Below, one piece after another: positions 1 to 64,000 of a stretch of 64,000 nt of DNA; the first letter of the stretch is position 1, and every line of letters begins with the position of its first letter. The position numbers were made by a program, and so were the translations under genes. The notes beneath the pieces were generated by a model. The model made no database searches. It was not told the origin of the DNA and saw only the letters and a program-made list of their open reading frames with translations. Origin of the DNA: Tropicibacter sp. Alg240-R139 (lineage in GTDB: Bacteria; Pseudomonadota; Alphaproteobacteria; Rhodobacterales; Rhodobacteraceae); contig NZ_UNRA01000001.1 of NCBI RefSeq assembly GCF_900537075.1, positions 682,001 to 746,000 of the forward strand. The letters run 5' to 3'.

Positions 1-1320
1 CGCATAGTTCAGGCCAAGGCTGCTGATGATCGCTGGTGTGAGGTTGCTCTGATCGGGTGCAGACGGAAAGCCCACGAAGGCCAGGAACATCCCCGAAACG
101 GCCAGACCACCGGCAGTGCCTGCTTTGAGGATGAAGGTGATCGATGCTGTAATGATCCCCTCGTTCTGGAAACCAGATTTATTCAGACCAACTTCGACCA
201 CATCTGCTGTCATCGACGAGAGCACCGACGAAGCCCAAACAATCAGTCCCACCTGAAGGATGCCGTGCACAAACAAGACATAGATCAGGGCATCCGTGCC
301 GTTGGCCGGAAACACATCCAACCAACGCAGCAGATAGGGGCCAGCGCCAACGATGGTCGACAGGATTGACAGGTTGATCGCAGTCGCCTTTTTGTTATCG
401 CGTTTCGACACAAGTTTGATCGAGAAACCTGCGAGCAGCGCGCCAACTAGGTTGGCCACCAAAATCAGCGAGATCTGATCGTTGCTGAGTTCCCAGTAAA
501 AACTCATCAAATACGTCCACAAGGCCGCCCCGACGCCCGCCCCGATGGCATAGGTTGCTGAAGACAGGAATACGGCCCGCAACGCAGGCAACCCGGCGGC
601 CGAAGCGAACTGACGGAAAAAACCGCCCGCGCTTTTGGTGGGCTCATGGGCAATTTCAGTCATCTGCCCTTTGTAGGAAAGCAGGCCTAAGGCGGAAATC
701 AGGATGGCACCTGCGATGAGAAATGCGCTGACAAGTCCGGCCTCTTGATAACCTGCCTGATTGAGGATGCCATACGGCATAAAATCAGTCGGCACGAGCC
801 AGATGGTATACATGGCAATCACGATGATCTGCCCGGCAATCCACGTTACCGATACCTTGTGCCCAGACAGCAACGTGCGCGCGTTATAGTCACTGGTCAG
901 TTCGGGAAGCATGGCGTTGTGGGGAACGTCATACAGCGTCATCGACAAGCGAAGGCCAATGGTAGTCAGCAGCAGGAACCAGAACAGTTGATCATCGGTG
1001 GTTAGGGATGCAGGCGGGTTCCAGATCAGCCAGAACAGAAATGCGGTCGGCACAATTGACAGAAAAATAAACGGATGCCGCTTGCCCAGTCGTGATTTCC
1101 AGTTGTCGGACAGGTAGCCCACCACCGGATCCGAAATGGCGTCAAACACCAATGCAATAGAAAGAGCAAAACCCACAACTTCGGCCGGAAGACCGATCAC
1201 AAGGTTATAGTAAATGAGCAGAAAGAAGCTGAGCCCGTTTGAAAATACGCCGTTGGCGACACCGCCCAACCCGTAGAACAGTTGCATCTTGCCGGACACA
1301 TTGGCGGTTTGGGTTATCAT
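1..1320 (-). CDS. GPH-family (MelB-like) sugar/cation symporter, 3' end outside window
   Basis: The reading frame is open from an ATG at 1320 down to base 1, so about 440 codons are visible and the C-terminus lies outside the window. The translation is a polytopic membrane protein with about twelve hydrophobic segments. Near the N-terminus it has DAISDPVVGYLSDNW followed by KSRLGKRHPFI, the signature loop between helices 2 and 3 of glycoside-pentoside-hexuronide:cation symporters (MelB family, MFS fold). It probably imports a small sugar or related organic solute with a cation; the substrate cannot be read. It is divergent from a Rieske oxygenase gene, and the shared intergenic region carries an operator-like motif (1376-1395). 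That arrangement suggests co-regulated uptake and catabolism. Confidence 0.85.
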   Translation of the reverse strand, partial: MITQTANVSGKMQLFYGLGGVANGVFSNGLSFFLLIYYNLVIGLPAEVVGFALSIALVFDAISDPVVGYLSDNWKSRLGKRHPFIFLSIVPTAFLFWLIWNPPASLTTDDQLFWFLLLTTIGLRLSMTLYDVPHNAMLPELTSDYNARTLLSGHKVSVTWIAGQIIVIAMYTIWLVPTDFMPYGILNQAGYQEAGLVSAFLIAGAILISALGLLSYKGQMTEIAHEPTKSAGGFFRQFASAAGLPALRAVFLSSATYAIGAGVGAALWTYLMSFYWELSNDQISLILVANLVGALLAGFSIKLVSKRDNKKATAINLSILSTIVGAGPYLLRWLDVFPANGTDALIYVLFVHGILQVGLIVWASSVLSSMTADVVEVGLNKSGFQNEGIITASITFILKAGTAGGLAVSGMFLAFVGFPSAPDQSNLTPAIISSLGLNYA

Positions 1321-1375
1321 TTTCTTTCCTCTTTGGTCCTGCTCGCAGGAATTTTCTCACAGTTGATCTTATTTA

Positions 1376-1395
1376 TTTAGTGATCGTTCAGTAAT
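1376..1395. promoter_or_regulatory. operator-like motif, copy 1
   Basis: The motif reads TTTAGTGATCGTTCAGTAAT. It lies between the divergent GPH transporter and Rieske oxygenase genes. A close match, TTTAGTGAACGTTCGATA, lies at 4435-4452 just upstream of the acyl-CoA ligase. The core TGAnCGTTCA is palindromic, as TetR-family operators often are. No TetR gene is present in the window, so the regulator is unknown. Confidence 0.4.
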
Positions 1396-1499
1396 TTCAG
1401 TTTACACATAGGTTGAATTGTTTGTCAAAGATGATTATTTGTCATTAATGATGATTAATTACTGAAGACCCGCGCCAGATGAAAAGAGAGGAGATTCTC

Positions 1500-2690
1500 G
1501 TGACTTTAGATTGCTCTATGCCAGAACGCGCCACCCAGATTCTGCCGCCTGAGGCCTATACCTCGCAGGAGTGGTTCGACCGCGAGATGAAGGAATTGTT
1601 CGCCAAAACCTGGGGATTCGCTGGTTTGGTCAAGGATGTCGCCAACCCCGGCGACTATATGACCGCGCAGGTAGGGACTTTTACTCTCTTCGTAATTCGG
1701 GGCTCGGACGGCGAACTGCGCGCGTTCCACAACATTTGCCGCCACCGCGGGACCGAGCTGGTTGATCGCGGCTGTGGCAACAAAGGCAAGACCATCGTTT
1801 GCCCCTATCACCGCTGGACCTTTGGTCTGGAGGGTGCGTTGCGCGGGGTACCGGATCAAAAGGCGCTTTTCCCGGACTTCAACAAAGAGAAGAACGGCCT
1901 GCACCGCGCGTCAGTGGGTGAATTCAAAGGCCTGGTTTTTGTCAGCCCTGAACCTGATCTGAGCTTTGACGGTTATCTGAGCACCATCCCCGAAGTGGCC
2001 TGGCCGCATGACCTGAACAGCCCCGAATTGGTTCAGGCCCAAGAGAAGATCATCTATGAGATGGAGTGCAACTGGAAGGTTTTCTTCGAGAACGCCATCG
2101 ACGGCTATCACCTGCTGTATCTGCACGAACACACGTTGGGTGGCCCTCACCCGGAAAAGAACGTCTGGGAGCCGCACGGCGACCATCAGGTTTGGTATTC
2201 GACCGAGAATGAGAACATCAAAAGCCGCATCCCGCAGTTTGTTGCCGAACAGTTGCAAAAGATGCGGCTCAAACCGCTCGTACATGCGGGAGAGCATGGT
2301 TATGGCGGTGTCTATGCGATGTTCCCGACGACGCTGGTGGTGACGTCGCCGTATTCGTTCTCGATCTCGATCATGCATCCAACCGGCCCGAATACGACAC
2401 GCTTGGAAGTCTTGAGCTGGATGCCCAAAGGCCGCTTGAAGGCGATGGGTGGGCTTAAGCACATCCCCGGTTATGACAAGACGTCCGGCACTATAAAATC
2501 TTCGCATTGGAAGGTTCATCCGCTGGAAACCGGTGATTTCCAGACCGAGGACGTCTATGTCGCCGAGAAGATGCAACGGTCTCTGAAATCACCCAGATAT
2601 GCCGTGGCACAACTGGCCAGTGGGCCGGGGGCGGAATCGCCGTTGACCTATTTCCAGCAGTGTGTGCGCACCTACGTTCCTGAAGAATAA
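1500..2690 (+). CDS. Rieske aromatic-ring-hydroxylating oxygenase, alpha (catalytic) subunit
   Basis: Large subunit of a Rieske non-heme iron oxygenase. The N-terminal Rieske domain has CRHRGTELVDRGC followed by CPYHRW (Cys-X-His and Cys-X2-His ligands of the 2Fe-2S cluster). The C-terminal half is the catalytic START-like domain; NAIDGYHLLYLHEHT matches the region holding the mononuclear iron histidines. An in-frame ATG exists at 1479, but AGAGGAGA lies about seven bases before a GTG at 1500, so GTG is the better start (about 396 residues). No reductase or beta subunit is adjacent, so electrons must come from elsewhere. With the neighbouring transporter and acyl-CoA ligase it suggests catabolism of an aromatic or quaternary-amine type compound; the substrate is not readable. 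Confidence 0.85.
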   Translation: MTLDCSMPERATQILPPEAYTSQEWFDREMKELFAKTWGFAGLVKDVANPGDYMTAQVGTFTLFVIRGSDGELRAFHNICRHRGTELVDRGCGNKGKTIVCPYHRWTFGLEGALRGVPDQKALFPDFNKEKNGLHRASVGEFKGLVFVSPEPDLSFDGYLSTIPEVAWPHDLNSPELVQAQEKIIYEMECNWKVFFENAIDGYHLLYLHEHTLGGPHPEKNVWEPHGDHQVWYSTENENIKSRIPQFVAEQLQKMRLKPLVHAGEHGYGGVYAMFPTTLVVTSPYSFSISIMHPTGPNTTRLEVLSWMPKGRLKAMGGLKHIPGYDKTSGTIKSSHWKVHPLETGDFQTEDVYVAEKMQRSLKSPRYAVAQLASGPGAESPLTYFQQCVRTYVPEE

Positions 2691-2715
2691 GGCGCGCTTG
2701 TCGCGACGAGCAAAG

Positions 2716-2750
2716 ACAGGCTGGATCATGGTTGGTCCGGCCTGTTTCCA
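2716..2750. terminator. hairpin terminator between convergent genes
   Basis: A 12-bp stem, with two G-T pairs, joins 2716-2727 (ACAGGCTGGATC) to 2734-2745 (GGTCCGGCCTGT) across a 6-base loop. It lies between the stop of the Rieske gene and the stop of the convergent acyl-CoA ligase. The T-run is short, so termination is inferred from position and stem strength. Confidence 0.6.
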
Positions 2751-2844
2751 TTCGGGTCAATATAATCACGCCCCGTGTTGCGCTCTAGTATCGGGGTTCA
2801 AGTGATGCGATGCTCGGAAATAACCACCGCGCCATCGCGAGATT

Positions 2845-4428
2845 TCACTGAGTGGCGTGTTCGGTTTTGCGGTGTGTACAGATCTCGATGATCTCACGCT
2901 TTTGAATCTTTCCGGTCGGTCCTTTTGGCAAGCTATCCCAGATCTCGATGTTTTTGGGTATCTTGAAGTTGGCGATCTTGCCACGGCAGAATTCACGCAG
3001 CTCTTCGCTGCTTGCAGTGTGGCCGTCGATCAGGGTCACTGTCGCGTGGATACGGTCGCCCCATTTGGGGTCGGGCAGACCAAAGACGCTGACCTCGTTC
3101 ACGGCCTCATGTTCGGCCAGGCAGTTTTCGATCTCGACCGGGAAGATGTTGTACCCGCCCGACTTGATGCGGAATTTGGCCCGATCCATCAGATAGACAT
3201 AGCCTAGGGTATCCTGCGAAGCGATGTCGCCGGTATAGAGCCACCCGTCGCGCACAGTCTCGGTGTATTTCACGTCCTGGTTCCAGTAGCCGGGGATCAC
3301 ATAAGGCGTGCGGATCAACAGCTCTCCGGCCTCGCCCTGCGGCAGGTCGTTGCCCTCGTCATCGATGATCCGGGTTTCAACAAAATAGAGTGGGCGGCCT
3401 GCGCTGGCGAGGCAATCGTGATCTGCGTTTAAAGCCAGATCATGGTCGGTCGCCGTCAGCATCATCGACATGCCCATCAGTTCCGTTGTGCCGTACATTT
3501 GCAGGAACGAACAGCCAAAGGCCTGCACCGCCTCGCGCACGGTGGCAGGCGGGATCGGGGCCGATCCATAGCCAAGCTGGCGCATTGACGAGACATCATA
3601 CCTCTCAATCAGACCTGAGCTTAGCAGACTGTTGAGCATGGTTGGCACAAGTACGCAGATCGAGCATTTCTCGCGTTCGATCAGGTGTAAGGCGCGTTCA
3701 GCATCCCATTCGCCGATAATGGCGCAGGTGTTGCCATGAAAGACATTACGCAGCAGGTGCAGGATCGGCACGCCCGAAGCGGGCATCGCGTGCAGCCAGA
3801 CATCATCGGGTGTGGCCCCTTCGGACAGGGCAATGGCGGCCATGGATTCGATCATCTGGCGATGCGGATAAATCGCGCCTTTGGGCAGGCCGGTCGATCC
3901 GGTGGTGTAGCAGATCATCAAGCGCTCGTGCTGGGACAGGCTAAATGGTTCCTCAGCCGCGCCTTCGGTGATCAACGTCTCATAGTCGTCGGGCAGATCG
4001 TGGCCGTCACCGATCCCGATCAGACACGGCTGTCGGGCCGAATGGGCCAGGGCTTCTTTGGCGCCCTGTACGAGGTCCGCCTGGACAAAGATTTGATCCA
4101 CACCTGCGTCGTCGATCAGCGCACCCAGTTCAGGCGGGGCAAGGCGATAGTTCAACCCGACCCGAACCGCCCCTGCCTTGGCGCAGGCCACGATTGTTTC
4201 GACGACTTCGATGCTGTCCTTCAAGATCACGCCGATCCGGTCACCGGGGCGAACACCCCAACGACGCAAAACGCGACCAAGCGCATCTGAGCGCCGATCC
4301 AATTCTCGCCAAGTGCAACGGCGGTCGACCTCAACATAAGCCTCGCGGTTGCCAAAGTTGCGGGCGTTCCGGTTTATCAATTCGCCTAGCGTTAGCATGT
4401 TTGTCCGTGCAATTCCGATATCTCGCAT
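2845..4428 (-). CDS. AMP-binding acyl-CoA synthetase/ligase
   Basis: Class I adenylate-forming enzyme of 527 residues, the usual length for fatty-acid or aryl-CoA ligases. It activates a carboxylate with ATP and transfers it to CoA. Visible motifs in order are the P-loop-like YTTGSTGLPKG, the GYGSAPIP and MYGTTEL core, GWLYTGD, SGGYNIFPVEIE, and a C-terminal PTGKIQKREI whose lysine normally contacts the adenylate. An alternative ATG lies ten codons in (MLTLGELI, 4398). Neither start has a strong ribosome site. It is divergent from the LysR gene at 4603, and the operator-like motif at 4435-4455 lies against its start. The substrate is unknown; an aromatic or short-chain acid would fit the neighbouring oxygenase. 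Confidence 0.88.
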   Translation of the reverse strand: MRDIGIARTNMLTLGELINRNARNFGNREAYVEVDRRCTWRELDRRSDALGRVLRRWGVRPGDRIGVILKDSIEVVETIVACAKAGAVRVGLNYRLAPPELGALIDDAGVDQIFVQADLVQGAKEALAHSARQPCLIGIGDGHDLPDDYETLITEGAAEEPFSLSQHERLMICYTTGSTGLPKGAIYPHRQMIESMAAIALSEGATPDDVWLHAMPASGVPILHLLRNVFHGNTCAIIGEWDAERALHLIEREKCSICVLVPTMLNSLLSSGLIERYDVSSMRQLGYGSAPIPPATVREAVQAFGCSFLQMYGTTELMGMSMMLTATDHDLALNADHDCLASAGRPLYFVETRIIDDEGNDLPQGEAGELLIRTPYVIPGYWNQDVKYTETVRDGWLYTGDIASQDTLGYVYLMDRAKFRIKSGGYNIFPVEIENCLAEHEAVNEVSVFGLPDPKWGDRIHATVTLIDGHTASSEELREFCRGKIANFKIPKNIEIWDSLPKGPTGKIQKREIIEICTHRKTEHATQ

Positions 4429-4434
4429 TTAGAA

Positions 4435-4455
4435 TTTAGTGAACGTTCGATACAT
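4435..4455. promoter_or_regulatory. operator-like motif, copy 2
   Basis: The motif TTTAGTGAACGTTCGATA (4435-4452), with palindromic core TGAACGTTCG, sits directly upstream of the acyl-CoA ligase ATG. It nearly duplicates the motif at 1376-1395. Two near-identical sites beside neighbouring catabolic genes suggest one unseen repressor controls both promoters. Confidence 0.4.
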
Positions 4456-4602
4456 AAATTGAGCGACGCACTGTATTTGTCAATTTCTTTTTTTGAGACT
4501 GCCCGCGCCTTTGCTTAGCGTCATGCAATGCAACGCTTTTCGCCGACCGGAATGTCGCTATGATCTGATAAAAGGGGCAAATCCGCCCCGGAGACTACGC
4601 TC

Positions 4603-5484
4603 GTGATCGAACTTCGAGACCTGGAATTGCTGAGCGCTCTGGCGCGGCATCGACATTTTGCTAAGGCGGCGGAGGACTGTGGGATTTCGCAGCCCGCATT
4701 TTCCATGCGCATTCGCAATCTGGAAGACCGATTGGGCGTCTCCATCGTCAAGCGTGCCAACCGGTTTCAGGGCCTGACCGAAGAGGGCGAGATGATTGTT
4801 CGTCGCGCCCGCCGCATTCTGTTGGACACCAAGGCGCTGGAACAAGAGGTGCTGGCAGTCAAGGGCGAGATCACTGGCACGCTTGTGCTTGGTGTAATCC
4901 CTACGGCCTTGGCGTTCACCGGGCGGCTGATTAGGCGACTGCATCAGGCACATCCAAAGATCGTGCCACGTATCGATTCCATGTCGTCAGCCACGATTCA
5001 GACGCGGTTGGACGAGGGCACGATTGATGCCGGCGTCACCTATGGCGATAGCATCGGCACTGACCTGCGTTCCGTGCAGCCATTGTACGAGGAAACTTAT
5101 GTCCTGCTCATACCCGAGCACATGACCAGCGAAACAGGACCCATCCCCTGGGCGCGCGTGGCCGAGTTTCCCTTGTCGATGCTTGAGCCACAGATGCAGA
5201 ACCGGCGCATTCTGGATCGCATCTTTGCCGAACTTGGCCTGCATCCTCAAGTGGTTGCGGAAAGTAGCGGGTTTACCGCTTCGATGGTGATGGCGCGCGA
5301 AGGGCTGGCGGCCACGGTGGTGCCGCGTGTTCTGGTGCGGGCGCTGGGCACTCTCAAAGGCACGCGGGTCTTGCCGTTGATTGAGCCAGACGTCAGCAAA
5401 CCCATCTGCTTGGCGACGCTGACGCGCGACCCTGAATTGCCAACGGTTGCCGCACTAAGGCGGGTTGTGACGTCTTTGCGGTGA
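4603..5484 (+). CDS. LysR-family transcriptional regulator, probably of the formate dehydrogenase operon
   Basis: 293 residues, typical LysR length. The N-terminal winged helix-turn-helix is clear: ELLSALARHRHFAKAAEDC, then GISQPAFSMRIRNLEDRLG. The remaining ~200 residues are the effector-binding domain. The start is a GTG preceded by CCCCGGAG. The gene is in the same direction as, and 85 bp ahead of, the formate dehydrogenase beta subunit. A LysR gene in front of formate dehydrogenase genes is a recurring order in alphaproteobacteria, so control of that operon is likely. Control of the divergent acyl-CoA ligase is the alternative. Confidence 0.85.
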   Translation: MIELRDLELLSALARHRHFAKAAEDCGISQPAFSMRIRNLEDRLGVSIVKRANRFQGLTEEGEMIVRRARRILLDTKALEQEVLAVKGEITGTLVLGVIPTALAFTGRLIRRLHQAHPKIVPRIDSMSSATIQTRLDEGTIDAGVTYGDSIGTDLRSVQPLYEETYVLLIPEHMTSETGPIPWARVAEFPLSMLEPQMQNRRILDRIFAELGLHPQVVAESSGFTASMVMAREGLAATVVPRVLVRALGTLKGTRVLPLIEPDVSKPICLATLTRDPELPTVAALRRVVTSLR

Positions 5485-5499
5485 TAAGGTGTCGTTATC
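5483..5499. promoter_or_regulatory. candidate LysR-type operator upstream of formate dehydrogenase
   Basis: The interrupted palindrome GATAA-N7-TTATC contains the T-N11-A spacing expected of LysR-type sites. It overlaps the stop codon of the LysR gene and lies about 70 bp before the formate dehydrogenase start. This is a pattern match only. Confidence 0.35.
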
Positions 5500-5569
5500 G
5501 TGCGATTGCCTTTTGCGATTTGACGATATGCTTTTCTGATGAGAGACGGAGCGTCTATCGGAGGGCATC

Positions 5570-7273
5570 ATGGCACCATTAGATACCAAGCCATCAAACG
5601 CAACCAAGGGCGTTTGGAAGTCAGGTAAGGGCAAAGGGCGGCACACGCCCAAAGGCCGTCAGTTCACGGACGAGGCGCAGGCCGAGATTGCGCGCCTGTT
5701 GGGCGATCGACCGCGCCGCCGGGATTTGTTGATTGAATTTCTGCATCTAATTCAGGATGCCCATGGCCACATCAGCGCCGACCACATCGCCGCCTTGGCG
5801 GTTGAGATGCGTCTGGGGCAGGCCGAGATCTATGAGACTGCGACCTTCTACGCCCACTTCGATGTTGTGAAGGAAGAGGACACACCGCCGCCTGCGCTGA
5901 CCATCCGCGTCTGCGACTCGCTGTCATGTGAAATGGCCGGTGCTGCACAGCTGCAAAAGGCGCTCGAAGATGGCCTTGATCCTAATCAGGTACGTGTCCT
6001 CCGCGCGCCCTGCATGGGTCGTTGTGACACTGCTCCGGTGCTGGAAATCGGTCACAACCACATCGACCATGCCACACCTGAAAAGGTGCAGGCGGCGATT
6101 GCGGCAGATGACACCCATGCCCATGTTCCCGATTACGAAACCTACGACGCTTATGCGGCTGAAGGCGGCTATGCCAAGTTGAAAGAGCTGCGCGAAAGCG
6201 GTGACTGGGAGCAAGTGCAGGAAACCGTACTGACCTCGGGCCTGCGTGGTCTGGGTGGTGCAGGCTTCCCGTCGGGCAAGAAATGGGGCTTCGTTCGCAT
6301 GAACGAGGGGACGCGTTATCTGGCCGTGAACGGTGATGAGGGCGAGCCAGGCACGTTCAAGGACCGTTACTATCTGGAACGCACGCCGCATATCTTCCTT
6401 GAGGGGATGCTGATCGCCGCATGGGCGGTCGAAGCGGAAACCTGCTTTATCTACATGCGCGATGAGTACCCAGCAGTGCTGAACATCCTCGCGACTGAAA
6501 TCGCCGCGCTGGAAGCGGCTGGGATCGTTGAACCGGGTTACATCGACCTGCGGCGCGGTGCCGGTGCGTATATCTGCGGCGAAGAATCCGCGATGATCGA
6601 ATCCATCGAGGGTAAAAAGGGCCTGCCGCGCCACCGTCCGCCGTTTGTGGCACAGGTCGGCGTGTTCAACCGTCCCACGCTGGTTCATAACGTCGAGACG
6701 CTTTATTGGGTTTCCAAGATCTGCCGCGAGGGGCCGCAGATCCTGAATTCTGTTGAAAAGAATGGCCGCAAGGGTCTGCGCAGCTACTCAGTCTCGGGCC
6801 GCGTTGCGAACCCGGGTGTGTTCCTGCTGCCCGCAGGGTCGACCATTCTTGACGTGATTGATGCGGCGGGGGGTATGGCCGATGGCCATGCATTCAAGGC
6901 GTATCAACCGGGCGGGCCGTCGTCGGGCCTTCTCCCCTCTAGCTTCGATGATGTCCCGCTCGACTTTGACACGCTGCAACCGCTTGGCACCTTTATCGGC
7001 TCGGCCGCGGTTGTGGTTCTGTCCGATCAGGACACTGCCCGCGATGCGGCCCTAAACATGCTTCGGTTCTTCGAGGATGAAAGCTGTGGTCAGTGCACGC
7101 CCTGTCGGGCGGGCTGCGAAAAGGCGGTGAAGTTGATGCAGGCCGACAAGTGGGATCAGGACCTGCTCGAGGAACTGTGCCAGGTCATGGGCGATGCCTC
7201 GATCTGTGGTCTGGGGCAGGCGGCGCCGAACCCGATCCGTCTGGTCATGAAACACTTTGCTGAAGAAATCTGA
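5570..7273 (+). CDS. fdhB: NAD-dependent formate dehydrogenase, beta subunit (NuoE-NuoF fusion)
   Basis: 567-residue diaphorase subunit that passes electrons from formate oxidation to NAD. Residues ~1-160 are a NuoE-like thioredoxin-fold 2Fe-2S domain, with cysteines in CDSLSCEM (~115-120) and APCMGRC (~148-152). The rest is NuoF-like: GLGGAGFPSGKKWGF for NADH/FMN binding, GAGAYICGEESA, and the 4Fe-4S motif CGQCTPCRAGC near residue 506 with a later cysteine in ICGLGQ. Gene fusion of the two modules is known in the Methylobacterium Fdh1-type enzyme, while Rhodobacter capsulatus encodes them separately (FdsG, FdsB). The ATG follows GGAGGG. The catalytic subunit starts 14 bp downstream, in one operon. 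Confidence 0.93.
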   Translation: MAPLDTKPSNATKGVWKSGKGKGRHTPKGRQFTDEAQAEIARLLGDRPRRRDLLIEFLHLIQDAHGHISADHIAALAVEMRLGQAEIYETATFYAHFDVVKEEDTPPPALTIRVCDSLSCEMAGAAQLQKALEDGLDPNQVRVLRAPCMGRCDTAPVLEIGHNHIDHATPEKVQAAIAADDTHAHVPDYETYDAYAAEGGYAKLKELRESGDWEQVQETVLTSGLRGLGGAGFPSGKKWGFVRMNEGTRYLAVNGDEGEPGTFKDRYYLERTPHIFLEGMLIAAWAVEAETCFIYMRDEYPAVLNILATEIAALEAAGIVEPGYIDLRRGAGAYICGEESAMIESIEGKKGLPRHRPPFVAQVGVFNRPTLVHNVETLYWVSKICREGPQILNSVEKNGRKGLRSYSVSGRVANPGVFLLPAGSTILDVIDAAGGMADGHAFKAYQPGGPSSGLLPSSFDDVPLDFDTLQPLGTFIGSAAVVVLSDQDTARDAALNMLRFFEDESCGQCTPCRAGCEKAVKLMQADKWDQDLLEELCQVMGDASICGLGQAAPNPIRLVMKHFAEEI

Positions 7274-7287
7274 GGGAGACTAGAGCC

Positions 7288-10074
7288 ATGCTTGATGCAA
7301 GCCCAACCCAGACTGTCACCTTCAACCTGAACGGCGAAGATGTCACCGTGCCCGAGGGCTGGACCATCTGGGAAGCCGCCAAGGGGCAGGGGTTCACCAT
7401 TCCGCACCTGTGCCACAAACCGCAGCCGGGCTATCGCCCCGACGGCAACTGCCGCGCCTGTATGGTCGAGGTCGAAGGCGAGCGCACGCTTGTCGCCTCG
7501 TGCATCCGCCCCGTGTCTGAGGGGATGGTGGTCAAGAGCGACAGTGATCGTGCCGAGAAATCGCGAGCCCTGGTCATGGAGCTGCTAGTTGCCGACCAGC
7601 CCGAAGAAGCACACGACACATCCAGCCACTTCTGGGACATGGCCAAGCTGAACGATGTCAGCGATAGCCGCTTCCCCGCCAAAGAGCCGGAGAAAATCCC
7701 GTTGCTGGATGACAGCCACGTCGCGATGCGCGTCAATCTGGATGCCTGCATCAACTGCAACCTCTGCGTCCGTGCTTGCCGCGAAGTGCAGGTGAACGAT
7801 GTGATCGGCATGGCCGGTCGTGGTCACACCGCCGAGATCGTGTTTGATCAGAACGATCCCATGGGCGCATCAAGCTGTGTGGCCTGTGGCGAATGCGTTC
7901 AGGCCTGCCCAACCGGCGCACTGATGCCTGCAACTGTACTGGATGACAAACAGCAGGGTGACAGCAAGGATTTTGATAGCGAAACCGAAAGCGTCTGCCC
8001 GTTCTGCGGCGTGGGCTGCAAGGTCTCGCTCAAGGTCAAGGACGGCAAGATCAAATATGTCGAGGGTATCAACGGCCCTGCAAACGAAGGACGTCTGTGC
8101 GTCAAAGGCCGCTTTGGGTTTGACTACATCCACCACCCCCACCGCCTGACCAAGCCGCTGATCCGGCGCGACGATGCACCGGCCAAGGGGCTGAACGTCG
8201 ATCCGGGCGATCTGTCGACCCATTTCCGCGAAGCCTCGTGGGAAGAGGCGATGGACCTGGCCGCGACCAAGCTCAAAGCGCTGCGCGAAGAAGATCCGCG
8301 TTCGGTTGCGGGCTTTGGTTCGGCCAAATGCACCAATGAAGAGGCTTACCTTTTCCAGAAGTTCATCCGTCAGGGCTTCCGCCACAACAACGTCGACCAC
8401 TGCACCCGTCTGTGCCATGCGTCCTCCGTTGCGGCGCTGATCGAAAACGTGGGTTCGGGCGCTGTGACCGCGACCTTCAACGAGATCGAAAATGCGGATG
8501 TGGCGATCATCATTGGGTCGAACCCGATCGAAAACCATCCCGTCGCGGCGACCTATTTCAAGCAGTTCGCCAAACGCGGCGGCAAGCTGATCGTGATGGA
8601 TCCGCGCGGAGTCGGCATGCGCAAGTTTGCGGATGAGATGCTGCAATTCCGCCCCGGCGCGGATGTCTCGATGCTCAACGCGATCATGAACGTGATTGTC
8701 GAAGAAGAGTTGTATGACAGCCAGTACATCCATCGCTGGACCGAAAACTGGGAAGCCGAAAAAGAGCATCTGCGCGCCTTTGCACCCGAGGCGATGGCGC
8801 CGATCTGCGGCATCGAACCAGATCAGCTGCGCCGCGTCGCCCGCATCTTTGCAGGGGCCGAGGCTGGGCTGATCTTCTGGGGTATGGGCATCAGTCAGCA
8901 CATCCACGGCACCGACAATTCGCGTTGCCTGATTTCGCTGGCCCTGATGACCGGCAACGTTGGTAAACCGGGCGCTGGTCTGCACCCGCTGCGCGGTCAG
9001 AACAACGTGCAGGGGGCATCAGACGCAGGTCTGATCCCGATGTTCTTGCCGGATTATCAGTCGGTGATGGACGATAGCATTCGTGCCAAGTTCAACAGTG
9101 TCTGGAATGATGATCGTGATTTTTCAAACGAGAAAGGTCTGACAGTCACCGAGATCATCGACCAGGCCTATGCGGGTAACATCAAGGGTATGTACATCCA
9201 GGGCGAAAACCCGGCGATGTCCGACCCCGACGCGGGCCACGCGCGCGAAGCACTGGCGAAGCTGGAGCTGATGATCGTTCAGGATATTTTCCTGACCGAG
9301 ACGGCGAACTATGCCGACATCATCCTTCCCGCCTCGGCGCTGTATGAAAAGAACGGCACAGTGTCGAACACCAACCGTCAGGTGCAGCGTGTGCGTCCTG
9401 CCGTGACCCCACCGGGTGAGGCGCGAGAGGATTGGGCGATCACCGTCGAGCTCGGCCAGCGTATCGGGTTGAACTGGGATTACACGGATGTGTCGCAGGT
9501 GTTCAACGAGATGAAGCAGACGATGGGTTCGCTCGACAACATTACCTGGGAGCGTCTGGAGACCGAGACGATCACGTATCCCTCGCTTAGCGAGACCGAC
9601 CCGGGTCAGGCGATTGTGTTTGGTGACGGTTTCCCGCGTCCCGAAGGCCGGGCCAAATTCACGCCCGCCAGCGTCATCCCGCCGGATGAAGCGCCGGACG
9701 AAGAATACCCGATGATCGCCACAACGGGGCGTCAGCTGGAGCATTGGCACACCGGGTCAATGACGCGCCGGTCGCTGGTTCTGGATGCGGTGGAGCCCGA
9801 GGCCAACTGTTCGATGAACCCACGCACCCTGAAGCTGATGGGCGTTGAGCCGGGTGAGATGGTGCGCCTGACCACCCGTCGCGGCTCCATCGACATCATG
9901 GTGCGGGCCGACCGGGCGATCGCCGAGGACATGGTGTTCATCCCGTTCGCCTATGTCGAGGCGGCAGCGAACATCCTGACCAACCCGGCCATCGACCCCT
10001 ATGGCAAGATCCCCGAGTTCAAGTTCTCGGCGATCCGTGTCGAAAAGATCGAAGACGCCATCGCGGCGGAATAA
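7288..10074 (+). CDS. fdhA: NAD-dependent formate dehydrogenase, alpha (molybdopterin/tungstopterin) subunit
   Basis: 928-residue cytoplasmic catalytic subunit that oxidises formate to CO2. In order: an N-terminal 2Fe-2S ferredoxin domain (cysteines ~42, 53, 56, 71); a NuoG-like linker; two 4Fe-4S motifs, CINCNLCVRAC (~154) and CVACGECVQACP (~197); the 4Fe-4S motif CPFCGVGC (~237) that begins the bis-MGD domain; then the molybdopterin oxidoreductase and MoCo-dinucleotide-binding domains. The metal ligand is cysteine (~376, in RLCHAS), an ordinary TGC codon, so this is not a selenocysteine enzyme. The start is preceded by GAGGGAG. A strong hairpin terminator follows. Accessory genes (fdhD/fdsC, MoCo genes) are not in the window. 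Confidence 0.94.
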   Translation: MLDASPTQTVTFNLNGEDVTVPEGWTIWEAAKGQGFTIPHLCHKPQPGYRPDGNCRACMVEVEGERTLVASCIRPVSEGMVVKSDSDRAEKSRALVMELLVADQPEEAHDTSSHFWDMAKLNDVSDSRFPAKEPEKIPLLDDSHVAMRVNLDACINCNLCVRACREVQVNDVIGMAGRGHTAEIVFDQNDPMGASSCVACGECVQACPTGALMPATVLDDKQQGDSKDFDSETESVCPFCGVGCKVSLKVKDGKIKYVEGINGPANEGRLCVKGRFGFDYIHHPHRLTKPLIRRDDAPAKGLNVDPGDLSTHFREASWEEAMDLAATKLKALREEDPRSVAGFGSAKCTNEEAYLFQKFIRQGFRHNNVDHCTRLCHASSVAALIENVGSGAVTATFNEIENADVAIIIGSNPIENHPVAATYFKQFAKRGGKLIVMDPRGVGMRKFADEMLQFRPGADVSMLNAIMNVIVEEELYDSQYIHRWTENWEAEKEHLRAFAPEAMAPICGIEPDQLRRVARIFAGAEAGLIFWGMGISQHIHGTDNSRCLISLALMTGNVGKPGAGLHPLRGQNNVQGASDAGLIPMFLPDYQSVMDDSIRAKFNSVWNDDRDFSNEKGLTVTEIIDQAYAGNIKGMYIQGENPAMSDPDAGHAREALAKLELMIVQDIFLTETANYADIILPASALYEKNGTVSNTNRQVQRVRPAVTPPGEAREDWAITVELGQRIGLNWDYTDVSQVFNEMKQTMGSLDNITWERLETETITYPSLSETDPGQAIVFGDGFPRPEGRAKFTPASVIPPDEAPDEEYPMIATTGRQLEHWHTGSMTRRSLVLDAVEPEANCSMNPRTLKLMGVEPGEMVRLTTRRGSIDIMVRADRAIAEDMVFIPFAYVEAAANILTNPAIDPYGKIPEFKFSAIRVEKIEDAIAAE

Positions 10075-10080
10075 GTGACG

Positions 10081-10110
10081 GTGCAGGCGGTCCAACAGGG
10101 CCGCCTGCAC
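10081..10110 (+). terminator. terminator of the formate dehydrogenase operon
   Basis: A perfect 10-bp stem joins GTGCAGGCGG (10081-10090) to CCGCCTGCAC (10101-10110) across a 10-base loop, seven bases after the fdhA stop codon. There is no long T-run. Confidence 0.7.
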
Positions 10111-10194
10111 CCCTAGACATATGCGGTTTCGTTGATTTGACAGCCTGATCGTGTCTATAGTCCTCTGGTATCGTTAGGAAACTGGAGGCTTCTC

Positions 10195-10533
10195 ATGAAC
10201 AGTTCCATTTCTGATGAGGCCCTGGCTCGGCTGCCCTTTTGGGTGACGCCACCAGGTGAGACAGACGGTTTCCTGATCGTCGTCGGTTGTGTGCTTGTGG
10301 CAGTCCTGCTGGGCTTTGGCGCGCTTTACTTCACGATACAGGCGATCCCGGACCGGATGGCGACCGGCACACACAAGGTGCAGATGCAGTTGGTTGGCGT
10401 GCTCGGGTTGATCTCGCTCTTCACGCTGAACAATGCTTTCTGGATCGCAGCCATTCTGATCGCGGCGGTGCCTTTGCACGAGATATTCCCGTCCCACCTC
10501 TCTGGAACAACGGCGGGGAACGACGATGCTTGA
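10195..10533 (+). CDS. small inner-membrane protein paired with a membrane-fusion protein
   Basis: 112 residues with three hydrophobic stretches, roughly at 24-46, 63-78 and 81-96, so an inner-membrane protein. I do not recognise a family. It overlaps the following HlyD-like gene by 8 bp, so the two are translationally coupled. Small two- to three-helix membrane proteins often accompany YibH/EmrA-like membrane-fusion proteins, and this is probably one. Its role is unknown; assembly or transport support for the partner is an inference. Confidence 0.7.
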   Translation: MNSSISDEALARLPFWVTPPGETDGFLIVVGCVLVAVLLGFGALYFTIQAIPDRMATGTHKVQMQLVGVLGLISLFTLNNAFWIAAILIAAVPLHEIFPSHLSGTTAGNDDA

Positions 10534-11752
10534 GCTTGTCTTCTCGGCCTTGATCACGATTGTGCCCGACTACCTCTATCGCCACTACAAACAGGGCAAG
10601 CGATGGGGACGTGAGATCACGTTGTTTAACGTTTGGTATGAACTGCGATGGGGTTTGACAGCTTGCGCTCTTCTGGCTGTAACTCTGATCACGGTGATAT
10701 TCTATTTTCACCCGTCAACCCGCAATGTCTCGGCCGCATTCCGTACGGTGACCGTTCTGTCCGACCGCGCAGGCCGCGTGGCCGAAGTGTATGTGCAAAA
10801 CAACGATGAATTGAAAGCAGGTGACCCGATCTTTCGCCTTGATACCACGCGGCAAGAGGCGGCAGTCGAAACTGCGCGACGCCGGATTGCCGAGATTGAC
10901 GCGGCCCTTGATGTGATGGCGACCGATATCGCCGCGACCGAGGCTCGTTTGGCTGTTGCAAATGCCGATTTGAACCAAGCTAGCGATGATCTAAACCGCA
11001 GACAATCCCTGGCCGAGCGGAACAATGCAACGGTCAGCGAGCAAGAGTTGGAGCGCTTGCAAATTGCTGTGTCACGCGCCGAAAGCCAAAAGGCAGCCGC
11101 ATTGGCTGCCTTGGATGGCGCAAAGCTCCGCCAGACCATCCTGTTACCGGCGCAACGCGAAAGTGCGCGGGCCGTGCTGCAAGAGGCCGAGAACGAGATC
11201 GCCAAATCAACGGTCTTTGCCGAGGTGGACGGAACGGTAAAGCAATTCCTGCTCAAACCGGGCGACATCGTGAACCCGATCCTGCGCCCGGCTGGCATCC
11301 TGGTTCCCAATGTCACGGGGCAAGGACGGTTTGTGGCGGCCTTTGGTCAGATTTCAGCGAGCGTGGTGAAACCGGGAATGCTGGTGGAAATGACCTGTGC
11401 CTCAAAACCTCTGACCATTATTCCGATGGTTGTTGATGGCGTGCAAAATGCCATTGCTGCTGGGCAATTCCGACCCGGGGACGCGTTGCTGGATCAACAG
11501 GACAGGGCAAGACCCGGCACGGTTACGGTTTTTCTGGCGCCGATCTTTCCCCAACACCTTGAAGACATCCCGCTAGGCAGCGCCTGCGTTGGCGTCGCCT
11601 ATACCAGCCGCGCAAAAGAGATCGAAGTCGGAGAAATCACGGGTTTCCCGGCCTTCGTCGCCCGGATTGTTGATGGTATGGGTATCGCCAACGCAATTGT
11701 ACTGCGTGCTCAGGCGATCCTGCTGCCAGTGAAAGCCTTGGTGTTTTCTTGA
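10526..11752 (+). CDS. HlyD/EmrA-like periplasmic adaptor (membrane-fusion) protein
   Basis: 408 residues. A cytoplasmic N-terminus of ~45 residues precedes one transmembrane helix (~50-65). Then come the first biotinyl-lipoyl half (RAGRVAEVYVQNNDELKAGDPIF), a long alanine- and glutamate-rich coiled-coil hairpin (~110-225) and the second lipoyl half (STVFAEVDGTVKQFLLKPGD). The unusually long cytoplasmic N-terminus and lack of a neighbouring ABC or MFS exporter place it with the YibH/AaeA-like group. Start codon overlap with the preceding membrane gene indicates an obligate pair. The substrate is unknown. Confidence 0.82.
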   Translation: MLELVFSALITIVPDYLYRHYKQGKRWGREITLFNVWYELRWGLTACALLAVTLITVIFYFHPSTRNVSAAFRTVTVLSDRAGRVAEVYVQNNDELKAGDPIFRLDTTRQEAAVETARRRIAEIDAALDVMATDIAATEARLAVANADLNQASDDLNRRQSLAERNNATVSEQELERLQIAVSRAESQKAAALAALDGAKLRQTILLPAQRESARAVLQEAENEIAKSTVFAEVDGTVKQFLLKPGDIVNPILRPAGILVPNVTGQGRFVAAFGQISASVVKPGMLVEMTCASKPLTIIPMVVDGVQNAIAAGQFRPGDALLDQQDRARPGTVTVFLAPIFPQHLEDIPLGSACVGVAYTSRAKEIEVGEITGFPAFVARIVDGMGIANAIVLRAQAILLPVKALVFS

Positions 11753-11797
11753 CGCTGACTGCGATGATCTGGTTGACTGATTGCCAAGTGAAGTGGC

Positions 11798-12229
11798 CTA
11801 GCGATAGCGTAGCTCGTCAATAATTCGCCGCATGACACCCATGAATATTTCGCGTTCTTGTAGGGTGATGTCCTGCAACGCCCTTGAATTAACGTCAAAT
11901 GCAACATCGAAAGCTTGATCTTTGATTGCGGTTGCCTTGTCCGTTAGCCAGATCAGTTGAACGCGGGCGTCCGCTTGACTTTTGGTGCGCTTGATCAGCC
12001 CGTCCCGTTCCATCCGATTAAGCGTGTTTGCAAGGGTTGCCTGCTCGACATCTATGTTTTCCAGCAGTTTCTTTTGCGAAACGCCATCCTTCTGCCAGAG
12101 CTCCAGCAGGATCGGGAATTGTCCCACAACAATCCCAAGTGGAGCGATCCCGAGCTGTAGTTCCCGGGCAAACAGGCGGGCCATGTGATTGATCAGATAA
12201 CCTGCCGAGTCTTCTTTTATGAAATCCAT
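11798..12229 (-). CDS. MarR-family transcriptional regulator
   Basis: 143 residues from the ATG at 12229; a GTG at 12244 would add five residues but abuts the operator. The winged-helix core is clear: GVSQKKLLENIDVEQATLAN for the recognition segment, and MERDGLIKRTKSQADARV for the wing with the DxR motif. It is divergent from a two-gene operon, and two palindromes occupy the space between. It is therefore most likely an autoregulated repressor of the monooxygenase-like gene at 12305 and the membrane gene at 12695, responding to a small aromatic or reactive compound. Confidence 0.88.
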   Translation of the reverse strand: MDFIKEDSAGYLINHMARLFARELQLGIAPLGIVVGQFPILLELWQKDGVSQKKLLENIDVEQATLANTLNRMERDGLIKRTKSQADARVQLIWLTDKATAIKDQAFDVAFDVNSRALQDITLQEREIFMGVMRRIIDELRYR

Positions 12230-12244
12230 GTTGAAAATTATCAC

Positions 12245-12264
12245 TTGAATAGCAAGCTATTCAA
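12245..12264. promoter_or_regulatory. MarR operator, site 1
   Basis: Interrupted palindrome TTGAATAGC-AA-GCTATTCAA with perfect 9-base arms, between marR and the divergent operon. Length and position are typical of MarR dimer sites. Confidence 0.7.
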
Positions 12265-12266
12265 TA

Positions 12267-12286
12267 TTAAATAGCTTGCTATGTAA
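12267..12286. promoter_or_regulatory. MarR operator, site 2
   Basis: Imperfect palindrome TTAAATAGC-TT-GCTATGTAA, two bases from site 1 with the same ATAGC/GCTAT half sites. The pair gives one site per divergent promoter or cooperative binding. Confidence 0.6.
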
Positions 12287-12304
12287 ATTTGAAAGGAATA
12301 TGCC

Positions 12305-12673
12305 ATGCCCCGTTTTGAAGAGTTGAATACAGTTGTGACCCTCACAAAGCAGATGGACACTGATGAAGGTCCGATTGTCTTGATCAATCTGTTTACCGTC
12401 GACGCATTAGATGAAGACGCTTTGCTCAAGGCATGGGCGCACGATGCGGATTTCATGAAGGCTCAACCAGGATACATCTCAACCCAGTTGCATCGCGGGA
12501 TTGCAGGCAGTTCGACGTTTATGAACTACGCCGTGTGGCAGGACGTTAAGAGCTTCCGGGACACCTTTTGTCATCCCGAATTCCAACGGCGCATTGCCGA
12601 CTACCCGTCAAGTGCTGTGGCGCGACCGCATCTGATGCGCAAGCTTGCCGTTGAAAATCAATGCGTTGCCTAA
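12305..12673 (+). CDS. small ABM/dimeric ferredoxin-like-fold protein under MarR control
   Basis: 122 residues resembling the antibiotic-biosynthesis-monooxygenase (ABM) dimeric alpha-beta barrel family: an early strand (VLINLFTVD), a helix with WAHDADFMKAQPGYIS, and a strand with MNYAVWQDVKSFRDTF. Members are cofactor-free monooxygenases, haem oxygenases or simple binding proteins; no catalytic assignment is possible here. AAAGGA precedes the ATG. It is the first gene of the operon divergent from marR and 21 bp ahead of a membrane gene, so a stress- or xenobiotic-induced role is inferred. Confidence 0.7.
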   Translation: MPRFEELNTVVTLTKQMDTDEGPIVLINLFTVDALDEDALLKAWAHDADFMKAQPGYISTQLHRGIAGSSTFMNYAVWQDVKSFRDTFCHPEFQRRIADYPSSAVARPHLMRKLAVENQCVA

Positions 12674-12694
12674 AGTTCAGCTGGGAGTAGTCGC

Positions 12695-13144
12695 ATGTTG
12701 AAAGCAATCCACCCAATCGCGGGCGTCATAGCGTTCCTGACAATCCTGACATTCTGGACCTCTACCGTGTACAGCGAGGTGTTCGGTGCACCAGAGACAA
12801 TTGTCGCCGTCAAATCGATGGTTCTGCGGGGTCTCATTGTTCTTATTCCAGCGATGGTCGTAGTAGGGGTCAGCGGTATGGCAATGGGGCGCCGCCGAAA
12901 GGATGCCCCGGCACTGGCCAAGAAAAGACGAATGCCGATCATTGCAGCCAATGGGTTGCTGGTTCTGGTTCCAGCGGCTGTGTATCTCAGCAACAAGGCC
13001 AGTGCAGGTGCTTTTGATACAGGGTTCTACACCGTGCAAATCATCGAGCTGATCGCAGGTGCGACCAATCTGCTCCTGATGGGGTTGAGCATCCGAGACG
13101 GTCGCTCCATGACTGCCCGCAAGCTGTTGATGGCAAAGTCCTAA
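12695..13144 (+). CDS. four-helix inner-membrane protein of unknown function
   Basis: 149 residues with about four hydrophobic segments (around 8-26, 44-63, 86-103, 113-131) separated by short basic loops. I do not recognise a family. GGGAG lies eight bases before the ATG. It follows the ABM-like gene closely and is probably the second gene of the MarR-controlled operon. The next gene (13158-13910) is convergent. Confidence 0.65.
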   Translation: MLKAIHPIAGVIAFLTILTFWTSTVYSEVFGAPETIVAVKSMVLRGLIVLIPAMVVVGVSGMAMGRRRKDAPALAKKRRMPIIAANGLLVLVPAAVYLSNKASAGAFDTGFYTVQIIELIAGATNLLLMGLSIRDGRSMTARKLLMAKS

Positions 13145-13157
13145 AACTGAGCCGTTT

Positions 13158-13910
13158 CTATGATGCCCAACTTTGGATTTGCGCCGCTTTCTCTTTGAGC
13201 CACAGAACATCAAATCCCGCAAGGACCCGGTAGCCGCGTGTCTTTAGCCCTTTTGCCTGCTCTTCGTTCAGGGCGGCATTGCCAAGCGGGATGCCTGCGG
13301 TGTTGGCGGCAGTTTCGACACGAGCCAGGGCCGCGACGACCTCGGGGTGATCGAACTGGCCCATGCGACCCAGATCGGTGGACAGATCAAAGAGGGCGGG
13401 GACCAGCAGGTCGATGCCCGGCACAGCGCATATCGCTTCGATGTTTTCGACTGCGTCGCGGGTTTCGACCAGCAGACAGCAAACCAGTTGGTCCTCTATC
13501 TTTGACGGATATTCAGGCAGGGCAGTTTGCCAGCGGGAGTGGGCGATAAAAGGACCAAAACCACGGTTACCATTGGGCGGATAGCGCATGGCGGCGACGG
13601 CGTGTTCGGCGTCCTGTGCCGTGCGGACCAAGGGAAAGACCAATCCTTCTGCCCCCAAATCCAGTGCGCGTTTGGCTAAGGCCGTGTCGATCCGCGGCAG
13701 GCGGACCAGTGGCGCACACTCCGTGCCTTGGGTTGCCGCGATCATTGCGTGCGCTGTGCCGTGGTCGACGGCCCCATGCTCCATGTCGATGATCACCCCA
13801 TCCGATCCGGCAGCCGCCATCGCCTGTGTGACCACCGCAGATGGGATCGTGGCGATATTCATCGTCATGCAATCTGTCGTGTTTTTCAGCCTGTCCTTGA
13901 AACGCGCCAT
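13158..13910 (-). CDS. HpcH/HpaI aldolase-family protein
   Basis: 250 residues, the usual length for class II 2-oxo-acid aldolases of the HpcH/HpaI/citE-like TIM-barrel superfamily. Visible marks are IIDMEHGAVD (the metal/substrate glutamate strand), LVRLPRIDTALAKRALDLGAEG, and LVETRDAVENI for the second metal-binding glutamate. It would cleave a 4-hydroxy-2-oxo acid to pyruvate plus an aldehyde with a divalent metal. Its partner genes are not obvious. It is convergent with the membrane gene at 12695 and divergent from the cyclase-family gene at 14008. Confidence 0.85.
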   Translation of the reverse strand: MARFKDRLKNTTDCMTMNIATIPSAVVTQAMAAAGSDGVIIDMEHGAVDHGTAHAMIAATQGTECAPLVRLPRIDTALAKRALDLGAEGLVFPLVRTAQDAEHAVAAMRYPPNGNRGFGPFIAHSRWQTALPEYPSKIEDQLVCCLLVETRDAVENIEAICAVPGIDLLVPALFDLSTDLGRMGQFDHPEVVAALARVETAANTAGIPLGNAALNEEQAKGLKTRGYRVLAGFDVLWLKEKAAQIQSWAS

Positions 13911-14007
13911 TCAAATTGCTCCAATCAATTTCGGGCACCCTAACACGGATAAGGACAAACGGGGCGATCATGTTACGGTGCCACTAACCTTGTTCAGGAG
14001 CGCCCGT

Positions 14008-14784
14008 ATGCCACGTCGATTTGTCGATCTGTCCGTCCCGCTGGAAATGGGCATCGTCTCGGACCCGCCCATCATGCAGCCCGAGATCGAGTATCTGAAC
14101 CACCAACAGACTGCAGGGCAAGTCATGTCATTCTTCCCCGGCTTGACACGCGGCGATCTGCCAGGCGGCGAGGGCTGGGCCATTGAGCGATTACAGATTG
14201 CAACACATAACGGCACCCATCTGGACGCGCCCTATCACCACCATTCGACCATGAACAAAGGTGAGCGGGCGATCACAATTGATGAGGTGCCGCTGGAATG
14301 GTGCATGAACCCCGGCGTGAAACTGGACTTTCGCCATTTCGACGACGGCTATTTGGTGACGGCAGAGGATGTTGAGGCGGAGTTGATACGGATCGGGCAT
14401 GAGTTGCGTCCGCTGGACATCGTCGTGGTCAACACATCTGCGGGCGGACATTACGGCCAGCCCGATTATCTGGTGAAAGGTTGCGGTATGGGGCGTGAGG
14501 CGACGCTTTATCTGACTGAACGGGGCGTACGGGTGACGGGTACCGACGCCTGGAGCTGGGACGCGCCGTTTCCGCTGACGGCGCAAGCCTACTCCAAATC
14601 AGGCGATGCCTCGATCATCTGGGAAGGGCATCGGGCGTCGATGGACATCGGCTATTGTCATATGGAAAAACTGTCGAACCTGGAGAACTTGCCGCCCAAT
14701 GGTTTCGAAATCTCGTGCTTTCCGTTCAAGATCAAAGGGGCTTCGGCCGGTTTCATTCGGGCCGTGGCGATTTTCACAGAGTAA
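14008..14784 (+). CDS. cyclase-family (kynurenine formamidase-like) metal-dependent hydrolase
   Basis: 258 residues. The frame is open much further upstream, but TTCAGGAG seven bases before the ATG at 14008 and the family's usual N-terminus (FVDLSVPLE) fix the start. The metal motif HNGTHLDAPYHH matches the HxGTHxDxPxH signature of the PF04199 cyclase/formamidase fold, and GTDAWSWD is also typical. Members hydrolyse N-formylkynurenine, isatin or cyclic carbamates; the substrate here is unknown. Its stop lies 2 bp from the stop of the convergent DUF1489 gene. Confidence 0.85.
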   Translation: MPRRFVDLSVPLEMGIVSDPPIMQPEIEYLNHQQTAGQVMSFFPGLTRGDLPGGEGWAIERLQIATHNGTHLDAPYHHHSTMNKGERAITIDEVPLEWCMNPGVKLDFRHFDDGYLVTAEDVEAELIRIGHELRPLDIVVVNTSAGGHYGQPDYLVKGCGMGREATLYLTERGVRVTGTDAWSWDAPFPLTAQAYSKSGDASIIWEGHRASMDIGYCHMEKLSNLENLPPNGFEISCFPFKIKGASAGFIRAVAIFTE

Positions 14785-14786
14785 GT

Positions 14787-15218
14787 CTAAATCACGCCGA
14801 TCTCGGCCAAAGCCCGGTTCAACTCGTCCGGAATTGGATCATCCTGAGTGCGCCCCTTGGGCAGATCGGGTGGTGTGTCTTCAGGTTTTAGGTAACGCCA
14901 GCCCTGAAAGGGGCGTTTAAGCGTGGTCTGCGTGCGGTGCAGTTCCGGGTCCAGTACGATGGCACAGCGGCGAATACCGTCTGATCCAATGACCTCGTCC
15001 ATACGCAAGATTCTCTGACGGCATTGGATGACACCTTTGATGACCCAATAGATCGAACCGCCATTCAGGATTTCGACCTCGCGCTTGGGCCACATGCGTG
15101 TTACATGGCGGGGCAGCCCGTCGTCAGTCTGGGCAGCGCGGCTTTGATGCCAAACCTCGAGTGTTTCGGGCGACTCTGTCCCGACCGAGAGTTTGATGAG
15201 GTTTACGAATTTATCCAC
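14787..15218 (-). CDS. DUF1489-family protein
   Basis: 143 residues from a GTG start. The N-terminus (NLIKLSVGTESPETLEVW) and the central TRMWPKREVEILNGGSIYWVIKG followed by CRQRILRMDE are characteristic of DUF1489, a family of small soluble proteins conserved across alphaproteobacteria with no known function. It is convergent with the cyclase gene and divergent from nrdJ. Confidence 0.8.
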   Translation of the reverse strand: MDKFVNLIKLSVGTESPETLEVWHQSRAAQTDDGLPRHVTRMWPKREVEILNGGSIYWVIKGVIQCRQRILRMDEVIGSDGIRRCAIVLDPELHRTQTTLKRPFQGWRYLKPEDTPPDLPKGRTQDDPIPDELNRALAEIGVI

Positions 15219-15397
15219 AGAACATCCCCAGAGTCGTCCTCAGACCACGGATGGATGAGTCTAGCGTCAAACTTGGTGAAGACAAGGTGTTGTGGTATGT
15301 TGGTGAAAAAACAATCCTCGCTACTAATTGTTGTGTTGTGATCTGTGCAAAAATTATTGTACCTCTCTTGCCGCTGCTGCCACCAAGGAATCAAAAA

Positions 15398-17680
15398 ATG
15401 AGTCGCTTTGCCGCCCCCATCGCCGAGCAGATCTGGGATATGAAATACCGCTTTAAACAGGCGGATGGAACGCCCATCGATGTAACCGTGGAAGACAGCT
15501 GGCGGCGAATTGCACGCGATTTGGCCCGGGTCGAGACGGATCCGACGTATTGGGAAGAGCGGTTCTTTGAGGCTCTGGAGGATTTCAAATACCTGCCCGC
15601 TGGCCGGATTACGGCAGGCGCAGGTACCGCGCGTCAGGTGACCCTGTTCAACTGCTTTGTCATGGGCACGGTACCTGACAGCATGGGCGGCATCTTCGAT
15701 ATGCTGAAAGAGGCGGCTCTGACCATGCAACAGGGGGGGGGGATCGGGTACGATTTCTCGACCATCCGTCCGCGTGGGGCGGATGTGCACGGTGTCGCAG
15801 CTGATGCATCGGGCCCACTGTCGTTCATGGACGTTTGGGACGCCATGTGTCGGACGATCATGTCTGCCGGTTCGCGCCGAGGCGCAATGATGGCGACCAT
15901 GCGTTGCGATCACCCTGACATTGAACATTTCATCACCGCCAAATCTGATCCCGCCCGCCTGCGCATGTTCAACATGTCGGTGCTGGTGACCGATCCTTTC
16001 ATGGAAGCGGTCAAGGCAGACGGCCCATGGGAGCTGGTGTTCGGCGACAAGGTCTATCACACCGTGCAAGCGCGCGACCTGTGGAACAAGGTCATGCAGG
16101 CGACCTATGATTTTGCCGAACCGGGTGTGATCTTCATTGACCGGATCAACACCGCCAACAACCTCAGCTATGTGGAAACCATTGCCGCAACCAACCCCTG
16201 CGGCGAGCAGCCGTTGCCGCCTTATGGCGCCTGTTTGCTGGGATCGATCAACATGGCGCGTTTGGTCAAGAACCCGTTCGAAAAGGACGCGGAACTGGAC
16301 CCCGAAGCGATGCAGGACCTGGTCGCCACAGCCGTGCGGATGATGGACAACGTGGTCGATGCCTCCAAGTTCCCGCTACCTGAACAAGCGGCCGAGGCCC
16401 AAGCCAAGCGCCGGATCGGTCTGGGCGTCACAGGTCTTGCTGATGCGCTGTTGATGTTGGGCCTGCGCTATGGCTCGAACGAGGCGGCGCGTCAGACCGA
16501 ACGCTGGCTGCACGCGATCGCCCGCGCCGCGTATCTGGCGTCGGTGGATTTGGCGAAGGAAAAGGGGGCGTTCCCGCTGTTCGACGCCGAGAAATACCTG
16601 GCCAGTGGCACCATGCAAGCGATGGACGATGACGTGCGCGAGGCCATCCGCGAGCATGGCATCCGCAACGCCTTGCTGACCTCAATCGCGCCGACCGGCA
16701 CCATCTCTCTTTATGCTGGCAACGTCAGCTCGGGCATCGAGCCGGTGTTCGCCTATGCCTATACCCGTAAGGTTTTGCAAAAAGATGGCTCGCGCACCGA
16801 AGAAGAGGTTGTGGATTACGCGGTACAGATGTGGCGCGACAAGTTTGGTGACACGGAGCTGCCCGACTATTTCGTTAACGCGCAGACCCTGGCTCCGACA
16901 GAACACGTCAAGATGCAGGCGGCGGCGCAGAAATGGATCGACAGTTCGATTTCAAAGACGATCAATTGCCCCGAGGATATTTCGTTCGACGACTTTAAAG
17001 GTGTCTACATGCAGGCCTGGGACCAGGGCTGTAAGGGCTGTACCACCTATCGCCCGAATGACGTAACCGGCTCTGTCCTGACTGTGTCCGAAAGTTCAGA
17101 GAAAGCGCCGGGCGAAAGTGCTGATGCCCCGCATGAGGTCGAAGGCGGCGATGTGATCTACATGTCCGAACCGCTGGATAGACCGCAGTCGCTGGAAGGG
17201 TCCACATACAAGCTGAAATGGCCCGATAGCGAGCACGCGATCTATCTGACCATCAACGACATCATTATCGGAGGCCGTCGCCGTCCGTTCGAGGTTTTCA
17301 TCAATTCCAAGAACATGGAGCACTATGCCTGGACGCTGGCGCTGACCCGGATGATCTCGGCTGTGTTCCGTCGTGGCGGTGATGTGTCTTTTGTCGTTGA
17401 GGAGTTGAAAGCTGTGTTTGATCCTCGTGGCGGGGCGTGGGTGCAGGGTAAATACATCCCCTCGATTCTGGCGGCCATTGGCGGTGTAATCGAACAGCAC
17501 ATGGTTGCGATCGGATTCTTGGAAGGCGAAGGTATGGGATTAAAATCTGATCCCCAGGCGCAGGTGGTCAACACCGACACCAACCGCGGAAAAGCTTGCC
17601 CCAGCTGCGGACAATACGACCTAGTGATGATCGAAGGCTGTATGACGTGCCGCAGCTGCGGCCACTCCAAGTGTGGTTGA
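15398..17680 (+). CDS. nrdJ: adenosylcobalamin-dependent (class II) ribonucleoside-diphosphate reductase
   Basis: 760 residues from the ATG at 15398, preceded by CAAGGAAT; the frame is open upstream but lacks family similarity. It reduces ribonucleotides to deoxyribonucleotides using B12. Landmarks: NCFVMGTVPDSMGG with the redox-active cysteine, GGGIGYDFSTIRPRG, and NPCGEQPLPPYGACLLGSINMA with the radical-site cysteine and glutamate. There is a C-terminal TSCPD-type domain (~590-720) and a terminal zinc-ribbon/redox tail (CPSCGQYD, then CMTCRSCGHSKCG). This is a single-gene, oxygen-tolerant reductase common in Rhodobacteraceae. No B12 riboswitch or convincing NrdR box was found upstream. Confidence 0.94.
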   Translation: MSRFAAPIAEQIWDMKYRFKQADGTPIDVTVEDSWRRIARDLARVETDPTYWEERFFEALEDFKYLPAGRITAGAGTARQVTLFNCFVMGTVPDSMGGIFDMLKEAALTMQQGGGIGYDFSTIRPRGADVHGVAADASGPLSFMDVWDAMCRTIMSAGSRRGAMMATMRCDHPDIEHFITAKSDPARLRMFNMSVLVTDPFMEAVKADGPWELVFGDKVYHTVQARDLWNKVMQATYDFAEPGVIFIDRINTANNLSYVETIAATNPCGEQPLPPYGACLLGSINMARLVKNPFEKDAELDPEAMQDLVATAVRMMDNVVDASKFPLPEQAAEAQAKRRIGLGVTGLADALLMLGLRYGSNEAARQTERWLHAIARAAYLASVDLAKEKGAFPLFDAEKYLASGTMQAMDDDVREAIREHGIRNALLTSIAPTGTISLYAGNVSSGIEPVFAYAYTRKVLQKDGSRTEEEVVDYAVQMWRDKFGDTELPDYFVNAQTLAPTEHVKMQAAAQKWIDSSISKTINCPEDISFDDFKGVYMQAWDQGCKGCTTYRPNDVTGSVLTVSESSEKAPGESADAPHEVEGGDVIYMSEPLDRPQSLEGSTYKLKWPDSEHAIYLTINDIIIGGRRRPFEVFINSKNMEHYAWTLALTRMISAVFRRGGDVSFVVEELKAVFDPRGGAWVQGKYIPSILAAIGGVIEQHMVAIGFLEGEGMGLKSDPQAQVVNTDTNRGKACPSCGQYDLVMIEGCMTCRSCGHSKCG

Positions 17681-18225
17681 AATATTGATAACCTGGTTGT
17701 CTCTGTTTCAGGGTGCATAAAGAACCCATATGGGCGATTTCGTCGCCCATATGCCAAATGATTGTCGCCCACGGTTGCGTAACCTATTGAAATAAATCAT
17801 TATAGTTAAATCTCGAAACCTGGCGCTTCGACGATAGAATGCAGCTGCCGGTTTTCTGGCGGCTATTGACCCACTGCATGAAACCTGGATCATGATGAGC
17901 ATGGAATTGAACAAGCTCATACATGCCAACTACACCTGCTGACCAAGCAGCGACCTTCTCCCGAGCGGGCGATTGCTCGGAACGTTTCCCATCAAATGGA
18001 ATACTGTCATGACGAGAATGACGGATCCACCTCTCGGGAATCTCTTCAGTTGATGGCCTCCACACGCATCCATTTCAAAGGTCGAATACGGCGCTGACTT
18101 GAAGACGTCACGTTGGAGAGTGCGGGGCAACAGAGCCGTTGCTGAGACTGCTCAGACTTTGGTCATGGTCACTCTGTATCCAACCCAAAAGAATTTTTTT
18201 GGAAAAAATGGTTTTGAGGTGCGAG
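17681..18225. other. gene-free stretch downstream of nrdJ
   Basis: About 545 bases without a convincing gene. It holds the hairpin at 17727-17753 and otherwise shows only short frames with no recognisable product. Confidence 0.5.
17727..17753 (+). terminator. hairpin downstream of nrdJ
   Basis: A perfect 11-bp stem joins CATATGGGCGA (17727-17737) to TCGCCCATATG (17743-17753) across TTTCG. It lies 46 bases after the nrdJ stop and lacks a T-run. Confidence 0.55.
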
Positions 18226-18531
18226 ATGCCTCACGAACTGGATGACAAGTTAAAGAAATTAGCCGCGTCTGCAAACTACTCACCCGCTGGCCTGAAAGAC
18301 CTTTTTGAAGGCTGGGACATTGTGGATTTCATGATGGTCGAGGCAGCCAAGCTACGCCGTGAAGCACATAGAGCTCTCGCCTCGAATATGCCTGTGGCTC
18401 GCAAGGAAATGCGGCTCAAAGATGTTGAGAGAAAGCACAAGGAGATCATTGGCGCATTTTCTGAATGGCCGGGTGGTGCAGACTTTCATCACAAAAAGAT
18501 GGAGGCGATGCGACGCCACCTTGCAGAATGA
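18226..18531 (+). CDS. small hypothetical protein, mostly helical
   Basis: 101 residues from the ATG at 18226, which has GAGG six bases upstream; in-frame starts at 18139 and 18208 have no such site. The protein is charged and probably all-helical (ELDDKLKKLAASANYS at the N-terminus, KEMRLKDVERKHKEIIGAF near the end). I do not recognise it. It is followed after 93 bp by the zinc-finger-like gene at 18625. Both look like accessory genes rather than core genes. Confidence 0.5.
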   Translation: MPHELDDKLKKLAASANYSPAGLKDLFEGWDIVDFMMVEAAKLRREAHRALASNMPVARKEMRLKDVERKHKEIIGAFSEWPGGADFHHKKMEAMRRHLAE

Positions 18532-18624
18532 TGATCTGGCCGTCGGCGTCAGTTGCTGCGGCTCTTTATCGTCCGCTTGTTGCGTCCGGATATCCAACTT
18601 GCCAAATGATTTAAAGGAAAAACG

Positions 18625-19287
18625 ATGGGTGGTCTTGGTTCAGGCAGAAACGCGGCGATACTCACTACGACATTGGATGATCTGCCAAAATTCAATGTCG
18701 ATCACTTCGCGCAGGTGCATGGCTTGGGAGTGATGCTTTGGCAAGACTATGAACTCTCATTTGGCGGCTCCATATCGGTCAGCGTCTTGACTGACGCTAT
18801 TCGCTTCAGTTTCTTTGCGCCTACGTGGCGATATCCTTTTAATTCTGTTTTCTCAGCGCATCGCTTGGAGATGGTTCCCTGTACAAAAGGTGGTGTTAGA
18901 GGGCATCTCCAATGTGGAAACCTATCGCGTTCTAAAAGATGTGAGAGGATGTGCCGCGTTTTGTATTTCCTGGATGGGCAGCCAATGTGCAGACATTGCT
19001 GCGGCTTGCACTACCGATCTCAACAGAACGACCCTCTCGGTCCTGCCTTCGCCCGCCTACACCGCCTGAGGAGGCGTCTAGGTGCTTCTCCGGGCGCGGG
19101 AGCACTCGTGCCACCCAAGCCCAAGTTCATGCATCAGACGACCTATCTGCGCCTCTCAGCGCAAATTCTAGAGGCGTTTCGCTTTGTGGAAGCGCAAGAG
19201 CGCTCTCGTCAGAGGTCACTTATGAAATGGGCCAAGGCAATTGCCTCCAAAGCATCGCCGAAAAGCGCGGTCGGCCATGAAGACTAG
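18625..19287 (+). CDS. hypothetical protein with GGxGSGR start and cysteine cluster
   Basis: 220 residues starting MGGLGSGRN, an N-terminus that recurs in uncharacterised proteins of mobile or accessory regions. A central cysteine/histidine cluster (CGNLSRSKRCERMC, then CRHCCGLHYRSQ) suggests a zinc-binding module, followed by a basic, arginine-rich C-terminal helix region. Function unknown; nucleic-acid binding is an inference from the basic charge and zinc-like motif. It may form a pair with the gene at 18226. Confidence 0.6.
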   Translation: MGGLGSGRNAAILTTTLDDLPKFNVDHFAQVHGLGVMLWQDYELSFGGSISVSVLTDAIRFSFFAPTWRYPFNSVFSAHRLEMVPCTKGGVRGHLQCGNLSRSKRCERMCRVLYFLDGQPMCRHCCGLHYRSQQNDPLGPAFARLHRLRRRLGASPGAGALVPPKPKFMHQTTYLRLSAQILEAFRFVEAQERSRQRSLMKWAKAIASKASPKSAVGHED

Positions 19288-19656
19288 CAGAGGTTGGCGG
19301 CAAGCGCACCGGGTGCGCCTGAAGTCAGTTTTTTTGCTATCCCATGTGGAACTGAAGGTCAGAAGGGCGGATTCCGGCCATTCTCTGCATCTGCGAACTG
19401 ATCAAACCGCAACGTTGAATGCCGACATCCACATTCGCTCGAAACCGAGGTGTTCTCTGCACCGCCGCATGTCGGCAACGAGCCCTTACCAGCCGTTGGC
19501 CTGCGGCATGGGCGCTGCGGGCGCATTCGGCAGGTCGCAGCCCAAAGCAGACATGACCGATCTGCACGTCGGGCGCGGAGCAGACCTTCGCTGCGTTCCG
19601 CGCAAATGACTGACTTGTGAAATTCGAGAACTGTTGTTGATGAATTGGGTATAGGC
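19288..19656. other. gene-free stretch
   Basis: About 370 bases with no credible gene. A GC-rich hairpin (GCGCA-CCGGG-TGCGC, 19304-19318) followed by a TTTTTTT run at 19329 probably terminates the gene at 18625. The rest looks like degenerate non-coding sequence. Confidence 0.5.
19304..19336 (+). terminator. hairpin plus T-run after the 18625 gene
   Basis: GCGCA (19304-19308) and TGCGC (19314-19318) form a stem; a T7 run follows ten bases later. The same hairpin sequence, reverse-complemented, recurs at 26068-26082. Confidence 0.4.
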
Positions 19657-20766
19657 TTACAAATAGTTCATCATCTTGCTCACCCAAAACAGAATCTCGG
19701 CAAGCGCGGCAATTGCGCCGGCATCCTCGGTTATGATTAAAGCCGATCCCGATGCGCCCAGTTGAACTGCCTCTAAAGGCACGTCACTTGGAATTTCCAT
19801 GGTGATAATGAAACGCGTTCCGCCCCCGATTTCTCGCAAGGAAGGCAAGCCATTTCGTGGCGCAAAAACACCTTCCGCGCTGCCGAAGGGAATTGGCTTG
19901 ATCGCGGCTTTGAATTCGGAACCGGGCAAAGTTCGCAGAGCGATGCGTATTTCGTCGCCGGCCGAGATGTTGGTTCGGCTTGATTGCGGTAATGACGCGA
20001 CCAAGGCGCGGTCACCTTCTGTTGCAAAATTCACAGCGCCTCGCGTTGGCGCAACGCGATCCCCCACTCTCAAGTCCAGTGCCGTCACTTCGCCGTCCGC
20101 CGGGGCCCGGACGATGGTTTGATCAAGCGCCCATTGCGCTTTGGCAAGCTGCCCCCTGGCCTCAATGACACCGAAGTCGAGGTCATCGATTTTAGCTGCG
20201 ATCCTTCTCTCCAAGCTGGCTTTTCGTGCTTGAGCGGCGCGGATGGCGGCCGTCAACTGATCGATGGTGGATACGGCCTCTTGCATTTGAAAGCCGGTGG
20301 ATGCGCCGCGTTCCTCAAGGCGCACGATGTCGTCCCGGCGTTGAATGCCGAACTCCAATTGAGCCTTTAAGCGATCGATCTCAGCTATCGCGGCATCGAG
20401 ATCTAGGGTGAGCTGATCTGCGGCTGACTTGGCAGATTCCAAAGTTGCTTCGGCTATGGCCAAGTCGGCTTCTTGGGGGGTGGCGTCGATTGTGAAGAGG
20501 ACGGCGCCCTTTTGCACAGCAGTATTGGGTTTGACCTCGACACTTGTGATTGTACCACCAATATTGGGCCTGATTTCTACGACAGCGCCTTGAACCGAAA
20601 TTGGGCCCGTTGGCGTGGTATGATTAAGCAGGCCTATAACAACCAAAGCAATGACCAGAGCAATCGCATAAACAACGCCTTTTGACAGCGCATTCCATGG
20701 CAGCAACCGCAGCTTTGAGAAGACCAGCCAAACCAGACCAAAATAGGCTCCGAGTACAATTAGCAT
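19657..20766 (-). CDS. HlyD/YibH-like membrane-fusion protein
   Basis: 369 residues from the ATG at 20766, which has GAGGA eight bases upstream. Two hydrophobic segments lie near the N-terminus (~1-17 and ~33-48). Then come the first lipoyl half (GAVVEIRPNIGGTITSVEVK), a coiled-coil hairpin (~85-185), and the second lipoyl half (TIVRAPADGEVTALDLRVGDRVAP). It is last in a four-gene minus-strand operon behind the secreted metallo-hydrolase. No exporter partner is present. It is paralogous in type, though not close in sequence, to the protein at 10526. Confidence 0.8.
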   Translation of the reverse strand: MLIVLGAYFGLVWLVFSKLRLLPWNALSKGVVYAIALVIALVVIGLLNHTTPTGPISVQGAVVEIRPNIGGTITSVEVKPNTAVQKGAVLFTIDATPQEADLAIAEATLESAKSAADQLTLDLDAAIAEIDRLKAQLEFGIQRRDDIVRLEERGASTGFQMQEAVSTIDQLTAAIRAAQARKASLERRIAAKIDDLDFGVIEARGQLAKAQWALDQTIVRAPADGEVTALDLRVGDRVAPTRGAVNFATEGDRALVASLPQSSRTNISAGDEIRIALRTLPGSEFKAAIKPIPFGSAEGVFAPRNGLPSLREIGGGTRFIITMEIPSDVPLEAVQLGASGSALIITEDAGAIAALAEILFWVSKMMNYL

Positions 20767-20846
20767 TACCACCGTCCTCGATATTTTTGTTCGTCACCAG
20801 TGAAGCGGAGGCAGAACCACGTCTCGGCTCTGCCTCAGTTGGATTT

Positions 20847-22286
20847 CTAGAACTTGCCCAACTCTTTCAGGACTTCACGGTTCTTTTCGCGATGGCGCCA
20901 TGCTGCGCCCATGCTGTCCCTGAGGTTCTCCGGCAACATATCCATCGGAACCACCAGATCCCCATCCACCGGCCAGTGCTCAAGCAGTTCCGGTTTGTAG
21001 CCATCTGGGTAGTAGAGGTCCGGATCCAGTTCGCTTTCGCGGATAAAGGGCTCTTGAATGTCCTCCCGTGCGTGCGGCGGCGCGGGAACTACGAGTTGCT
21101 CGTTGGTAAAGTCGAACTGTGGTGCCCGTACGTTGGGGAACTCAGGCAGGATACCTTCACGTACCCAAATCTGGTCTTTGGTGACATTTACAACGATGCC
21201 GTCCGGTGCGCCAAAGTGGAACGGACCTTTCCAATGTTCGCGGATCTCAGCGACTGACTCCTCTAGGAGGTATTTGTCATAGCTCATATGGGTAGTCATG
21301 AAGAGACGCGGCTGGACCAAGTTGGCGATGTAACCCGCTGCGTAGGTCGGGGTGTGGTGCGTATCGATTGTGTAGCGGGCCAGGAATGGAGGCACACCTT
21401 GTACGCCTGAGTTAATTTCCACAACTTCCTGTTGTTGCTCGGTCACGTAGACGTCACAACCTTTGGCAAATTCAACGTCGAGCAAATTTGGTCGCCCATC
21501 GCCGGTCCAGACAAAACACAGGTCGTTCCAGTCCAAACGATAGGCCGATGCACCGTCTTTGGCGTGACTACGTTGCCAGTGGCGTACGGTCGCACCGTTT
21601 TTCTCGTAGATGATACCGCCGTTGTCTCTGAAATCGAACTCGTTTACTTCAATGTCCCAACCGGTTCCGGCCGGGAACACGCTGAATGCATCTCGGTGCC
21701 ACGCGGTCATCATCTTCATACCTTCGACCATTGCCGCGGTGCCATATTCAGGCGTGCGGCCAGACGGCCCGTGAACACGGAGAGGTTCATGCCATCCTCC
21801 GCTCCAGGTACGGAACATCCACAGGTACGGCAGCGCGCCAAAGTGATCGACGTGCAAGTGCGTAATGAAGACGTTGGTCAATTCGTTCAGAGCAACTCGG
21901 GCCGCCTGATAGTTCGCAACAGACCCTTCGCCGATGTCAAAAATGAAATTGTCGCCGTTGCCCAACTCTACGAACACAGAGGTGTTCATCTGACCCGGAC
22001 GAAGGATCGGCGCCGTGCCCATAAACGTAATTCTCATTTCTTCGGGCTGCACTTCTTCAGTGCCGGGGAACCAGTTGGCTGCACTCTGAAGCCAAGGCTG
22101 TGGGGAAATTCCCTCAAACATCAGCCCTTCTTTCCAACGGCCGTTTGGCACACCGCCGGTGAGTGCATTCTGAATATCTTCCGCAGACGATGGCTCACCC
22201 AACTCGGGCACCTGTTGCGCTTCAGCCCAACCAGTTAAAGACAGGGAGGCGATAGCCACCATTCCCAAAGTTCTGATTGTTTTCAT
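20847..22286 (-). CDS. secreted metallo-beta-lactamase-fold hydrolase
   Basis: 479 residues with a signal peptide (MKTIRTLGMVAIASLSLTGWAEAQ), so a periplasmic or secreted enzyme. The MBL zinc motif THLHVDHFG lies near residue 142, with later ligands in RSHAKDGAS, WTGDGRPN and TTHMSYDK. The C-terminal ~100 residues are an extension beyond the usual fold. Resemblance is to large MBL hydrolases annotated GntH-like (guanitoxin-cluster type); I recall this from family naming only and no such pathway is visible here. It lies 55 bp after the DUF3299 gene and 80 bp before the HlyD-like gene, in one operon. Confidence 0.8.
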   Translation of the reverse strand: MKTIRTLGMVAIASLSLTGWAEAQQVPELGEPSSAEDIQNALTGGVPNGRWKEGLMFEGISPQPWLQSAANWFPGTEEVQPEEMRITFMGTAPILRPGQMNTSVFVELGNGDNFIFDIGEGSVANYQAARVALNELTNVFITHLHVDHFGALPYLWMFRTWSGGWHEPLRVHGPSGRTPEYGTAAMVEGMKMMTAWHRDAFSVFPAGTGWDIEVNEFDFRDNGGIIYEKNGATVRHWQRSHAKDGASAYRLDWNDLCFVWTGDGRPNLLDVEFAKGCDVYVTEQQQEVVEINSGVQGVPPFLARYTIDTHHTPTYAAGYIANLVQPRLFMTTHMSYDKYLLEESVAEIREHWKGPFHFGAPDGIVVNVTKDQIWVREGILPEFPNVRAPQFDFTNEQLVVPAPPHAREDIQEPFIRESELDPDLYYPDGYKPELLEHWPVDGDLVVPMDMLPENLRDSMGAAWRHREKNREVLKELGKF

Positions 22287-22341
22287 TTTACCCTCCTAAA
22301 CGGACTTGCGGAAATAATTCCAATGGATGTGGACCCTGCGC

Positions 22342-23034
22342 CTACTTATATTGCTCGACTTCAACAGCGGTCATGACGTAGCTGGATTGCACGTTGAGCT
22401 GGCCGTCCGAGTACGTGACCAGTTCAACTTGTGTTTCGGCCTTCAACTCTCCAACGATCCAGACCGGGTCATACAGACCACGCAGAGGGTAGCCTGGCGG
22501 GTAGCGGACAAGGATCATCTGATTGGCAGGAGGTGGCGGTGTATGAATGCAGGCACCAGCCGTAGGCACTAATAGGAACTCGACCGCCGTGGCGCCATCC
22601 AGTTCCAATGGAACGATGTAGCCGGGCACGCGTACAGTTTGGGATAAAACTTCTGGGTTCGGCGCGCTGAGTTGCTGCTCATGCTCTGCCATCATGCGTT
22701 TGCGCTGTTCAAAATACCAGTCAGGATCCAACCCGTCCGCAGACAGGTTTTCGCGAATATCTTTGGCTTGAGATCTCTCAAAGTCGCTGGCGGTCGCAGC
22801 TTCTTTTACTTCTATCCGATAGAGCTTGGTGAGATCATTCCTTTGGCGAAAATCCAGAGTTTCAAAGGGATTTTCGCCTATGGTGACGGTTGGCAACAGG
22901 TCTTGCCAACCAAGGTTGCGCGGTTCTGCTGCAAGGCCTACCGAGCTTATCGACACAGTAACGCAAACGAGCCCGGTCAATTTAAAAACCACGGCGCTTG
23001 CTTTCTGAACTATGGTTTCGCGCAGATACGTCAT
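22342..23034 (-). CDS. exported DUF3299 protein
   Basis: 230 residues from the ATG at 23034, which has GAGAAGG upstream and overlaps the preceding stop codon (ATGA). The N-terminus has a signal-like hydrophobic stretch (VFKLTGLVCVTVSISSVGLA). The diagnostic region VPGYIVPLELDG, then FLLVPTAGACIHTPPPPANQ, matches DUF3299, a family of periplasmic proteins whose members sit near transporter and metal-related genes but have no established function. Second gene of the four-gene operon. A role in exporting or assembling something with the HlyD-like protein is an inference. Confidence 0.78.
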   Translation of the reverse strand: MTYLRETIVQKASAVVFKLTGLVCVTVSISSVGLAAEPRNLGWQDLLPTVTIGENPFETLDFRQRNDLTKLYRIEVKEAATASDFERSQAKDIRENLSADGLDPDWYFEQRKRMMAEHEQQLSAPNPEVLSQTVRVPGYIVPLELDGATAVEFLLVPTAGACIHTPPPPANQMILVRYPPGYPLRGLYDPVWIVGELKAETQVELVTYSDGQLNVQSSYVMTAVEVEQYK

Positions 23035-23270
23035 TGTGCGGGACCTTCTCTTGATTGGCGCTGCATCAGCCTGTTCATCTCGGTAGCAACCTCGCGCCGT
23101 ATCCGAGACCATTCCGCACGCTCATTGTCGCTAGCATCACACACAGCCTCCTTGCGGCACGCGGTTTCGTAATCCGCCAGTGCCTCTCGCAGGGCCTCGT
23201 TTTGATGCACAGCCCGCCGGATTTGGACGGCGATATGTGGCAGATCTTCCTCCAGGCGAGACATTGACAT
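23031..23270 (-). CDS. small coiled-coil-like protein, first gene of the DUF3299 operon
   Basis: About 79 residues (start uncertain: ATGs at 23270 and 23264, GTG at 23285; no clear ribosome site). Rich in Arg and Glu and probably one long helix hairpin (HIAVQIRRAVHQNEALREAL, SRIRREVATEMNRLMQ). No signal peptide. Its stop overlaps the DUF3299 start as ATGA, so the two are translationally coupled. Not recognised. Confidence 0.55.
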   Translation of the reverse strand: MSMSRLEEDLPHIAVQIRRAVHQNEALREALADYETACRKEAVCDASDNERAEWSRIRREVATEMNRLMQRQSREGPAQ

Positions 23271-23332
23271 TGCACTGTTGCCCACTAGTGTTTGGATACT
23301 CAGAACATGCGTAAATTCGATTTAATTCATAA

Positions 23333-23369
23333 GTGAGTCACAGTGAGCTGGGGGTGAGTTAACCGTGAG
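23333..23369 (+). repeat. four helically phased GTGAG direct repeats
   Basis: GTGAG occurs at 23333, 23343, 23354 and 23365, that is at 10, 11 and 11 bp spacing. The last copy is the GTG start of the regulator gene. The array lies in the divergent promoter region between the small-protein operon and the regulator, so it could be a multimeric activator or autoregulation site. Confidence 0.4.
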
Positions 23370-24696
23370 TACCCGCCGAAAAACCGATCACTATCAATCT
23401 GTTGATGAGAGCTCTCACGGAAAAATAGAGGCAGCTCTGAAGCGCCTGAACGAAAGCGCCGGGCTTTCAGGTTCGGCACGCTTACAGGAGTTCTTGTCCT
23501 ACGTTGTTGGTGAAACACTCGCCGGGCGCGGCTCTCAGATTCGTGGCAAATCCGTGGCTGTTGATGTCTACGGGCGAAGCCTGGAAGAAGATGCCGGGCT
23601 GAACCTTGTCCGTGTCGAAGCACGACGTCTACGTCGTCTTTTGACAGAGTACTACGACGCAGATGGTAAACATGAGCCGGTTCATATCTTGATAGATGCC
23701 GGAGGGTATCGCCCGCGGTTCGAATTCACCGATGTTGGCGAAATGGAGGACAAATCTGAGAATGAAGCTCGTTCACCCTCGCGTGGTTTCTGGCCTTGGT
23801 CGTTGGCCGCAGTAGCTGCGATTGCCGCAATCGGAATGGGCGCGGTGATGATTTTGCGGACACCCGGCACAGGCCCCCACCTTGCCGGGGTGAATGATCC
23901 ACAACGTGCGGCTCTCCGGCAACATTCTGTGCTGTCCCTTCAGGCCAAGAACATAGCTGGGCAGGCACAAGGCATGTTGTTCCCAGTGTTTGATCTCAAA
24001 CGTCAAGAACTGGCGCTCGGCATGTTTCGGCATGCAATTGAACTCGACCCGTCGTTGTCCGACGGCCATGCTGGAGCGGGTCAGACAATGACGGTGTTAG
24101 GCATGTTCAGCCCAGATCAGAATGCGGCGGCGGCCTACCGTCAGGATGCGATTGACAGCACCCGTCATGCGCTCAAGTTAGCACCGATCAATGCTTGGGC
24201 AAATGGCGCCAACGGCTTTGCTTTGGCAGCTTCGGGCGACTATGAAGCAGCGATACGGTACGCAAAAATCGCCGAGCAGCTTGCTCCGAATGATGGTCAC
24301 GTAAGGGATTTGATCGGTATGACAGCGATAATAGCTGATGAGGCAAAGCTGGCGGCCTTGGCCAGCGATCCCAAGGTTAGGCGCGAAGGGATCGGGCGAT
24401 TTGGATCTCGTAACATTTGGGCTGTATCGCAGCTTATGTTGGGCAACTACCCTGAAACCATCGAAGCCTTCGAAGGCGCGGCTGCATCAGGGGCGCCTGT
24501 AAGCCCGCCTTCATTGCTGTTTCAAGCAGTTGCCTATGATCAAATGGGAGACGATCACAAAGCTAAGGCATTGATGTCAGAAATGTATAGGACGTGGCCC
24601 GAATTTCCTGCCTTATCTATCGTTGACGCCATGTTTCGCGAAGGCTCGCATGTGAAACGGGTCGTATTGAAGACGCTTGAGAAGTCTCTTGATTGA
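23365..24696 (+). CDS. membrane-anchored regulator: N-terminal DNA-binding-like domain, TM helix, TPR-like repeats
   Basis: 443 residues from a GTG start. Residues ~18-115 match the N-terminal module seen in many alphaproteobacterial TPR or adenylate-cyclase-like proteins: RLQEFLSYVVGETLAGR, then IRGKSVAVDVYGRS and LVRVEARRLRRLLTEYY. This module is thought to be a winged-helix-like domain. One transmembrane helix follows (~140-157), then periplasmic helical repeats (ELDPSLSDGHAGAG, KLAPINAWANGANG, QLAPNDGHVRDLIG) that read as TPRs. The layout resembles one-component membrane regulators of the CadC/ToxR kind. It is divergent from the four-gene operon and probably controls it. Confidence 0.7.
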   Translation: MSTRRKTDHYQSVDESSHGKIEAALKRLNESAGLSGSARLQEFLSYVVGETLAGRGSQIRGKSVAVDVYGRSLEEDAGLNLVRVEARRLRRLLTEYYDADGKHEPVHILIDAGGYRPRFEFTDVGEMEDKSENEARSPSRGFWPWSLAAVAAIAAIGMGAVMILRTPGTGPHLAGVNDPQRAALRQHSVLSLQAKNIAGQAQGMLFPVFDLKRQELALGMFRHAIELDPSLSDGHAGAGQTMTVLGMFSPDQNAAAAYRQDAIDSTRHALKLAPINAWANGANGFALAASGDYEAAIRYAKIAEQLAPNDGHVRDLIGMTAIIADEAKLAALASDPKVRREGIGRFGSRNIWAVSQLMLGNYPETIEAFEGAAASGAPVSPPSLLFQAVAYDQMGDDHKAKALMSEMYRTWPEFPALSIVDAMFREGSHVKRVVLKTLEKSLD

Positions 24697-25200
24697 GTAC
24701 GGTGTCGGTGAGTGAAAGGCGCTTTATGACAACCTAATAGAGCAGTCGTCAATCTTTCACAAAAGCGGACCTAGAACCTTAGGCGCTTGAATGGCGGGTT
24801 TGGGCTGTTCGCGAGACTTTGCAAAGTCCGCTATCTGCGCGAAGCCGACGTTGGTCACGTACCAGGCTGCGGTTGCGGCGAATGGCAACAAAGTCCCGCG
24901 TTGCAGTCCTTGAGCCTTGGCCAAGATTTTGCAGTGGCAGCGAATGGCCGCAAAGCGGGCTGCGGTTGCAAAAATCGGTGACCATGACGAATGTCGGCTC
25001 TGGGCCGTCTTTGCCACGTTCGGTCTCCCCAGATTACGCTGATGCTGCACCGCCTCTGAGGTCAGCAGTGAGCCCATACTTCCCGAATTGCTGCAATGAG
25101 GCGAATGTCCGGTCTTTGGTATGTCCGGGTGGCGAAATGCCGCCCTCGTGAAAACCGACCGCGCTGCTAGTGACAATGGAAACCTTTCACGGAGAACACG
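24697..25200. other. gene-free stretch, probable remnant sequence
   Basis: About 500 bases with no credible gene on either strand. The sequence between 24785 and 25165 looks like low-constraint filler with repeated short words (GCGGTTGC, CCGCAAAGCGGGC, AATGTCGGCTCTGGGCC). Similar words recur at 25915-25990. Confidence 0.4.
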
Positions 25201-25833
25201 ATGCCACCCGTAGAACTGCTTGTCCCATTCCTAGCTGCAACGGCGATATTCGCGTTCACCCCCGGCCCTGGAATGCTCTACATGGCCGTTCAAGCAATGG
25301 CACATGGAGCGAGGGCGGGATGGCTCAGCTCCGTCGCATTTCACCTCGCGTCCTATTTGCACATCTCTGCGGCTGCCTTCGGTGTAACTTTTCTTTTGAA
25401 AACCGCGCCAGTTTTGTTGATCGTTCTCAAGGTCATTGGGGGTGGCTACCTGATTTGGATGGGAATTCGACTGTGGAAACGCCCAAGGAACGATGTTCCA
25501 ACAGTCCAATCGTCCAACGCGCAACCTTCTCGACAGGCTTTTCGCGATAGTCTCACCATCGAAATGCTGAACCCGAAATCCGCACTCTTCTATTTCGCCT
25601 TCCTCCCCCAATTCACGACACTGGATGCGACCTCTCCGGTTTGGTTGCAAATCCTAGTACTCGGCATCATCGCCAATGTAGCCTTCAGCCTTTCGGACAT
25701 CGTTTGTATCGTCTTTGCGCGACTTGTTGCTGCAAAAGCAGCAGCGTCGGCTCGCCTTGTCGCGTGGGGGCGATGCCTTGGTGGCACCGTTCTTATCGCC
25801 TTGGGTGCAAGGATCGTCGCGGATGCGCGTTAG
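25201..25833 (+). CDS. LysE/RhtB-family amino-acid exporter
   Basis: 210 residues with about six hydrophobic segments, typical LysE-superfamily size. The N-terminal FTPGPGMLYMAVQAMAHG matches the family's conserved TPGP motif, and IEMLNPKSALFYFAFLPQF is the second signature. It would export an amino acid or homoserine-lactone-like compound; the substrate is not readable. CGGAG lies upstream of the ATG. It is the last chromosomal gene before the island junction. Confidence 0.88.
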   Translation: MPPVELLVPFLAATAIFAFTPGPGMLYMAVQAMAHGARAGWLSSVAFHLASYLHISAAAFGVTFLLKTAPVLLIVLKVIGGGYLIWMGIRLWKRPRNDVPTVQSSNAQPSRQAFRDSLTIEMLNPKSALFYFAFLPQFTTLDATSPVWLQILVLGIIANVAFSLSDIVCIVFARLVAAKAAASARLVAWGRCLGGTVLIALGARIVADAR

Positions 25834-26190
25834 TTCAGCGGACACTCGCCACCGGCAATGGAACGGCAGCTCCGTCCGCACCCCGGTCATTGCCCTGATG
25901 AAAGTGCTGCGCGATGAACGAAGGTCCGGTCTGGTGAAGCTGCGCTGCAGCACCGGTCACCTTGGCGAGCGGCAGCTCTGGGCCGAGAGTTGACAAAGCA
26001 AATCCAGAGAGAGTGGTGGCCCGCCATATTTTTGTATTCTTGTAGCGCTGGCTTTTCGTTTAGTTCGGCGCACCCGGTGCGCTGGACGAGTTTAAAAAAT
26101 AGTGAGCAAAGGTGGTTTGAGGGGTGGATAGAAAACAAGCAATCAATGCTAAGCAATTGACTTTATATGATTTCATCATTAAAAGTGGTG
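25834..26190. other. gene-free stretch before the first island junction
   Basis: No credible gene. It carries remnant-like sequence and the hairpin GCGCA-CCCGG-TGCGC at 26068-26082, the reverse complement of the one at 19304. Confidence 0.4.
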
Positions 26191-26231
26191 CCCGGGGGCG
26201 GAATCGAACCACCGACACGAGGATTTTCAAT
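26191..26231 (-). repeat. att repeat A (left end of island 1)
   Basis: 41 bp identical to the tRNA-Phe 3' half, from the anticodon loop through the T-arm toward the acceptor stem. Together with GGTG just before it (26187-26190) it reproduces the complete 3' end of the tRNA including CCA. Not a functional tRNA, because the 5' half is absent. Confidence 0.9.
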
Positions 26232-26363
26232 TAGCCTTGTTGTCCGCGCACGCTGTTGCAGGTTTGCTCAACTCGTATCGTAGCTGATTAAAAACCTTGC
26301 CGTTTGCGCATGGCAGATTGTCTCGACCTGTCTCATGCCGGCGCATTCAAGCCCACCGCTACT

Positions 26364-26384
26364 GCTACCCCAGCGATACCCAAG
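26364..26384 (+). repeat. integrase arm-type repeat, island 1 left
   Basis: Tandem ACCC-N7-ACCC motif, 132 bases inside att repeat A. It matches 19 of 21 bases with 41311-41331 at the other end of island 1. Confidence 0.55.
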
Positions 26385-26392
26385 CACAGTGA

Positions 26393-27265
26393 TTAATACG
26401 TGCTAAGCGGCTCTCGCTCAGGTCCTTGTTGTAGCAGCTTTGCTGCCCGTATTGGAGCGCCTAGGTACGGGACCTCGTCGCTCATTAATCTCGCGAACGG
26501 GCCAAGGCCAATGCCGCTAGACATCGCCAAAGAGCCCAAAACCAACGTGTCAAAGTCCAACAATGCAGAGGGACGCGGCATACGCTGCCAATGATAGCTG
26601 TCCTTCATTGCGGATTGGATTGCCTCAAAACGACTGCTTGCGATTGTTTCAACACTGCGAAGGACGAAGGGGTGGTCAAGATCGAACTTGCTTTCCGTTG
26701 GCTCAATAAGCTTCTGCGCCATTCGCATATAGCTATCAATGGATAGACCTGTCACACCCACTTGGAAGCCTGCACGACGATCCAAAGCCCGCCTGTACGG
26801 AAACTCTATGCTCGATTCAATGAACAGCGCATCGCCCAAACACTCAGCTTGATAAAGCGCAAACAATTGACTTGTCGTCGTCCGCGCAGAGTTTTCCAAG
26901 GGGCGCGCAAGGCGTTCTTCTCCATCGCCCAAACGCTTTTGGCTTCTGACGCCATCGATGAGGTCACTATGATCTGCTAGTGACGAAACGGCTTTTGGTC
27001 CTCCTGACAATGCGAGGAGTACAGCGCCATGAATAAGCCCAAGTTCAAGAAAACCGTTCCCAGCTTTTTGGAGAAGATGACGGGCATTGTCGGCGTCTTC
27101 GAGAAGCAGCGCAATCGATGCGGCATCACGGTACGCAGTCGCTGCAATCGCTTGATGTTCATAACCCTTTTGCCTGAACTCGTTATGGACCTCAGCGCGA
27201 CCTACAAGAAATTTTAGCCGGTTGCGTAGCCTTTCGGGTTCGACCCCAAAATCCTCGTCATGCAT
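26393..27265 (-). CDS. unknown helical protein, third gene of the island 1 left operon
   Basis: 290 residues, not recognised. The first ~100 residues (AAYRDAASIALLLEDADNARHLL, QKAGNGFLELGLIHGAVLL) look like TPR-type helical repeats. The rest is mixed, with a hydrophobic glycine-rich stretch near the end (LVLGSLAMSSGIGLGPFARL). Its ATG overlaps the preceding stop as TGATG, so it is translationally coupled to the gene at 27265. A scaffold or sensor role in a defence-like operon is possible but unproven. Confidence 0.6.
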   Translation of the reverse strand: MHDEDFGVEPERLRNRLKFLVGRAEVHNEFRQKGYEHQAIAATAYRDAASIALLLEDADNARHLLQKAGNGFLELGLIHGAVLLALSGGPKAVSSLADHSDLIDGVRSQKRLGDGEERLARPLENSARTTTSQLFALYQAECLGDALFIESSIEFPYRRALDRRAGFQVGVTGLSIDSYMRMAQKLIEPTESKFDLDHPFVLRSVETIASSRFEAIQSAMKDSYHWQRMPRPSALLDFDTLVLGSLAMSSGIGLGPFARLMSDEVPYLGAPIRAAKLLQQGPEREPLSTY

Positions 27266-27879
27266 CAGAAAAGCTCCCTAATGTTGCTGAGGACATCCGG
27301 CTCAACATACTTGGGATTCGACCACGTGTGCTGCGGCCCCCAATGGCCATGACTAGGGTCCCACCATTCAACCCGCTCAATTTGATTAGACGGTATGTGA
27401 ACCTTGGCCGTTAACTCGCCTTCTAGCTGGTAGGGTGACCATCTTTGATAGATATTCAGGTCTCTTACAGCCTCAGCAACATTGCTGACCTCAACTGCGG
27501 GATAGTTGCTCGTCGCCACCCAGCAAAAAAATAGTGCCCCCGGCCTCGTCCAATCGTCTGTGGCAAACTGCAAGGCTGTGTCGATGGCAGAGTAAGCAAA
27601 ATTCCGTTGAAGGATGGTATTTCGTTCAACGGAACCACTAGCCAAAGAGATAAACGGGGTTTCATCACCAAAATTCTCGTAATCGTGCAAATGGCGATCC
27701 AGATTTTGCCGTGTCAGTACATCCGCGATCATGGGAGGAGTTATTTGATGCTCCTTTCTCCACCAATTGGACATGATGCCATGATCCTGATCAATGATTT
27801 CCTGCGCTTTTGACTGTGTAAGACCGCTTGAGCCAGAAGTGTCGCCGACTATCCCTTTTACGCATTTTTGGATATACAT
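27265..27879 (-). CDS. unknown protein, possibly ADP-ribosyltransferase-like
   Basis: 204 residues, not recognised as a named family. The central and C-terminal layout HDYENF...PFISLASGS...YQLEGELTAKVHIPSNQI resembles the three motifs of ADP-ribosyltransferase folds (His/Arg, S-x-S strand, Q/E-x-E strand). This is a weak motif reading, not a confirmed assignment. Middle gene of a three-gene operon; both junctions are TGATG overlaps. If it is an ART it would be the effector, modifying a target in infected cells. Confidence 0.5.
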   Translation of the reverse strand: MYIQKCVKGIVGDTSGSSGLTQSKAQEIIDQDHGIMSNWWRKEHQITPPMIADVLTRQNLDRHLHDYENFGDETPFISLASGSVERNTILQRNFAYSAIDTALQFATDDWTRPGALFFCWVATSNYPAVEVSNVAEAVRDLNIYQRWSPYQLEGELTAKVHIPSNQIERVEWWDPSHGHWGPQHTWSNPKYVEPDVLSNIRELF

Positions 27880-28529
27880 CAGCCCCTACGTCTTTCTGTC
27901 GCATCGAGTATCAAATTGAACAGTTCATCTGGGCGTGTAGTTAGCCCGAACGCGCCCCGAGGGGTATCGCGCTGCGCACCTACATAGAAAATGACAAAAG
28001 GATTTGAGATGGAGGACAGGATCTCTGGAAGCAGCTTAGTCCCAGCTTCGCCATCGTTTACGCGTCCCATGTCAGAGATCACAATATCATAGACTGCGCC
28101 CGCCATTTGCCTTCGCGCTTCTTCATCAGATTTAGCAAGATCAATCAGAACGCCAAGTTTTCGCAGAACGCCGATTTCGGGAATGTTGTTAGTGGGGTTA
28201 TCATCGATCCACAAAATTCGTGAAGACCTGAGCAGGGGCCCAATAGTTTTCATTCGTCGGACCAATTGATCCTGAAGACCTGCGGGTAGAGTGATATTCC
28301 TCGCTTCTGCGACCTCCTGTATCTCCCCCGATAGCTCTAACTCAACTCCTGCAAACCCTAGCTTTGTCGCCCGGGAAAAAGCGGTCCTAATGGTTCGTGG
28401 CCCGACGATAAAGAAAATGAAAGCAAAGAAAAGCGCCCACAAAAGGTGTGGTGTGTACGGCAGCAAGTCAGACCAGTGAAACCCACTCTCAGGGCTTGAA
28501 AACGAAATCCGAATATCCAAAAACTTCAT
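27879..28529 (-). CDS. membrane-anchored response-regulator receiver-like protein
   Basis: 216 residues. One transmembrane helix (~27-47) is followed by a short linker helix and a receiver-like Rossmann domain from ~103: ILWIDDNPTNN (acidic pair), YDIVISDMGR (putative phospho-acceptor Asp) and FVIFYVGAQ. The invariant receiver lysine appears replaced by arginine (TTRPDELF), so it may be a pseudo-receiver. No output domain or kinase is nearby. It is first in the operon, and its stop overlaps the next start as TGATG. A membrane-located sensing or switch subunit is the likely role. Confidence 0.6.
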   Translation of the reverse strand: MKFLDIRISFSSPESGFHWSDLLPYTPHLLWALFFAFIFFIVGPRTIRTAFSRATKLGFAGVELELSGEIQEVAEARNITLPAGLQDQLVRRMKTIGPLLRSSRILWIDDNPTNNIPEIGVLRKLGVLIDLAKSDEEARRQMAGAVYDIVISDMGRVNDGEAGTKLLPEILSSISNPFVIFYVGAQRDTPRGAFGLTTRPDELFNLILDATERRRG

Positions 28530-28894
28530 ACCTCGCCAGTGAGTTGGTTGTCGCCGCTAACTCCCTAAGTGGGTGCGCCAATACAATAAATTTACACCGA
28601 CGTTTGTAGCAGGAACCGTGGAAATACCCAAGTCGTTTTGATTTGGGAGAACTTAAACTTCGGAAGACCACGACCAATTGAAACTTCCATCCTGCATCAG
28701 ATCAGCAATAGTCATCGGTACAGTCATCATAGCTGTCCCCAGTCAGTTCACAAAATGTCTTCAGTGCCCCCTGGAGCGAGAAATATTGATGTTCGCTGCG
28801 GTGGCTACAGAACGTCCGCGATGTTAGGAAAGCATATAGGGCACCAGCGCTGTATATGAGATGTCTGTAGCGTGCGAGGGAGATACAGAGACCG
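28530..28894. other. divergent intergenic region
   Basis: 365 bases between the divergent three-gene operon and the HNH gene. No credible gene is present, and no convincing operator was found. Promoters for both directions should lie here. The sequence is more AT-rich than the chromosomal flanks. Confidence 0.4.
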
Positions 28895-29839
28895 ATGTAT
28901 GAACTAATTGTACAGGAACTGGTTGAACCGGGCAGCATGCAGCGCTTTCTCGGCGAACGAACCAGCTGCCGATATTGCGGCGCGACAGGTTCAGCTGTTT
29001 TTGGAAAGCGACGGAACGCCCATGCGCTTCCGGCCGCGCTTGGAAATCGGACACTTTTCTCACTTGATGAATGCAGGGCTTGCAACGATAAATTTTCTAT
29101 CTACGAGGACGCTTTGTGTAAGGCGGTCGGCCCATTCCTGACCCTTGGCGGTGTGCGGGGCCGCTCTGGTGTTCGTAAAACCGGAAAGACCGGATCAAAG
29201 TCGACGGTGCGCCACACCATGCTTGAAGGGAAGCGGCAACTCAGCATCGCGTCTGAAGGCGATGCTGAACTAATGGGTGGCGACCAGACGAAGGGCCTGC
29301 TCAGCCTGACAATGCCGGTCGATGGCGACAAGTTCGTTCCTCGTTATGCATATAAGGCCTTGACGAAGGTCGGTTTGTCGATGTTGCCTGCCGAGGAGTT
29401 GCCCAACTTCCAAAGAGCGATTGCTAGCTTGGATGATCTGGATACCGAGCCGCATCCCGGGCCTTTGCAGATTGGATTCTCCTATGCCTTTGTGGGCAAC
29501 GCGCCACCTGCACTGGCCGTAACCCTGCTGCGGCGAAAGGATTTTAGTGCGCAGCTGCCATATATGATTTTTTTGCTGATGGCGGGATCCGTATGTTTCC
29601 AAATTTGGCTCCGATCTGACAACCGAGATGCAGATGTGCCGGAGGTGGGCAGGCTTGGCATTCGGTTCAATGCGCAGCTTCCAAAGCCCGAAGGGGGCTA
29701 TTTTCCGATCAATTATTGTGATCCGCTCCAATTCGACTGGTCGGACTTAACGCCAAGATTACAGCCATTCCAGGCCTTCGAGTTGGCATTCAATGCGCAA
29801 ACGACCGAGGGCAGTATCACGCCGATTCCTAGGGTGTGA
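28895..29839 (+). CDS. HNH-endonuclease-like protein
   Basis: 314 residues. The N-terminal ~75 residues carry a zinc-finger HNH layout: CRYCG (Cys-X2-Cys), AHALPAALGN for the His-x-x-Pro and Asn elements, then CRACNDKFS (Cys-X2-Cys-Asn). The remaining ~240 residues match nothing I know and may be a target- or partner-binding domain. GAGGGAGATA precedes the ATG. It sits between the unknown operon and the integrase in island 1, a typical place for anti-phage cargo. A nuclease role is inferred from the motif only. Confidence 0.65.
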   Translation: MYELIVQELVEPGSMQRFLGERTSCRYCGATGSAVFGKRRNAHALPAALGNRTLFSLDECRACNDKFSIYEDALCKAVGPFLTLGGVRGRSGVRKTGKTGSKSTVRHTMLEGKRQLSIASEGDAELMGGDQTKGLLSLTMPVDGDKFVPRYAYKALTKVGLSMLPAEELPNFQRAIASLDDLDTEPHPGPLQIGFSYAFVGNAPPALAVTLLRRKDFSAQLPYMIFLLMAGSVCFQIWLRSDNRDADVPEVGRLGIRFNAQLPKPEGGYFPINYCDPLQFDWSDLTPRLQPFQAFELAFNAQTTEGSITPIPRV

Positions 29840-29854
29840 CCTGCTAGACGTACC

Positions 29855-29925
29855 CCGCCGATGCAGGCATTGAGCCTTATGCAGCGAAAAGCTGCTCGCA
29901 GAGCAGCTATCTTTGGCATCGGCGG
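29855..29925. terminator. nested double hairpin between the HNH gene and integrase
   Basis: An outer perfect 10-bp stem (CCGCCGATGC at 29855-29864 with GCATCGGCGG at 29916-29925) encloses an inner perfect 8-bp hairpin (AGCTGCTC-GCA-GAGCAGCT, 29890-29908). It starts 16 bases after the HNH stop. It may be a terminator, an attenuator for the integrase, or a small structured RNA. Confidence 0.5.
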
Positions 29926-30019
29926 TTCTCAATGGCAATGCTTCAATCAGACTCAAATCGTTTTACCCCGTCTAGGATTGTCCCTGACGAGGCAATGCTC
30001 AGTCTCTTATCATGGACCT

Positions 30020-31225
30020 ATGATACAGAAACTCACCACTAAGTTCATCGAGACCAGAAAGCCAAACCCAGCCAAGCGGGAAGATTACCGTGACACGGTG
30101 GTTCCCGGTTTGGTCCTTCGTGTGAACAAGTCCGGCACCAAGACATTCAGCTTTCACAAGCGCATAAACGGGAAAATGAAGCGACTGACCATCGGCCAGT
30201 TTGGGCCGTTTTCCCTTAACGATGCCCGGGAACGAGCGCGGCAAGTCCTTTATGAAGTGGAAACAGGTAAGTTCGAACAGAACACCGGCATAGAGGTCGA
30301 AACGAAACCGACGCTGGGCGACGTGATCCCAGACTACATTGAGAAGCATGCCAAAGTTCACAACCGCGACCACGAGCGCAAAGAAGCTCAGTTGGCTAAG
30401 TTTACCACCCTGCACGAAAAACGGATCGACGAGATCAAACGCGCAGATGTGGTGAAAGCATGCGACATAATTCAGAAATCTGCGCCAATCGGCGTGAACC
30501 GTGCATTGGCCCATCTCAAGCATCTGATGAGCTGGAGTGTCGAGCGCGGCATTATCGACGCTTCCCCCATTGCTGGAATGAAACCTCCGTCGAAAGAAAA
30601 GCCTCGTGAGCGCGTGCTATCGGACGATGAGCTAGGCGTGCTGTGGGAGGCCTGTGATGACGAAGGCTACCCATTCGGGGATTGCATGAAGCTGTTGATC
30701 CTAAGTGGCCAGAGGCGCGCCGAAGTCGCCGAGATGCGCTGGTCTGAACTCGACCTCGAAAAGCGGCTGTGGACACTCCCGTCCCAGCGCGCCAAGAATG
30801 GCAGGCAGCACACCATACCTCTCACCGACGCAATGCTGGACGTGCTGCGCAGGGTGCCGAAGTTTCTCGGTTCGGATCTCGTGTTTACTACGAAAGGGAC
30901 CACGCCGATTTCTGGATTTGGCCGGTTAAAAAGGCGTCTCGATAAATCGCTTCCCAAGGATGCCGAACCTTGGACACCCCATGACCTGCGCCGCACGATG
31001 TCCACCAACATGGCCCAACTCGGCGTGCCACAACCCGTGACCGAAGCGTTGCTAAACCACAAGACGGGTGTGGTCTCAGGCGTGGCAGCAATCTACAATG
31101 TCTATTCATATGCGGAAGAGAAACGCGAGGCATTGGACAAGTGGAATGAGCGTATCGAAGAAGTCACAAAGACCAAGAATGATCCGCAATCTGCTGGATA
31201 TAGTGTCGCCAGATCGCTGGGTTGA
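30020..31225 (+). CDS. int: tyrosine-recombinase integrase of island 1 (P4/DUF4102 type)
   Basis: 401 residues from the ATG at 30020. The N-terminal DUF4102-like arm-binding domain (PGLVLRVNKSGTKTFSFHKR, IGQFGPFSLNDARERARQ) is followed by a core-binding domain and a catalytic domain. Catalytic residues are readable: Arg in SGQRRAEV (~230), His/Arg in HDLRR (~320), a later His in NHKTG, and the nucleophile Tyr in YNVYSY (~359). It catalyses integration and excision at the tRNA-Phe 3' end. It is related to, but diverged from, the island 2 integrase. It is not next to the att site; cargo lies between. Confidence 0.93.
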   Translation: MIQKLTTKFIETRKPNPAKREDYRDTVVPGLVLRVNKSGTKTFSFHKRINGKMKRLTIGQFGPFSLNDARERARQVLYEVETGKFEQNTGIEVETKPTLGDVIPDYIEKHAKVHNRDHERKEAQLAKFTTLHEKRIDEIKRADVVKACDIIQKSAPIGVNRALAHLKHLMSWSVERGIIDASPIAGMKPPSKEKPRERVLSDDELGVLWEACDDEGYPFGDCMKLLILSGQRRAEVAEMRWSELDLEKRLWTLPSQRAKNGRQHTIPLTDAMLDVLRRVPKFLGSDLVFTTKGTTPISGFGRLKRRLDKSLPKDAEPWTPHDLRRTMSTNMAQLGVPQPVTEALLNHKTGVVSGVAAIYNVYSYAEEKREALDKWNERIEEVTKTKNDPQSAGYSVARSLG

Positions 31226-31910
31226 TTGCGCCGAATACAAGTATCCTTCGGGTGGCAATCCGTGGACAGAGCTATACACCGAACAAGTTTGCCAAGACAT
31301 CGCCGCCAAAGTCGGAATTTCCGACCAAGACACCATTCAACGCCTTCGGTTTCAGTTGGCTGCCACGGCAGAGTATTTAACAGTTACGTTGGGCTTCGTG
31401 GGCGGAGCCGCAACCCCGGCCCAAAAATACATCTGGGCTGACAAATTGGACATCTCTCTACGACGAGTCGTCGGCCATCTTGATGAGGCGACTGATCACG
31501 TGGCCACGGTTTCAATCAAGGACGATGAGGGCAACACGAGGGTTTATCCTGCATTTGAGATGCACAGGCGTGCGGAACTTACGCGCAACGCGATATCAGA
31601 TTTACGCCAACTCTTGGGAGCCGTCGAAAAATCAACAGAGAAGATCGAGGGAGGCACAAACCACGCCCAAACGTTGCAGCTTGTTGTTGATGCCATGACC
31701 GAGGTCTTTATCGACATTGTCGGAATTGAGCACGTCAAGAGAACTGCCTTCAGAGAAGACATCGACGGTTTATTCCCTGATTTTATACGTGAAGCATCAA
31801 AGCCGTTTCTGGCCGTCCAATATCCCAAGTCAACCGCCTCGCAGCGAAGCGTTGAGAAGCTCAACACGCAAATACAAGAGGCTGTCGCACGCTACTCGCA
31901 TCGTGATTGA
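31179..31910 (+). CDS. unknown island core protein downstream of integrase 1
   Basis: 243 residues from the ATG at 31179, which overlaps the integrase end by 47 bp; a later start is possible. It is mostly helical, charged, and has no motif I recognise. The same position in island 2 holds the unrelated-looking gene at 47844. It could be a regulator of the integrase or of the palindromic operator that follows (31990-32001); that is only positional reasoning. Confidence 0.55.
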   Translation: MIRNLLDIVSPDRWVDCAEYKYPSGGNPWTELYTEQVCQDIAAKVGISDQDTIQRLRFQLAATAEYLTVTLGFVGGAATPAQKYIWADKLDISLRRVVGHLDEATDHVATVSIKDDEGNTRVYPAFEMHRRAELTRNAISDLRQLLGAVEKSTEKIEGGTNHAQTLQLVVDAMTEVFIDIVGIEHVKRTAFREDIDGLFPDFIREASKPFLAVQYPKSTASQRSVEKLNTQIQEAVARYSHRD

Positions 31911-31989
31911 ACCAAACGCAAAAAAACGCCCCCGTTTCGTTCATTGAATTGAAATGAAACGCTTTTCTACCTGTGTCACAGTCATCTCA

Positions 31990-32001
31990 GGAACCGGTTC
32001 C
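31990..32001. promoter_or_regulatory. palindromic operator before alpA, island 1
   Basis: Perfect 12-base palindrome GGAACCGGTTCC, 23 bases before the AlpA-like start. Island 2 has a different perfect palindrome at the same place. Confidence 0.5.
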
Positions 32002-32024
32002 CTTAGTCATGAAGGGGATAGAAG

Positions 32025-32249
32025 ATGACAGATGAAATACTTTCGAAAACATTAGCGACGCGCGACGACCTGAAGCGCATGGGTATAAAGGTCTCCAACG
32101 TTACCTTGCTTCGCTGGGAAGCGCGCGGTCGATTTCCGCGAAGATGCCGCCCCGGCGGCACCACAGTTGCATGGTTCATGTCGGAGATTCAGGCGTGGTT
32201 GGCCGAGCGTGACACGGAACGTGCCCGAACACATTACGCTGAATACTAA
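32025..32249 (+). CDS. AlpA-like small DNA-binding regulator (island 1)
   Basis: 74 residues with a MerR/AlpA-type winged helix: LATRDDLKRMGIKVSNVTLL, then RWEARGRFPRRCRPGG and a C-terminal IQAWLAERD helix. AlpA-family proteins of P4-like elements act as excisionases or activators of the integrase. AAGGGGATAGA precedes the ATG. It lies directly behind a palindromic operator and ahead of the replication genes, so control of excision and replication is likely. Confidence 0.8.
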   Translation: MTDEILSKTLATRDDLKRMGIKVSNVTLLRWEARGRFPRRCRPGGTTVAWFMSEIQAWLAERDTERARTHYAEY

Positions 32250-32296
32250 CCTGCGCTCAGCCGACAATCATCACAAAATCTTAAAGGAGTCGTCTC

Positions 32297-32995
32297 ATGG
32301 ACGAAATGCGATCAACGCAGCCTGCAGTGCTGCTTTCCGAAACTGAATTCAAAGTCAAAACTGACGGATACGGGTGGAAGAAATCAATCCACAAGGGATG
32401 GATTCAACACTACTACCATCAGCATCCTGAACTATATGGGTGGCCAGTCGAGGCCGAAATCTTCCTACAAAAGGTAGGTGATTGTTCGCCCAGTAACCGC
32501 GTACGAGTTTGTGCCGTATCACCTCATGGCGACATCGAGGCCGAGCACTTACTAAGCCCTACTGAAGATATGACAATGGCAGATGTGTTGCTTGATTTGG
32601 CAACCCATACTGACCACAACGTGATGTTTGACCCGGTGCCTTGGAAACGAGGTGTGCGTTCAAATCGAACCAGATTGGGCTTCAAAACAATCGTAGGCGA
32701 GCATCCGTTCGACTACTTTCCATGTCCAACGATGTTTTGGGGGATTGGGGCCTCGGCGTATCAGTTTCTCGCCCCATTGCCCCGCGCAATGGAACTCCAG
32801 GAAATGGTTGAGATGCTGGATTGCGCGGGCCTGTCTCGCGCTCACCGGCTCGCAAACCCCAATGATGAGCTGCTCTATGTACCGGGCTCTCTGATACATC
32901 GCCCCGGTCTTCCCCCTTTCACAGCTGAAGTGTTGTTCGATGCCTTTTCCGAGGTGGAAGTCGAAAGCGATGATTGGCTTTGGACCAAATATTGA
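32297..32995 (+). CDS. RepB-primase-related protein, apparently degenerate (island 1)
   Basis: 232 residues; AAAGGAG lies eight bases before the ATG. It aligns by eye with the island 2 primase-like protein at 49098: EDMTMADVLLDLATHTDHN matches DDMCLADILRSYSRHEWDQ, and the C-terminal VPGSLIHRPGLPPF resembles that protein's IPGSYNHKS. The acidic catalytic pair expected in a primase core is not evident, so it may have lost activity. The separate PrimPol domain in the next gene may have taken over. Confidence 0.55.
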   Translation: MDEMRSTQPAVLLSETEFKVKTDGYGWKKSIHKGWIQHYYHQHPELYGWPVEAEIFLQKVGDCSPSNRVRVCAVSPHGDIEAEHLLSPTEDMTMADVLLDLATHTDHNVMFDPVPWKRGVRSNRTRLGFKTIVGEHPFDYFPCPTMFWGIGASAYQFLAPLPRAMELQEMVEMLDCAGLSRAHRLANPNDELLYVPGSLIHRPGLPPFTAEVLFDAFSEVEVESDDWLWTKY

Positions 32996-33001
32996 AATGT
33001 C

Positions 33002-33023
33002 GAGAGGGGTTCGAGCCCCTCTC
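33002..33023 (+). terminator. hairpin between the 32297 gene and the PrimPol gene
   Basis: A perfect 8-bp stem joins GAGAGGGG (33002-33009) to CCCCTCTC (33016-33023) across TTCGAG, in the 58-bp gap before the PrimPol-AAA gene. A hairpin also precedes the primase-like gene in island 2 (48991-49018). It may attenuate replication-gene expression. Confidence 0.5.
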
Positions 33024-33053
33024 ACTCCCCCCAGAATGTCTTGAGGTGACTCC

Positions 33054-34865
33054 ATGCGACGACAATATCGCGTGTCTAAATTGATGCGCTCCCAAACGAT
33101 GCTATCCGCTGCTAAGGCGCAAATTGCGGCAGGTCGGAAAGTGATTTTAACATATGGCGTTCGTGAAGACGGGCGCTGTTCATGCAAGCGCGAGGGCTGC
33201 GCGTCTCCGGGCAAACACCCTTTGCCCAAGTTTTTCCCAAACGGCGTTCATAGCGCGACCGATGATATCGAAGCGGTTCAAAAAGCTCTGCGGCGGCACC
33301 CGGATGCAAATCTCGCAATAGCCCTTGAGGGATTAACGGTCGTCGATGTCGATGGAGATGAAGGGCGAAAAGCAGTTAAGCGCCTCGACCTCCCCGATAC
33401 CGTCAAAGTCTTCACCGGACGCGGCTATCATCTCTACTACGAAGGTGAGATTTCTGATGGTACGTTCAAGGGTGAAAAACTCGACGTTTTGACCGGTGGC
33501 AGCCGGATGGTGATGGTGCCGCCCAGCATGCATCCCATCGGCAAACGTTACAATCACTCGGCGCGGGCACCAAATCGCGCGGCCAGAGTGCCAAAGAACC
33601 TGAGCAGACTAAAATCCGAGAAGACCGGGCGACGACATGAAAAGACGCAATCGAGTTCATCTGATCTCGTCATCAAGAGTGGAGCCCGCAACGATTTCTT
33701 CTTCCGTACTTCCTGCTTCCTGCGTCGCCGGTTTGAGGACGAAGATGCGGTTGAGGCCATGCTGGAAGCGCTGAATGACGAATTCACCGAAACCCCCTTG
33801 TCAACGGGTGAACTGCATTCTGTGATCCAAAGCAGTGGAAACTACGTTGAGGACACCACAGCCCTGTTCGGCCCACCAAAGACAACCGAACCCTTGCCGA
33901 TGGAGTTCCTGTATTATCCTTATATTCCGTATTTCGGCGTGACTCTCCTTGCGGGTAATCCCGGTATGGGTAAGTCGCTTTTGGTGACCAAACTGATCGC
34001 TGCGGTGACTACAGGGACGCCTTGGCCGTTCACGGACGAGTGTGCGCCGAAAGGCAAGGTCCTCATGCTGTCTGCTGAAGACAACTGGCAGAGGGTGACA
34101 TTGCCGCGATTGCTAGAGAACAACGCGGACATCAACCAAATCCGGGTGATGAACCGCTTCAAAATTTTGTCGCCAGAGAACCTTGAGGCGATGGCGCGTT
34201 ACATCGAGCAAGAGCGGCCCAAGCTGGTCGTGATCGACACGCTGACCGCCTACATGGGCAGTGGGCGAGATATGAACCGACAAAACGAAGTAGGCGAGTT
34301 TCTCGGGCGGTTGACCGAGATCGCGGAAGATGCCGGATGTGCAGTGTTGGCCATTGGCCACCTGAACAAGCAGTCGGCAGAACACCCGTTGTACCGGATC
34401 GTCGGCTCCATCGGCTTTGCTGCAAGTATCCGGTCTGCGCTTTTCTATGGGACGGACCCAACCGATCGGTCGCGCTTCGCGTTGGCGCACGGCAAGGCCA
34501 ATGCGAGCGAACTCGGAAAGACCATAATTTTCGAGCGTTTCGGTGGAGGCCGCGACGGAACACCGGTCCTGCACCCGGTGGAATTCTCAGACGCGAATGA
34601 AGCTGAGGTTTGCAGGGTCGAGACAAATACGGTCGGTAGACCCGCGTCGGCGACTGATGCAGCGAGGGTTTTTATTCTCGAATTTCTTTCCGAAAAACCG
34701 GTCAGGTGGGAGAAGGTCGAAAGCGCTGTGACAGCCCGGAGCCTTGCATCTGCCGGTACTTTGAACGCCCTACGGGCTGAAATGGCAAAGTCCGGCGAGA
34801 TCGAGCAAGTGGGCAAGGGAAAAAGTACGCGCTGGAAGCTCGGGCAGCCCAGCGCCGAGGACTGA
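33054..34865 (+). CDS. bifunctional primase-polymerase / RecA-fold replication ATPase (island 1)
   Basis: 603 residues. The N-terminal PrimPol domain (~20-165) shows CSCKREGCASPGKHP and VVDVDGDEG with its acidic pair. The C-terminal domain is a RepA/hexameric-helicase-like ATPase: Walker A GNPGMGKS (~301), Walker B KLVVIDTLTAY, and a downstream IGHLNKQS. It primes and unwinds the island's own replication origin. The ATG follows TTGAGGTGA. In island 2 the ATPase is a separate gene (50054), so this is a fused version of the module. A strong inverted repeat directly after the stop is the candidate origin. Confidence 0.88.
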   Translation: MRRQYRVSKLMRSQTMLSAAKAQIAAGRKVILTYGVREDGRCSCKREGCASPGKHPLPKFFPNGVHSATDDIEAVQKALRRHPDANLAIALEGLTVVDVDGDEGRKAVKRLDLPDTVKVFTGRGYHLYYEGEISDGTFKGEKLDVLTGGSRMVMVPPSMHPIGKRYNHSARAPNRAARVPKNLSRLKSEKTGRRHEKTQSSSSDLVIKSGARNDFFFRTSCFLRRRFEDEDAVEAMLEALNDEFTETPLSTGELHSVIQSSGNYVEDTTALFGPPKTTEPLPMEFLYYPYIPYFGVTLLAGNPGMGKSLLVTKLIAAVTTGTPWPFTDECAPKGKVLMLSAEDNWQRVTLPRLLENNADINQIRVMNRFKILSPENLEAMARYIEQERPKLVVIDTLTAYMGSGRDMNRQNEVGEFLGRLTEIAEDAGCAVLAIGHLNKQSAEHPLYRIVGSIGFAASIRSALFYGTDPTDRSRFALAHGKANASELGKTIIFERFGGGRDGTPVLHPVEFSDANEAEVCRVETNTVGRPASATDAARVFILEFLSEKPVRWEKVESAVTARSLASAGTLNALRAEMAKSGEIEQVGKGKSTRWKLGQPSAED

Positions 34866-34867
34866 TC

Positions 34868-34901
34868 GTTATAATAATTCGTGTACAATAATTTTTATAA
34901 C
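34868..34901. repeat. AT-rich inverted repeat, candidate replication origin of island 1
   Basis: GTTATAATAATT pairs with AATTTTTATAAC (arms at 34868 and 34890-34901), starting two bases after the PrimPol-AAA stop. The island 2 ATPase gene is also followed by an inverted repeat. Either an origin element or a terminator is possible. Confidence 0.4.
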
Positions 34902-34986
34902 GAACGAGAGGCGGGCTCAGGTCCGTCTTTCGCTTTTCTGGGGGCTAGCGCGAAAAAGGGCTGCGGAGCGGCTAGGAGCTGAAAAT

Positions 34987-35190
34987 CTCGGCAGTATGCA
35001 TGACACCTTGTCCGTCCATAGGGCGCGCGCTGTTAAAAAAAACGCCTCCCCCCATCCTCCATTTGGTCGCCTTGCGATAGCGGTGCAGTTAGCGATGGGC
35101 TAGACGCCTCAGGGTGACACGAGGATCATGTATCAGTCTGTCGGGTTCGAGCCGGGGACAAATAACTGAGTCTTTTCATGCAGTCCGCAT
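34987..35190. other. non-coding block conserved between islands, copy 1
   Basis: Shares long runs with 51182-51400: CTCGGCAGTATGCATGAC, GCGCGCGC, a run of A followed by CCTCCCCCCATCC, and CTGAGTCTTTTCA. No gene fits. Position between the replication ATPase and the convergent membrane-protein gene suggests origin, packaging or small-RNA function. Confidence 0.55.
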
Positions 35191-35262
35191 TGGCGATGTA
35201 TTCCGGCATCGCTCGCTGGGTTCCACTCGGGTAACAAACGGGTTGGTTGGGCGCACTCATGT

Positions 35263-35493
35263 TCATTCTTGCACCCAGCCTTTGCGGTGAAAGTGGCGCA
35301 ACACGATGGCGCGATTGTACAGCGGGAAGCCGATCCACAGGCCGTTGGCCGTGAGCAGCGAAAGGATTGCCCACAACCACATCCCCTTGAACAGGTAGTA
35401 GAGCGGGCCGAACAGTAGGCACCACAGGCGGTGCCAATTCCCCAAAATGGTTTTCGTTTGGTCGTTAAAGGTCCATGTCGCGCGTATGGTCAT
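35263..35493 (-). CDS. short membrane protein of the island core, DUF2628-like (island 1)
   Basis: 76 residues: a soluble start (MTIRATWTFND), then two hydrophobic segments (LWCLLFGPLYYLFKGMWLW and ILSLLTANGLWIGF), then YNRAIVLRHFHRKGW. The FGPxYxLxKxMW layout resembles DUF2628 proteins. The island 2 homologue (51429) is nearly identical in the core. Function unknown. As a conserved gene of both islands it may act in element stability, exclusion or host membrane change. Confidence 0.7.
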   Translation of the reverse strand: MTIRATWTFNDQTKTILGNWHRLWCLLFGPLYYLFKGMWLWAILSLLTANGLWIGFPLYNRAIVLRHFHRKGWVQE

Positions 35494-35783
35494 TGCCGAT
35501 GTCCTCGCTGGCTGGTTGCAATGCCAGCGCAATAAGATCGGGGACCGTCGCCCGTCAGGGTAATTCCCGCGCGGAGGGGTGAGAACACAGGGTAAGACAT
35601 GCTGGGGACAACCGAGGGGCGATACACTCAAAGCCGACGCTCTGCGCGGCGCACAGGGGCCAGCACTGGCCTTAGCGGCGCTCGTGTCGCAACATAACGA
35701 TCAACTCGGTCATGAGGCCCTCTGGCTCAATGTAACGCCGCCGCGCGCGCCTTAGGCTCTCTGCCTTCGGGGTTATTTGCAGG

Positions 35784-36164
35784 TCACTCTGAGTTGCATA
35801 CTGGCAGCCGTCCATGCACGCGAACGTATTCCCAGATCAGCCGCCGCTCGGCATAGGCGATGTAGGGGCGCAAGATTTCCGGCTTTGTGTCGATACCTTC
35901 CGGCAGGTGAACCGACACGAACAGATCGGATGCGTCGCCGTTGAACACACCGTGGAAGGTAACACCACCAGCATGTCCTTTCAGTCCGGTCATAGCTGAC
36001 CTATTGAACGTGCGGATACGGTTGCGGATACCTTTCGCACCCCAAGTTCGCCCAATGTAGACAGTGTTGTCAGGCTTGCCGCGGGCAATGACGTAAACAC
36101 CTGCGCGATCTGGCAGGGTTTTGCGCTCATCCCATGCGATAGGATTGGACAGTGAAAGTTCCAA
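35784..36164 (-). CDS. GIY-YIG-like protein of the island core (island 1)
   Basis: 126 residues from a TTG start, chosen because the island 2 homologue has ATG at the aligned position. AGVYVIARGK, then TVYIGRTWGAKGIRNRIRTF is a GIY-YIG nuclease-like motif (GVYVI for GIY, VYIGRT for YIG) with a following arginine. The C-terminal EILRPYIAYAERRLIWEYV holds a conserved glutamate as in the family. A small nuclease acting on element or phage DNA is likely. It starts directly against the structured-RNA region on the opposite side from the gene at 36478. Confidence 0.75.
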   Translation of the reverse strand: MELSLSNPIAWDERKTLPDRAGVYVIARGKPDNTVYIGRTWGAKGIRNRIRTFNRSAMTGLKGHAGGVTFHGVFNGDASDLFVSVHLPEGIDTKPEILRPYIAYAERRLIWEYVRVHGRLPVCNSE

Positions 36165-36177
36165 CAGACCCCGATCC

Positions 36178-36365
36178 GCGAGCGCCCTCGCAATTGACTG
36201 GTGATCGGGGTGTTAGAAAACCGCACGTACACGGTCCCTGCGCCTTTAGCCGGGGCCTGTTGTATAACACAGGCACCCCGACCATAGGGTCAAAGGTGTT
36301 CAGTCGATTTCTCGACCTAGTACGTGCGGGGTTTCTAAGCCCCAACATGGCCGCGTCTGCCATGT
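36178..36365 (+). ncRNA. structured RNA region, C4/CI-like antisense immunity candidate (island 1)
   Basis: Conserved with 52287-52478. Features in order: hairpin GCGAG-CGCC-CTCGC (36178-36191); a 5' specificity arm (36207-36230) with TTAGAAA and GCACGTAC; a core hairpin CCTGT-N8-ACAGG (36256-36273); hairpin GTCGA-TTTC-TCGAC (36303-36316); the complementary 3' arm (36320-36343) with GTACGTGC and TTTCTAA; hairpin ACATGGC-N7-GCCATGT (36345-36365). Several stems differ in sequence from island 2 yet still pair. A cis-encoded antisense segment upstream of its own target resembles C4/CI RNAs. The strand is inferred from the downstream gene at 36478. Confidence 0.6.
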
Positions 36366-36477
36366 CGAGATCAGTGGTAGCAGCAATCTAAGAGAAGCTA
36401 AAGATGTTGTGGGGTTGTCCCTGACACGCTTGCTGATCTCGTCTTATCGATCTGCATCAGAAATCTAGGAGATCGAA

Positions 36478-36684
36478 ATGTCCGACATCATCACGCTTAA
36501 AGCCCTTTGCGAAGAACTCAAGATCGACCCACGCGAAGCTCGCGAACGTCTGCGCGCCGCCGCCAGTGACGCCAAGGCGAACCCCGAACTGGCGAAAGCC
36601 CGCAAGCCGCGTTCGCCTTGGCAATGGGTGAAGGGGTCTAAAGCTCTGCAAGACGCTCAGAAGGTGCTCAGGTCTAACCCATAG
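36478..36684 (+). CDS. small conserved island protein behind the RNA region (island 1)
   Basis: 68 residues; TAGGAGA precedes the ATG. The start (MSDIITLKALCEELKIDPREARERLRAA) looks like a helix-turn-helix, and PRSPWQWVKGSKAL follows a short basic linker. The island 2 homologue is nearly identical (52591). Similar small proteins occur elsewhere in alphaproteobacteria, without a known function to my knowledge. The ~110-base leader is conserved too, so its translation may be controlled by the RNA. By analogy with P1/P4 it could be the regulated anti-repressor-like product; this is inference. Confidence 0.7.
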   Translation: MSDIITLKALCEELKIDPREARERLRAAASDAKANPELAKARKPRSPWQWVKGSKALQDAQKVLRSNP

Positions 36685-36879
36685 CCACAAATCTGTTGAA
36701 AAGGCATGTGAACTTGCAGTTGATGCCTTCGCAGCCCATCAATGCGCACGACATAAGTAAGCGCGGCATGTTGTGCAAGAGACGAGAATACGACATAATG
36801 ATAGTGCTGCAAGCAACGACGCGCTTGTCAATTTTTCGTTGCGCAATCAAAATCAAAAAGGCCGCGACGGGGAACTCAC
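36685..36879. other. intergenic spacer before cargo
   Basis: 195 bases between the conserved small gene and the first methyltransferase. Core similarity to island 2 ends here, marking the cargo insertion point. Nothing else is visible. Confidence 0.5.
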
Positions 36880-38217
36880 ATGCTGTCAGAAAATGATGTA
36901 GAACCACTATTTGATATCAGTGCCCTGTATCGTCACTACGCCGCACTTGAGCAGAGCATTCAGGTAAATGAGCAATCCACTAAAACCACCTATCGGTCGC
37001 CCGTAAACTTCATTGAGTCGATGCAAAAACCGAGGCATCGGTGGTTTCCATACAAAGAAGGCTTTTCACCCTCTTTTGTAGAGGATTTTCTAACTGCAGG
37101 CGTATCGATCAAAGATGGATTGATATTGGACCCATTTTCAGGTTCAGGCACTACGGCACTGGTAGCCGGAGAAAAGGGGCTTCGTGGATTGGGTTACGAT
37201 GTAAGTCCATTAACTGATTTCGTCGCGAGGACAAAGGCCGTAACAATGAGTGCGGCAGAGCTGAATGACTTCAAGAGCCACCTTGAGGGGTTTGCCAAAT
37301 CAGCACTCGATAAGCGTGCGCCCACACCGGATAACGAAACGGTCAACCGCTATTTTGAACCTGTCGTTTTGGATGCGCTAATGAGGGTGAAAGGCTATTA
37401 TTTGCAAATTGACTGCCCTAAGGCAAAGTCACTATTCAAGCTGGCTTTTCTAACCGCAATCGAGCCGTTTTCGACGCATAGAAAAGCCGGTAATGGCGTG
37501 AAGAAGAAGACCAATTATTCTTTTCTCGAGTCGAGCCAAGATAGCATCCGTGTCTTAAAAAATTTCATACTTGAAAAGTTGGAGATGTTTGCTCTTGATA
37601 TCGAGCAAACGTCAAGGTTTTCTCCACCTAAATTTCTTCAACAGTCGTGCTTAGGTTCCGCTCTGCCGAGTGAAGTTGAGGACGTAAGCGCCGTACTGAC
37701 TTCTCCGCCTTATGCAAATTGTTTCGACTATAGCAAAATTTACATGTCGGAACTTTGGATGGGGGACTTTTTCTCATCTAAAATGGATCAAAAGAATTTC
37801 CGAGAGGCCTCTGTTCGCTCTCACGTCCACGCGACTTGGTCCGATAGATATACCGAATTTGGGGTTCCTGTTGTCGATGACATTATCAGGCCCTACATCG
37901 AAACACAAAAATTATGGTCTCCGAGGATAGGAAGTATGCTGTCTGGGTATTTTGCCGATCTGGGAAACCTTCTCACAAACCTGAAGCCTAGGCTTCGGAG
38001 CAACGCCAAGTTGGGTTTTGTTGTGGGAAATTCGTTCTATGGCGGCGTTGCGATTGCAACCGATCTTCTATTGGCAGAACTAGGTAGAAGCAAAGGCTAT
38101 GTCGTGGAGGAAGTCCGAGTGTACCGGGGGATCATCCCCTCTTCCCAACAGTACCAAAAATTGGGGAACAACCGTAAGTACATGCGCGAAAGCATGGTCG
38201 TTCTCCGGAGACTGTAG
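36880..38217 (+). CDS. DNA methyltransferase 1 of a two-MTase restriction-modification set (TSPPY type)
   Basis: 445 residues. SAM motif I is LDPFSGSGTTALVAGE (~84-99) and catalytic motif IV is TSPPYAN (~273). The S/T-PPY tetrapeptide points to N4-methylcytosine or N6-methyladenine methylation of DNA. GGGGA precedes the ATG. Its stop TAG is directly followed by the ATG of a second, related methyltransferase. Paired MTases usually serve an asymmetric recognition site, each modifying one strand. The nuclease candidate is the DUF3883 gene at 39530. Confidence 0.87.
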   Translation: MLSENDVEPLFDISALYRHYAALEQSIQVNEQSTKTTYRSPVNFIESMQKPRHRWFPYKEGFSPSFVEDFLTAGVSIKDGLILDPFSGSGTTALVAGEKGLRGLGYDVSPLTDFVARTKAVTMSAAELNDFKSHLEGFAKSALDKRAPTPDNETVNRYFEPVVLDALMRVKGYYLQIDCPKAKSLFKLAFLTAIEPFSTHRKAGNGVKKKTNYSFLESSQDSIRVLKNFILEKLEMFALDIEQTSRFSPPKFLQQSCLGSALPSEVEDVSAVLTSPPYANCFDYSKIYMSELWMGDFFSSKMDQKNFREASVRSHVHATWSDRYTEFGVPVVDDIIRPYIETQKLWSPRIGSMLSGYFADLGNLLTNLKPRLRSNAKLGFVVGNSFYGGVAIATDLLLAELGRSKGYVVEEVRVYRGIIPSSQQYQKLGNNRKYMRESMVVLRRL

Positions 38218-39459
38218 ATGGAAATCACAACTACGTTTAGAGAACTGCAGTGGGGAGCTGAAATCCAGTTTCCCAACAGTCGCGGCCTATCAAAATCACC
38301 TCATTTCGTCGGAGGCAGGTATCCTTGTCGAAGCGTAGCGTTCGTACCCAGGATAATCATAGATGACTTTTCTGGGACCGCAGAAAATTTCAGTATTCTT
38401 GACCCGTTCATGGGGTCGGGAACTACTGCGATCGAAGCTGTTCGCCGCGCAAATTCAGTGCATGGAGTGGAAGTTGACCCGTACGCGCGATTGATAGCAA
38501 CGGTGGCCGCCCGGAAGTATTCCCAAGACGAAATTCAAGAACTAGAATCACTGGTGTTAGAAATAGGTTCAAAAGTTGATAGCCAGAAGCCCGATAAGGC
38601 TCTGCTTCCAGAGCTGAAGAACATCAATTACTGGTTTGGAGAAACAAACTTCTCTGAACTTTTGAAATTAAAGTCTGCAATATTTGATGCTACCAACGAG
38701 GGAATGGCGCGTGATTTTCTGCTGGCCGCTTTCGGCGACATTATTCGCGCCTGCTCGAAAGCCGAAAGGCAATCCCTCAAGCCTTACATTTCAAAAAAGT
38801 ACGTGAAACAACCCAAGCCCGTACTGGCAGAATTCTTGAGAATTGCGCCAAAGTATGTACAAGCAGTCGCGCAGAGCAGCGACCACAAATGTGATGGAAT
38901 TATCTGGGAAGGGCAGGATGCAACGGAATTCGGCACTTCTAAGTCAATTGACCTCGCAATAACATCGCCCCCCTACATCAACGCGATGGACTACACACGC
39001 TGCATCAAGCTGGAAAGCGCATGGATTGGCACAGCCGACGACGCCGCAATTCGCGCAGTTCGCAACGCACAACTCGGTGAAAGCGTTCGACGCCACCAAG
39101 TAACCGATGATGAATTCATTTCTTCAATTGCGATCAAACACTTTGGCGATCTTGAGGCAATCGATGAGGTGAAATTCAAGACAGCTTTAGCTTTTTTTGA
39201 TGATATGAAAGGGAATCTGAGATCGGTATTCAATTCTTTGAAAGCCGGAGGCATCTACTACATCATCATAGGGAACAGCAAAATTCGCGGCATCGATGTT
39301 CCCACTCATCTGGCAATCGCAGACATCGCAACTGAACTTGGCTACAAGTGGGAAAAATACTTCCAGTATCGGATCAAAGATCATCGCACATCCATCCCTC
39401 GCGGAGATCGAGGCGGAAAGATTGAATTTGAGCATGTACTTGGTTTGGTAAAACCCTAA
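38218..39459 (+). CDS. DNA methyltransferase 2 of the set (TSPPY type)
   Basis: 413 residues. Motif I is LDPFMGSGTTAIEAV (~61-76) and motif IV is TSPPYINAMDYTR (~249). It begins immediately after the stop of methyltransferase 1 with no gap, so the two are made together. It is similar in plan but clearly diverged from its neighbour, as expected for strand-specific partners of a type IIS-like system. A 70-bp gap separates it from the nuclease candidate. Confidence 0.87.
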   Translation: MEITTTFRELQWGAEIQFPNSRGLSKSPHFVGGRYPCRSVAFVPRIIIDDFSGTAENFSILDPFMGSGTTAIEAVRRANSVHGVEVDPYARLIATVAARKYSQDEIQELESLVLEIGSKVDSQKPDKALLPELKNINYWFGETNFSELLKLKSAIFDATNEGMARDFLLAAFGDIIRACSKAERQSLKPYISKKYVKQPKPVLAEFLRIAPKYVQAVAQSSDHKCDGIIWEGQDATEFGTSKSIDLAITSPPYINAMDYTRCIKLESAWIGTADDAAIRAVRNAQLGESVRRHQVTDDEFISSIAIKHFGDLEAIDEVKFKTALAFFDDMKGNLRSVFNSLKAGGIYYIIIGNSKIRGIDVPTHLAIADIATELGYKWEKYFQYRIKDHRTSIPRGDRGGKIEFEHVLGLVKP

Positions 39460-39529
39460 AACTCATTCCCTTACTGCCTACGGCATGGCATCTTTCTTGA
39501 AGAGATAGATTCTATGCTGGCAAGGTGCG

Positions 39530-41254
39530 ATGGCGGTAAATTCACAGTTCCTGTTCTTCTATATTGATGAGCTGATCAAACATCATTGGGTAGACTGGCT
39601 TGAGGGGCCACTCGCCTCGATACCAGCAGATGAGCATAAGGGCTTGCGTGGGTTCCAAGGAGCGGTAGGCGATACAGGGGCTGGGCCGAGAACGCGAGCC
39701 GGGGAAGCTTACCAGCTAGGCATTCTCTCCGGTCGTATCGTTAAACCTCAAGTCGCAGGCGCTGCGTTTCCATCCGGATGGCAAAGTGTAATTGAGGGGC
39801 GCGTTCCGGCAACAAGACTCGGATTCTATTCATATGTTATTGGCAAGGCGCTGCGCGAAAACCCTAGCGACCCGAACCTTGAGCGTGCGCTCGACTGCTT
39901 AGCTAGTATTTTCATTCTGCACATCGGCTTTAAGGTAGATGAACGATGGTTCAACACTGTGCTTATCTTCCAGTTTGCACTCAATCAATTGGAGAGTTCC
40001 TTAAAGCGTGAGTTGAGCAACAGGGAGATTAGGTATCTCTCCGCAGCAGTAATCCACACCCTTAACAGCGATGAACGTAAGCTGTTGCTTGAGCCTTACA
40101 TCTCTGACCAACAGATCACAGGTCTTCGACTCGATCTTAAGGACTCACCCATTCAATATTTTAAGCTAGCTGATTTAGTTACAATCGTTGAGGAAAATAA
40201 GATAAAAACTGGCGCATTCAAAAAAGACAAAGCATCTTTGTTTTGGGCCGACCCAACTCGGGGTATTTTCTCTCGCGCGGCACGCTCGCAAGGCACCCAA
40301 GTGATCCAAGAGTTGATGAAGGTCGATCAAGGGCTTGCAGGTTTGGGCAAGGAAAACCTTTTGAATGAAACCCTTGATGCAATTCAAGCTAATGTCGACA
40401 ATATTGGGATTTTCTCTGTTGCCGATGAGAAGTTTACAGATTTCCCACAGCTTTTGAACGAATGGCAAGACTTAGAGGCTGAACTGTTCGATGCAACCAA
40501 TAAGGCGGCGGAGTCTGTCGAACTAGATACAGCACCGCCGCTGTGGTCGTTGTCACAGAAAGAAATTCGTGGAACGGTACAGGCGAAAGTGGCCCGGCTT
40601 CCGGCCGCTGGTCAAAACAAGCCAGCCGCAGCGATGAATGCAAGCGATACTGAACTCGAACAGGCCGGCCAGACATCAGAAAATAGTAAGTCCCCAAATA
40701 AGACTACCTCTCCGAAACTTGTGCTGCCAGACGACGAAGCTATTCAAGATATTCTTGATCGGGAATTCGATCAAATTATGGAACAACCGCCAGTCGCCGA
40801 CACCAAACCCAAAAAGGCAAGCGAACCGGGTAAGGCACGTGCAAAAAAGACGGACTATGCAGAGAAGGACGCCCGAAATCGGAAGTTGGGGGAATCGGGA
40901 GAGCTGTTCATACTCAGATATGAGATTCAAAAGCTCATTCGCGCTGGTCAGAGTGAATTGGCTAAGCGTGTAAGTTGGGTATCCAAAGAACTTGGGGATG
41001 GTCTTGGCTATGACATCAGGTCGTTTGAAATTGATGGAAGTGAAATTTTCTTAGAGGTGAAGACAACCACAAGCGGTAGAGCCGCCCCATTTTTTGTGTC
41101 GGCCAACGAAGTCTCTGTGTCTGAAGTGAAAGGTGCTTCTTATCGTTTGGTAAGAGTATACGGCTTTCCCAATCAGCCCCGATTTTTCACGCTAAACGGC
41201 AGCCTGTCAGTCTCGCTTCAGCTTGAAGCCACGTCTTATCGCGCTCGAGTTTGA
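39530..41254 (+). CDS. restriction endonuclease candidate with C-terminal DUF3883 nuclease-like domain
   Basis: 574 residues. The C-terminal ~110 residues hold the DUF3883 PD-(D/E)XK-like core: LGESGELFILRYEIQKL, then GDGLGYDIRSFE and EIFLEVKTT with the Asp and Glu-x-Lys expected for metal-dependent DNA cleavage. A low-complexity linker (~360-440, rich in Lys, Pro and Ala) separates this from an N-terminal domain (~1-340) that I do not recognise and that probably reads the DNA site. It is the last gene of island 1, directly behind two methyltransferases, so it is the natural restriction subunit. Confidence 0.75.
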   Translation: MAVNSQFLFFYIDELIKHHWVDWLEGPLASIPADEHKGLRGFQGAVGDTGAGPRTRAGEAYQLGILSGRIVKPQVAGAAFPSGWQSVIEGRVPATRLGFYSYVIGKALRENPSDPNLERALDCLASIFILHIGFKVDERWFNTVLIFQFALNQLESSLKRELSNREIRYLSAAVIHTLNSDERKLLLEPYISDQQITGLRLDLKDSPIQYFKLADLVTIVEENKIKTGAFKKDKASLFWADPTRGIFSRAARSQGTQVIQELMKVDQGLAGLGKENLLNETLDAIQANVDNIGIFSVADEKFTDFPQLLNEWQDLEAELFDATNKAAESVELDTAPPLWSLSQKEIRGTVQAKVARLPAAGQNKPAAAMNASDTELEQAGQTSENSKSPNKTTSPKLVLPDDEAIQDILDREFDQIMEQPPVADTKPKKASEPGKARAKKTDYAEKDARNRKLGESGELFILRYEIQKLIRAGQSELAKRVSWVSKELGDGLGYDIRSFEIDGSEIFLEVKTTTSGRAAPFFVSANEVSVSEVKGASYRLVRVYGFPNQPRFFTLNGSLSVSLQLEATSYRARV

Positions 41255-41310
41255 TTGAGTTGTTTTTCTAGTTAGCCACTCTTCTACGGCGATCTGATGA
41301 TAGCTATTTG

Positions 41311-41331
41311 CTACCCCAATGATACCCAAGA
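41311..41331 (+). repeat. integrase arm-type repeat, island 1 right
   Basis: Tandem ACCC-N7-ACCC motif, 69 bases before att repeat B. It matches 19 of 21 bases with 26364-26384 and has the same orientation. Confidence 0.55.
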
Positions 41332-41400
41332 CGAAGCTGGGCTCATCTTCAAAATTCGAGGCCAAGCCTAATACATTGCTTTTACTTGGTAAAAATGGTT

Positions 41401-41441
41401 CCCGGGGGCGGAATCGAACCACCGACACGAGGATTTTCAAT
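41401..41441 (-). repeat. att repeat B (junction of islands 1 and 2)
   Basis: 41 bp identical to repeats A and C. The flanking bases before it read GGTT instead of GGTG, so this copy has one change in the acceptor-stem part of the half-tRNA. It is the shared right end of island 1 and left end of island 2. Confidence 0.9.
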
Positions 41442-41572
41442 TTTCCTAGGTTTCCATTCAGACTCTCGCAACTTGCTGCGAGCCGACGCAAAAAGTCTTT
41501 AGCTTCAATACTGTGTGGTCTCCAATCAATCGCAGGGAAAACCAGTCCGTTTCATTCAAGCTCACCACTCTC

Positions 41573-41591
41573 GGCACCCATCAGGCACCCA
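41573..41591 (+). repeat. integrase arm-type repeat, island 2 left
   Basis: GGCACCCATCAGGCACCCA, an ACCC-N7-ACCC tandem, 131 bases inside att repeat B. Extended to 21 bases it matches 18 with the copy at 56642-56662. Confidence 0.55.
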
Positions 41592-41728
41592 GCGGCCACA
41601 CTTACTGGCCATAACGCTCCAAAAAAGCTTGTTTTTTTGGCTTCCCCATTTCGGGTTTCAGGCGAGTGGAATGGTCGATATCCTAGACCCTAGTTCACCT
41701 GTCCTATCGTTTTGAAAGTTCCCGCATA

Positions 41729-44638
41729 TTGAGCCGTTTACAACAAAAACCGCTGGTAGGGTTTTTCCTCAACCCCTTTGGAAAACATGCCAAGTACATG
41801 GAGTACGATGGGAGCGAGATTGTCGTGCAGGCCAAGCCTTTGGTCTCCGGCACGCTGAGAGAACTAGCGTCCGCTCCAACAGTTGAGAATGGGTTTTGGG
41901 GTGCGTCTCTAACGCTCCGATTGGATGACCAACCAGTACACGTGCTCAAGGGCGCTCGACCCAAAGACGCGGTCAATTTCTCGAACGCCATTCGTGCGGA
42001 CTGGGAAGCGACCATTCAGGCCGATCTTGAACAAAGTCGTGCACTCATTGATGCATTGGTGCTGGAAATTGGAGAGCTTTCTAACCCAGCGACCTACCCG
42101 GCAGCGTGCGTGGTGTCTCCAATACTGGAGCGCGCTAATGGTCTCGATCAGCGTCTTCTTTCCAAGCTACCACAAGAGGCTCTAGAGGATACACATCGGG
42201 ATCAAATCGATAAAATACAGGGATTTGTACGAAACGCGCGGCACATACGACAGCAAGCGATTTCAGCTTTTGAGGAACGTCAGCTGGTCGAGTGGACAGA
42301 TTTCTTCGAAACGTTTGAAAGCAACCCACTGACACCTGAACAACGGCAATCAATCGTTTCTGATGAAGATGCGACTCTGGTCTTGGCAGGCGCCGGTTCA
42401 GGGAAAACCAGCGTCATTACTGCCAAAGCAGGCTACTTACTGAAGTCTGGTTCTCGGAAACCAGAAGAAGTGCTGCTTCTGGCGTTTGCCAGAGACGCTG
42501 CCAGAGAGATGAGTGAACGGATCGAGGCCAGGTGTGGGGAGCCTTTGGAAGCCCGTACTTTCCATTCGCTGGCCTATGACATCATAGGGGCCGTCGAAGG
42601 AAGCAAGCCAGCATTGGCTGCCCATGCCACTGACGACAAGGCCTACCTTGCCTTGATCCGAGACATCCTGAGGGCTTTGGTCCGAACGGCATCAGAAGTG
42701 TCAAAGTCCATTGTGGGCTGGTTCTCCCACACCCGTTTGGAAGAAAAAAGTGAGTGGGATTTCAAGAAAAAGCACAGTTACTACACTTACATTGAAAAGC
42801 TCGATCTTCGCACCCTTCAAGGGGAGCAGGTTAAAAGCTTTGAAGAGTTGATGATTGCCAACTGGCTGTATGAGAACGGCATCGAATACGAGTACGAACC
42901 CGACTACGAGCATAAGGTTTCCGAAGGTGGCTTCCGTGACTACTGTCCAGATTTCCGATTAACAAAAAGCGGCATCTACATTGAGCACTTTGGGGTTCGC
43001 CGTACAAAACTGGCGGACGGCACCTATCGCCTTAAAACAGCGCCATTCGTAGACCGCGAAGAATACCTCGCTGGCATGGACTGGAAGCGCGGTGTCCACG
43101 CCGAGCACGAAACGACTTTGATCGAAACGTTCAGCTATGAGCGAGAAACCGGTTCGCTGCTGGAAGCGCTCGCTGAGAAAATTTCTCCCTACGAAACGGT
43201 CAACCCAAGATCACCAGAAACGCTCTTCGACAAGGTGGTGGAGCTAAACCAAGCCGACAGTTTTGTGCAGCTGCTTGGAACCTTCTTGAAGCACTACAAA
43301 GGTGGTGGATACCACATCAACGAATGCGCCGAGAAAGGGCGGGTCTTGAAACTTGGCAAACGTGCCAAGGCGTTCCTGTCAATCTTTGAGCCTGTCTATT
43401 TGGAGTACCAAAAACAGTTAAACGGACGGATCGACTTTGAAGATATGATCCTTCGTGCCACCAAGTATGCCGAGACAGGAGAGTATGTCAGCCCGTTCAA
43501 ACACATCTTGGTAGATGAGTTTCAGGATATATCCCGTAGCCGAGGGCGCTTGGTCAAAGCACTAAAAGCCCAACACAGTGATGCACGCATTTTCGCAGTT
43601 GGCGATGACTGGCAGTCGATCTACCGATTTGCCGGGTCCGACATCAACCTCATGCGAAATTTCGGCGACGAGTTTGGGGGCGTATTTGATGGGCAATCTG
43701 GTGTTCATCGCACCGTTGATCTTGGAAGGACTTTCCGTTCAGTCGATCAGATTGCACATGCTGCAAAGAGGTTTGTGCTTCAAAACCCAGCTCAATTGAA
43801 CAAAACAGTGATACCCGCTGGCACGTCCGATGTGCCTGCGTTGAAAGTTGTCTCTACAATCAAAGCCGATGAGAAAAGCAAGCTGGAGCAAGTGCTTCAC
43901 TCGTTGCAAGGGACAGCTCAACGAAAGCAGCCAGTATCGGTTTTGTTGCTTGGCCGTTATCGACACTTAGCCCCATCCAATCTCGCGCAACTGCGTCGCA
44001 AGTTCCCTGATCTGGATATTTCGTTTCGCACGATCCACGCATCAAAGGGGCTAGAGGCAGATCACGTGGTGATCCTGAACATGTTTCGCGGCCGTACAGG
44101 CTTTCCGTCAGAAATTGTTGACGACCCACTCCTAAGCCTTGTTTCGCCGGCGGCAGAGCCATTTGAGAATGCCGAAGAACGCCGAGTTATGTATGTGGCG
44201 CTGACACGCGCCCGAAAATCCGTGACTCTCATGGGGTCAGCTTCAAAACAATCGGCTTTCGTTTCCGAGTTGTTGGATGACCCTGAGTACGGGACAACCG
44301 GCGCTGACGACCAAGTAGAATTCAACCATACCTGCGGCGAATGTGGTGGGCATCTGGTTCCGGTCCCAACGAAAGATGGACGAACTTGGTACAGGTGTGA
44401 ACATGCCACTCTCTGCGGGCATTCTCTGAACGCTTGTGCTTCCTGTGGCGTTGGTCTGCCAGTACGGAACAAAAGCACAGGCTCGAGCAAGTGTTCCTGC
44501 GGTGCCGAATACCAGAGTTGCCCCAGTTGTGAAGATGGCTGGCTGGTCGAAAGGAAAGGCCGACATGGCGCGTTTCTTGGATGTGTCAGCTACCCACGCT
44601 GCAAGGGCAAGGCGAAGGTCTCCAAGTCGCAGATTTGA
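41729..44638 (+). CDS. HelD-like (helicase IV) SF1 helicase with PD-(D/E)XK insertion and zinc ribbons
   Basis: 969 residues from a TTG start. The N-terminal ~200 residues and the motor resemble E. coli DNA helicase IV: Walker A LAGAGSGKTSVI (~220), LLLAFARDAAREM, ARTFHSLA, DEFQDIS (~597), VGDDWQSIYRFAG, TIHASKGLEADHV and YVALTRAR. A ~200-residue insertion between the first motor motifs (~330-530) contains CPDFRLTKSGIYIEHFG, a PD-(D/E)XK nuclease pattern (Asp ~406, Glu ~417). The C-terminus (~870-965) has topoisomerase-type Cys4 zinc ribbons. A helicase-nuclease acting on invading DNA is inferred. The coupled ATPase+HNH pair follows 177 bp downstream. Confidence 0.82.
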   Translation: MSRLQQKPLVGFFLNPFGKHAKYMEYDGSEIVVQAKPLVSGTLRELASAPTVENGFWGASLTLRLDDQPVHVLKGARPKDAVNFSNAIRADWEATIQADLEQSRALIDALVLEIGELSNPATYPAACVVSPILERANGLDQRLLSKLPQEALEDTHRDQIDKIQGFVRNARHIRQQAISAFEERQLVEWTDFFETFESNPLTPEQRQSIVSDEDATLVLAGAGSGKTSVITAKAGYLLKSGSRKPEEVLLLAFARDAAREMSERIEARCGEPLEARTFHSLAYDIIGAVEGSKPALAAHATDDKAYLALIRDILRALVRTASEVSKSIVGWFSHTRLEEKSEWDFKKKHSYYTYIEKLDLRTLQGEQVKSFEELMIANWLYENGIEYEYEPDYEHKVSEGGFRDYCPDFRLTKSGIYIEHFGVRRTKLADGTYRLKTAPFVDREEYLAGMDWKRGVHAEHETTLIETFSYERETGSLLEALAEKISPYETVNPRSPETLFDKVVELNQADSFVQLLGTFLKHYKGGGYHINECAEKGRVLKLGKRAKAFLSIFEPVYLEYQKQLNGRIDFEDMILRATKYAETGEYVSPFKHILVDEFQDISRSRGRLVKALKAQHSDARIFAVGDDWQSIYRFAGSDINLMRNFGDEFGGVFDGQSGVHRTVDLGRTFRSVDQIAHAAKRFVLQNPAQLNKTVIPAGTSDVPALKVVSTIKADEKSKLEQVLHSLQGTAQRKQPVSVLLLGRYRHLAPSNLAQLRRKFPDLDISFRTIHASKGLEADHVVILNMFRGRTGFPSEIVDDPLLSLVSPAAEPFENAEERRVMYVALTRARKSVTLMGSASKQSAFVSELLDDPEYGTTGADDQVEFNHTCGECGGHLVPVPTKDGRTWYRCEHATLCGHSLNACASCGVGLPVRNKSTGSSKCSCGAEYQSCPSCEDGWLVERKGRHGAFLGCVSYPRCKGKAKVSKSQI

Positions 44639-44815
44639 ATTCATCAGCATGCCCAAAGCCAGAAAGGCCTTTATGGAAGCACAGTTTACAAACCAAATTG
44701 CACTTCGAAGGAACAGCTGGTCTAGAAGCTGGTACTCAACTCAAAAATGTGTTCCGCTGCATTTGACCGACGTCTGTATTCAAGTCTCTCGTAAAAGTAG
44801 CTCTTTGACAAAAAC

Positions 44816-45913
44816 ATGAAACGCATATCCTTCTTTGTCGGCCCCAACGGGTGTGGAAAAACCAGAAGGCTGGTGAAAGCGGCGCGTTCGAGTGGGAAAT
44901 GGCCCAAACGCACTGCAGCGGTAGCAAATACGCCGTTTGTACGGTTTGAGCGAAGCAGCAAAAATCGAAAGGTTTTTCGAGTTTCCCCCGCTGGAATCAC
45001 CAAGGTGGTCTCTGAAAACCTCAGAAACTTCTTTGATTCTGACGGCCGAGATACCTTTGACGTTTCAGACCTGCTCGAAGCTATAGGCTTTCACCCTGTA
45101 GTTGAACTCGAGGTTAAGCTGAGCAGGGCTAGGGATTTCGATCTTAGACAAATTACTTCCGATCCATTTGAGGTCGAGGCCATCAACTCGGCGTTAGACG
45201 TCCTACGCTCTGAAGGAGGTGGTCGGTTCGAATTATCCAGGTACTCAGATTCCTTCACGCGCAGCCTGCGTGGGAGGAACAGAATTCTGTTCAAATACAT
45301 CCAAGAATTGAAACGTGCAAAACTTGTTTCTTCCTATTCTCTTATCTTCCACCATCGTGAGCGAGTTCCCCAGATTTTTGCTGAGTTAAGCTCTGGCGAG
45401 CAAACGCTCATATCGACTTTTCTTTTCATACGCTCAGCGCTTCCAGACTTAGGAGCGCTCTTTGTCGATGAGCCCGAGAACAGCCTGCATCCCGAATGGC
45501 AACGTCAATACTTGGAAATGTTGCACATGGCATTAGGATACCATGAAGCGAAGATTTATTTGGCTACACACTCACCTGTTTTGGTTTCTGGAGCATTGTC
45601 CAGCTACGGCAATGATGTTGAGGTGATCAGGGTGGATGGGGACAAAGAGCATCTAGTTGATATCAGACAAAAGTTTGGGCCTGAAAGTGTCGAAGAAATT
45701 CTTTGGGAAGCATTCGAAACGATCACTCCCGTGAGCCATTTTCTTAGTATTGAATTGTCACGAATTCTGCAAAACTTGACGGATGGTCGAATCAATCAGC
45801 AGGAAGCGGAAGAAGAAATCGCACACTTCAAAAGCCGCTCTTATGACCGAACGCAACGAGAATTGCTCGACCGCGTCACGCAAAACCTAGAAAAGTTCCT
45901 ACCCAATGCCTGA
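44816..45913 (+). CDS. ABC/SMC-like AAA ATPase, Septu PtuA-like
   Basis: 365 residues: Walker A FVGPNGCGKT at the N-terminus, an ABC-like signature ELSSGEQTLIS (~192), Walker B ALFVDEPENSLHPEWQ (~218) and the switch histidine in ATHSPVLV. This is the OLD/SMC-type ATPase layout (AAA_21) used by PtuA and similar defence ATPases; there is no TOPRIM domain, so it is not a GajA. The downstream HNH gene overlaps it by 8 bp. ATPase plus HNH is the Septu arrangement; exact subtype not determined. Confidence 0.78.
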   Translation: MKRISFFVGPNGCGKTRRLVKAARSSGKWPKRTAAVANTPFVRFERSSKNRKVFRVSPAGITKVVSENLRNFFDSDGRDTFDVSDLLEAIGFHPVVELEVKLSRARDFDLRQITSDPFEVEAINSALDVLRSEGGGRFELSRYSDSFTRSLRGRNRILFKYIQELKRAKLVSSYSLIFHHRERVPQIFAELSSGEQTLISTFLFIRSALPDLGALFVDEPENSLHPEWQRQYLEMLHMALGYHEAKIYLATHSPVLVSGALSSYGNDVEVIRVDGDKEHLVDIRQKFGPESVEEILWEAFETITPVSHFLSIELSRILQNLTDGRINQQEAEEEIAHFKSRSYDRTQRELLDRVTQNLEKFLPNA

Positions 45914-46550
45914 GATGACTGAGCAAGAAGCACAAGACTTTGTTGAGCAGGTTTTGGATCAAGATGAACGCAGCGCCATAGAAGTTGCGCTGGCGTCAGA
46001 AAATCCATGGAAACATGACAACTTTGACGATCCTATTAAGACCAACTTGGTAACAGCCAAGGTCAAAATCAAAGACTTTCACTTTGGACGTGTCTCAAGG
46101 AAATGCTGCTACTGTCGCCGCTCTCTCGAAGACGCGTCGATTGAAACCGATAGAGAGCACATCATTCCCAAGGGTAAGAAGAAGTCCTTATCGTATGACA
46201 TCTTTAATTTGTCGCTCGCCTGCAAACGTTGCAATATGACGTACAAAGGCGAGAAGGTCGATCATATTGTAGAAGTTGATACTATCGAAGCTGACTGTCG
46301 GAACCCAGACCGATACCTCATTCCTCATCCGAACATTCATTCATATGAAGATCATTTAATCAGGGTTTCGGTTCAATATGGCGCTCAACAATTCACTTCA
46401 TACAGGCGCATAACTCCACAAGGTCAGTTTTTGTATGATTTCGTAAGGCTAGATCAGCTTTGCGTCGATGAACTCGACATCGCCCAAGGCGGCAAGAAGG
46501 TTGACGAGGTCGTTGCCCAAATTCTCGAAATACCATTAGATGGCGCCTGA
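45906..46550 (+). CDS. HNH nuclease, Septu PtuB-like
   Basis: 214 residues. The HNH/McrA zinc layout is clear: CCYCRRS (~67), EHIIPKGKKKS (~86), FNLSLACKRCNMTYKG (~105) with the Asn and final Cys pair. The C-terminal ~80 residues have no recognised domain. Its ATG overlaps the end of the ATPase gene by 8 bp, indicating a stoichiometric two-subunit machine in which the ATPase gates DNA or RNA cleavage by the HNH subunit. It ends 128 bp before the island integrase. Confidence 0.78.
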   Translation: MPEMTEQEAQDFVEQVLDQDERSAIEVALASENPWKHDNFDDPIKTNLVTAKVKIKDFHFGRVSRKCCYCRRSLEDASIETDREHIIPKGKKKSLSYDIFNLSLACKRCNMTYKGEKVDHIVEVDTIEADCRNPDRYLIPHPNIHSYEDHLIRVSVQYGAQQFTSYRRITPQGQFLYDFVRLDQLCVDELDIAQGGKKVDEVVAQILEIPLDGA

Positions 46551-46678
46551 CACTGGGCACTTCTTCGCGTTGGCGCCAAGCCACAGCCTCGCTTCTCAGG
46601 TCAAGCTAAATCTGCTTTCTTCATTCCCTTTCAAACCATACCCTGACACGCGGATCCTGGGTGTCTTACGATGTCTGT

Positions 46679-47839
46679 ATGAAACAGATGCTGACAACCA
46701 AATCACTCGATGCGATGCCTCCGGCGACCACCAAACGGTACGAGGTGCGCGACCAGAAAGTAAACGGCCTACATGTGCGTGTGTCGACCACAGGTGCTAA
46801 GGTTTTCTATACGATGGCGCGTCCGAACGGCTCGCGTAAGCGCATCAAAATCGGCCCTTACCCTGTGGTCTCCCTAGCCGACGCCAGACGCAAAGCGATG
46901 GAAGTCGCCCGTGATGTCGAGTTGGGCGAGTTCGAAAAGGCCCCTGAGGTTTCAGAGGCATCGGCCCTGACGCTGGGCGAGATGATCCCCAAGTTCATCG
47001 AGCTTCACGCGAAGCCCAACACCAAGGATTGGAAGCGCACCGAAAGCGTTCTGCACAAGTTCGACGGGTTGAAGGATCGGTCCATCGATCAGATCAAGCG
47101 GCAGGATGTCAGCAAGGTGCTGGACGGCATCATCGCCAACGGCACGCCGACACGCGCAAATCGGGCGCTCTCAGCAATCAAGAAGCTCATGAACTGGTGC
47201 GTCATGCGTGGTGACATTGAAACGTCGCCTGTGGCTCTCCTCAGGCCGCCCACGCGCGAAATTCCTCGTGATCGCGTACTCAATGATGATGAAATTCGAA
47301 CGATCTGGCAACAGAGCGACGTCGAGGGCTACCCGTTCGGTCCTTTCCTCAAATTGCTGATGTTGACAGGGCAGCGACGGGCAGAAGTGTCTGACATGCG
47401 CTGGTCTGAACTCAATCTTGATGAGGGTATTTGGGAACTTCCAGCGAGCCGTGTGAAAAACGCCCGCTTGCACATCGTCCCCCTGCCTCCACAGGCCGTT
47501 GACATACTGCGATCCCTTCACAGGTTTCTCGATAGTGACTTCGTTTTCACGACGACTGGGCGTTCAGCGATATCTGGGTTCGGGCGCCTCAAGGAGCGTA
47601 TCGAGGCGACGCTGCCCGAAAACACACCTGATTGGCGTTTCCATGATTTCAGGCGCACGGCCTCCACAGGTATGGCGAAGATCGGAGTGGCACCTCATGT
47701 GATCGATGCCGTGACCAATCACAAATCAGGGGTCGTCTCAGGCGTTGGCGCAACCTACAATCGCTATACGTATTTCAACGAGAAACGTGAGACGTTGGCT
47801 CTTTGGGCAGCGCATATAGACGAAGTTTTGAGAGGGTGA
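46679..47839 (+). CDS. int: tyrosine-recombinase integrase of island 2 (P4/DUF4102 type)
   Basis: 386 residues from the ATG at 46679 (MKQMLTTKSL); another ATG at 46661 is in frame. Domain plan is as for integrase 1: DUF4102-like N-terminus (NGLHVRVSTTGAKVFYTMAR), core-binding region, catalytic domain with Arg in TGQRRAEV (~232), HDFRR (~321), NHKSG and nucleophile Tyr in YNRYTYF (~361). The catalytic half aligns well with integrase 1, the N-terminal arm-binding half less well. That agrees with the different arm-type repeats of the two islands and a shared core target. Confidence 0.93.
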   Translation: MKQMLTTKSLDAMPPATTKRYEVRDQKVNGLHVRVSTTGAKVFYTMARPNGSRKRIKIGPYPVVSLADARRKAMEVARDVELGEFEKAPEVSEASALTLGEMIPKFIELHAKPNTKDWKRTESVLHKFDGLKDRSIDQIKRQDVSKVLDGIIANGTPTRANRALSAIKKLMNWCVMRGDIETSPVALLRPPTREIPRDRVLNDDEIRTIWQQSDVEGYPFGPFLKLLMLTGQRRAEVSDMRWSELNLDEGIWELPASRVKNARLHIVPLPPQAVDILRSLHRFLDSDFVFTTTGRSAISGFGRLKERIEATLPENTPDWRFHDFRRTASTGMAKIGVAPHVIDAVTNHKSGVVSGVGATYNRYTYFNEKRETLALWAAHIDEVLRG

Positions 47840-47843
47840 CGTT

Positions 47844-48431
47844 TTGGCAGTAAACGATTTAGACAAGAGTCCTTTCGTCACCGTTCGCGAAGCTTTTGAG
47901 ATTGTGGGCAAGGCTACGCTAGGTGACGATTGGCACGAAAGCGCGTTTGAGAAAGATGCATCAAGGCACAAGCTGGTGCTCACACGCTTGCGCAACATTC
48001 TCAGGTCAGGTGATGTCGCCGCGCATTGGCGCACGGAGGACCATGAAGCATCTGGCGAGCTTGAGCCTGTCGAGGTGGATCACGAGTTTTTTTCGATCCG
48101 TCTGCACGACGACACAGTGTTCCATGCTGGTGTCAACGAGCCTGTGCAGTGCAGAATCCACGCCAAACAGCTTGAACGCTGCTTACTTGATTTAGACGAG
48201 ACCCAGCCGAGCTTCACTTCAGCCGAAGAGAGAAAATGCACAGAGTGGTTCGTCGATTTGATTTCCAACACTCTACAAGAACGACTCAAGGTCGCTGAAA
48301 CTGAAAAACTGGCCAAAGACAAATTTGATAAGGTTTCAGGCGCTGGCATCAAACGCGCGCGCCTTTCTGCCGTCGAAAAGACAGGGAAGCATGATATTTT
48401 TCGTTCAGGCCGCCCCAAAATAAACCAATGA
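47844..48431 (+). CDS. unknown island core protein downstream of integrase 2
   Basis: 195 residues from a TTG start with GAGAGGG upstream; four bases separate it from the integrase stop, so they share a transcript. Charged, mostly helical in the C-terminal half (SAEERKCTEWFVDLISNTLQ). No family recognised. It occupies the same slot as 31179-31910 in island 1 but does not look homologous. It may be an element-specific regulator for the palindrome at 48499; that is position only. Confidence 0.6.
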   Translation: MAVNDLDKSPFVTVREAFEIVGKATLGDDWHESAFEKDASRHKLVLTRLRNILRSGDVAAHWRTEDHEASGELEPVEVDHEFFSIRLHDDTVFHAGVNEPVQCRIHAKQLERCLLDLDETQPSFTSAEERKCTEWFVDLISNTLQERLKVAETEKLAKDKFDKVSGAGIKRARLSAVEKTGKHDIFRSGRPKINQ

Positions 48432-48498
48432 GCTAATTGGTTTTCGCCGTCTATTTAGCTCAGTTTGCCAGTGTTATGTCATTTTCAGACGTCCAATA

Positions 48499-48514
48499 GA
48501 GAATGCGCATTCTC
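48499..48514. promoter_or_regulatory. palindromic operator before alpA, island 2
   Basis: Perfect 16-base palindrome GAGAATGCGCATTCTC, 27 bases before the AlpA-like start. It differs entirely from the island 1 palindrome at the same place. Confidence 0.5.
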
Positions 48515-48541
48515 CTTACTCAAACTGATAAGGAGTTACCA

Positions 48542-48775
48542 ATGGCAGAGTTAGCCAAAAACACCAACAAGATCCTCTTTTCCCGAGATGATCTGAAAAA
48601 GCTTGGCATCTGGCAGTCAAATTCGACCCTGATCCGGCTCGAACAAGCTGGCCGTTTTCCTGTCCGCATTCGCCTTTCGGGTGCCTGTGTGTGCTGGGAC
48701 CGCGAGGAGGTTTTGTCTTGGATTGAAGCTCGCAAGGCTGAACGCGCCTCGTGGCGCTATGCAGATGCGAGGTAA
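48542..48775 (+). CDS. AlpA-like small DNA-binding regulator (island 2)
   Basis: 77 residues from the ATG at 48542, which has AAGGAG six bases upstream. Winged-helix pattern FSRDDLKKLGIWQSNSTLIR, then LEQAGRFPVRIRLSG and the C-terminal VLSWIEARKAERASW. It aligns with the island 1 protein at 32025. Expected role: excisionase or activator of integrase and replication genes. The next small gene starts 3 bp after its stop. Confidence 0.8.
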   Translation: MAELAKNTNKILFSRDDLKKLGIWQSNSTLIRLEQAGRFPVRIRLSGACVCWDREEVLSWIEARKAERASWRYADAR

Positions 48776-48778
48776 GCC

Positions 48779-48979
48779 ATGATGGAAAATGAAACTCAAA
48801 CTTTGGTCACGTTCGAACTCTTCAAACACCTCGGCCTCTACTACGCCCTTGGTGAAGTGCAAGAGCTTGAAAATCGGGGAGAATTCCCGAAGCAAGTTTT
48901 CCCCGGGTTTTGGGACGCTGAACAACTTGTAGCTTGGATTCAGGTCAACACTGACCGACTACCCCCAAAGCCAGACTAA
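48779..48979 (+). CDS. small AlpA-like partner protein
   Basis: 66 residues starting 3 bp after the alpA stop. VTFELFKHLGLYYALGEVQE, then LENRGEFPKQVFPGF and EQLVAWIQVN repeat the AlpA layout in weakened form, so it is probably a second, divergent AlpA-like protein. Island 1 has no copy. A helper or antagonist of the preceding regulator is an inference. Confidence 0.6.
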   Translation: MMENETQTLVTFELFKHLGLYYALGEVQELENRGEFPKQVFPGFWDAEQLVAWIQVNTDRLPPKPD

Positions 48980-48990
48980 CACCAAAAATC

Positions 48991-49018
48991 GGGACAGGGC
49001 GAATTTGCGCCCCATCCC
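48991..49018 (+). terminator. hairpin before the primase-like gene (island 2)
   Basis: GGGACAGGGCG pairs with GCGCCCCATCCC across a short AT loop, with mismatches in the middle. It lies between the AlpA-like partner and the primase-like gene, matching the hairpin position in island 1. Confidence 0.45.
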
Positions 49019-49097
49019 ACACGTCCAAACTCAGCAGCAAAAAACTGACGCGCAAAAAGCGCGAACAGCGAAGCTGTGTCCAATCAAAGGAAATGAC

Positions 49098-50057
49098 ATG
49101 ACACCGGAAATTGATGACTTCTTGACCCCCTCACTTTTTCAAGATGGCTGGCCAGATCGGACCACTGTCAAAGAACAGGACGAGTTTTTGTTCGCGATCT
49201 GGGGACCACAGGTATGGGACAGTGTGACGACCTACGCTTCTCTTTGTTTTCGCAAAAAGGGCTCGTCGCGAATGGTACAGGAGTTCGTGCAGGTCGATGA
49301 TGACATGTGCCTGGCCGACATCCTGCGCTCCTACAGCCGACACGAGTGGGACCAGTATTTCAGCCCCAATACCTACACCAAGAAAAATCGAAAACTCTGC
49401 AGCGTCTTCTATGATTGCTGGTTTGGCTGGTGCGACGTGGACGAAGCCGATCCATTTGCATTCAATCCCGAACCATCAATTGTTTGGCAGACGTCGCCGG
49501 GTCGTACTCAGGCTCTCTGGTGCTGGGGCTGCCCTCACACGCCTGAGACAGCGTCTGCTTACTCAAAGGCGCTTGCGTATCGGTTCGGGGGCGACAAAGG
49601 GGGTAGCGCAGCGAACAAACTCCTGAGGATTCCGGGGTCATACAATCACAAGTCGGAATATGGGAAACCGTTCATCCCACTCTTGAAGTTTGATCCCACC
49701 TGTATGGATGAACGGCCCAAGCTGTTGGCCAGTCAGAGAGGCTCATACACGGTCAGTATTCGAGGTCAGGATTTGGACCCACATGCACACTCTAAATGGG
49801 AGGTGTGGAAAAAGTATCGGCGCAATCTGGACGCTTCGACTAGCTCGCTTATCAGGCACAACACGGTTCGCGCCCACGACCGGTCAAATCGGATTTTTGC
49901 GATGGTGGCCGGGCTTCACGAAGCCGGTGCATCTCTGAACGAAATCGCGAGTGTGATTTGGGCCAGCCCATATTTTCGAGACAAGCACGGCGACAACCTG
50001 AGCCGTCTTCAGCGCGAAATCCTCTTGATAATCGCGAAATTGGAGGATGCTAGATGA
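49098..50057 (+). CDS. RepB-like primase protein (island 2)
   Basis: 320 residues from the ATG at 49098 with AAAGGA upstream; the frame is open for 31 codons before it. The plan resembles plasmid and phage RepB-type primases: a mixed alpha-beta first half with CDVDEADPF as the likely acidic metal site, then LLRIPGSYNHKSEYGKP, a family hallmark, and a helical C-terminus. Its stop overlaps the ATPase start as ATGA. With the ATPase it forms the element's replication initiation unit. Confidence 0.75.
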   Translation: MTPEIDDFLTPSLFQDGWPDRTTVKEQDEFLFAIWGPQVWDSVTTYASLCFRKKGSSRMVQEFVQVDDDMCLADILRSYSRHEWDQYFSPNTYTKKNRKLCSVFYDCWFGWCDVDEADPFAFNPEPSIVWQTSPGRTQALWCWGCPHTPETASAYSKALAYRFGGDKGGSAANKLLRIPGSYNHKSEYGKPFIPLLKFDPTCMDERPKLLASQRGSYTVSIRGQDLDPHAHSKWEVWKKYRRNLDASTSSLIRHNTVRAHDRSNRIFAMVAGLHEAGASLNEIASVIWASPYFRDKHGDNLSRLQREILLIIAKLEDAR

Positions 50058-51037
50058 CCTCCGAGAAGAAGGAGCAGTTTGTCGATCTGGACACCATCGA
50101 CCCCAAGGAAGTCGAGTGGCTCTGGGAACCATTCATCCCGTTCAGCATGATCACGATCATGGAGGGTGACCCCGGTGTCGGTAAGTCATTCCTTGCGATG
50201 CAACTAGCCGTTCAGATCAGTATCGGTGGGGAATTGCCCGATGGGCAAAAGTTGGGGCGCGGTCGCGTCCTTTACCTCAGCGCCGAGGATGACGCAGCAT
50301 ATACGATCAGGCCGCGCATCGATGCGATGGGGGGCGATCCGTCACGCATTCGGGTTCAGGGTGACTTCCTGTCCTTGGACGAAAAAGGGCTGCAAGCGCT
50401 CATGCGAGAGGTGAAGCGTAAACCACCAGACCTGCTGATCCTCGACCCATTGTTTGCCTATATCCCAGCTGGTCAGGATATCTACAAGCCCAACGTGATC
50501 CGACAGCTTTTGTCTTTCCTGAAAGACATCGCAGAGGCTGGCGAAACGGCTGTGGTGATCATCCGGCACCTGACCAAGGCCAAGCACGACAAAGCCATCT
50601 ACAGGGGTGGTGGGTCTATGGATGTGATCGGCGCGGCTAGATCGGCGTTTTTGGTCTGTGAGCACCCCAATGACAGTTCAACCAAGCTCGTCGTCCACAT
50701 CAAACACAACATCGCAACGAGGGGACAAACGCAGAGCTATGAGATTGCTGGCGAAGAAGGAGGTATGGCAACCCTGAATTGGCTTGGGCCTTCGGATATC
50801 ACAATCGATGACCTGATTTCGTCCGAAGGGGCACCCCGTATGTCGGCGCTGGATGAGGCGACCCAGTTCCTGCGTGTATTTCTCAAGCACGGCCCTGAGG
50901 CGTCCACCAAGGTTGAGAAAGAGGCTGCTGCACGCGATATCGCCGCCAAGACCTTGGAACGCGCAAGGCGTGCGCTGGGTGTCAGGTCGAAGAAGAAGGG
51001 GAAAGGTTGGTTCCTGTCGCTGCCAGACGAAGAATGA
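50054..51037 (+). CDS. RepA-like RecA-fold replication ATPase (island 2)
   Basis: 327 residues: Walker A MEGDPGVGKSFLAM (~36), YLSAEDD, Walker B DLLILDPLFAY (~131), then VVIIRHLTKA and a C-terminal helical domain. It matches hexameric RepA-type helicases (AAA_25). ATGA overlap with the primase-like gene. In island 1 the equivalent ATPase is fused behind a PrimPol domain. A 13-bp perfect inverted repeat begins 15 bases after its stop. Confidence 0.85.
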   Translation: MTSEKKEQFVDLDTIDPKEVEWLWEPFIPFSMITIMEGDPGVGKSFLAMQLAVQISIGGELPDGQKLGRGRVLYLSAEDDAAYTIRPRIDAMGGDPSRIRVQGDFLSLDEKGLQALMREVKRKPPDLLILDPLFAYIPAGQDIYKPNVIRQLLSFLKDIAEAGETAVVIIRHLTKAKHDKAIYRGGGSMDVIGAARSAFLVCEHPNDSSTKLVVHIKHNIATRGQTQSYEIAGEEGGMATLNWLGPSDITIDDLISSEGAPRMSALDEATQFLRVFLKHGPEASTKVEKEAAARDIAAKTLERARRALGVRSKKKGKGWFLSLPDEE

Positions 51038-51051
51038 CCACAGGTAGGATA

Positions 51052-51103
51052 TGAAGTGCGCCAAGAACGCCAACATCGCCATTGTGATCATTGGCGCACT
51101 TCA
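51052..51103. repeat. perfect 13-bp inverted repeat, candidate origin of island 2
   Basis: TGAAGTGCGCCAA (51052-51064) and TTGGCGCACTTCA (51091-51103) with 26 bases between, directly after the ATPase gene. Same place as the AT-rich repeat in island 1, different sequence. A terminator is the alternative, although there is no T-run. Confidence 0.45.
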
Positions 51104-51181
51104 CCCCTCAAGTTCGTCACGATCATGCATGACGCCCTTGGCGATCTTGACGTTCTTGAAAATCGGCTGGGGGTCGAAAAA

Positions 51182-51400
51182 CTCGGCAGTATGCATGACT
51201 GCATGTCTGCCCATAAGGCGCGCGCCGATAAAAAAACACCTCCCCCCATCCCCTTGTGGTCGACTTGCGCCAGCACTTCAGCAGGTCCACCCAAATACGC
51301 CCGAGAGCGACACGCGGACTATTGATCAGGCTGTTGGATGGAAGACGGACCCGAATAGCTGAGTCTTTTCAAGCGGCCCGTAAGCAGGACGACCTACAAT
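51182..51400. other. non-coding block conserved between islands, copy 2
   Basis: Homologous to 34987-35190: CTCGGCAGTATGCATGAC, the palindrome GGCGCGCGCC, an A-run followed by CACCTCCCCCCATCCCC, and CTGAGTCTTTTCA. A further ATGCATGAC lies upstream at about 51125. No gene fits. Confidence 0.55.
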
Positions 51401-51428
51401 TGCACATTTGGGTGCTGCATGGGTGGGT

Positions 51429-51686
51429 TTACTCATCGGCTAGAGCGTCTGGCACATCATTTTGAACCCACCCCTTTTTATGGAAATGACGAAGAACAAT
51501 CGCACGGTTGTACAGGGGAAAGCCGATCCACAGACCGTTGGCTGTGATGAGCGACAGGATCGACCACAGGAACATACCTTTGAACAGATAATACAGGGGG
51601 CCGAACAGCAGGCACCACAGTCTGTGCCAGTTGCCTAATATCACCTTGCGTTGCCCATTGAAGGTCCATGTTGCCTCGATTGTCAT
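51429..51686 (-). CDS. short membrane protein of the island core, DUF2628-like (island 2)
   Basis: 85 residues; homologue of 35263-35493 with the same two hydrophobic segments and the FGPLYYLFKGM motif, plus a nine-residue acidic tail (DVPDALADE) that island 1 lacks. High conservation against diverged regulators suggests a role used by both elements rather than an element-specific one. Function unknown. Confidence 0.7.
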   Translation of the reverse strand: MTIEATWTFNGQRKVILGNWHRLWCLLFGPLYYLFKGMFLWSILSLITANGLWIGFPLYNRAIVLRHFHKKGWVQNDVPDALADE

Positions 51687-51893
51687 GTCAAATTCTCCTG
51701 TGGTAAATTGTGGTCCATGCTTAATGCGATAAGAAAATTGGGGGCCTGCGTCAGGCGTAACCCCAGCGCCGCTGGCTGCCCTCGGTGTGATATGCGCAGG
51801 GTCTATGCAGAAAATGGCGCTTCCGGCGCTGCTGGCTCATTGTAACGCCGCCGCGCACGCGTTTCGCTCTACCTGCCGGGGATTTGTTGCAGA

Positions 51894-52274
51894 TCATTCC
51901 GAGTTGCATAGGGGCAATCGCCCATGGTCCCTCACGAAATCCCATATCAGCTTGCGTTCGGCGTATGAGATGTAGGGATGTAAGATTTCTGGATTTGGAT
52001 CGATGTCGTCGGCCAAATGCGTTCGAATGATCAAACCCTCAGTATCGCCGCACAACTTGCTATGGAATGTCAAACCGCCTGCATGGCCTTTCTTGCCAGT
52101 GGTGGCCGACCGATGAAATGTGCGAATGCGATTTTTGATGCCTTTTCGACCCCACGTCCTACCGATGTAAATGAGGTTGGCGATTTCACCCCTTGAGATC
52201 AGGTAGATGCCTGCACGCTCTGGCAGTGATGTACGATCTTCCCAAGGGATGGGTTCGGTGATGAGTAAATCCAT
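51894..52274 (-). CDS. GIY-YIG-like protein of the island core (island 2)
   Basis: 126 residues from the ATG at 52274. The frame continues upstream through the RNA region, but that part is structured non-coding sequence. Motif AGIYLISRGE, then LIYIGRTWGRKGIKNRIRTF matches GIY-YIG; the conserved C-terminal glutamate is in YAERKLIWDF. It is the homologue of 35784-36164. The short G-rich leader between the hairpin and the ATG is the only candidate ribosome site. Confidence 0.75.
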   Translation of the reverse strand: MDLLITEPIPWEDRTSLPERAGIYLISRGEIANLIYIGRTWGRKGIKNRIRTFHRSATTGKKGHAGGLTFHSKLCGDTEGLIIRTHLADDIDPNPEILHPYISYAERKLIWDFVRDHGRLPLCNSE

Positions 52275-52286
52275 TGCGCCCCGATC

Positions 52287-52478
52287 TGCGAGCGCCCTCG
52301 CAATGCTGACTGGTGATCGGGGTGTTAGAAAACCGCGCGAAGACGGTCCCTGCGCCTTTAGCCGGAACCTGTTGTATAACACAGGCACCCCGACCATAGG
52401 TCATGGGTGTTGCTGGTCGCCCAGCAACGTTTCTTCGCGAGGGGTTTCTAAGACCCAACGTGACCGCGTCTGCCACGT
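52287..52478 (+). ncRNA. structured RNA region, C4/CI-like antisense immunity candidate (island 2)
   Basis: Second copy of the region at 36178-36365. Hairpin TGCGAG-CGCC-CTCGCA (52287-52302); 5' arm 52319-52344 with TTAGAAA and CGCGAAGA; core hairpin CCTGT-N8-ACAGG; hairpin GTTGCTGG-TCGC-CCAGCAAC (52409-52428); 3' arm with TCTTCGCG (52432-52439) and TTTCTAA (52445-52451); hairpin ACGTG...CACGT (52458-52478). The specificity arms differ from island 1 but stay complementary to each other. Confidence 0.6.
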
Positions 52479-52590
52479 CGAAACCAGTGGTAGCAGCAAT
52501 GCGAGAAAAGCTAAAGACGTTCTGGGGTTATCCCTGACAGCCCACTGGCGGGCGTCTTATCGATCTGCATCAGAAACTTAGGAGATCGAC

Positions 52591-52791
52591 ATGCCCGACA
52601 TCATCACGCTTAAAGCCCTTTGCGAAGAACTCAAGATCGACCCGCGCGAGGCCCGCGAACGCCTGCGCGCCGCTGTCAGTGACGCCAAGGCGAACCCCGA
52701 ACTGGCAAAGGCGCGGAAACCACGTGCGCCGTGGCAATGGGTGAAGGGTTCCAAAAGCTTAGCGGAAGCGAGGAAAGCACTGGCCAGCTAG
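52591..52791 (+). CDS. small conserved island protein behind the RNA region (island 2)
   Basis: 66 residues; TTAGGAGA precedes the ATG. Nearly identical to the island 1 protein at 36478 (DIITLKALCEELKIDPREA is shared exactly). The leader is also conserved. This is the last core gene before right-end cargo. Function unknown; HTH-like and possibly regulated by the upstream RNA. Confidence 0.7.
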   Translation: MPDIITLKALCEELKIDPREARERLRAAVSDAKANPELAKARKPRAPWQWVKGSKSLAEARKALAS

Positions 52792-52854
52792 ATACAAACC
52801 TCAAGGTTGCAATAGCGCAATAGACAGGATGTCTCGCGAAACGGAATTGGTTGT

Positions 52855-54411
52855 TCAGATATAGTACTTAAACGGCTGCCGTTCCGCATTTTTCGCGCTG
52901 CCCATAACAAGAATATCGCCTACCTTATCGGCAAAGCGAATGGTGACGGGCAGACCGTCACTGTAGCTGGCAGAATTGAAGTTCACCTTTGTTAAAGACA
53001 GGATATCGTTGAGCACTGATCGCAGTGGTGGCGTAGGACCGGTAGATCGCAAGATCGTGACGAATAGTGGGTTGGGGGTCTCTGGTCCCATATAGGTGTC
53101 TATATGTGGCACGTATCCCGTTGACCAAAGATATCCGTTGCGTTCGTCTAGCAGAAGCGATGTACCCCGAATGCAGGGGTAATCGCCATCACGGAAAAGC
53201 TTGATTTCACCGCGAGTCGGCTGAATTCGAACGGCAACTAAGTTGGTGCCTTCTGGAGCGGCTTCGGAGAAGGCTTCCCATTCTTCATCACTGAACTTAG
53301 TTTTCCCATGAATGAACAGCTCCTGGGGATAGGCTCCGAACTTTGACTTGTAAGTTCTCAAGACCTGCTCAACCAATTGCTTTGCTGCTTTTTTTGAAAG
53401 ATGGAACTCATAGCGATCTGTTGCCCATGGGCCATTGGCTCCGCGGAAAACGACCCCATCACCTTCGCTGAGAAACATCTGTGCCGCGCAGCAAGCATGA
53501 TTTTCTTTGTTGTTCGGCAGCATTTTGAAGACGAGGCCGATATAACAAACACCCTCACGCATGGTGGCAACTTTCCAAGGCGGTTCGTCTTGGCTTTTGT
53601 AATAGAGGCCCGTCGCCAAATTCCATGCTACCGTTGCGCGATCTTGGGTGCCGCGTAGCGGATACCCTGCCTTATTGAGAAATTTGTCTGGCGCGAGCGT
53701 TGTTTCGCGCGTCAATTGACATGTCTGCCCTTCCTTCAGCAACTTAGCTTTCACCTGCCTATGGAAATCAGGAATGTCATCAAAAGCGCTTTCTGCACTC
53801 TGATCCAATACTGCAGCAAGGAGCGGTAGGTCACTCCGTATCTTTTGCCTTTTCGAGAATTCCCCGGGGGTGAGTTCTACTTTTCGACGATTGCCCTGCA
53901 TGGGTCGACACCGTTCAAAGACTATCTCAGGCGTCACCAAAACCCAGACATCGATTTCGCGTTCTTCTTCACGGCAATGCTGAAGTAGAGGGTTCAGGAA
54001 CAACTCGACGGTTTTTTGAACAGCTTCATGGTGATTTTCCAGAAGAGTGCGGTCTTCAATATCGCTCAAACTGAGCGAGTATGTCACAAGCCGGTCTGGA
54101 TCGAGCGTGATGCCATAGGCTTCTTCTAGGCCAGGGAAGTCAGACAGGTGCGGGCGGAATTCTTTTTCTCGTTCGGTTCGAGGTGGCACTGGAATACCAG
54201 CATTGGCCAGTTCAAGCCAATCGCGAAACATTTTGATGCCGTCAGTTGTACCGATGACGCCCACGGAGATTTCGGCCCGTCGTGGGGCTCTATTTGGGCC
54301 GTACAGAAAAAGCCCATCCTTGGGGCTGTCGCTCTTTTGTTTGAAACCGAATTCCAGCTCAGGTTCATCGAGGTGAATGATTTCGAGCGAACGTTCAGAA
54401 AAATCCGTCAT
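52855..54411 (-). CDS. short prokaryotic Argonaute (MID-PIWI) of a SPARTA-type system
   Basis: 518 residues, the usual size of short pAgos, which have only MID and PIWI domains. Recognisable segments are ATVAWNLATGLYYKSQ in the MID-PIWI boundary, REGVCYIGLVFKML at the first PIWI strand, and YPQELFIHGKTKFSDEEW. The strand that carries the first catalytic Asp in active Argonautes reads CYIGLVF, so the slicer site is lost, as expected in short pAgos. It would bind a guide RNA and recognise target DNA. Its ATG overlaps the stop of the TIR-APAZ gene (ATGA), so the proteins form a heterodimer. Confidence 0.88.
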   Translation of the reverse strand: MTDFSERSLEIIHLDEPELEFGFKQKSDSPKDGLFLYGPNRAPRRAEISVGVIGTTDGIKMFRDWLELANAGIPVPPRTEREKEFRPHLSDFPGLEEAYGITLDPDRLVTYSLSLSDIEDRTLLENHHEAVQKTVELFLNPLLQHCREEEREIDVWVLVTPEIVFERCRPMQGNRRKVELTPGEFSKRQKIRSDLPLLAAVLDQSAESAFDDIPDFHRQVKAKLLKEGQTCQLTRETTLAPDKFLNKAGYPLRGTQDRATVAWNLATGLYYKSQDEPPWKVATMREGVCYIGLVFKMLPNNKENHACCAAQMFLSEGDGVVFRGANGPWATDRYEFHLSKKAAKQLVEQVLRTYKSKFGAYPQELFIHGKTKFSDEEWEAFSEAAPEGTNLVAVRIQPTRGEIKLFRDGDYPCIRGTSLLLDERNGYLWSTGYVPHIDTYMGPETPNPLFVTILRSTGPTPPLRSVLNDILSLTKVNFNSASYSDGLPVTIRFADKVGDILVMGSAKNAERQPFKYYI

Positions 54412-55787
54412 GCATCCTCCTCATCGAAATAACCGCCCAATGTCGTAGCATCGACTTCTTCTGCATCCTCTCCAAGTTTAAGGGTGTTATGCGCTGTGAC
54501 AGGCGACGTAGCTTGAATTGGTGACCCATCGACAACAACGTCTTGATCTCCTCCGACGCGTAAAGAGATGTAGGGGCTTTCACCCATCAACAGCTCAAGG
54601 TAGGCCATCAGGCGACCATGCCATGCGCGGTTCCGCCACGCTCCACAAACCGATCTGCGCAATCGATGTTGCGCTTTGTGGTCATCGATCACTGGGCCTT
54701 TGTCTTTTCCTTTACTCTCAGAAAACAAGACTCGGCCCTTCAAGCGAATATGCGGGAATGGAAACAAACTGGGATGACCGCTAGTGCCATATTCCCATAC
54801 CTTTCCGCGTGCTCGATTGCGAAGTACTGAAAGTCGCTGCTCACCTTGGCGACCCCATCGAACCCGCTTATTGAGTTCAATTTGATTGCGCGTCGCTGTA
54901 AAGGCCATTCCGTTCGAAAACTCGTAAGGCATAAAACCCATGGCCTTGGCATGAGCTTCCCAAGCTTGCCGAATGAGATTGACGACTACGCGCCGCGCAT
55001 CGATTCTGTCGAAGTCTTTTTCGAGCCATCCATCTTCGACAAAGTCCAAAAAGGAAACTTCGCTACGAGTTACAAAAGATGCTCTGCCTGCAAAGTGCTC
55101 ATCAAAATCATGTGGCGCAGCGAATGTCAGGAACCCCTTTTCAAAAGGTGCAGTCGGGAGTGAAAATTCTTTGATAATTTTGTTGGTGGCTTTCTCCGAA
55201 ACAACACCTTTTGGCACGACGAAACGTATCGTATCCGGGACACTGAGAATACGAAGCCAGTTTGACGTCAGAACCTCCGGTTCTTTGATCAACTTGATTG
55301 CGCGGCGGCGTTGGTAAGCGGCCCACTCGGGCTGAATGGTGGGAGTTTGAAGCTTAGGCACTCCCTGACGCTCAAGTGATTTTAGCAATTTCGACAAACC
55401 TTGCGCCCATCCGGATTCAAAGTCGATGTATTGCAAGCTACCGATACCAAAAACTTTCTTGTAACGTTTCAGCTTAAGCGGAATGATGAAATTGGGGTCG
55501 TCCAATGAGCGCACAAGATCCTTGGCGATTTCGATCTCTTCGATTACACCGTCGCGAGCCAACGTCTCGTCGCTACAGCAGAGCAGCATTTTGACGGCGG
55601 AATCTTGAAGATTAGTGGTAATTTTTCGACGCCAGCCATCACCAGCATCTAGATCAAGAATATCAGCAAACACTTCATATCCATGGGCTTCCAAGCGTGT
55701 GGCAAGCCACAAGGCGAATGGATCATCTCCGGGTGTCGCTTTGGATATGAAAAGCTTAGTGCGCTGCGAATCTGGCTCAATTGTCAT
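54408..55787 (-). CDS. TIR-APAZ NADase effector of a SPARTA-type system
   Basis: 459 residues from the ATG at 55787. The TIR domain (~10-150) starts KLFISKATPGDDPFALWLATR and has VIEEIEIAKDLV, holding the likely catalytic glutamate (83 or 84). The remaining ~300 residues are the APAZ region that mimics the Argonaute N-L1-L2 part and docks on the short pAgo. In characterised SPARTA, guide-directed target binding drives oligomerisation and NAD+ depletion, killing cells with invading plasmids or phage. Translationally coupled to the pAgo gene. Confidence 0.88.
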   Translation of the reverse strand: MTIEPDSQRTKLFISKATPGDDPFALWLATRLEAHGYEVFADILDLDAGDGWRRKITTNLQDSAVKMLLCCSDETLARDGVIEEIEIAKDLVRSLDDPNFIIPLKLKRYKKVFGIGSLQYIDFESGWAQGLSKLLKSLERQGVPKLQTPTIQPEWAAYQRRRAIKLIKEPEVLTSNWLRILSVPDTIRFVVPKGVVSEKATNKIIKEFSLPTAPFEKGFLTFAAPHDFDEHFAGRASFVTRSEVSFLDFVEDGWLEKDFDRIDARRVVVNLIRQAWEAHAKAMGFMPYEFSNGMAFTATRNQIELNKRVRWGRQGEQRLSVLRNRARGKVWEYGTSGHPSLFPFPHIRLKGRVLFSESKGKDKGPVIDDHKAQHRLRRSVCGAWRNRAWHGRLMAYLELLMGESPYISLRVGGDQDVVVDGSPIQATSPVTAHNTLKLGEDAEEVDATTLGGYFDEEDA

Positions 55788-55935
55788 AAAGAGATTGTAG
55801 CGCCTGCATTGCACAACTTATAGGGGCTAACGTGAGTGATAACACAGGATACAGTCATTAGTTGGTGTCATCGTTAGGTGGGTATGAGTGAAACCCAGTG
55901 ATATTCTGACCACCTGCCAGAATTGAGAGTTGGAA

Positions 55936-56499
55936 ATGCCAGACAATCAAGAATTCGTGGAAGAGCTAAGAAAGCGATTTGCTCCTGAGATTGAACGACT
56001 AGACAAGATGGCTTTGAACCTAATTGCAGTGAATAATATCCGGTTCATCTACACCCAGCTGAAGACAATTGATGTCGAAATGACGATGGAGTTCTTTATG
56101 GAAGTAGAAGCGTTGACGACGGCGCTTGTTATTTCCTACGGGCGATTGTTTGCGAAGACTGCCGGAACGACCAAGCTCCGAAGAGTAGCAGTTCCAACAG
56201 ATCTACGTTCGATACATGATGAGTTAATCGAATACCGAAACGAACGCTTTGCTCACCATGGCGGCCACGAAACTATTCAGACAGGGATCGAGCTAGAATT
56301 TGATGGCGAGAGCATCACTGTAAACCCGGTGATGCAAATCGGTTTCTGGGTCGGCGCTTCAAGGGCTTGGGAACCTCTGTTTGTCTGGCTAAGCGCCCAT
56401 ATGCTCGATGTTTTCAATGCTCAACTCGCTCATTTGAGCAAGGTCAGTGAAATAGATTGGTCCATGAACTATGGCGACCCGCCCGCGTGGGTAACTTAG
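55936..56499 (+). CDS. HEPN-like protein of unknown function next to SPARTA
   Basis: 187 residues from the ATG at 55936; a TTG two codons earlier is possible. All-helical N-terminal half with EYRNERFAHHG, matching the RNxxxxAH pattern of HEPN ribonuclease domains (as in AbiU2- or RloC-associated types). No partner antitoxin is visible. It is divergent from the TIR-APAZ gene with a 148-bp gap and is the last gene before the att site. It may be an independent abortive-infection toxin or a modifier; only the motif supports this. Confidence 0.5.
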   Translation: MPDNQEFVEELRKRFAPEIERLDKMALNLIAVNNIRFIYTQLKTIDVEMTMEFFMEVEALTTALVISYGRLFAKTAGTTKLRRVAVPTDLRSIHDELIEYRNERFAHHGGHETIQTGIELEFDGESITVNPVMQIGFWVGASRAWEPLFVWLSAHMLDVFNAQLAHLSKVSEIDWSMNYGDPPAWVT

Positions 56500-56727
56500 C
56501 CTTTTAAGGCTAACCTGTCGTTTCAAATTCCAAAGCATGTACAGATGTCCGCAAAGCCGGTCTACGCCGTACAAATTAGTGATGTGGCGAAGTCGTCAAA
56601 TGTGTATGCGCAATTCTCCAAGGATTTTGAGTTGGCCAAACAGCACCCATATGGCACCCAGCACAAATGTTGCAATGAGCAACCTGTGTACAAATACACT
56701 TAAGCTATTGTTTTTGTTTGATTTAAG
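56500..56727. other. gene-free right end of island 2
   Basis: No gene; contains the right arm-type repeat (56642-56662). Confidence 0.6.
56642..56662 (+). repeat. integrase arm-type repeat, island 2 right
   Basis: ACCC-N7-ACCC tandem (AGCACCCATATGGCACCCAG and one more base), 70 bases before att repeat C. It matches 18 of 21 bases with the left copy at 41573. Confidence 0.55.
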
Positions 56728-56802
56728 TGGTGCCCGGGGGCGGAATCGAACCACCGACACGAGGATTTTCAATCCACTGCTCTACCCCTGAGCTACCCGG
56801 GC
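56728..56802 (-). tRNA. tRNA-Phe (anticodon GAA), integration target of both islands
   Basis: 75 bases including an encoded CCA. It folds with a 7-bp acceptor stem (GCCCGGG/CCCGGGC), a D-arm (GCTC/GAGC), an anticodon loop TTGAAAA with anticodon GAA, and a T-arm (GGTGG-TTCGATT-CCGCC). The anticodon stem GTGGA/TCCTC has one T-T mismatch. The 3' half is repeated at 41401 and 26191, and island integration has left the complete gene intact on the right side. Confidence 0.93.
56733..56773 (-). repeat. att repeat C (within tRNA-Phe)
   Basis: The 41-bp segment inside the intact tRNA gene that is identical to repeats A and B. Identity between copies ends at the anticodon loop (TTTTCAAT on the plus strand), which bounds the strand-exchange region. 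Confidence 0.9.
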
Positions 56803-56882
56803 ACGGGAACGACGATTGTCGTTGGGTGGGGGCGTTCTATGACGTGCCACAGGCAGTGTCCAGAGGCTATTTTAGGTTTTTT

Positions 56883-57065
56883 TCACTGCAGGCGGTTTAG
56901 AGTATTTTCTTCTGCGAACACATCCAATTCCAGACTTTCTGGTGCTTTTGACGGCAAAGCATAGGAACCGTTGAGCCACTTGGCCAGGTCTAGATCTGAG
57001 CAGCGCTTTGAGCAGAACGGGCGGTACTTTTGTGCCGACTGGTCTTGGCAGATGGGGCAGCTCAT
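56883..57065 (-). CDS. yacG: DNA gyrase inhibitor YacG
   Basis: 60 residues with the YacG zinc ribbon: CPICQ near the N-terminus, then FCSKRCSDLDLAKWLNG. YacG binds GyrB and blocks its DNA binding. The ATG overlaps the RNase G/E stop (ATGA), so it is co-translated as the last gene of the infA-maf-RNase-yacG operon. Its acidic C-terminal tail is short. Confidence 0.9.
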   Translation of the reverse strand: MSCPICQDQSAQKYRPFCSKRCSDLDLAKWLNGSYALPSKAPESLELDVFAEENTLNRLQ

Positions 57066-58084
57066 TTAAGAGCCTCGGACAAAAGCACGCGGCCGCGTTT
57101 GCGCTGCAGTTCGAAGTGACCCAAGGGAGTCCACCCAACAAGCGTCGTCTCTTCCGGGTCGGCGCGGAAGGCCGCGCGTAACGAGGTCTCAAAGCCCCGT
57201 CGGTCCTTCTTGGGCATCGGGGCTAGGTCCAGTGTGATCTGGCCGCCCAGTCCGCGAACGCGCAGCGCGCGGGGCAGGGCCTTGGCACAGGAAAAATTGA
57301 CTTTTTGCCCGGCCGCCAACGAGGTGTCGCTGCCTGTGTTCACATCTACTGCAATTAGGGCGCGGGTGGGTTCGATGTACAGGTACCCGCCGCCAGGCAA
57401 GGGTTCGGCAATGCCTTGCGCCTGATCCAGCGCGTCCAGGACGCCGTGGTCTTCGAAACCGCCAGAGGTCGTGATCACTTCGGCCGGGTCAGTCCAGTCG
57501 CGCCAGGCGAGCGTATGGGGGCTATCGCCTTCGACAAGGCGGGCTATGTCAGAGCTCTCGTCGGACAGAACCCTGGCTGCTGTGTCAGCCATTTCGGCAA
57601 TGTCGTCGCTGATGTCATCGATATCCGCCCCGGCGCAGGACGAGCGCACAATCAGGCCGTATTCGGATGCGCCCATTTCGCCATGAGCGATTTCCAGCAG
57701 ACGGTCACGTTCATCCTCGTCCCGGATGCTGCGTGAGATGTTCAGTCCGGGCGCATCAGGTGTGACGATGGCATAGCGGCTTTTGAACAGAACCTTGGTG
57801 GTCACTGGAATGGCCTTGCCGGCTTCGGCGTAGCCGGTAACCTGCACCAAAAGCATGGCACCTGGCGCTAGCCCTTTGACCTGACGCAAAAAGGCGGGGC
57901 CATCCGGCGTGCTTAGGAACATTCCACCTTGGCCCTTCACGGGGCGATCAGCGCGCGCACGGTATATTGTGCCAGGGGCAGGGGCTTCGCTTGCGATCAG
58001 GAAATCTTCGAGCTTGCCATCCACCATCAACGCCGCAGCTTCGCGGCTGTTGATGTGGTCCAGAACGATTGTGCGGCCCTTCAT
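57062..58084 (-). CDS. ribonuclease E/G-family protein (short form)
   Basis: 340 residues from the ATG at 58084, which overlaps the maf stop (ATGA). Shorter than RNase E or G, it keeps the catalytic-core portion: [15 protein letters not shown] with the metal-binding aspartate, and [19 protein letters not shown] with the second acidic site. This short alphaproteobacterial form lies between maf and yacG and is annotated as ribonuclease G/E. The N-terminal S1 part ([23 protein letters not shown]) is reduced. The cellular role is likely RNA maturation; not verified for this form. Confidence 0.82.
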
Positions 58085-58659
58085 GTGCGCTCCTGGTACA
58101 AGGGGTATCCTGCGGCCTGCAACAGGCTCGCAGTTTCTGATAGCGGTAGGCCCACGATACCGGTGAAAGAGCCGTTGATCCATGGGATGAAAGCCCCGGC
58201 GGCGCCTTGGATGGCATAGCCACCCGCTTTACCCCGCCAGTCGCCGGTGGCGAGGTAGGCGTTGATTTCGGCATCTGACAGGCGTTTGACTTTGACCTGG
58301 CTTACCACATCACGTTCCCACAACTTGTCGCCACGTCGTACGGCGACAGCGGTGATCACACGGTGGCGGCGGCCCGACAGGGAATGCAGGAATTCGGCAG
58401 CCTCGCCTGCATTCGCAGGCTTACCCATGATGCGACGACCCAAGGCCACGGTGGTGTCGGCGCAAAGGACAATATCGCCTGGCGCGGCCTCAACCGCCTG
58501 CACCTTTTCGCGCGCAATGCGGGCGCAATAAGGGCGTGGCAGCTCGCCCTTGGCCGGGTCTTCGTCGATGTCGGGGGGGCGGACGGCATCGGGCTGCACG
58601 CCAAGCTGCGCCAGCAGGTCCAACCGCCGCGGGCTGCCCGATCCGAGAATGAACGCCAT
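58081..58659 (-). CDS. maf: Maf-family nucleotide pyrophosphatase
   Basis: 192 residues. Signature [17 protein letters not shown] at the N-terminus, [21 protein letters not shown] with the catalytic acidic pair, and [16 protein letters not shown] near the C-terminus. Maf proteins hydrolyse non-canonical or excess nucleoside triphosphates to monophosphates and are linked to septum inhibition. It is 10 bp from infA and overlaps the RNase gene by 4 bp. Confidence 0.92.
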
Positions 58660-58669
58660 GAGGCTGGCG

Positions 58670-58888
58670 TTACTTGAAGCGATAGTTGATCCGACCCTTG
58701 GTCAGATCGTAGGGGGTCATTTCGACCTGAACTTTGTCGCCGGCCAGAACACGGATGCGGTTTTTGCGCATCTTGCCTGCCGTATGTGCGATGATCTCAT
58801 GGCCGTTTTCCAGCTCGACCCGAAACGTCGCATTCGGCAGGAGTTCCTTCACGACACCGGGAAATTCGAGCGTATCTTCCTTGGCCAT
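58670..58888 (-). CDS. infA: translation initiation factor IF-1
   Basis: 72 residues, full family length, start at 58888. OB-fold sequence [20 protein letters not shown], then [20 protein letters not shown] and [16 protein letters not shown] is IF-1 almost throughout. It occupies the ribosomal A site during initiation. First gene of the infA-maf-RNase-yacG operon. A CCCGCA-TGCGGG hairpin (58912-58928) lies in its leader. Confidence 0.97.
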
Positions 58889-58978
58889 GTTGTCTCCATC
58901 TTGATGTTGCACCCGCAGAATCTGCGGGCCGTGCGCTTAAATGAGCCTATTCCCCCCTTATTTCAAGGCCTCAATCGC

Positions 58979-59854
58979 TCAAACAAGACTGTTTGTGACC
59001 GAATTGACCCGACTGTCCTGTTCTGCCCAGTGGGTACGGTTCAAAACCACGCCATCTGCGCGCACATGGGCGATAGCCTCCATGTCAACATCGGCGTAGG
59101 TCCAGCCAGGTTGGTTCAGGGTGCCTTCGGCCAGAACTCCGGTCATGGGAAAGCCGGTGTCAGGCGGACCAAAGACGCCGCCCATGCCAGTGGTTACATC
59201 CACAGACTCCGACCACGGCGCTTCGCCCACCAGCGAAGCCATCACGCTGACGCATTGATTCTCCAAAGCCCGCGCCATGGCTCCGATGCGAACACGCCAA
59301 TACCCTGACAGGGCTTCGGTACACGAGGGGACAAGGAGGATTTCGCACGAGCTCAGCTCGCGTCCCAACAGGGGAAATTCGCTGTCGTAACAGATCAGTA
59401 CGCCAATCTTTCCCAACTCGGTTTCAAAAATTTGCAAGCCATCTCCGGGCACCACATTCCAGGGATCACGTTCAAACCGGGTCATGATCTGTTTGTCCTG
59501 ATGGCCACGCTTGCCGTTGGGCGCATAAAGCGTGGCGCGGTTGACGGGCCGGTCATAGCCATCGTTTACCGGGGCCGAGGCGCCCAGGATGTGAACGCCG
59601 TGTTCCGCCGCCAGTTTCTGGTACAGATCATGCACCGGCTCCATCCGGTCAGATACTGCATGCAGTGATTGCTCCAGATCGGCCGCCACGGTGGCGCCTG
59701 CCAGCGTGCACAGCTCCATTGCGCCATATTCGGGGAACACGAGAAGATCGGCGCCTTGTTCTGCCGCGTCGCTGACCCAATGGGCGATCTTGTCTTCGTA
59801 CTGGGACCAGCTGTCCAGCCAGTCGAGCGGATAGGCGGCAGTCGCGATTTTCAT
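58979..59854 (-). CDS. carbon-nitrogen hydrolase (nitrilase superfamily)
   Basis: 291 residues with the complete Glu-Lys-Cys triad: Glu in LLVFPEYGAMEL (~41), Lys in HQDKQIMTRFE (~120) and Cys in GVLICYDSEFP (~152). The short length and absence of an extra domain fit an amidase or omega-amidase-like branch rather than a nitrilase. The substrate is unknown. It is preceded by the strong terminator after katG and followed by the infA leader hairpin. Confidence 0.88.
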   Translation of the reverse strand: MKIATAAYPLDWLDSWSQYEDKIAHWVSDAAEQGADLLVFPEYGAMELCTLAGATVAADLEQSLHAVSDRMEPVHDLYQKLAAEHGVHILGASAPVNDGYDRPVNRATLYAPNGKRGHQDKQIMTRFERDPWNVVPGDGLQIFETELGKIGVLICYDSEFPLLGRELSSCEILLVPSCTEALSGYWRVRIGAMARALENQCVSVMASLVGEAPWSESVDVTTGMGGVFGPPDTGFPMTGVLAEGTLNQPGWTYADVDMEAIAHVRADGVVLNRTHWAEQDSRVNSVTNSLV

Positions 59855-59985
59855 GAACGTCTCTCCCTGTTGTTGTGCAGATTAAAGTCATGTCCGTTCT
59901 GGAGGGGCAACGGTAAAGCAAATGTGACGCACGGGCTGTTTAGGCACGGACAGCTCGGCCCGGATCCAGTTTTCAAGTGCGCCAA

Positions 59986-60018
59986 GAAAAAGGGCGCAGG
60001 TTAACCGCGCCCTTTTTC
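59986..60018. terminator. intrinsic terminator of katG
   Basis: AAAAAGGGCGC (59987-59997) pairs with GCGCCCTTTTT (60007-60017). The A- and T-runs make it a strong terminator on both strands. Confidence 0.9.
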
Positions 60019-60032
60019 AGTTACTTAGGGAT

Positions 60033-62279
<2,247 letters not shown>

Positions 62280-62319
62280 TCAATATCGCTGCGCGAATGT
62301 TGACTGAGGCGCACGTAGA

Positions 62320-62369
62320 CCCACCCGTCTGATTCTCGCGGCATACGCAGGAATCTGAACACGGGTGGG
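62320..62369. terminator. hairpin between the two-component genes and katG
   Basis: CCCACCCGT (62320-62328) pairs with ACGGGTGGG (62361-62369), with an inner GATTC/GAATC. It follows the sensor-kinase stop on the minus strand and is probably its terminator. Confidence 0.55.
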
Positions 62370-62515
62370 GCCTGCGGGTATCCTCAATAGGTTGGCCACA
62401 AAGGAAAATGACCCTCAGCCGACCAACCTGACTTCAACGCTTCGACTCAAAGCCTAGCGGACAAAATGAATTGGAGAAAATTGTTTATCGTCATCGTTTT
62501 GATAGGTTTTAGTTA

Positions 62516-63505
62516 TCACGTTGGGAGGCAGGCCGGATCCGAAAAAGAAATCTTGAAACACGCGCCTTCGTCCGTGGGAACCAGTGTGATTTCCGCGCCA
62601 TGAGCCTGTACCAGATTGCGCACGATGGGCAGACCCATGCCAGTGCCACCGCTATCACGACGCGAGGTGAAAAAGGGTTCAAAGACATGCGCTTGATTGC
62701 CTTGGGACACCCCTGGTCCATTGTCAAAGATCAGCAGGTACGAACCCGCGTACACGACCCCGACGCTCAGATCGGCTCGTGTGGCCCCATGTTGCGTCGC
62801 ATTGTCCAGCAGATGGGTCACCACGATCTGTAAGCCCTGCGGGGCAAGTGGCAGAGCGATGTTGCCGCCAGAGACAGTCAGTTTGATACCAGAGTTCGTG
62901 GATTGCAAAGATTCCGCGATGTCGTTCAAGGCGCATTTTCCGTGATAGGCTGGTTCGCGTGCAGCGGTGATGCGCTGAAGGGCTTTCAATTGGTCCTGCA
63001 TCTGCTGCGCTGCCCCTTGAATCTGTGCGATCAGTTGTCGGTCCTCGGCTTTCAAGTCGGGGCTGTCTTCTAAGAGTTCAGATGCCGCATGGATAGCGGA
63101 TACAGGCGTTTTCAGCTCATGCGTCACGTGATCCGCAAATGTGCGGATCGAAGCCTCTCGCCGTTGCAGGGTCTGCGCCATGTCCAGCACGCTTTGACCC
63201 AACCGGTGCAATTCCTGCGTACCATAGTGCTCAAGCGGTTTTGCGCCCTCAGAACGGCCGGTTCGAACCGCTTCCGCCCGACGGGACAGTTCTGTCACAG
63301 GGCGCAGCAGCAACCGCACCAGCAGAATGCCTAGTGCCAAAGTGGCCAAGCCGATCGCGGTTGCCAACAAAGCTGCTGCGGGGCGAAAACCGATTTCAGG
63401 TCCAAGATATCGTAAGGCCACGAGCCCGACCAATGACAAACCCAAGGTGCCCGCCAATGCACCACCAAGCACAAACCAGAGAGAGGGGCGCCATTTGCCG
63501 CTCAT
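62516..63505 (-). CDS. sensor histidine kinase
   Basis: 329 residues from the ATG at 63505, which overlaps the response-regulator stop as ATGA. Two transmembrane helices near the N-terminus with almost no periplasmic loop, a HAMP region (~60-110), the phospho-acceptor helix HVTHELKTPVSAIHAA (His ~129), and the ATPase domain with HLLDNATQHG (N box), FDNGPGVS (G1) and GTGMGLPIV (G2). It is HAMP-HisKA-HATPase of the OmpR-partner type. The signal is unknown; the tiny sensory loop suggests membrane or intracellular sensing. Confidence 0.9.
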   Translation of the reverse strand: MSGKWRPSLWFVLGGALAGTLGLSLVGLVALRYLGPEIGFRPAAALLATAIGLATLALGILLVRLLLRPVTELSRRAEAVRTGRSEGAKPLEHYGTQELHRLGQSVLDMAQTLQRREASIRTFADHVTHELKTPVSAIHAASELLEDSPDLKAEDRQLIAQIQGAAQQMQDQLKALQRITAAREPAYHGKCALNDIAESLQSTNSGIKLTVSGGNIALPLAPQGLQIVVTHLLDNATQHGATRADLSVGVVYAGSYLLIFDNGPGVSQGNQAHVFEPFFTSRRDSGGTGMGLPIVRNLVQAHGAEITLVPTDEGACFKISFSDPACLPT

Positions 63506-64000
63506 GTCAGCCACGGTTTTAGACGCAGGCCGACGCCGTGTATGGTTTCAACGCTCTCGCTCCAACCTGCCTCGGAAAGCTTGCGGCGCAGGTTTCTCAG
63601 GTGACTGTCGAGCGTGCGGTCAGATACAGGGCTGCCAATGCCATAGATGGCATCCGTCAGTTGCGACCGGGTAATGACATGATCCGGGCGTTGGAGCAGC
63701 GTTAGCAAAATTTGCGACTCCGTCCGTGTCAGCGCGACAGGCGTTCCGTTCACTGCGCAATGGTGGCGGTCAGGGTCCAGTGTCAGGTCCCCGTGATGGT
63801 GAATGGTGGGTGCTGTCGCGCGCTGGCTGCGTTTCAGGATCGTCTTAATCCGCGCCACCAACTCGCGCGGGCTGAAGGGTTTGGTGACATAGTCGTCGGC
63901 GCCCAGTTCCAGTCCGAGAATGCGGTCGATCTCGTCATCTCGGGCTGTCAGGAACAGGATCGGTACATCCGAGGTTTGGCGCAGACGGCGGCACACTTCG
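63502..64000 (-). CDS. OmpR/PhoB-type response regulator, 5' end outside window
   Basis: About 166 C-terminal codons are visible; the gene starts beyond 64000. Present are the receiver end (PILFLTARDDEIDRILGLE, then GADDYVTKPFSPRELVARI with the conserved Lys) and the winged-helix output domain (LTLDPDRHHCAVNG, LTRTESQILLTLL, DRTLDSHLRNLRRKL). The phospho-acceptor Asp lies outside the window. It is upstream of, and translationally coupled to, the sensor kinase. Confidence 0.9.
   Translation of the reverse strand, partial: EVCRRLRQTSDVPILFLTARDDEIDRILGLELGADDYVTKPFSPRELVARIKTILKRSQRATAPTIHHHGDLTLDPDRHHCAVNGTPVALTRTESQILLTLLQRPDHVITRSQLTDAIYGIGSPVSDRTLDSHLRNLRRKLSEAGWSESVETIHGVGLRLKPWLT

Follow-up and report, generated by a model that had tools for sequence, protein, structure and literature searches.

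The window, that is, the whole stretch of 64,000 nucleotides of Tropicibacter sp. Alg240-R139 DNA that was analysed, contains two tandem satellite-like islands at one tRNA-Phe gene (26186-56802). The tRNA-Phe(gaa) gene (56728..56802, minus strand) is the probable integration target. Partial copies of it lie at 26186..26231, where exact 30-nt matches to the gene mark the outer attachment-site-like repeat of island 1, and between the islands at 41401..41441 (sequence match). Each island comprises a phage-type integrase, primase/helicase genes, a structured RNA with a GIY-YIG-like open reading frame (ORF), a small plus-strand ORF, and cargo. Defence-like cargo is present in both, namely methyltransferases and NOV_C, and UvrD-like helicase, AAA/HNH, and TIR. 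The loci L250, L251, L252, and L007 share the island backbone, as does, in part, the shorter locus L039. The small plus-strand ORFs, which diverge from the RNA (36478-36684 and 52591-52791), have relatives in all five related island loci searched; their PHROG match is weak and of unknown function there.

The GIY-YIG-like ORF of island 1 (35784..36164, minus strand) starts with TTG, and that of island 2 (51894..52274, minus strand) has a likely ATG at 52274. The name is based on motifs that we take to be those of GIY-YIG proteins. For the protein itself, Pfam, PHROGs, PDB, and NCBIfam offered nothing convincing, and neither a scan of viral contigs nor a plasmid search turned up relatives. The protein was found in 4 of 295 genomes of the family, its own included. 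The RNA and this gene stand together in both window islands and in L007, L039, L246, and L247. These four loci each reach 73.2 bits with R1, a covariance model whose training set contains both window cores and L007. On the other hand, a 5'-truncated GIY-YIG-like ORF is still present in L252, whose sub-locus L248 yielded no RNA match. A preliminary description had placed the RNA ahead of a small gene; a small gene does follow, but it is the minus-strand GIY-YIG-like ORF and not the plus-strand ORF at 36478-36684.

All the elements named in that description, including the flanking TTAGAAA/TTTCTAA and two further hairpins, were located in both regions. The long-range arms are GCACGTAC (36223-36230) with GTACGTGC (36320-36327) in island 1, and CGCGAAGA (52336-52343) with TCTTCGCG (52432-52439) in island 2. 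The two regions are 85% identical over ~480 bp, and the eight-base arms differ between them, each still matched with its own partner, just as had been described. The host genome contains these two copies only, both by DNA search and by the Rfam model of sRNA-Xcc1 (RF02221).

It is from the minus strand that each of the two regions encodes a structured leader RNA. RF02221 matches each of them over its full length (model positions 1-87 of 87) on the minus strand only. One pair of the closing stem P1 is G-U in 28 of 32 aligned representatives and would be an A-C mismatch if read from the plus strand. Moreover, a Shine-Dalgarno (SD)-like stretch, GATCGGGG, and then the GIY-YIG-like ORF follow in the same sense. 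The minus-strand assignment is drawn from these three points. The plus-strand reading gave fold z-scores of -4.25 and -3.98, and was dropped on the G-U evidence and the RF02221 orientation. Upstream of H1, the first hairpin, sigma70-like box pairs scoring at least 8/12 were found in 52 of 114 distinct upstream regions as against 12.9% of shuffles, no score being given for the window copies; in L007, the best such box pair lies away from the expected place.

In the 5' to 3' direction of the minus strand, the RNA of island 1 begins with H1 (36345..36365), a hairpin ACATGGC/GCCATGT with the loop AGACGCG. It is followed by H2 (36328..36343), a GGGG..CCCC hairpin that holds arm A1 (TTAGAAA) in its loop, is recognised by sequence and alignment, and is comparable to the a1 hairpin of the phage family c4-a1b1. 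Then come the target arm A2 (36320..36327, minus-strand GCACGTAC), assigned by sequence and arm matching, and H3 (36303..36316, GTCGA/TCGAC), which shows two-sided pair changes at alignment columns 71-90. The C4-like core, a putative processed small RNA, spans 36203..36283 (RF02221 40.8 bits, E 1.3e-5; R1 70.3 bits, with this core in the R1 training set). From alignment and folds, its closing stem P1 is formed by GGTCGGGGTG (36283-36274) with CACCCCGATC (36212-36203), after which ACCA extends to 36199. The antisense arms B occupy 36213..36230, as judged from sequence, arm matching, and predicted folds: B2 (GTACGTGC, 36230-36223) lies in a hairpin loop, and B1 (TTTTCTAA, 36220-36213) adjoins the 3' strand of P1. 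The hairpin H5 (36178..36191, GCGAG-GGCG-CTCGC) and the SD-like GATCGGGG (36169..36176), which is complementary to the 3' strand of P1, complete the leader.

Island 2 repeats this layout on the minus strand, and its parts were assigned from the sequence, with a loose script for H1 and arm matching for A2. They are H1 (52458..52478, ACGTG/CACGT), H2 with A1 in its loop (52441..52457), A2 (52432..52439, minus-strand CGCGAAGA), H3 (52409..52428, GTTGCTGG/CCAGCAAC), and the core with P1 and arm B (52315..52395, arm B TCTTCGCG at 52343-52336). That core scores 42 bits with RF02221 (E 6.5e-6) and 70.2 bits with R1, in the training of which it was included. H5 (52288-52301) and the SD-like GATCGGGG (52279-52286) lie together at 52279..52301.

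RNAs of the kind found in the window are widespread on plasmids and phage-like islands and have drawn little notice. A total of 136 copies were parsed: 2 from the window, 15 from plasmids, 1 from a viral contig, and 118 from genome contigs. This set does not include L016, L117, and L122, which the parsing patterns missed, and one copy containing Ns. The copies, hereafter alpha-type, are mainly from Alphaproteobacteria, and conjugative plasmids are among their carriers. They were picked by pattern or BLAST, so conservation within the pattern (ATGGTCGGGG..CTAAAGG) is selected and not found. The pattern scan of genome contigs gave at least 120 loci. BLAST on plasmids gave 172 records with an Agrobacterium copy as the query and 341 with a copy from a Ti plasmid, 224 of the latter over at least 80% of the Ti-type RNA. 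R1 matches 37 of 385 genomes of the window's class at E <= 1e-4, its own genome included. A loose script found H1 in 133 of the 136 copies and an H5-type hairpin with GG[GA]CG in all 136. The H1 loop ACGC and the H5 loop GGGCG may kiss; of the five copies with ACGU in H1, two (L006 and L104) have GGACG in H5, unlike the others, and L018, an ACGC copy, was also read with GGACG in H5, which was taken for a misparse.

Of 398 genomes in the phylum, 58 have an RF02221 match at E <= 0.001, and 39 are over the cut-off. A set of 40 RF02221-type loci was drawn from these on the basis of high scores and the presence of several copies; 39 of the 40 come from outside the window's class. One genome (G284, L173-L181) has nine RF02221 matches with nine distinct arm strings. 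In another locus (L182), a CRISPR array with RF01317 repeats lies at 41-910, just upstream of the RF02221 copy. Rfam at gathering scores reports nothing in the two window regions, nor at the RNA in 10 plasmid loci scanned.

In the 136 copies, the upstream arm A is complementary to arm B within the ~85-nt core, and the lettering of the arms varies by locus; 46 distinct B strings were counted. Among 108 distinct copies, the mean complementarity is 29.0 for a locus's own arms, compared with 19.3 for the arms of other loci and 18.2 for shuffles. With one copy for each of 44 distinct alpha-type arms B, both window copies included, cognate A-B matching has z = 19.8 over 5,000 re-pairings, and 37 of the 44 are above the 95th percentile of non-cognate pairs; the mismatched copies L035 and L041, being duplicates of an arm B, do not figure in this test. 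With 81 distinct A/B combinations, L035 included, z is 24.1. The RF02221-type loci also show cognate matching (z = 11.2, with 16 of 40 above the 95th percentile of non-cognate pairs). RNAalifold on 32 representatives gave 29 pairs, 16 of them with two-sided changes. The selection on pairing that had been suggested from the two window copies is thus borne out by the A-B matching and the two-sided changes, and the window contains a real, conserved RNA, probably a switch.

The arms are exchanged as matched pairs. In 440 pairs of copies, which are not independent of each other, the flanks are at least 93% alike and the arms are different; 279 of these keep their own pairing, with cross pairing weaker both ways. 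Up to 40 of the remaining 161 involve L035 or L041, and others have partly similar arms. In L035 and L041, the own arms are mismatched, and arm A of one specificity is joined to the core of another, the mosaic being alike in the two genomes. In the genome of L041, R1 matches just two copies, neither with a core for the arm A of L041. Predicted folds of the leader give arm B a partner in the A region with P > 0.5 for all 46 distinct arms (L035 and L041 being dropped as arm-B duplicates); once the upstream part is replaced by that of another locus, 14 of the 46 still pair in this way. Of the nine pairs of copies that share a genome, eight have different arms B, as against 8.6 of 9 expected by random drawing, and these nine pairs give no significant support for an avoidance of equal arms within one genome.

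The preliminary description had likened the region to C4 of phages P1/P7 and CI of P4, with an antisense segment followed by its own target. Target and antisense arms do lie together on one putative transcript. In contrast, the strand and the order had to be revised, since target A is 5' and antisense B is 3', and the suggested search with the Rfam C4 model found no match in either region even at E <= 10. The nearest Rfam family is instead sRNA-Xcc1, which matches weakly, both regions lying under its gathering cut-off of 53. sRNA-Xcc1 is a mapped 88-nt RNA according to the accessible part of its description (PMC2996969). Its model covers the whole core on the minus strand at E of about 1e-5, and RF02221-type loci have the same arm layout as the window; on the other side, they have a second, SD-proximal target and lack the GGU..ACCA ends.

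The phage C4 families are C4 (RF01695) and c4-a1b1 (RF03163) of clan CL00128, and Rfam gives no clan for sRNA-Xcc1. On phage P1, Rfam finds C4 at 68.8 bits and c4-a1b1 at 51 bits, and the annotated order is a1, b1, C4, a2, b2, icd. The resemblance to the window lies in the layout. The 5' hairpin, the a1-in-loop hairpin, and b1 of P1 correspond to H1, H2 with A1, and A2. Both cores have a closing stem, one arm (b' in C4) in a hairpin loop, the other (a') beside the 3' strand of the stem, and a GGU start, and both lie upstream of a mobile-element gene. This closing-stem arrangement was found in the isolated core fold and not in the predicted full leader, where P1 does not form. Folded in isolation, the core is predicted to have its first eight bases in pairs (mean 0.99) and arm B free in part (mean 0.59). 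An upstream target complementary to the antisense arms, like a1/b1 to a'/b', is present, as the 44-arm test with both window copies indicates. In contrast to C4, the window RNA has H3, H4, and H5 in addition, no downstream a2/b2, and, instead of icd/ant, a GIY-YIG-like gene (by motif) and not an antirepressor gene. No sequence model matches in either direction: R1 did not match C4 in phage P1, and 13 RF02221-type loci scanned gave no C4 match at E <= 0.01. Since no sequence model links the families, the common descent of C4, sRNA-Xcc1, and the window RNA is unproven.

The second target at the ribosome-binding site separates the two types of loci. It is absent as a trend from alpha-type loci (z = -0.3, 2 of 44), and the window copies score 17.5 and 22.5, under the threshold of 24.5. 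RF02221-type loci show it with z = 6.5 (11 of 40), and in 22 of 40 a stretch near the SD and start is exactly complementary to arm B over 6 nt or more, the control being 14.6%. The ends of the core differ too. ACCA directly follows the closing stem in 114 of the 136 alpha-type copies; this was not selected for, and many copies are near-identical. The GGU start of alpha-type cores is part of the selection pattern. RF02221-type cores start with GGU/GGA in 4 of 40 and have CCA within the last 9 nt in 9 of 40, and the C4 of phage P1 ends in ACCU. By analogy, the tRNA-like GGU..ACCA ends hint at a C4-style release by RNase P: C4 is cut by this enzyme, and C4-like RNAs of Acinetobacter look processed at GGW likewise, according to the available portion of PMC5320573. 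These Group 1 C4-homologous sRNAs of Acinetobacter baumannii resemble the present RNAs in their many copies per genome, variable arms, and probable RNase P processing. In contrast, they are discussed as anti-phage or, more likely, host-transcript regulators, and the same portion of that source holds no mention of matched upstream arms.

CI of P4 acts by premature termination in the P4 replication operon. It shares with the window RNA a satellite-like setting with integrase and primase and, as proposed here, a leader-made antisense RNA with an upstream target. In contrast, the window RNA faces a GIY-YIG-like gene that is convergent with the primase gene, and the likeness is drawn from setting and layout.

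Taken together, the RNA is probably, though with considerable room for doubt, a C4/CI-type antisense module ahead of the GIY-YIG-like gene, whose arms set an element-specific self-recognition. Confidence in this reading, as in the superfamily discussed below, is slightly lowered by the RF02221-type cores, which lack the tRNA-like ends. Each island would make a minus-strand leader RNA, at the start of which H1 and H2 would present the target arms A1/A2. The downstream ~85-nt core would fold like phage C4, a hairpin loop holding B2 and the 3' strand of the closing stem adjoining B1, and would probably be released by RNase P as a small antisense RNA. The core of a resident element would pair in trans with arms A of newly made leaders of the same specificity and would reduce downstream-gene expression, in the manner of C4 in P1 and of CI in P4. 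A newcomer of the same type would thus be silenced in a resident cell, and a newcomer with other arms would be left alone. Since A and B have to match and the arms differ, each island would have its own self-recognition, and two tandem islands with different arms would fit such silencing of same-type newcomers. In the window, control would be exerted within the leader itself, either through premature termination or through the blocking or release of GATCGGGG, and not through a second target of the arms at the SD. In the six satellite copies examined, the 3' strand of P1 is complementary to GATCGGGG before the start codon; the predicted occupancy of this SD-hairpin lies anywhere between 0.00, the value for window island 2, and 0.99, that for island 1, and its use as a control is only a possibility.

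The same predicted folds bear on the foremost alternative, a cis-acting leader switch in which the pairing of A with B would be confined to a single transcript, the A-B helix, competing with P1 (or H4), would set SD access or termination, and no free small RNA would act in trans. For the six satellite copies, prediction of the full leader gives P1 a probability of 0.00 and H4 one of 0.00 to 0.04, with the arms paired in cis; a purely intramolecular role is therefore conceivable. The dominance of cis A-B pairing in all 46 predicted leaders, the complementarity of the P1 3' strand to GATCGGGG, and the alpha-type loci without a second target speak for it. Nevertheless, this switch is rather unlikely, because 46 distinct B strings in 136 copies, exchanged as matched pairs, resemble a specificity code rather than a fixed fold. 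The tRNA-like core ends, the discrete nature of the relative sRNA-Xcc1, and the second target in RF02221-type loci also argue against it, as do the variation of the SD-hairpin occupancy among copies over nearly its full range and the near absence of H4.

The genes behind the RNA were taken as the first plausible ORF by script, which gave some clearly wrong frames and none in 3 loci, and 10 of 43 downstream-gene clusters were checked with one representative each. The largest alpha-type cluster has 78 members and matches PF10074; its member in L009 is annotated DUF2285 and has ORFs of DUF6499 and DUF2285 as neighbours. In domain content and gene surroundings, this cluster resembles the antiactivator QseM as presented in the accessible part of PMC10359603. 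Other alpha-type downstream genes encode TraM (PF09228; 4 loci), HTH and MarR-like regulators, and the GIY-YIG-like protein. Behind RF02221-type RNAs, the representatives are SymE (5 loci), Phage_pRha (2 loci), KilA-N (1), and P22_AR_N (1). In the octopine Ti plasmid NC_002377, traM follows the RNA immediately and in the same orientation. A literature search, with sources available in part, found no report of an antisense RNA ahead of traM or qseM. A ProQ/FinO-family gene stands immediately before the RNA and traM on NC_002377 (L142, 2566-2898) and is reminiscent of FinOP, a parallel that was set aside as no relative of this gene was found in the other loci then compared.

This range of genes also bears on an RNA antitoxin for the GIY-YIG-like protein, by which the islands would gain addiction or defence and not immunity. 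The five SymE genes behind RF02221-type RNAs and the defence-like cargo of both islands are in its favour, and sRNA-Xcc1 beside SymE has been so read in the available part of PMC12444791. It is improbable all the same, given that the other downstream representatives are regulators and not toxins (TraM, DUF2285, HTH, antirepressors), and it would be compatible with the antisense module preferred here. A trans-acting regulator of chromosomal genes, the published interpretation of sRNA-Xcc1 in Xanthomonas and Xylella in the accessible parts of PMC12189769 and PMC12444791, seems very unlikely for an RNA whose arm B has a strong partner within its own leader.

Beyond the window, sRNA-Xcc1, C4, and the alphaproteobacterial RNAs may form one superfamily of portable antisense modules with the A/B arms as a swappable self-recognition code, a reading that falls somewhat short of probable. 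Its alphaproteobacterial branch would have dropped the SD-proximal target and would use the upstream target alone. The code would be in use across phages, satellites, integrons, ICEs, and conjugative plasmids including Ti plasmids, and the module would control the gene that decides the next move of the element, be it an antirepressor, a transfer antiactivator (TraM, QseM-like), or a toxin. If this is true, the 'virulence sRNA' sRNA-Xcc1 would be a mobile-element switch, many plasmids and islands would share a common readable code of self and non-self, and a testable account of transfer timing would follow. It would also suggest how two near-identical islands coexist side by side. New here are the breadth of the set, the exchange of matched arms, the absence of a downstream target from the alphaproteobacterial branch, and a proposed connection of sRNA-Xcc1 and C4 with genes for conjugation control. 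A literature search, again with partly available sources, found no statement linking C4 and sRNA-Xcc1. In the accessible part of PMC12189769, C4, isrK, and sRNA-Xcc1 are tabled within 400 bp on one strand of Xylella fastidiosa De Donno (1,323,982-1,324,381), as if these Rfam entries marked the parts of one such locus.
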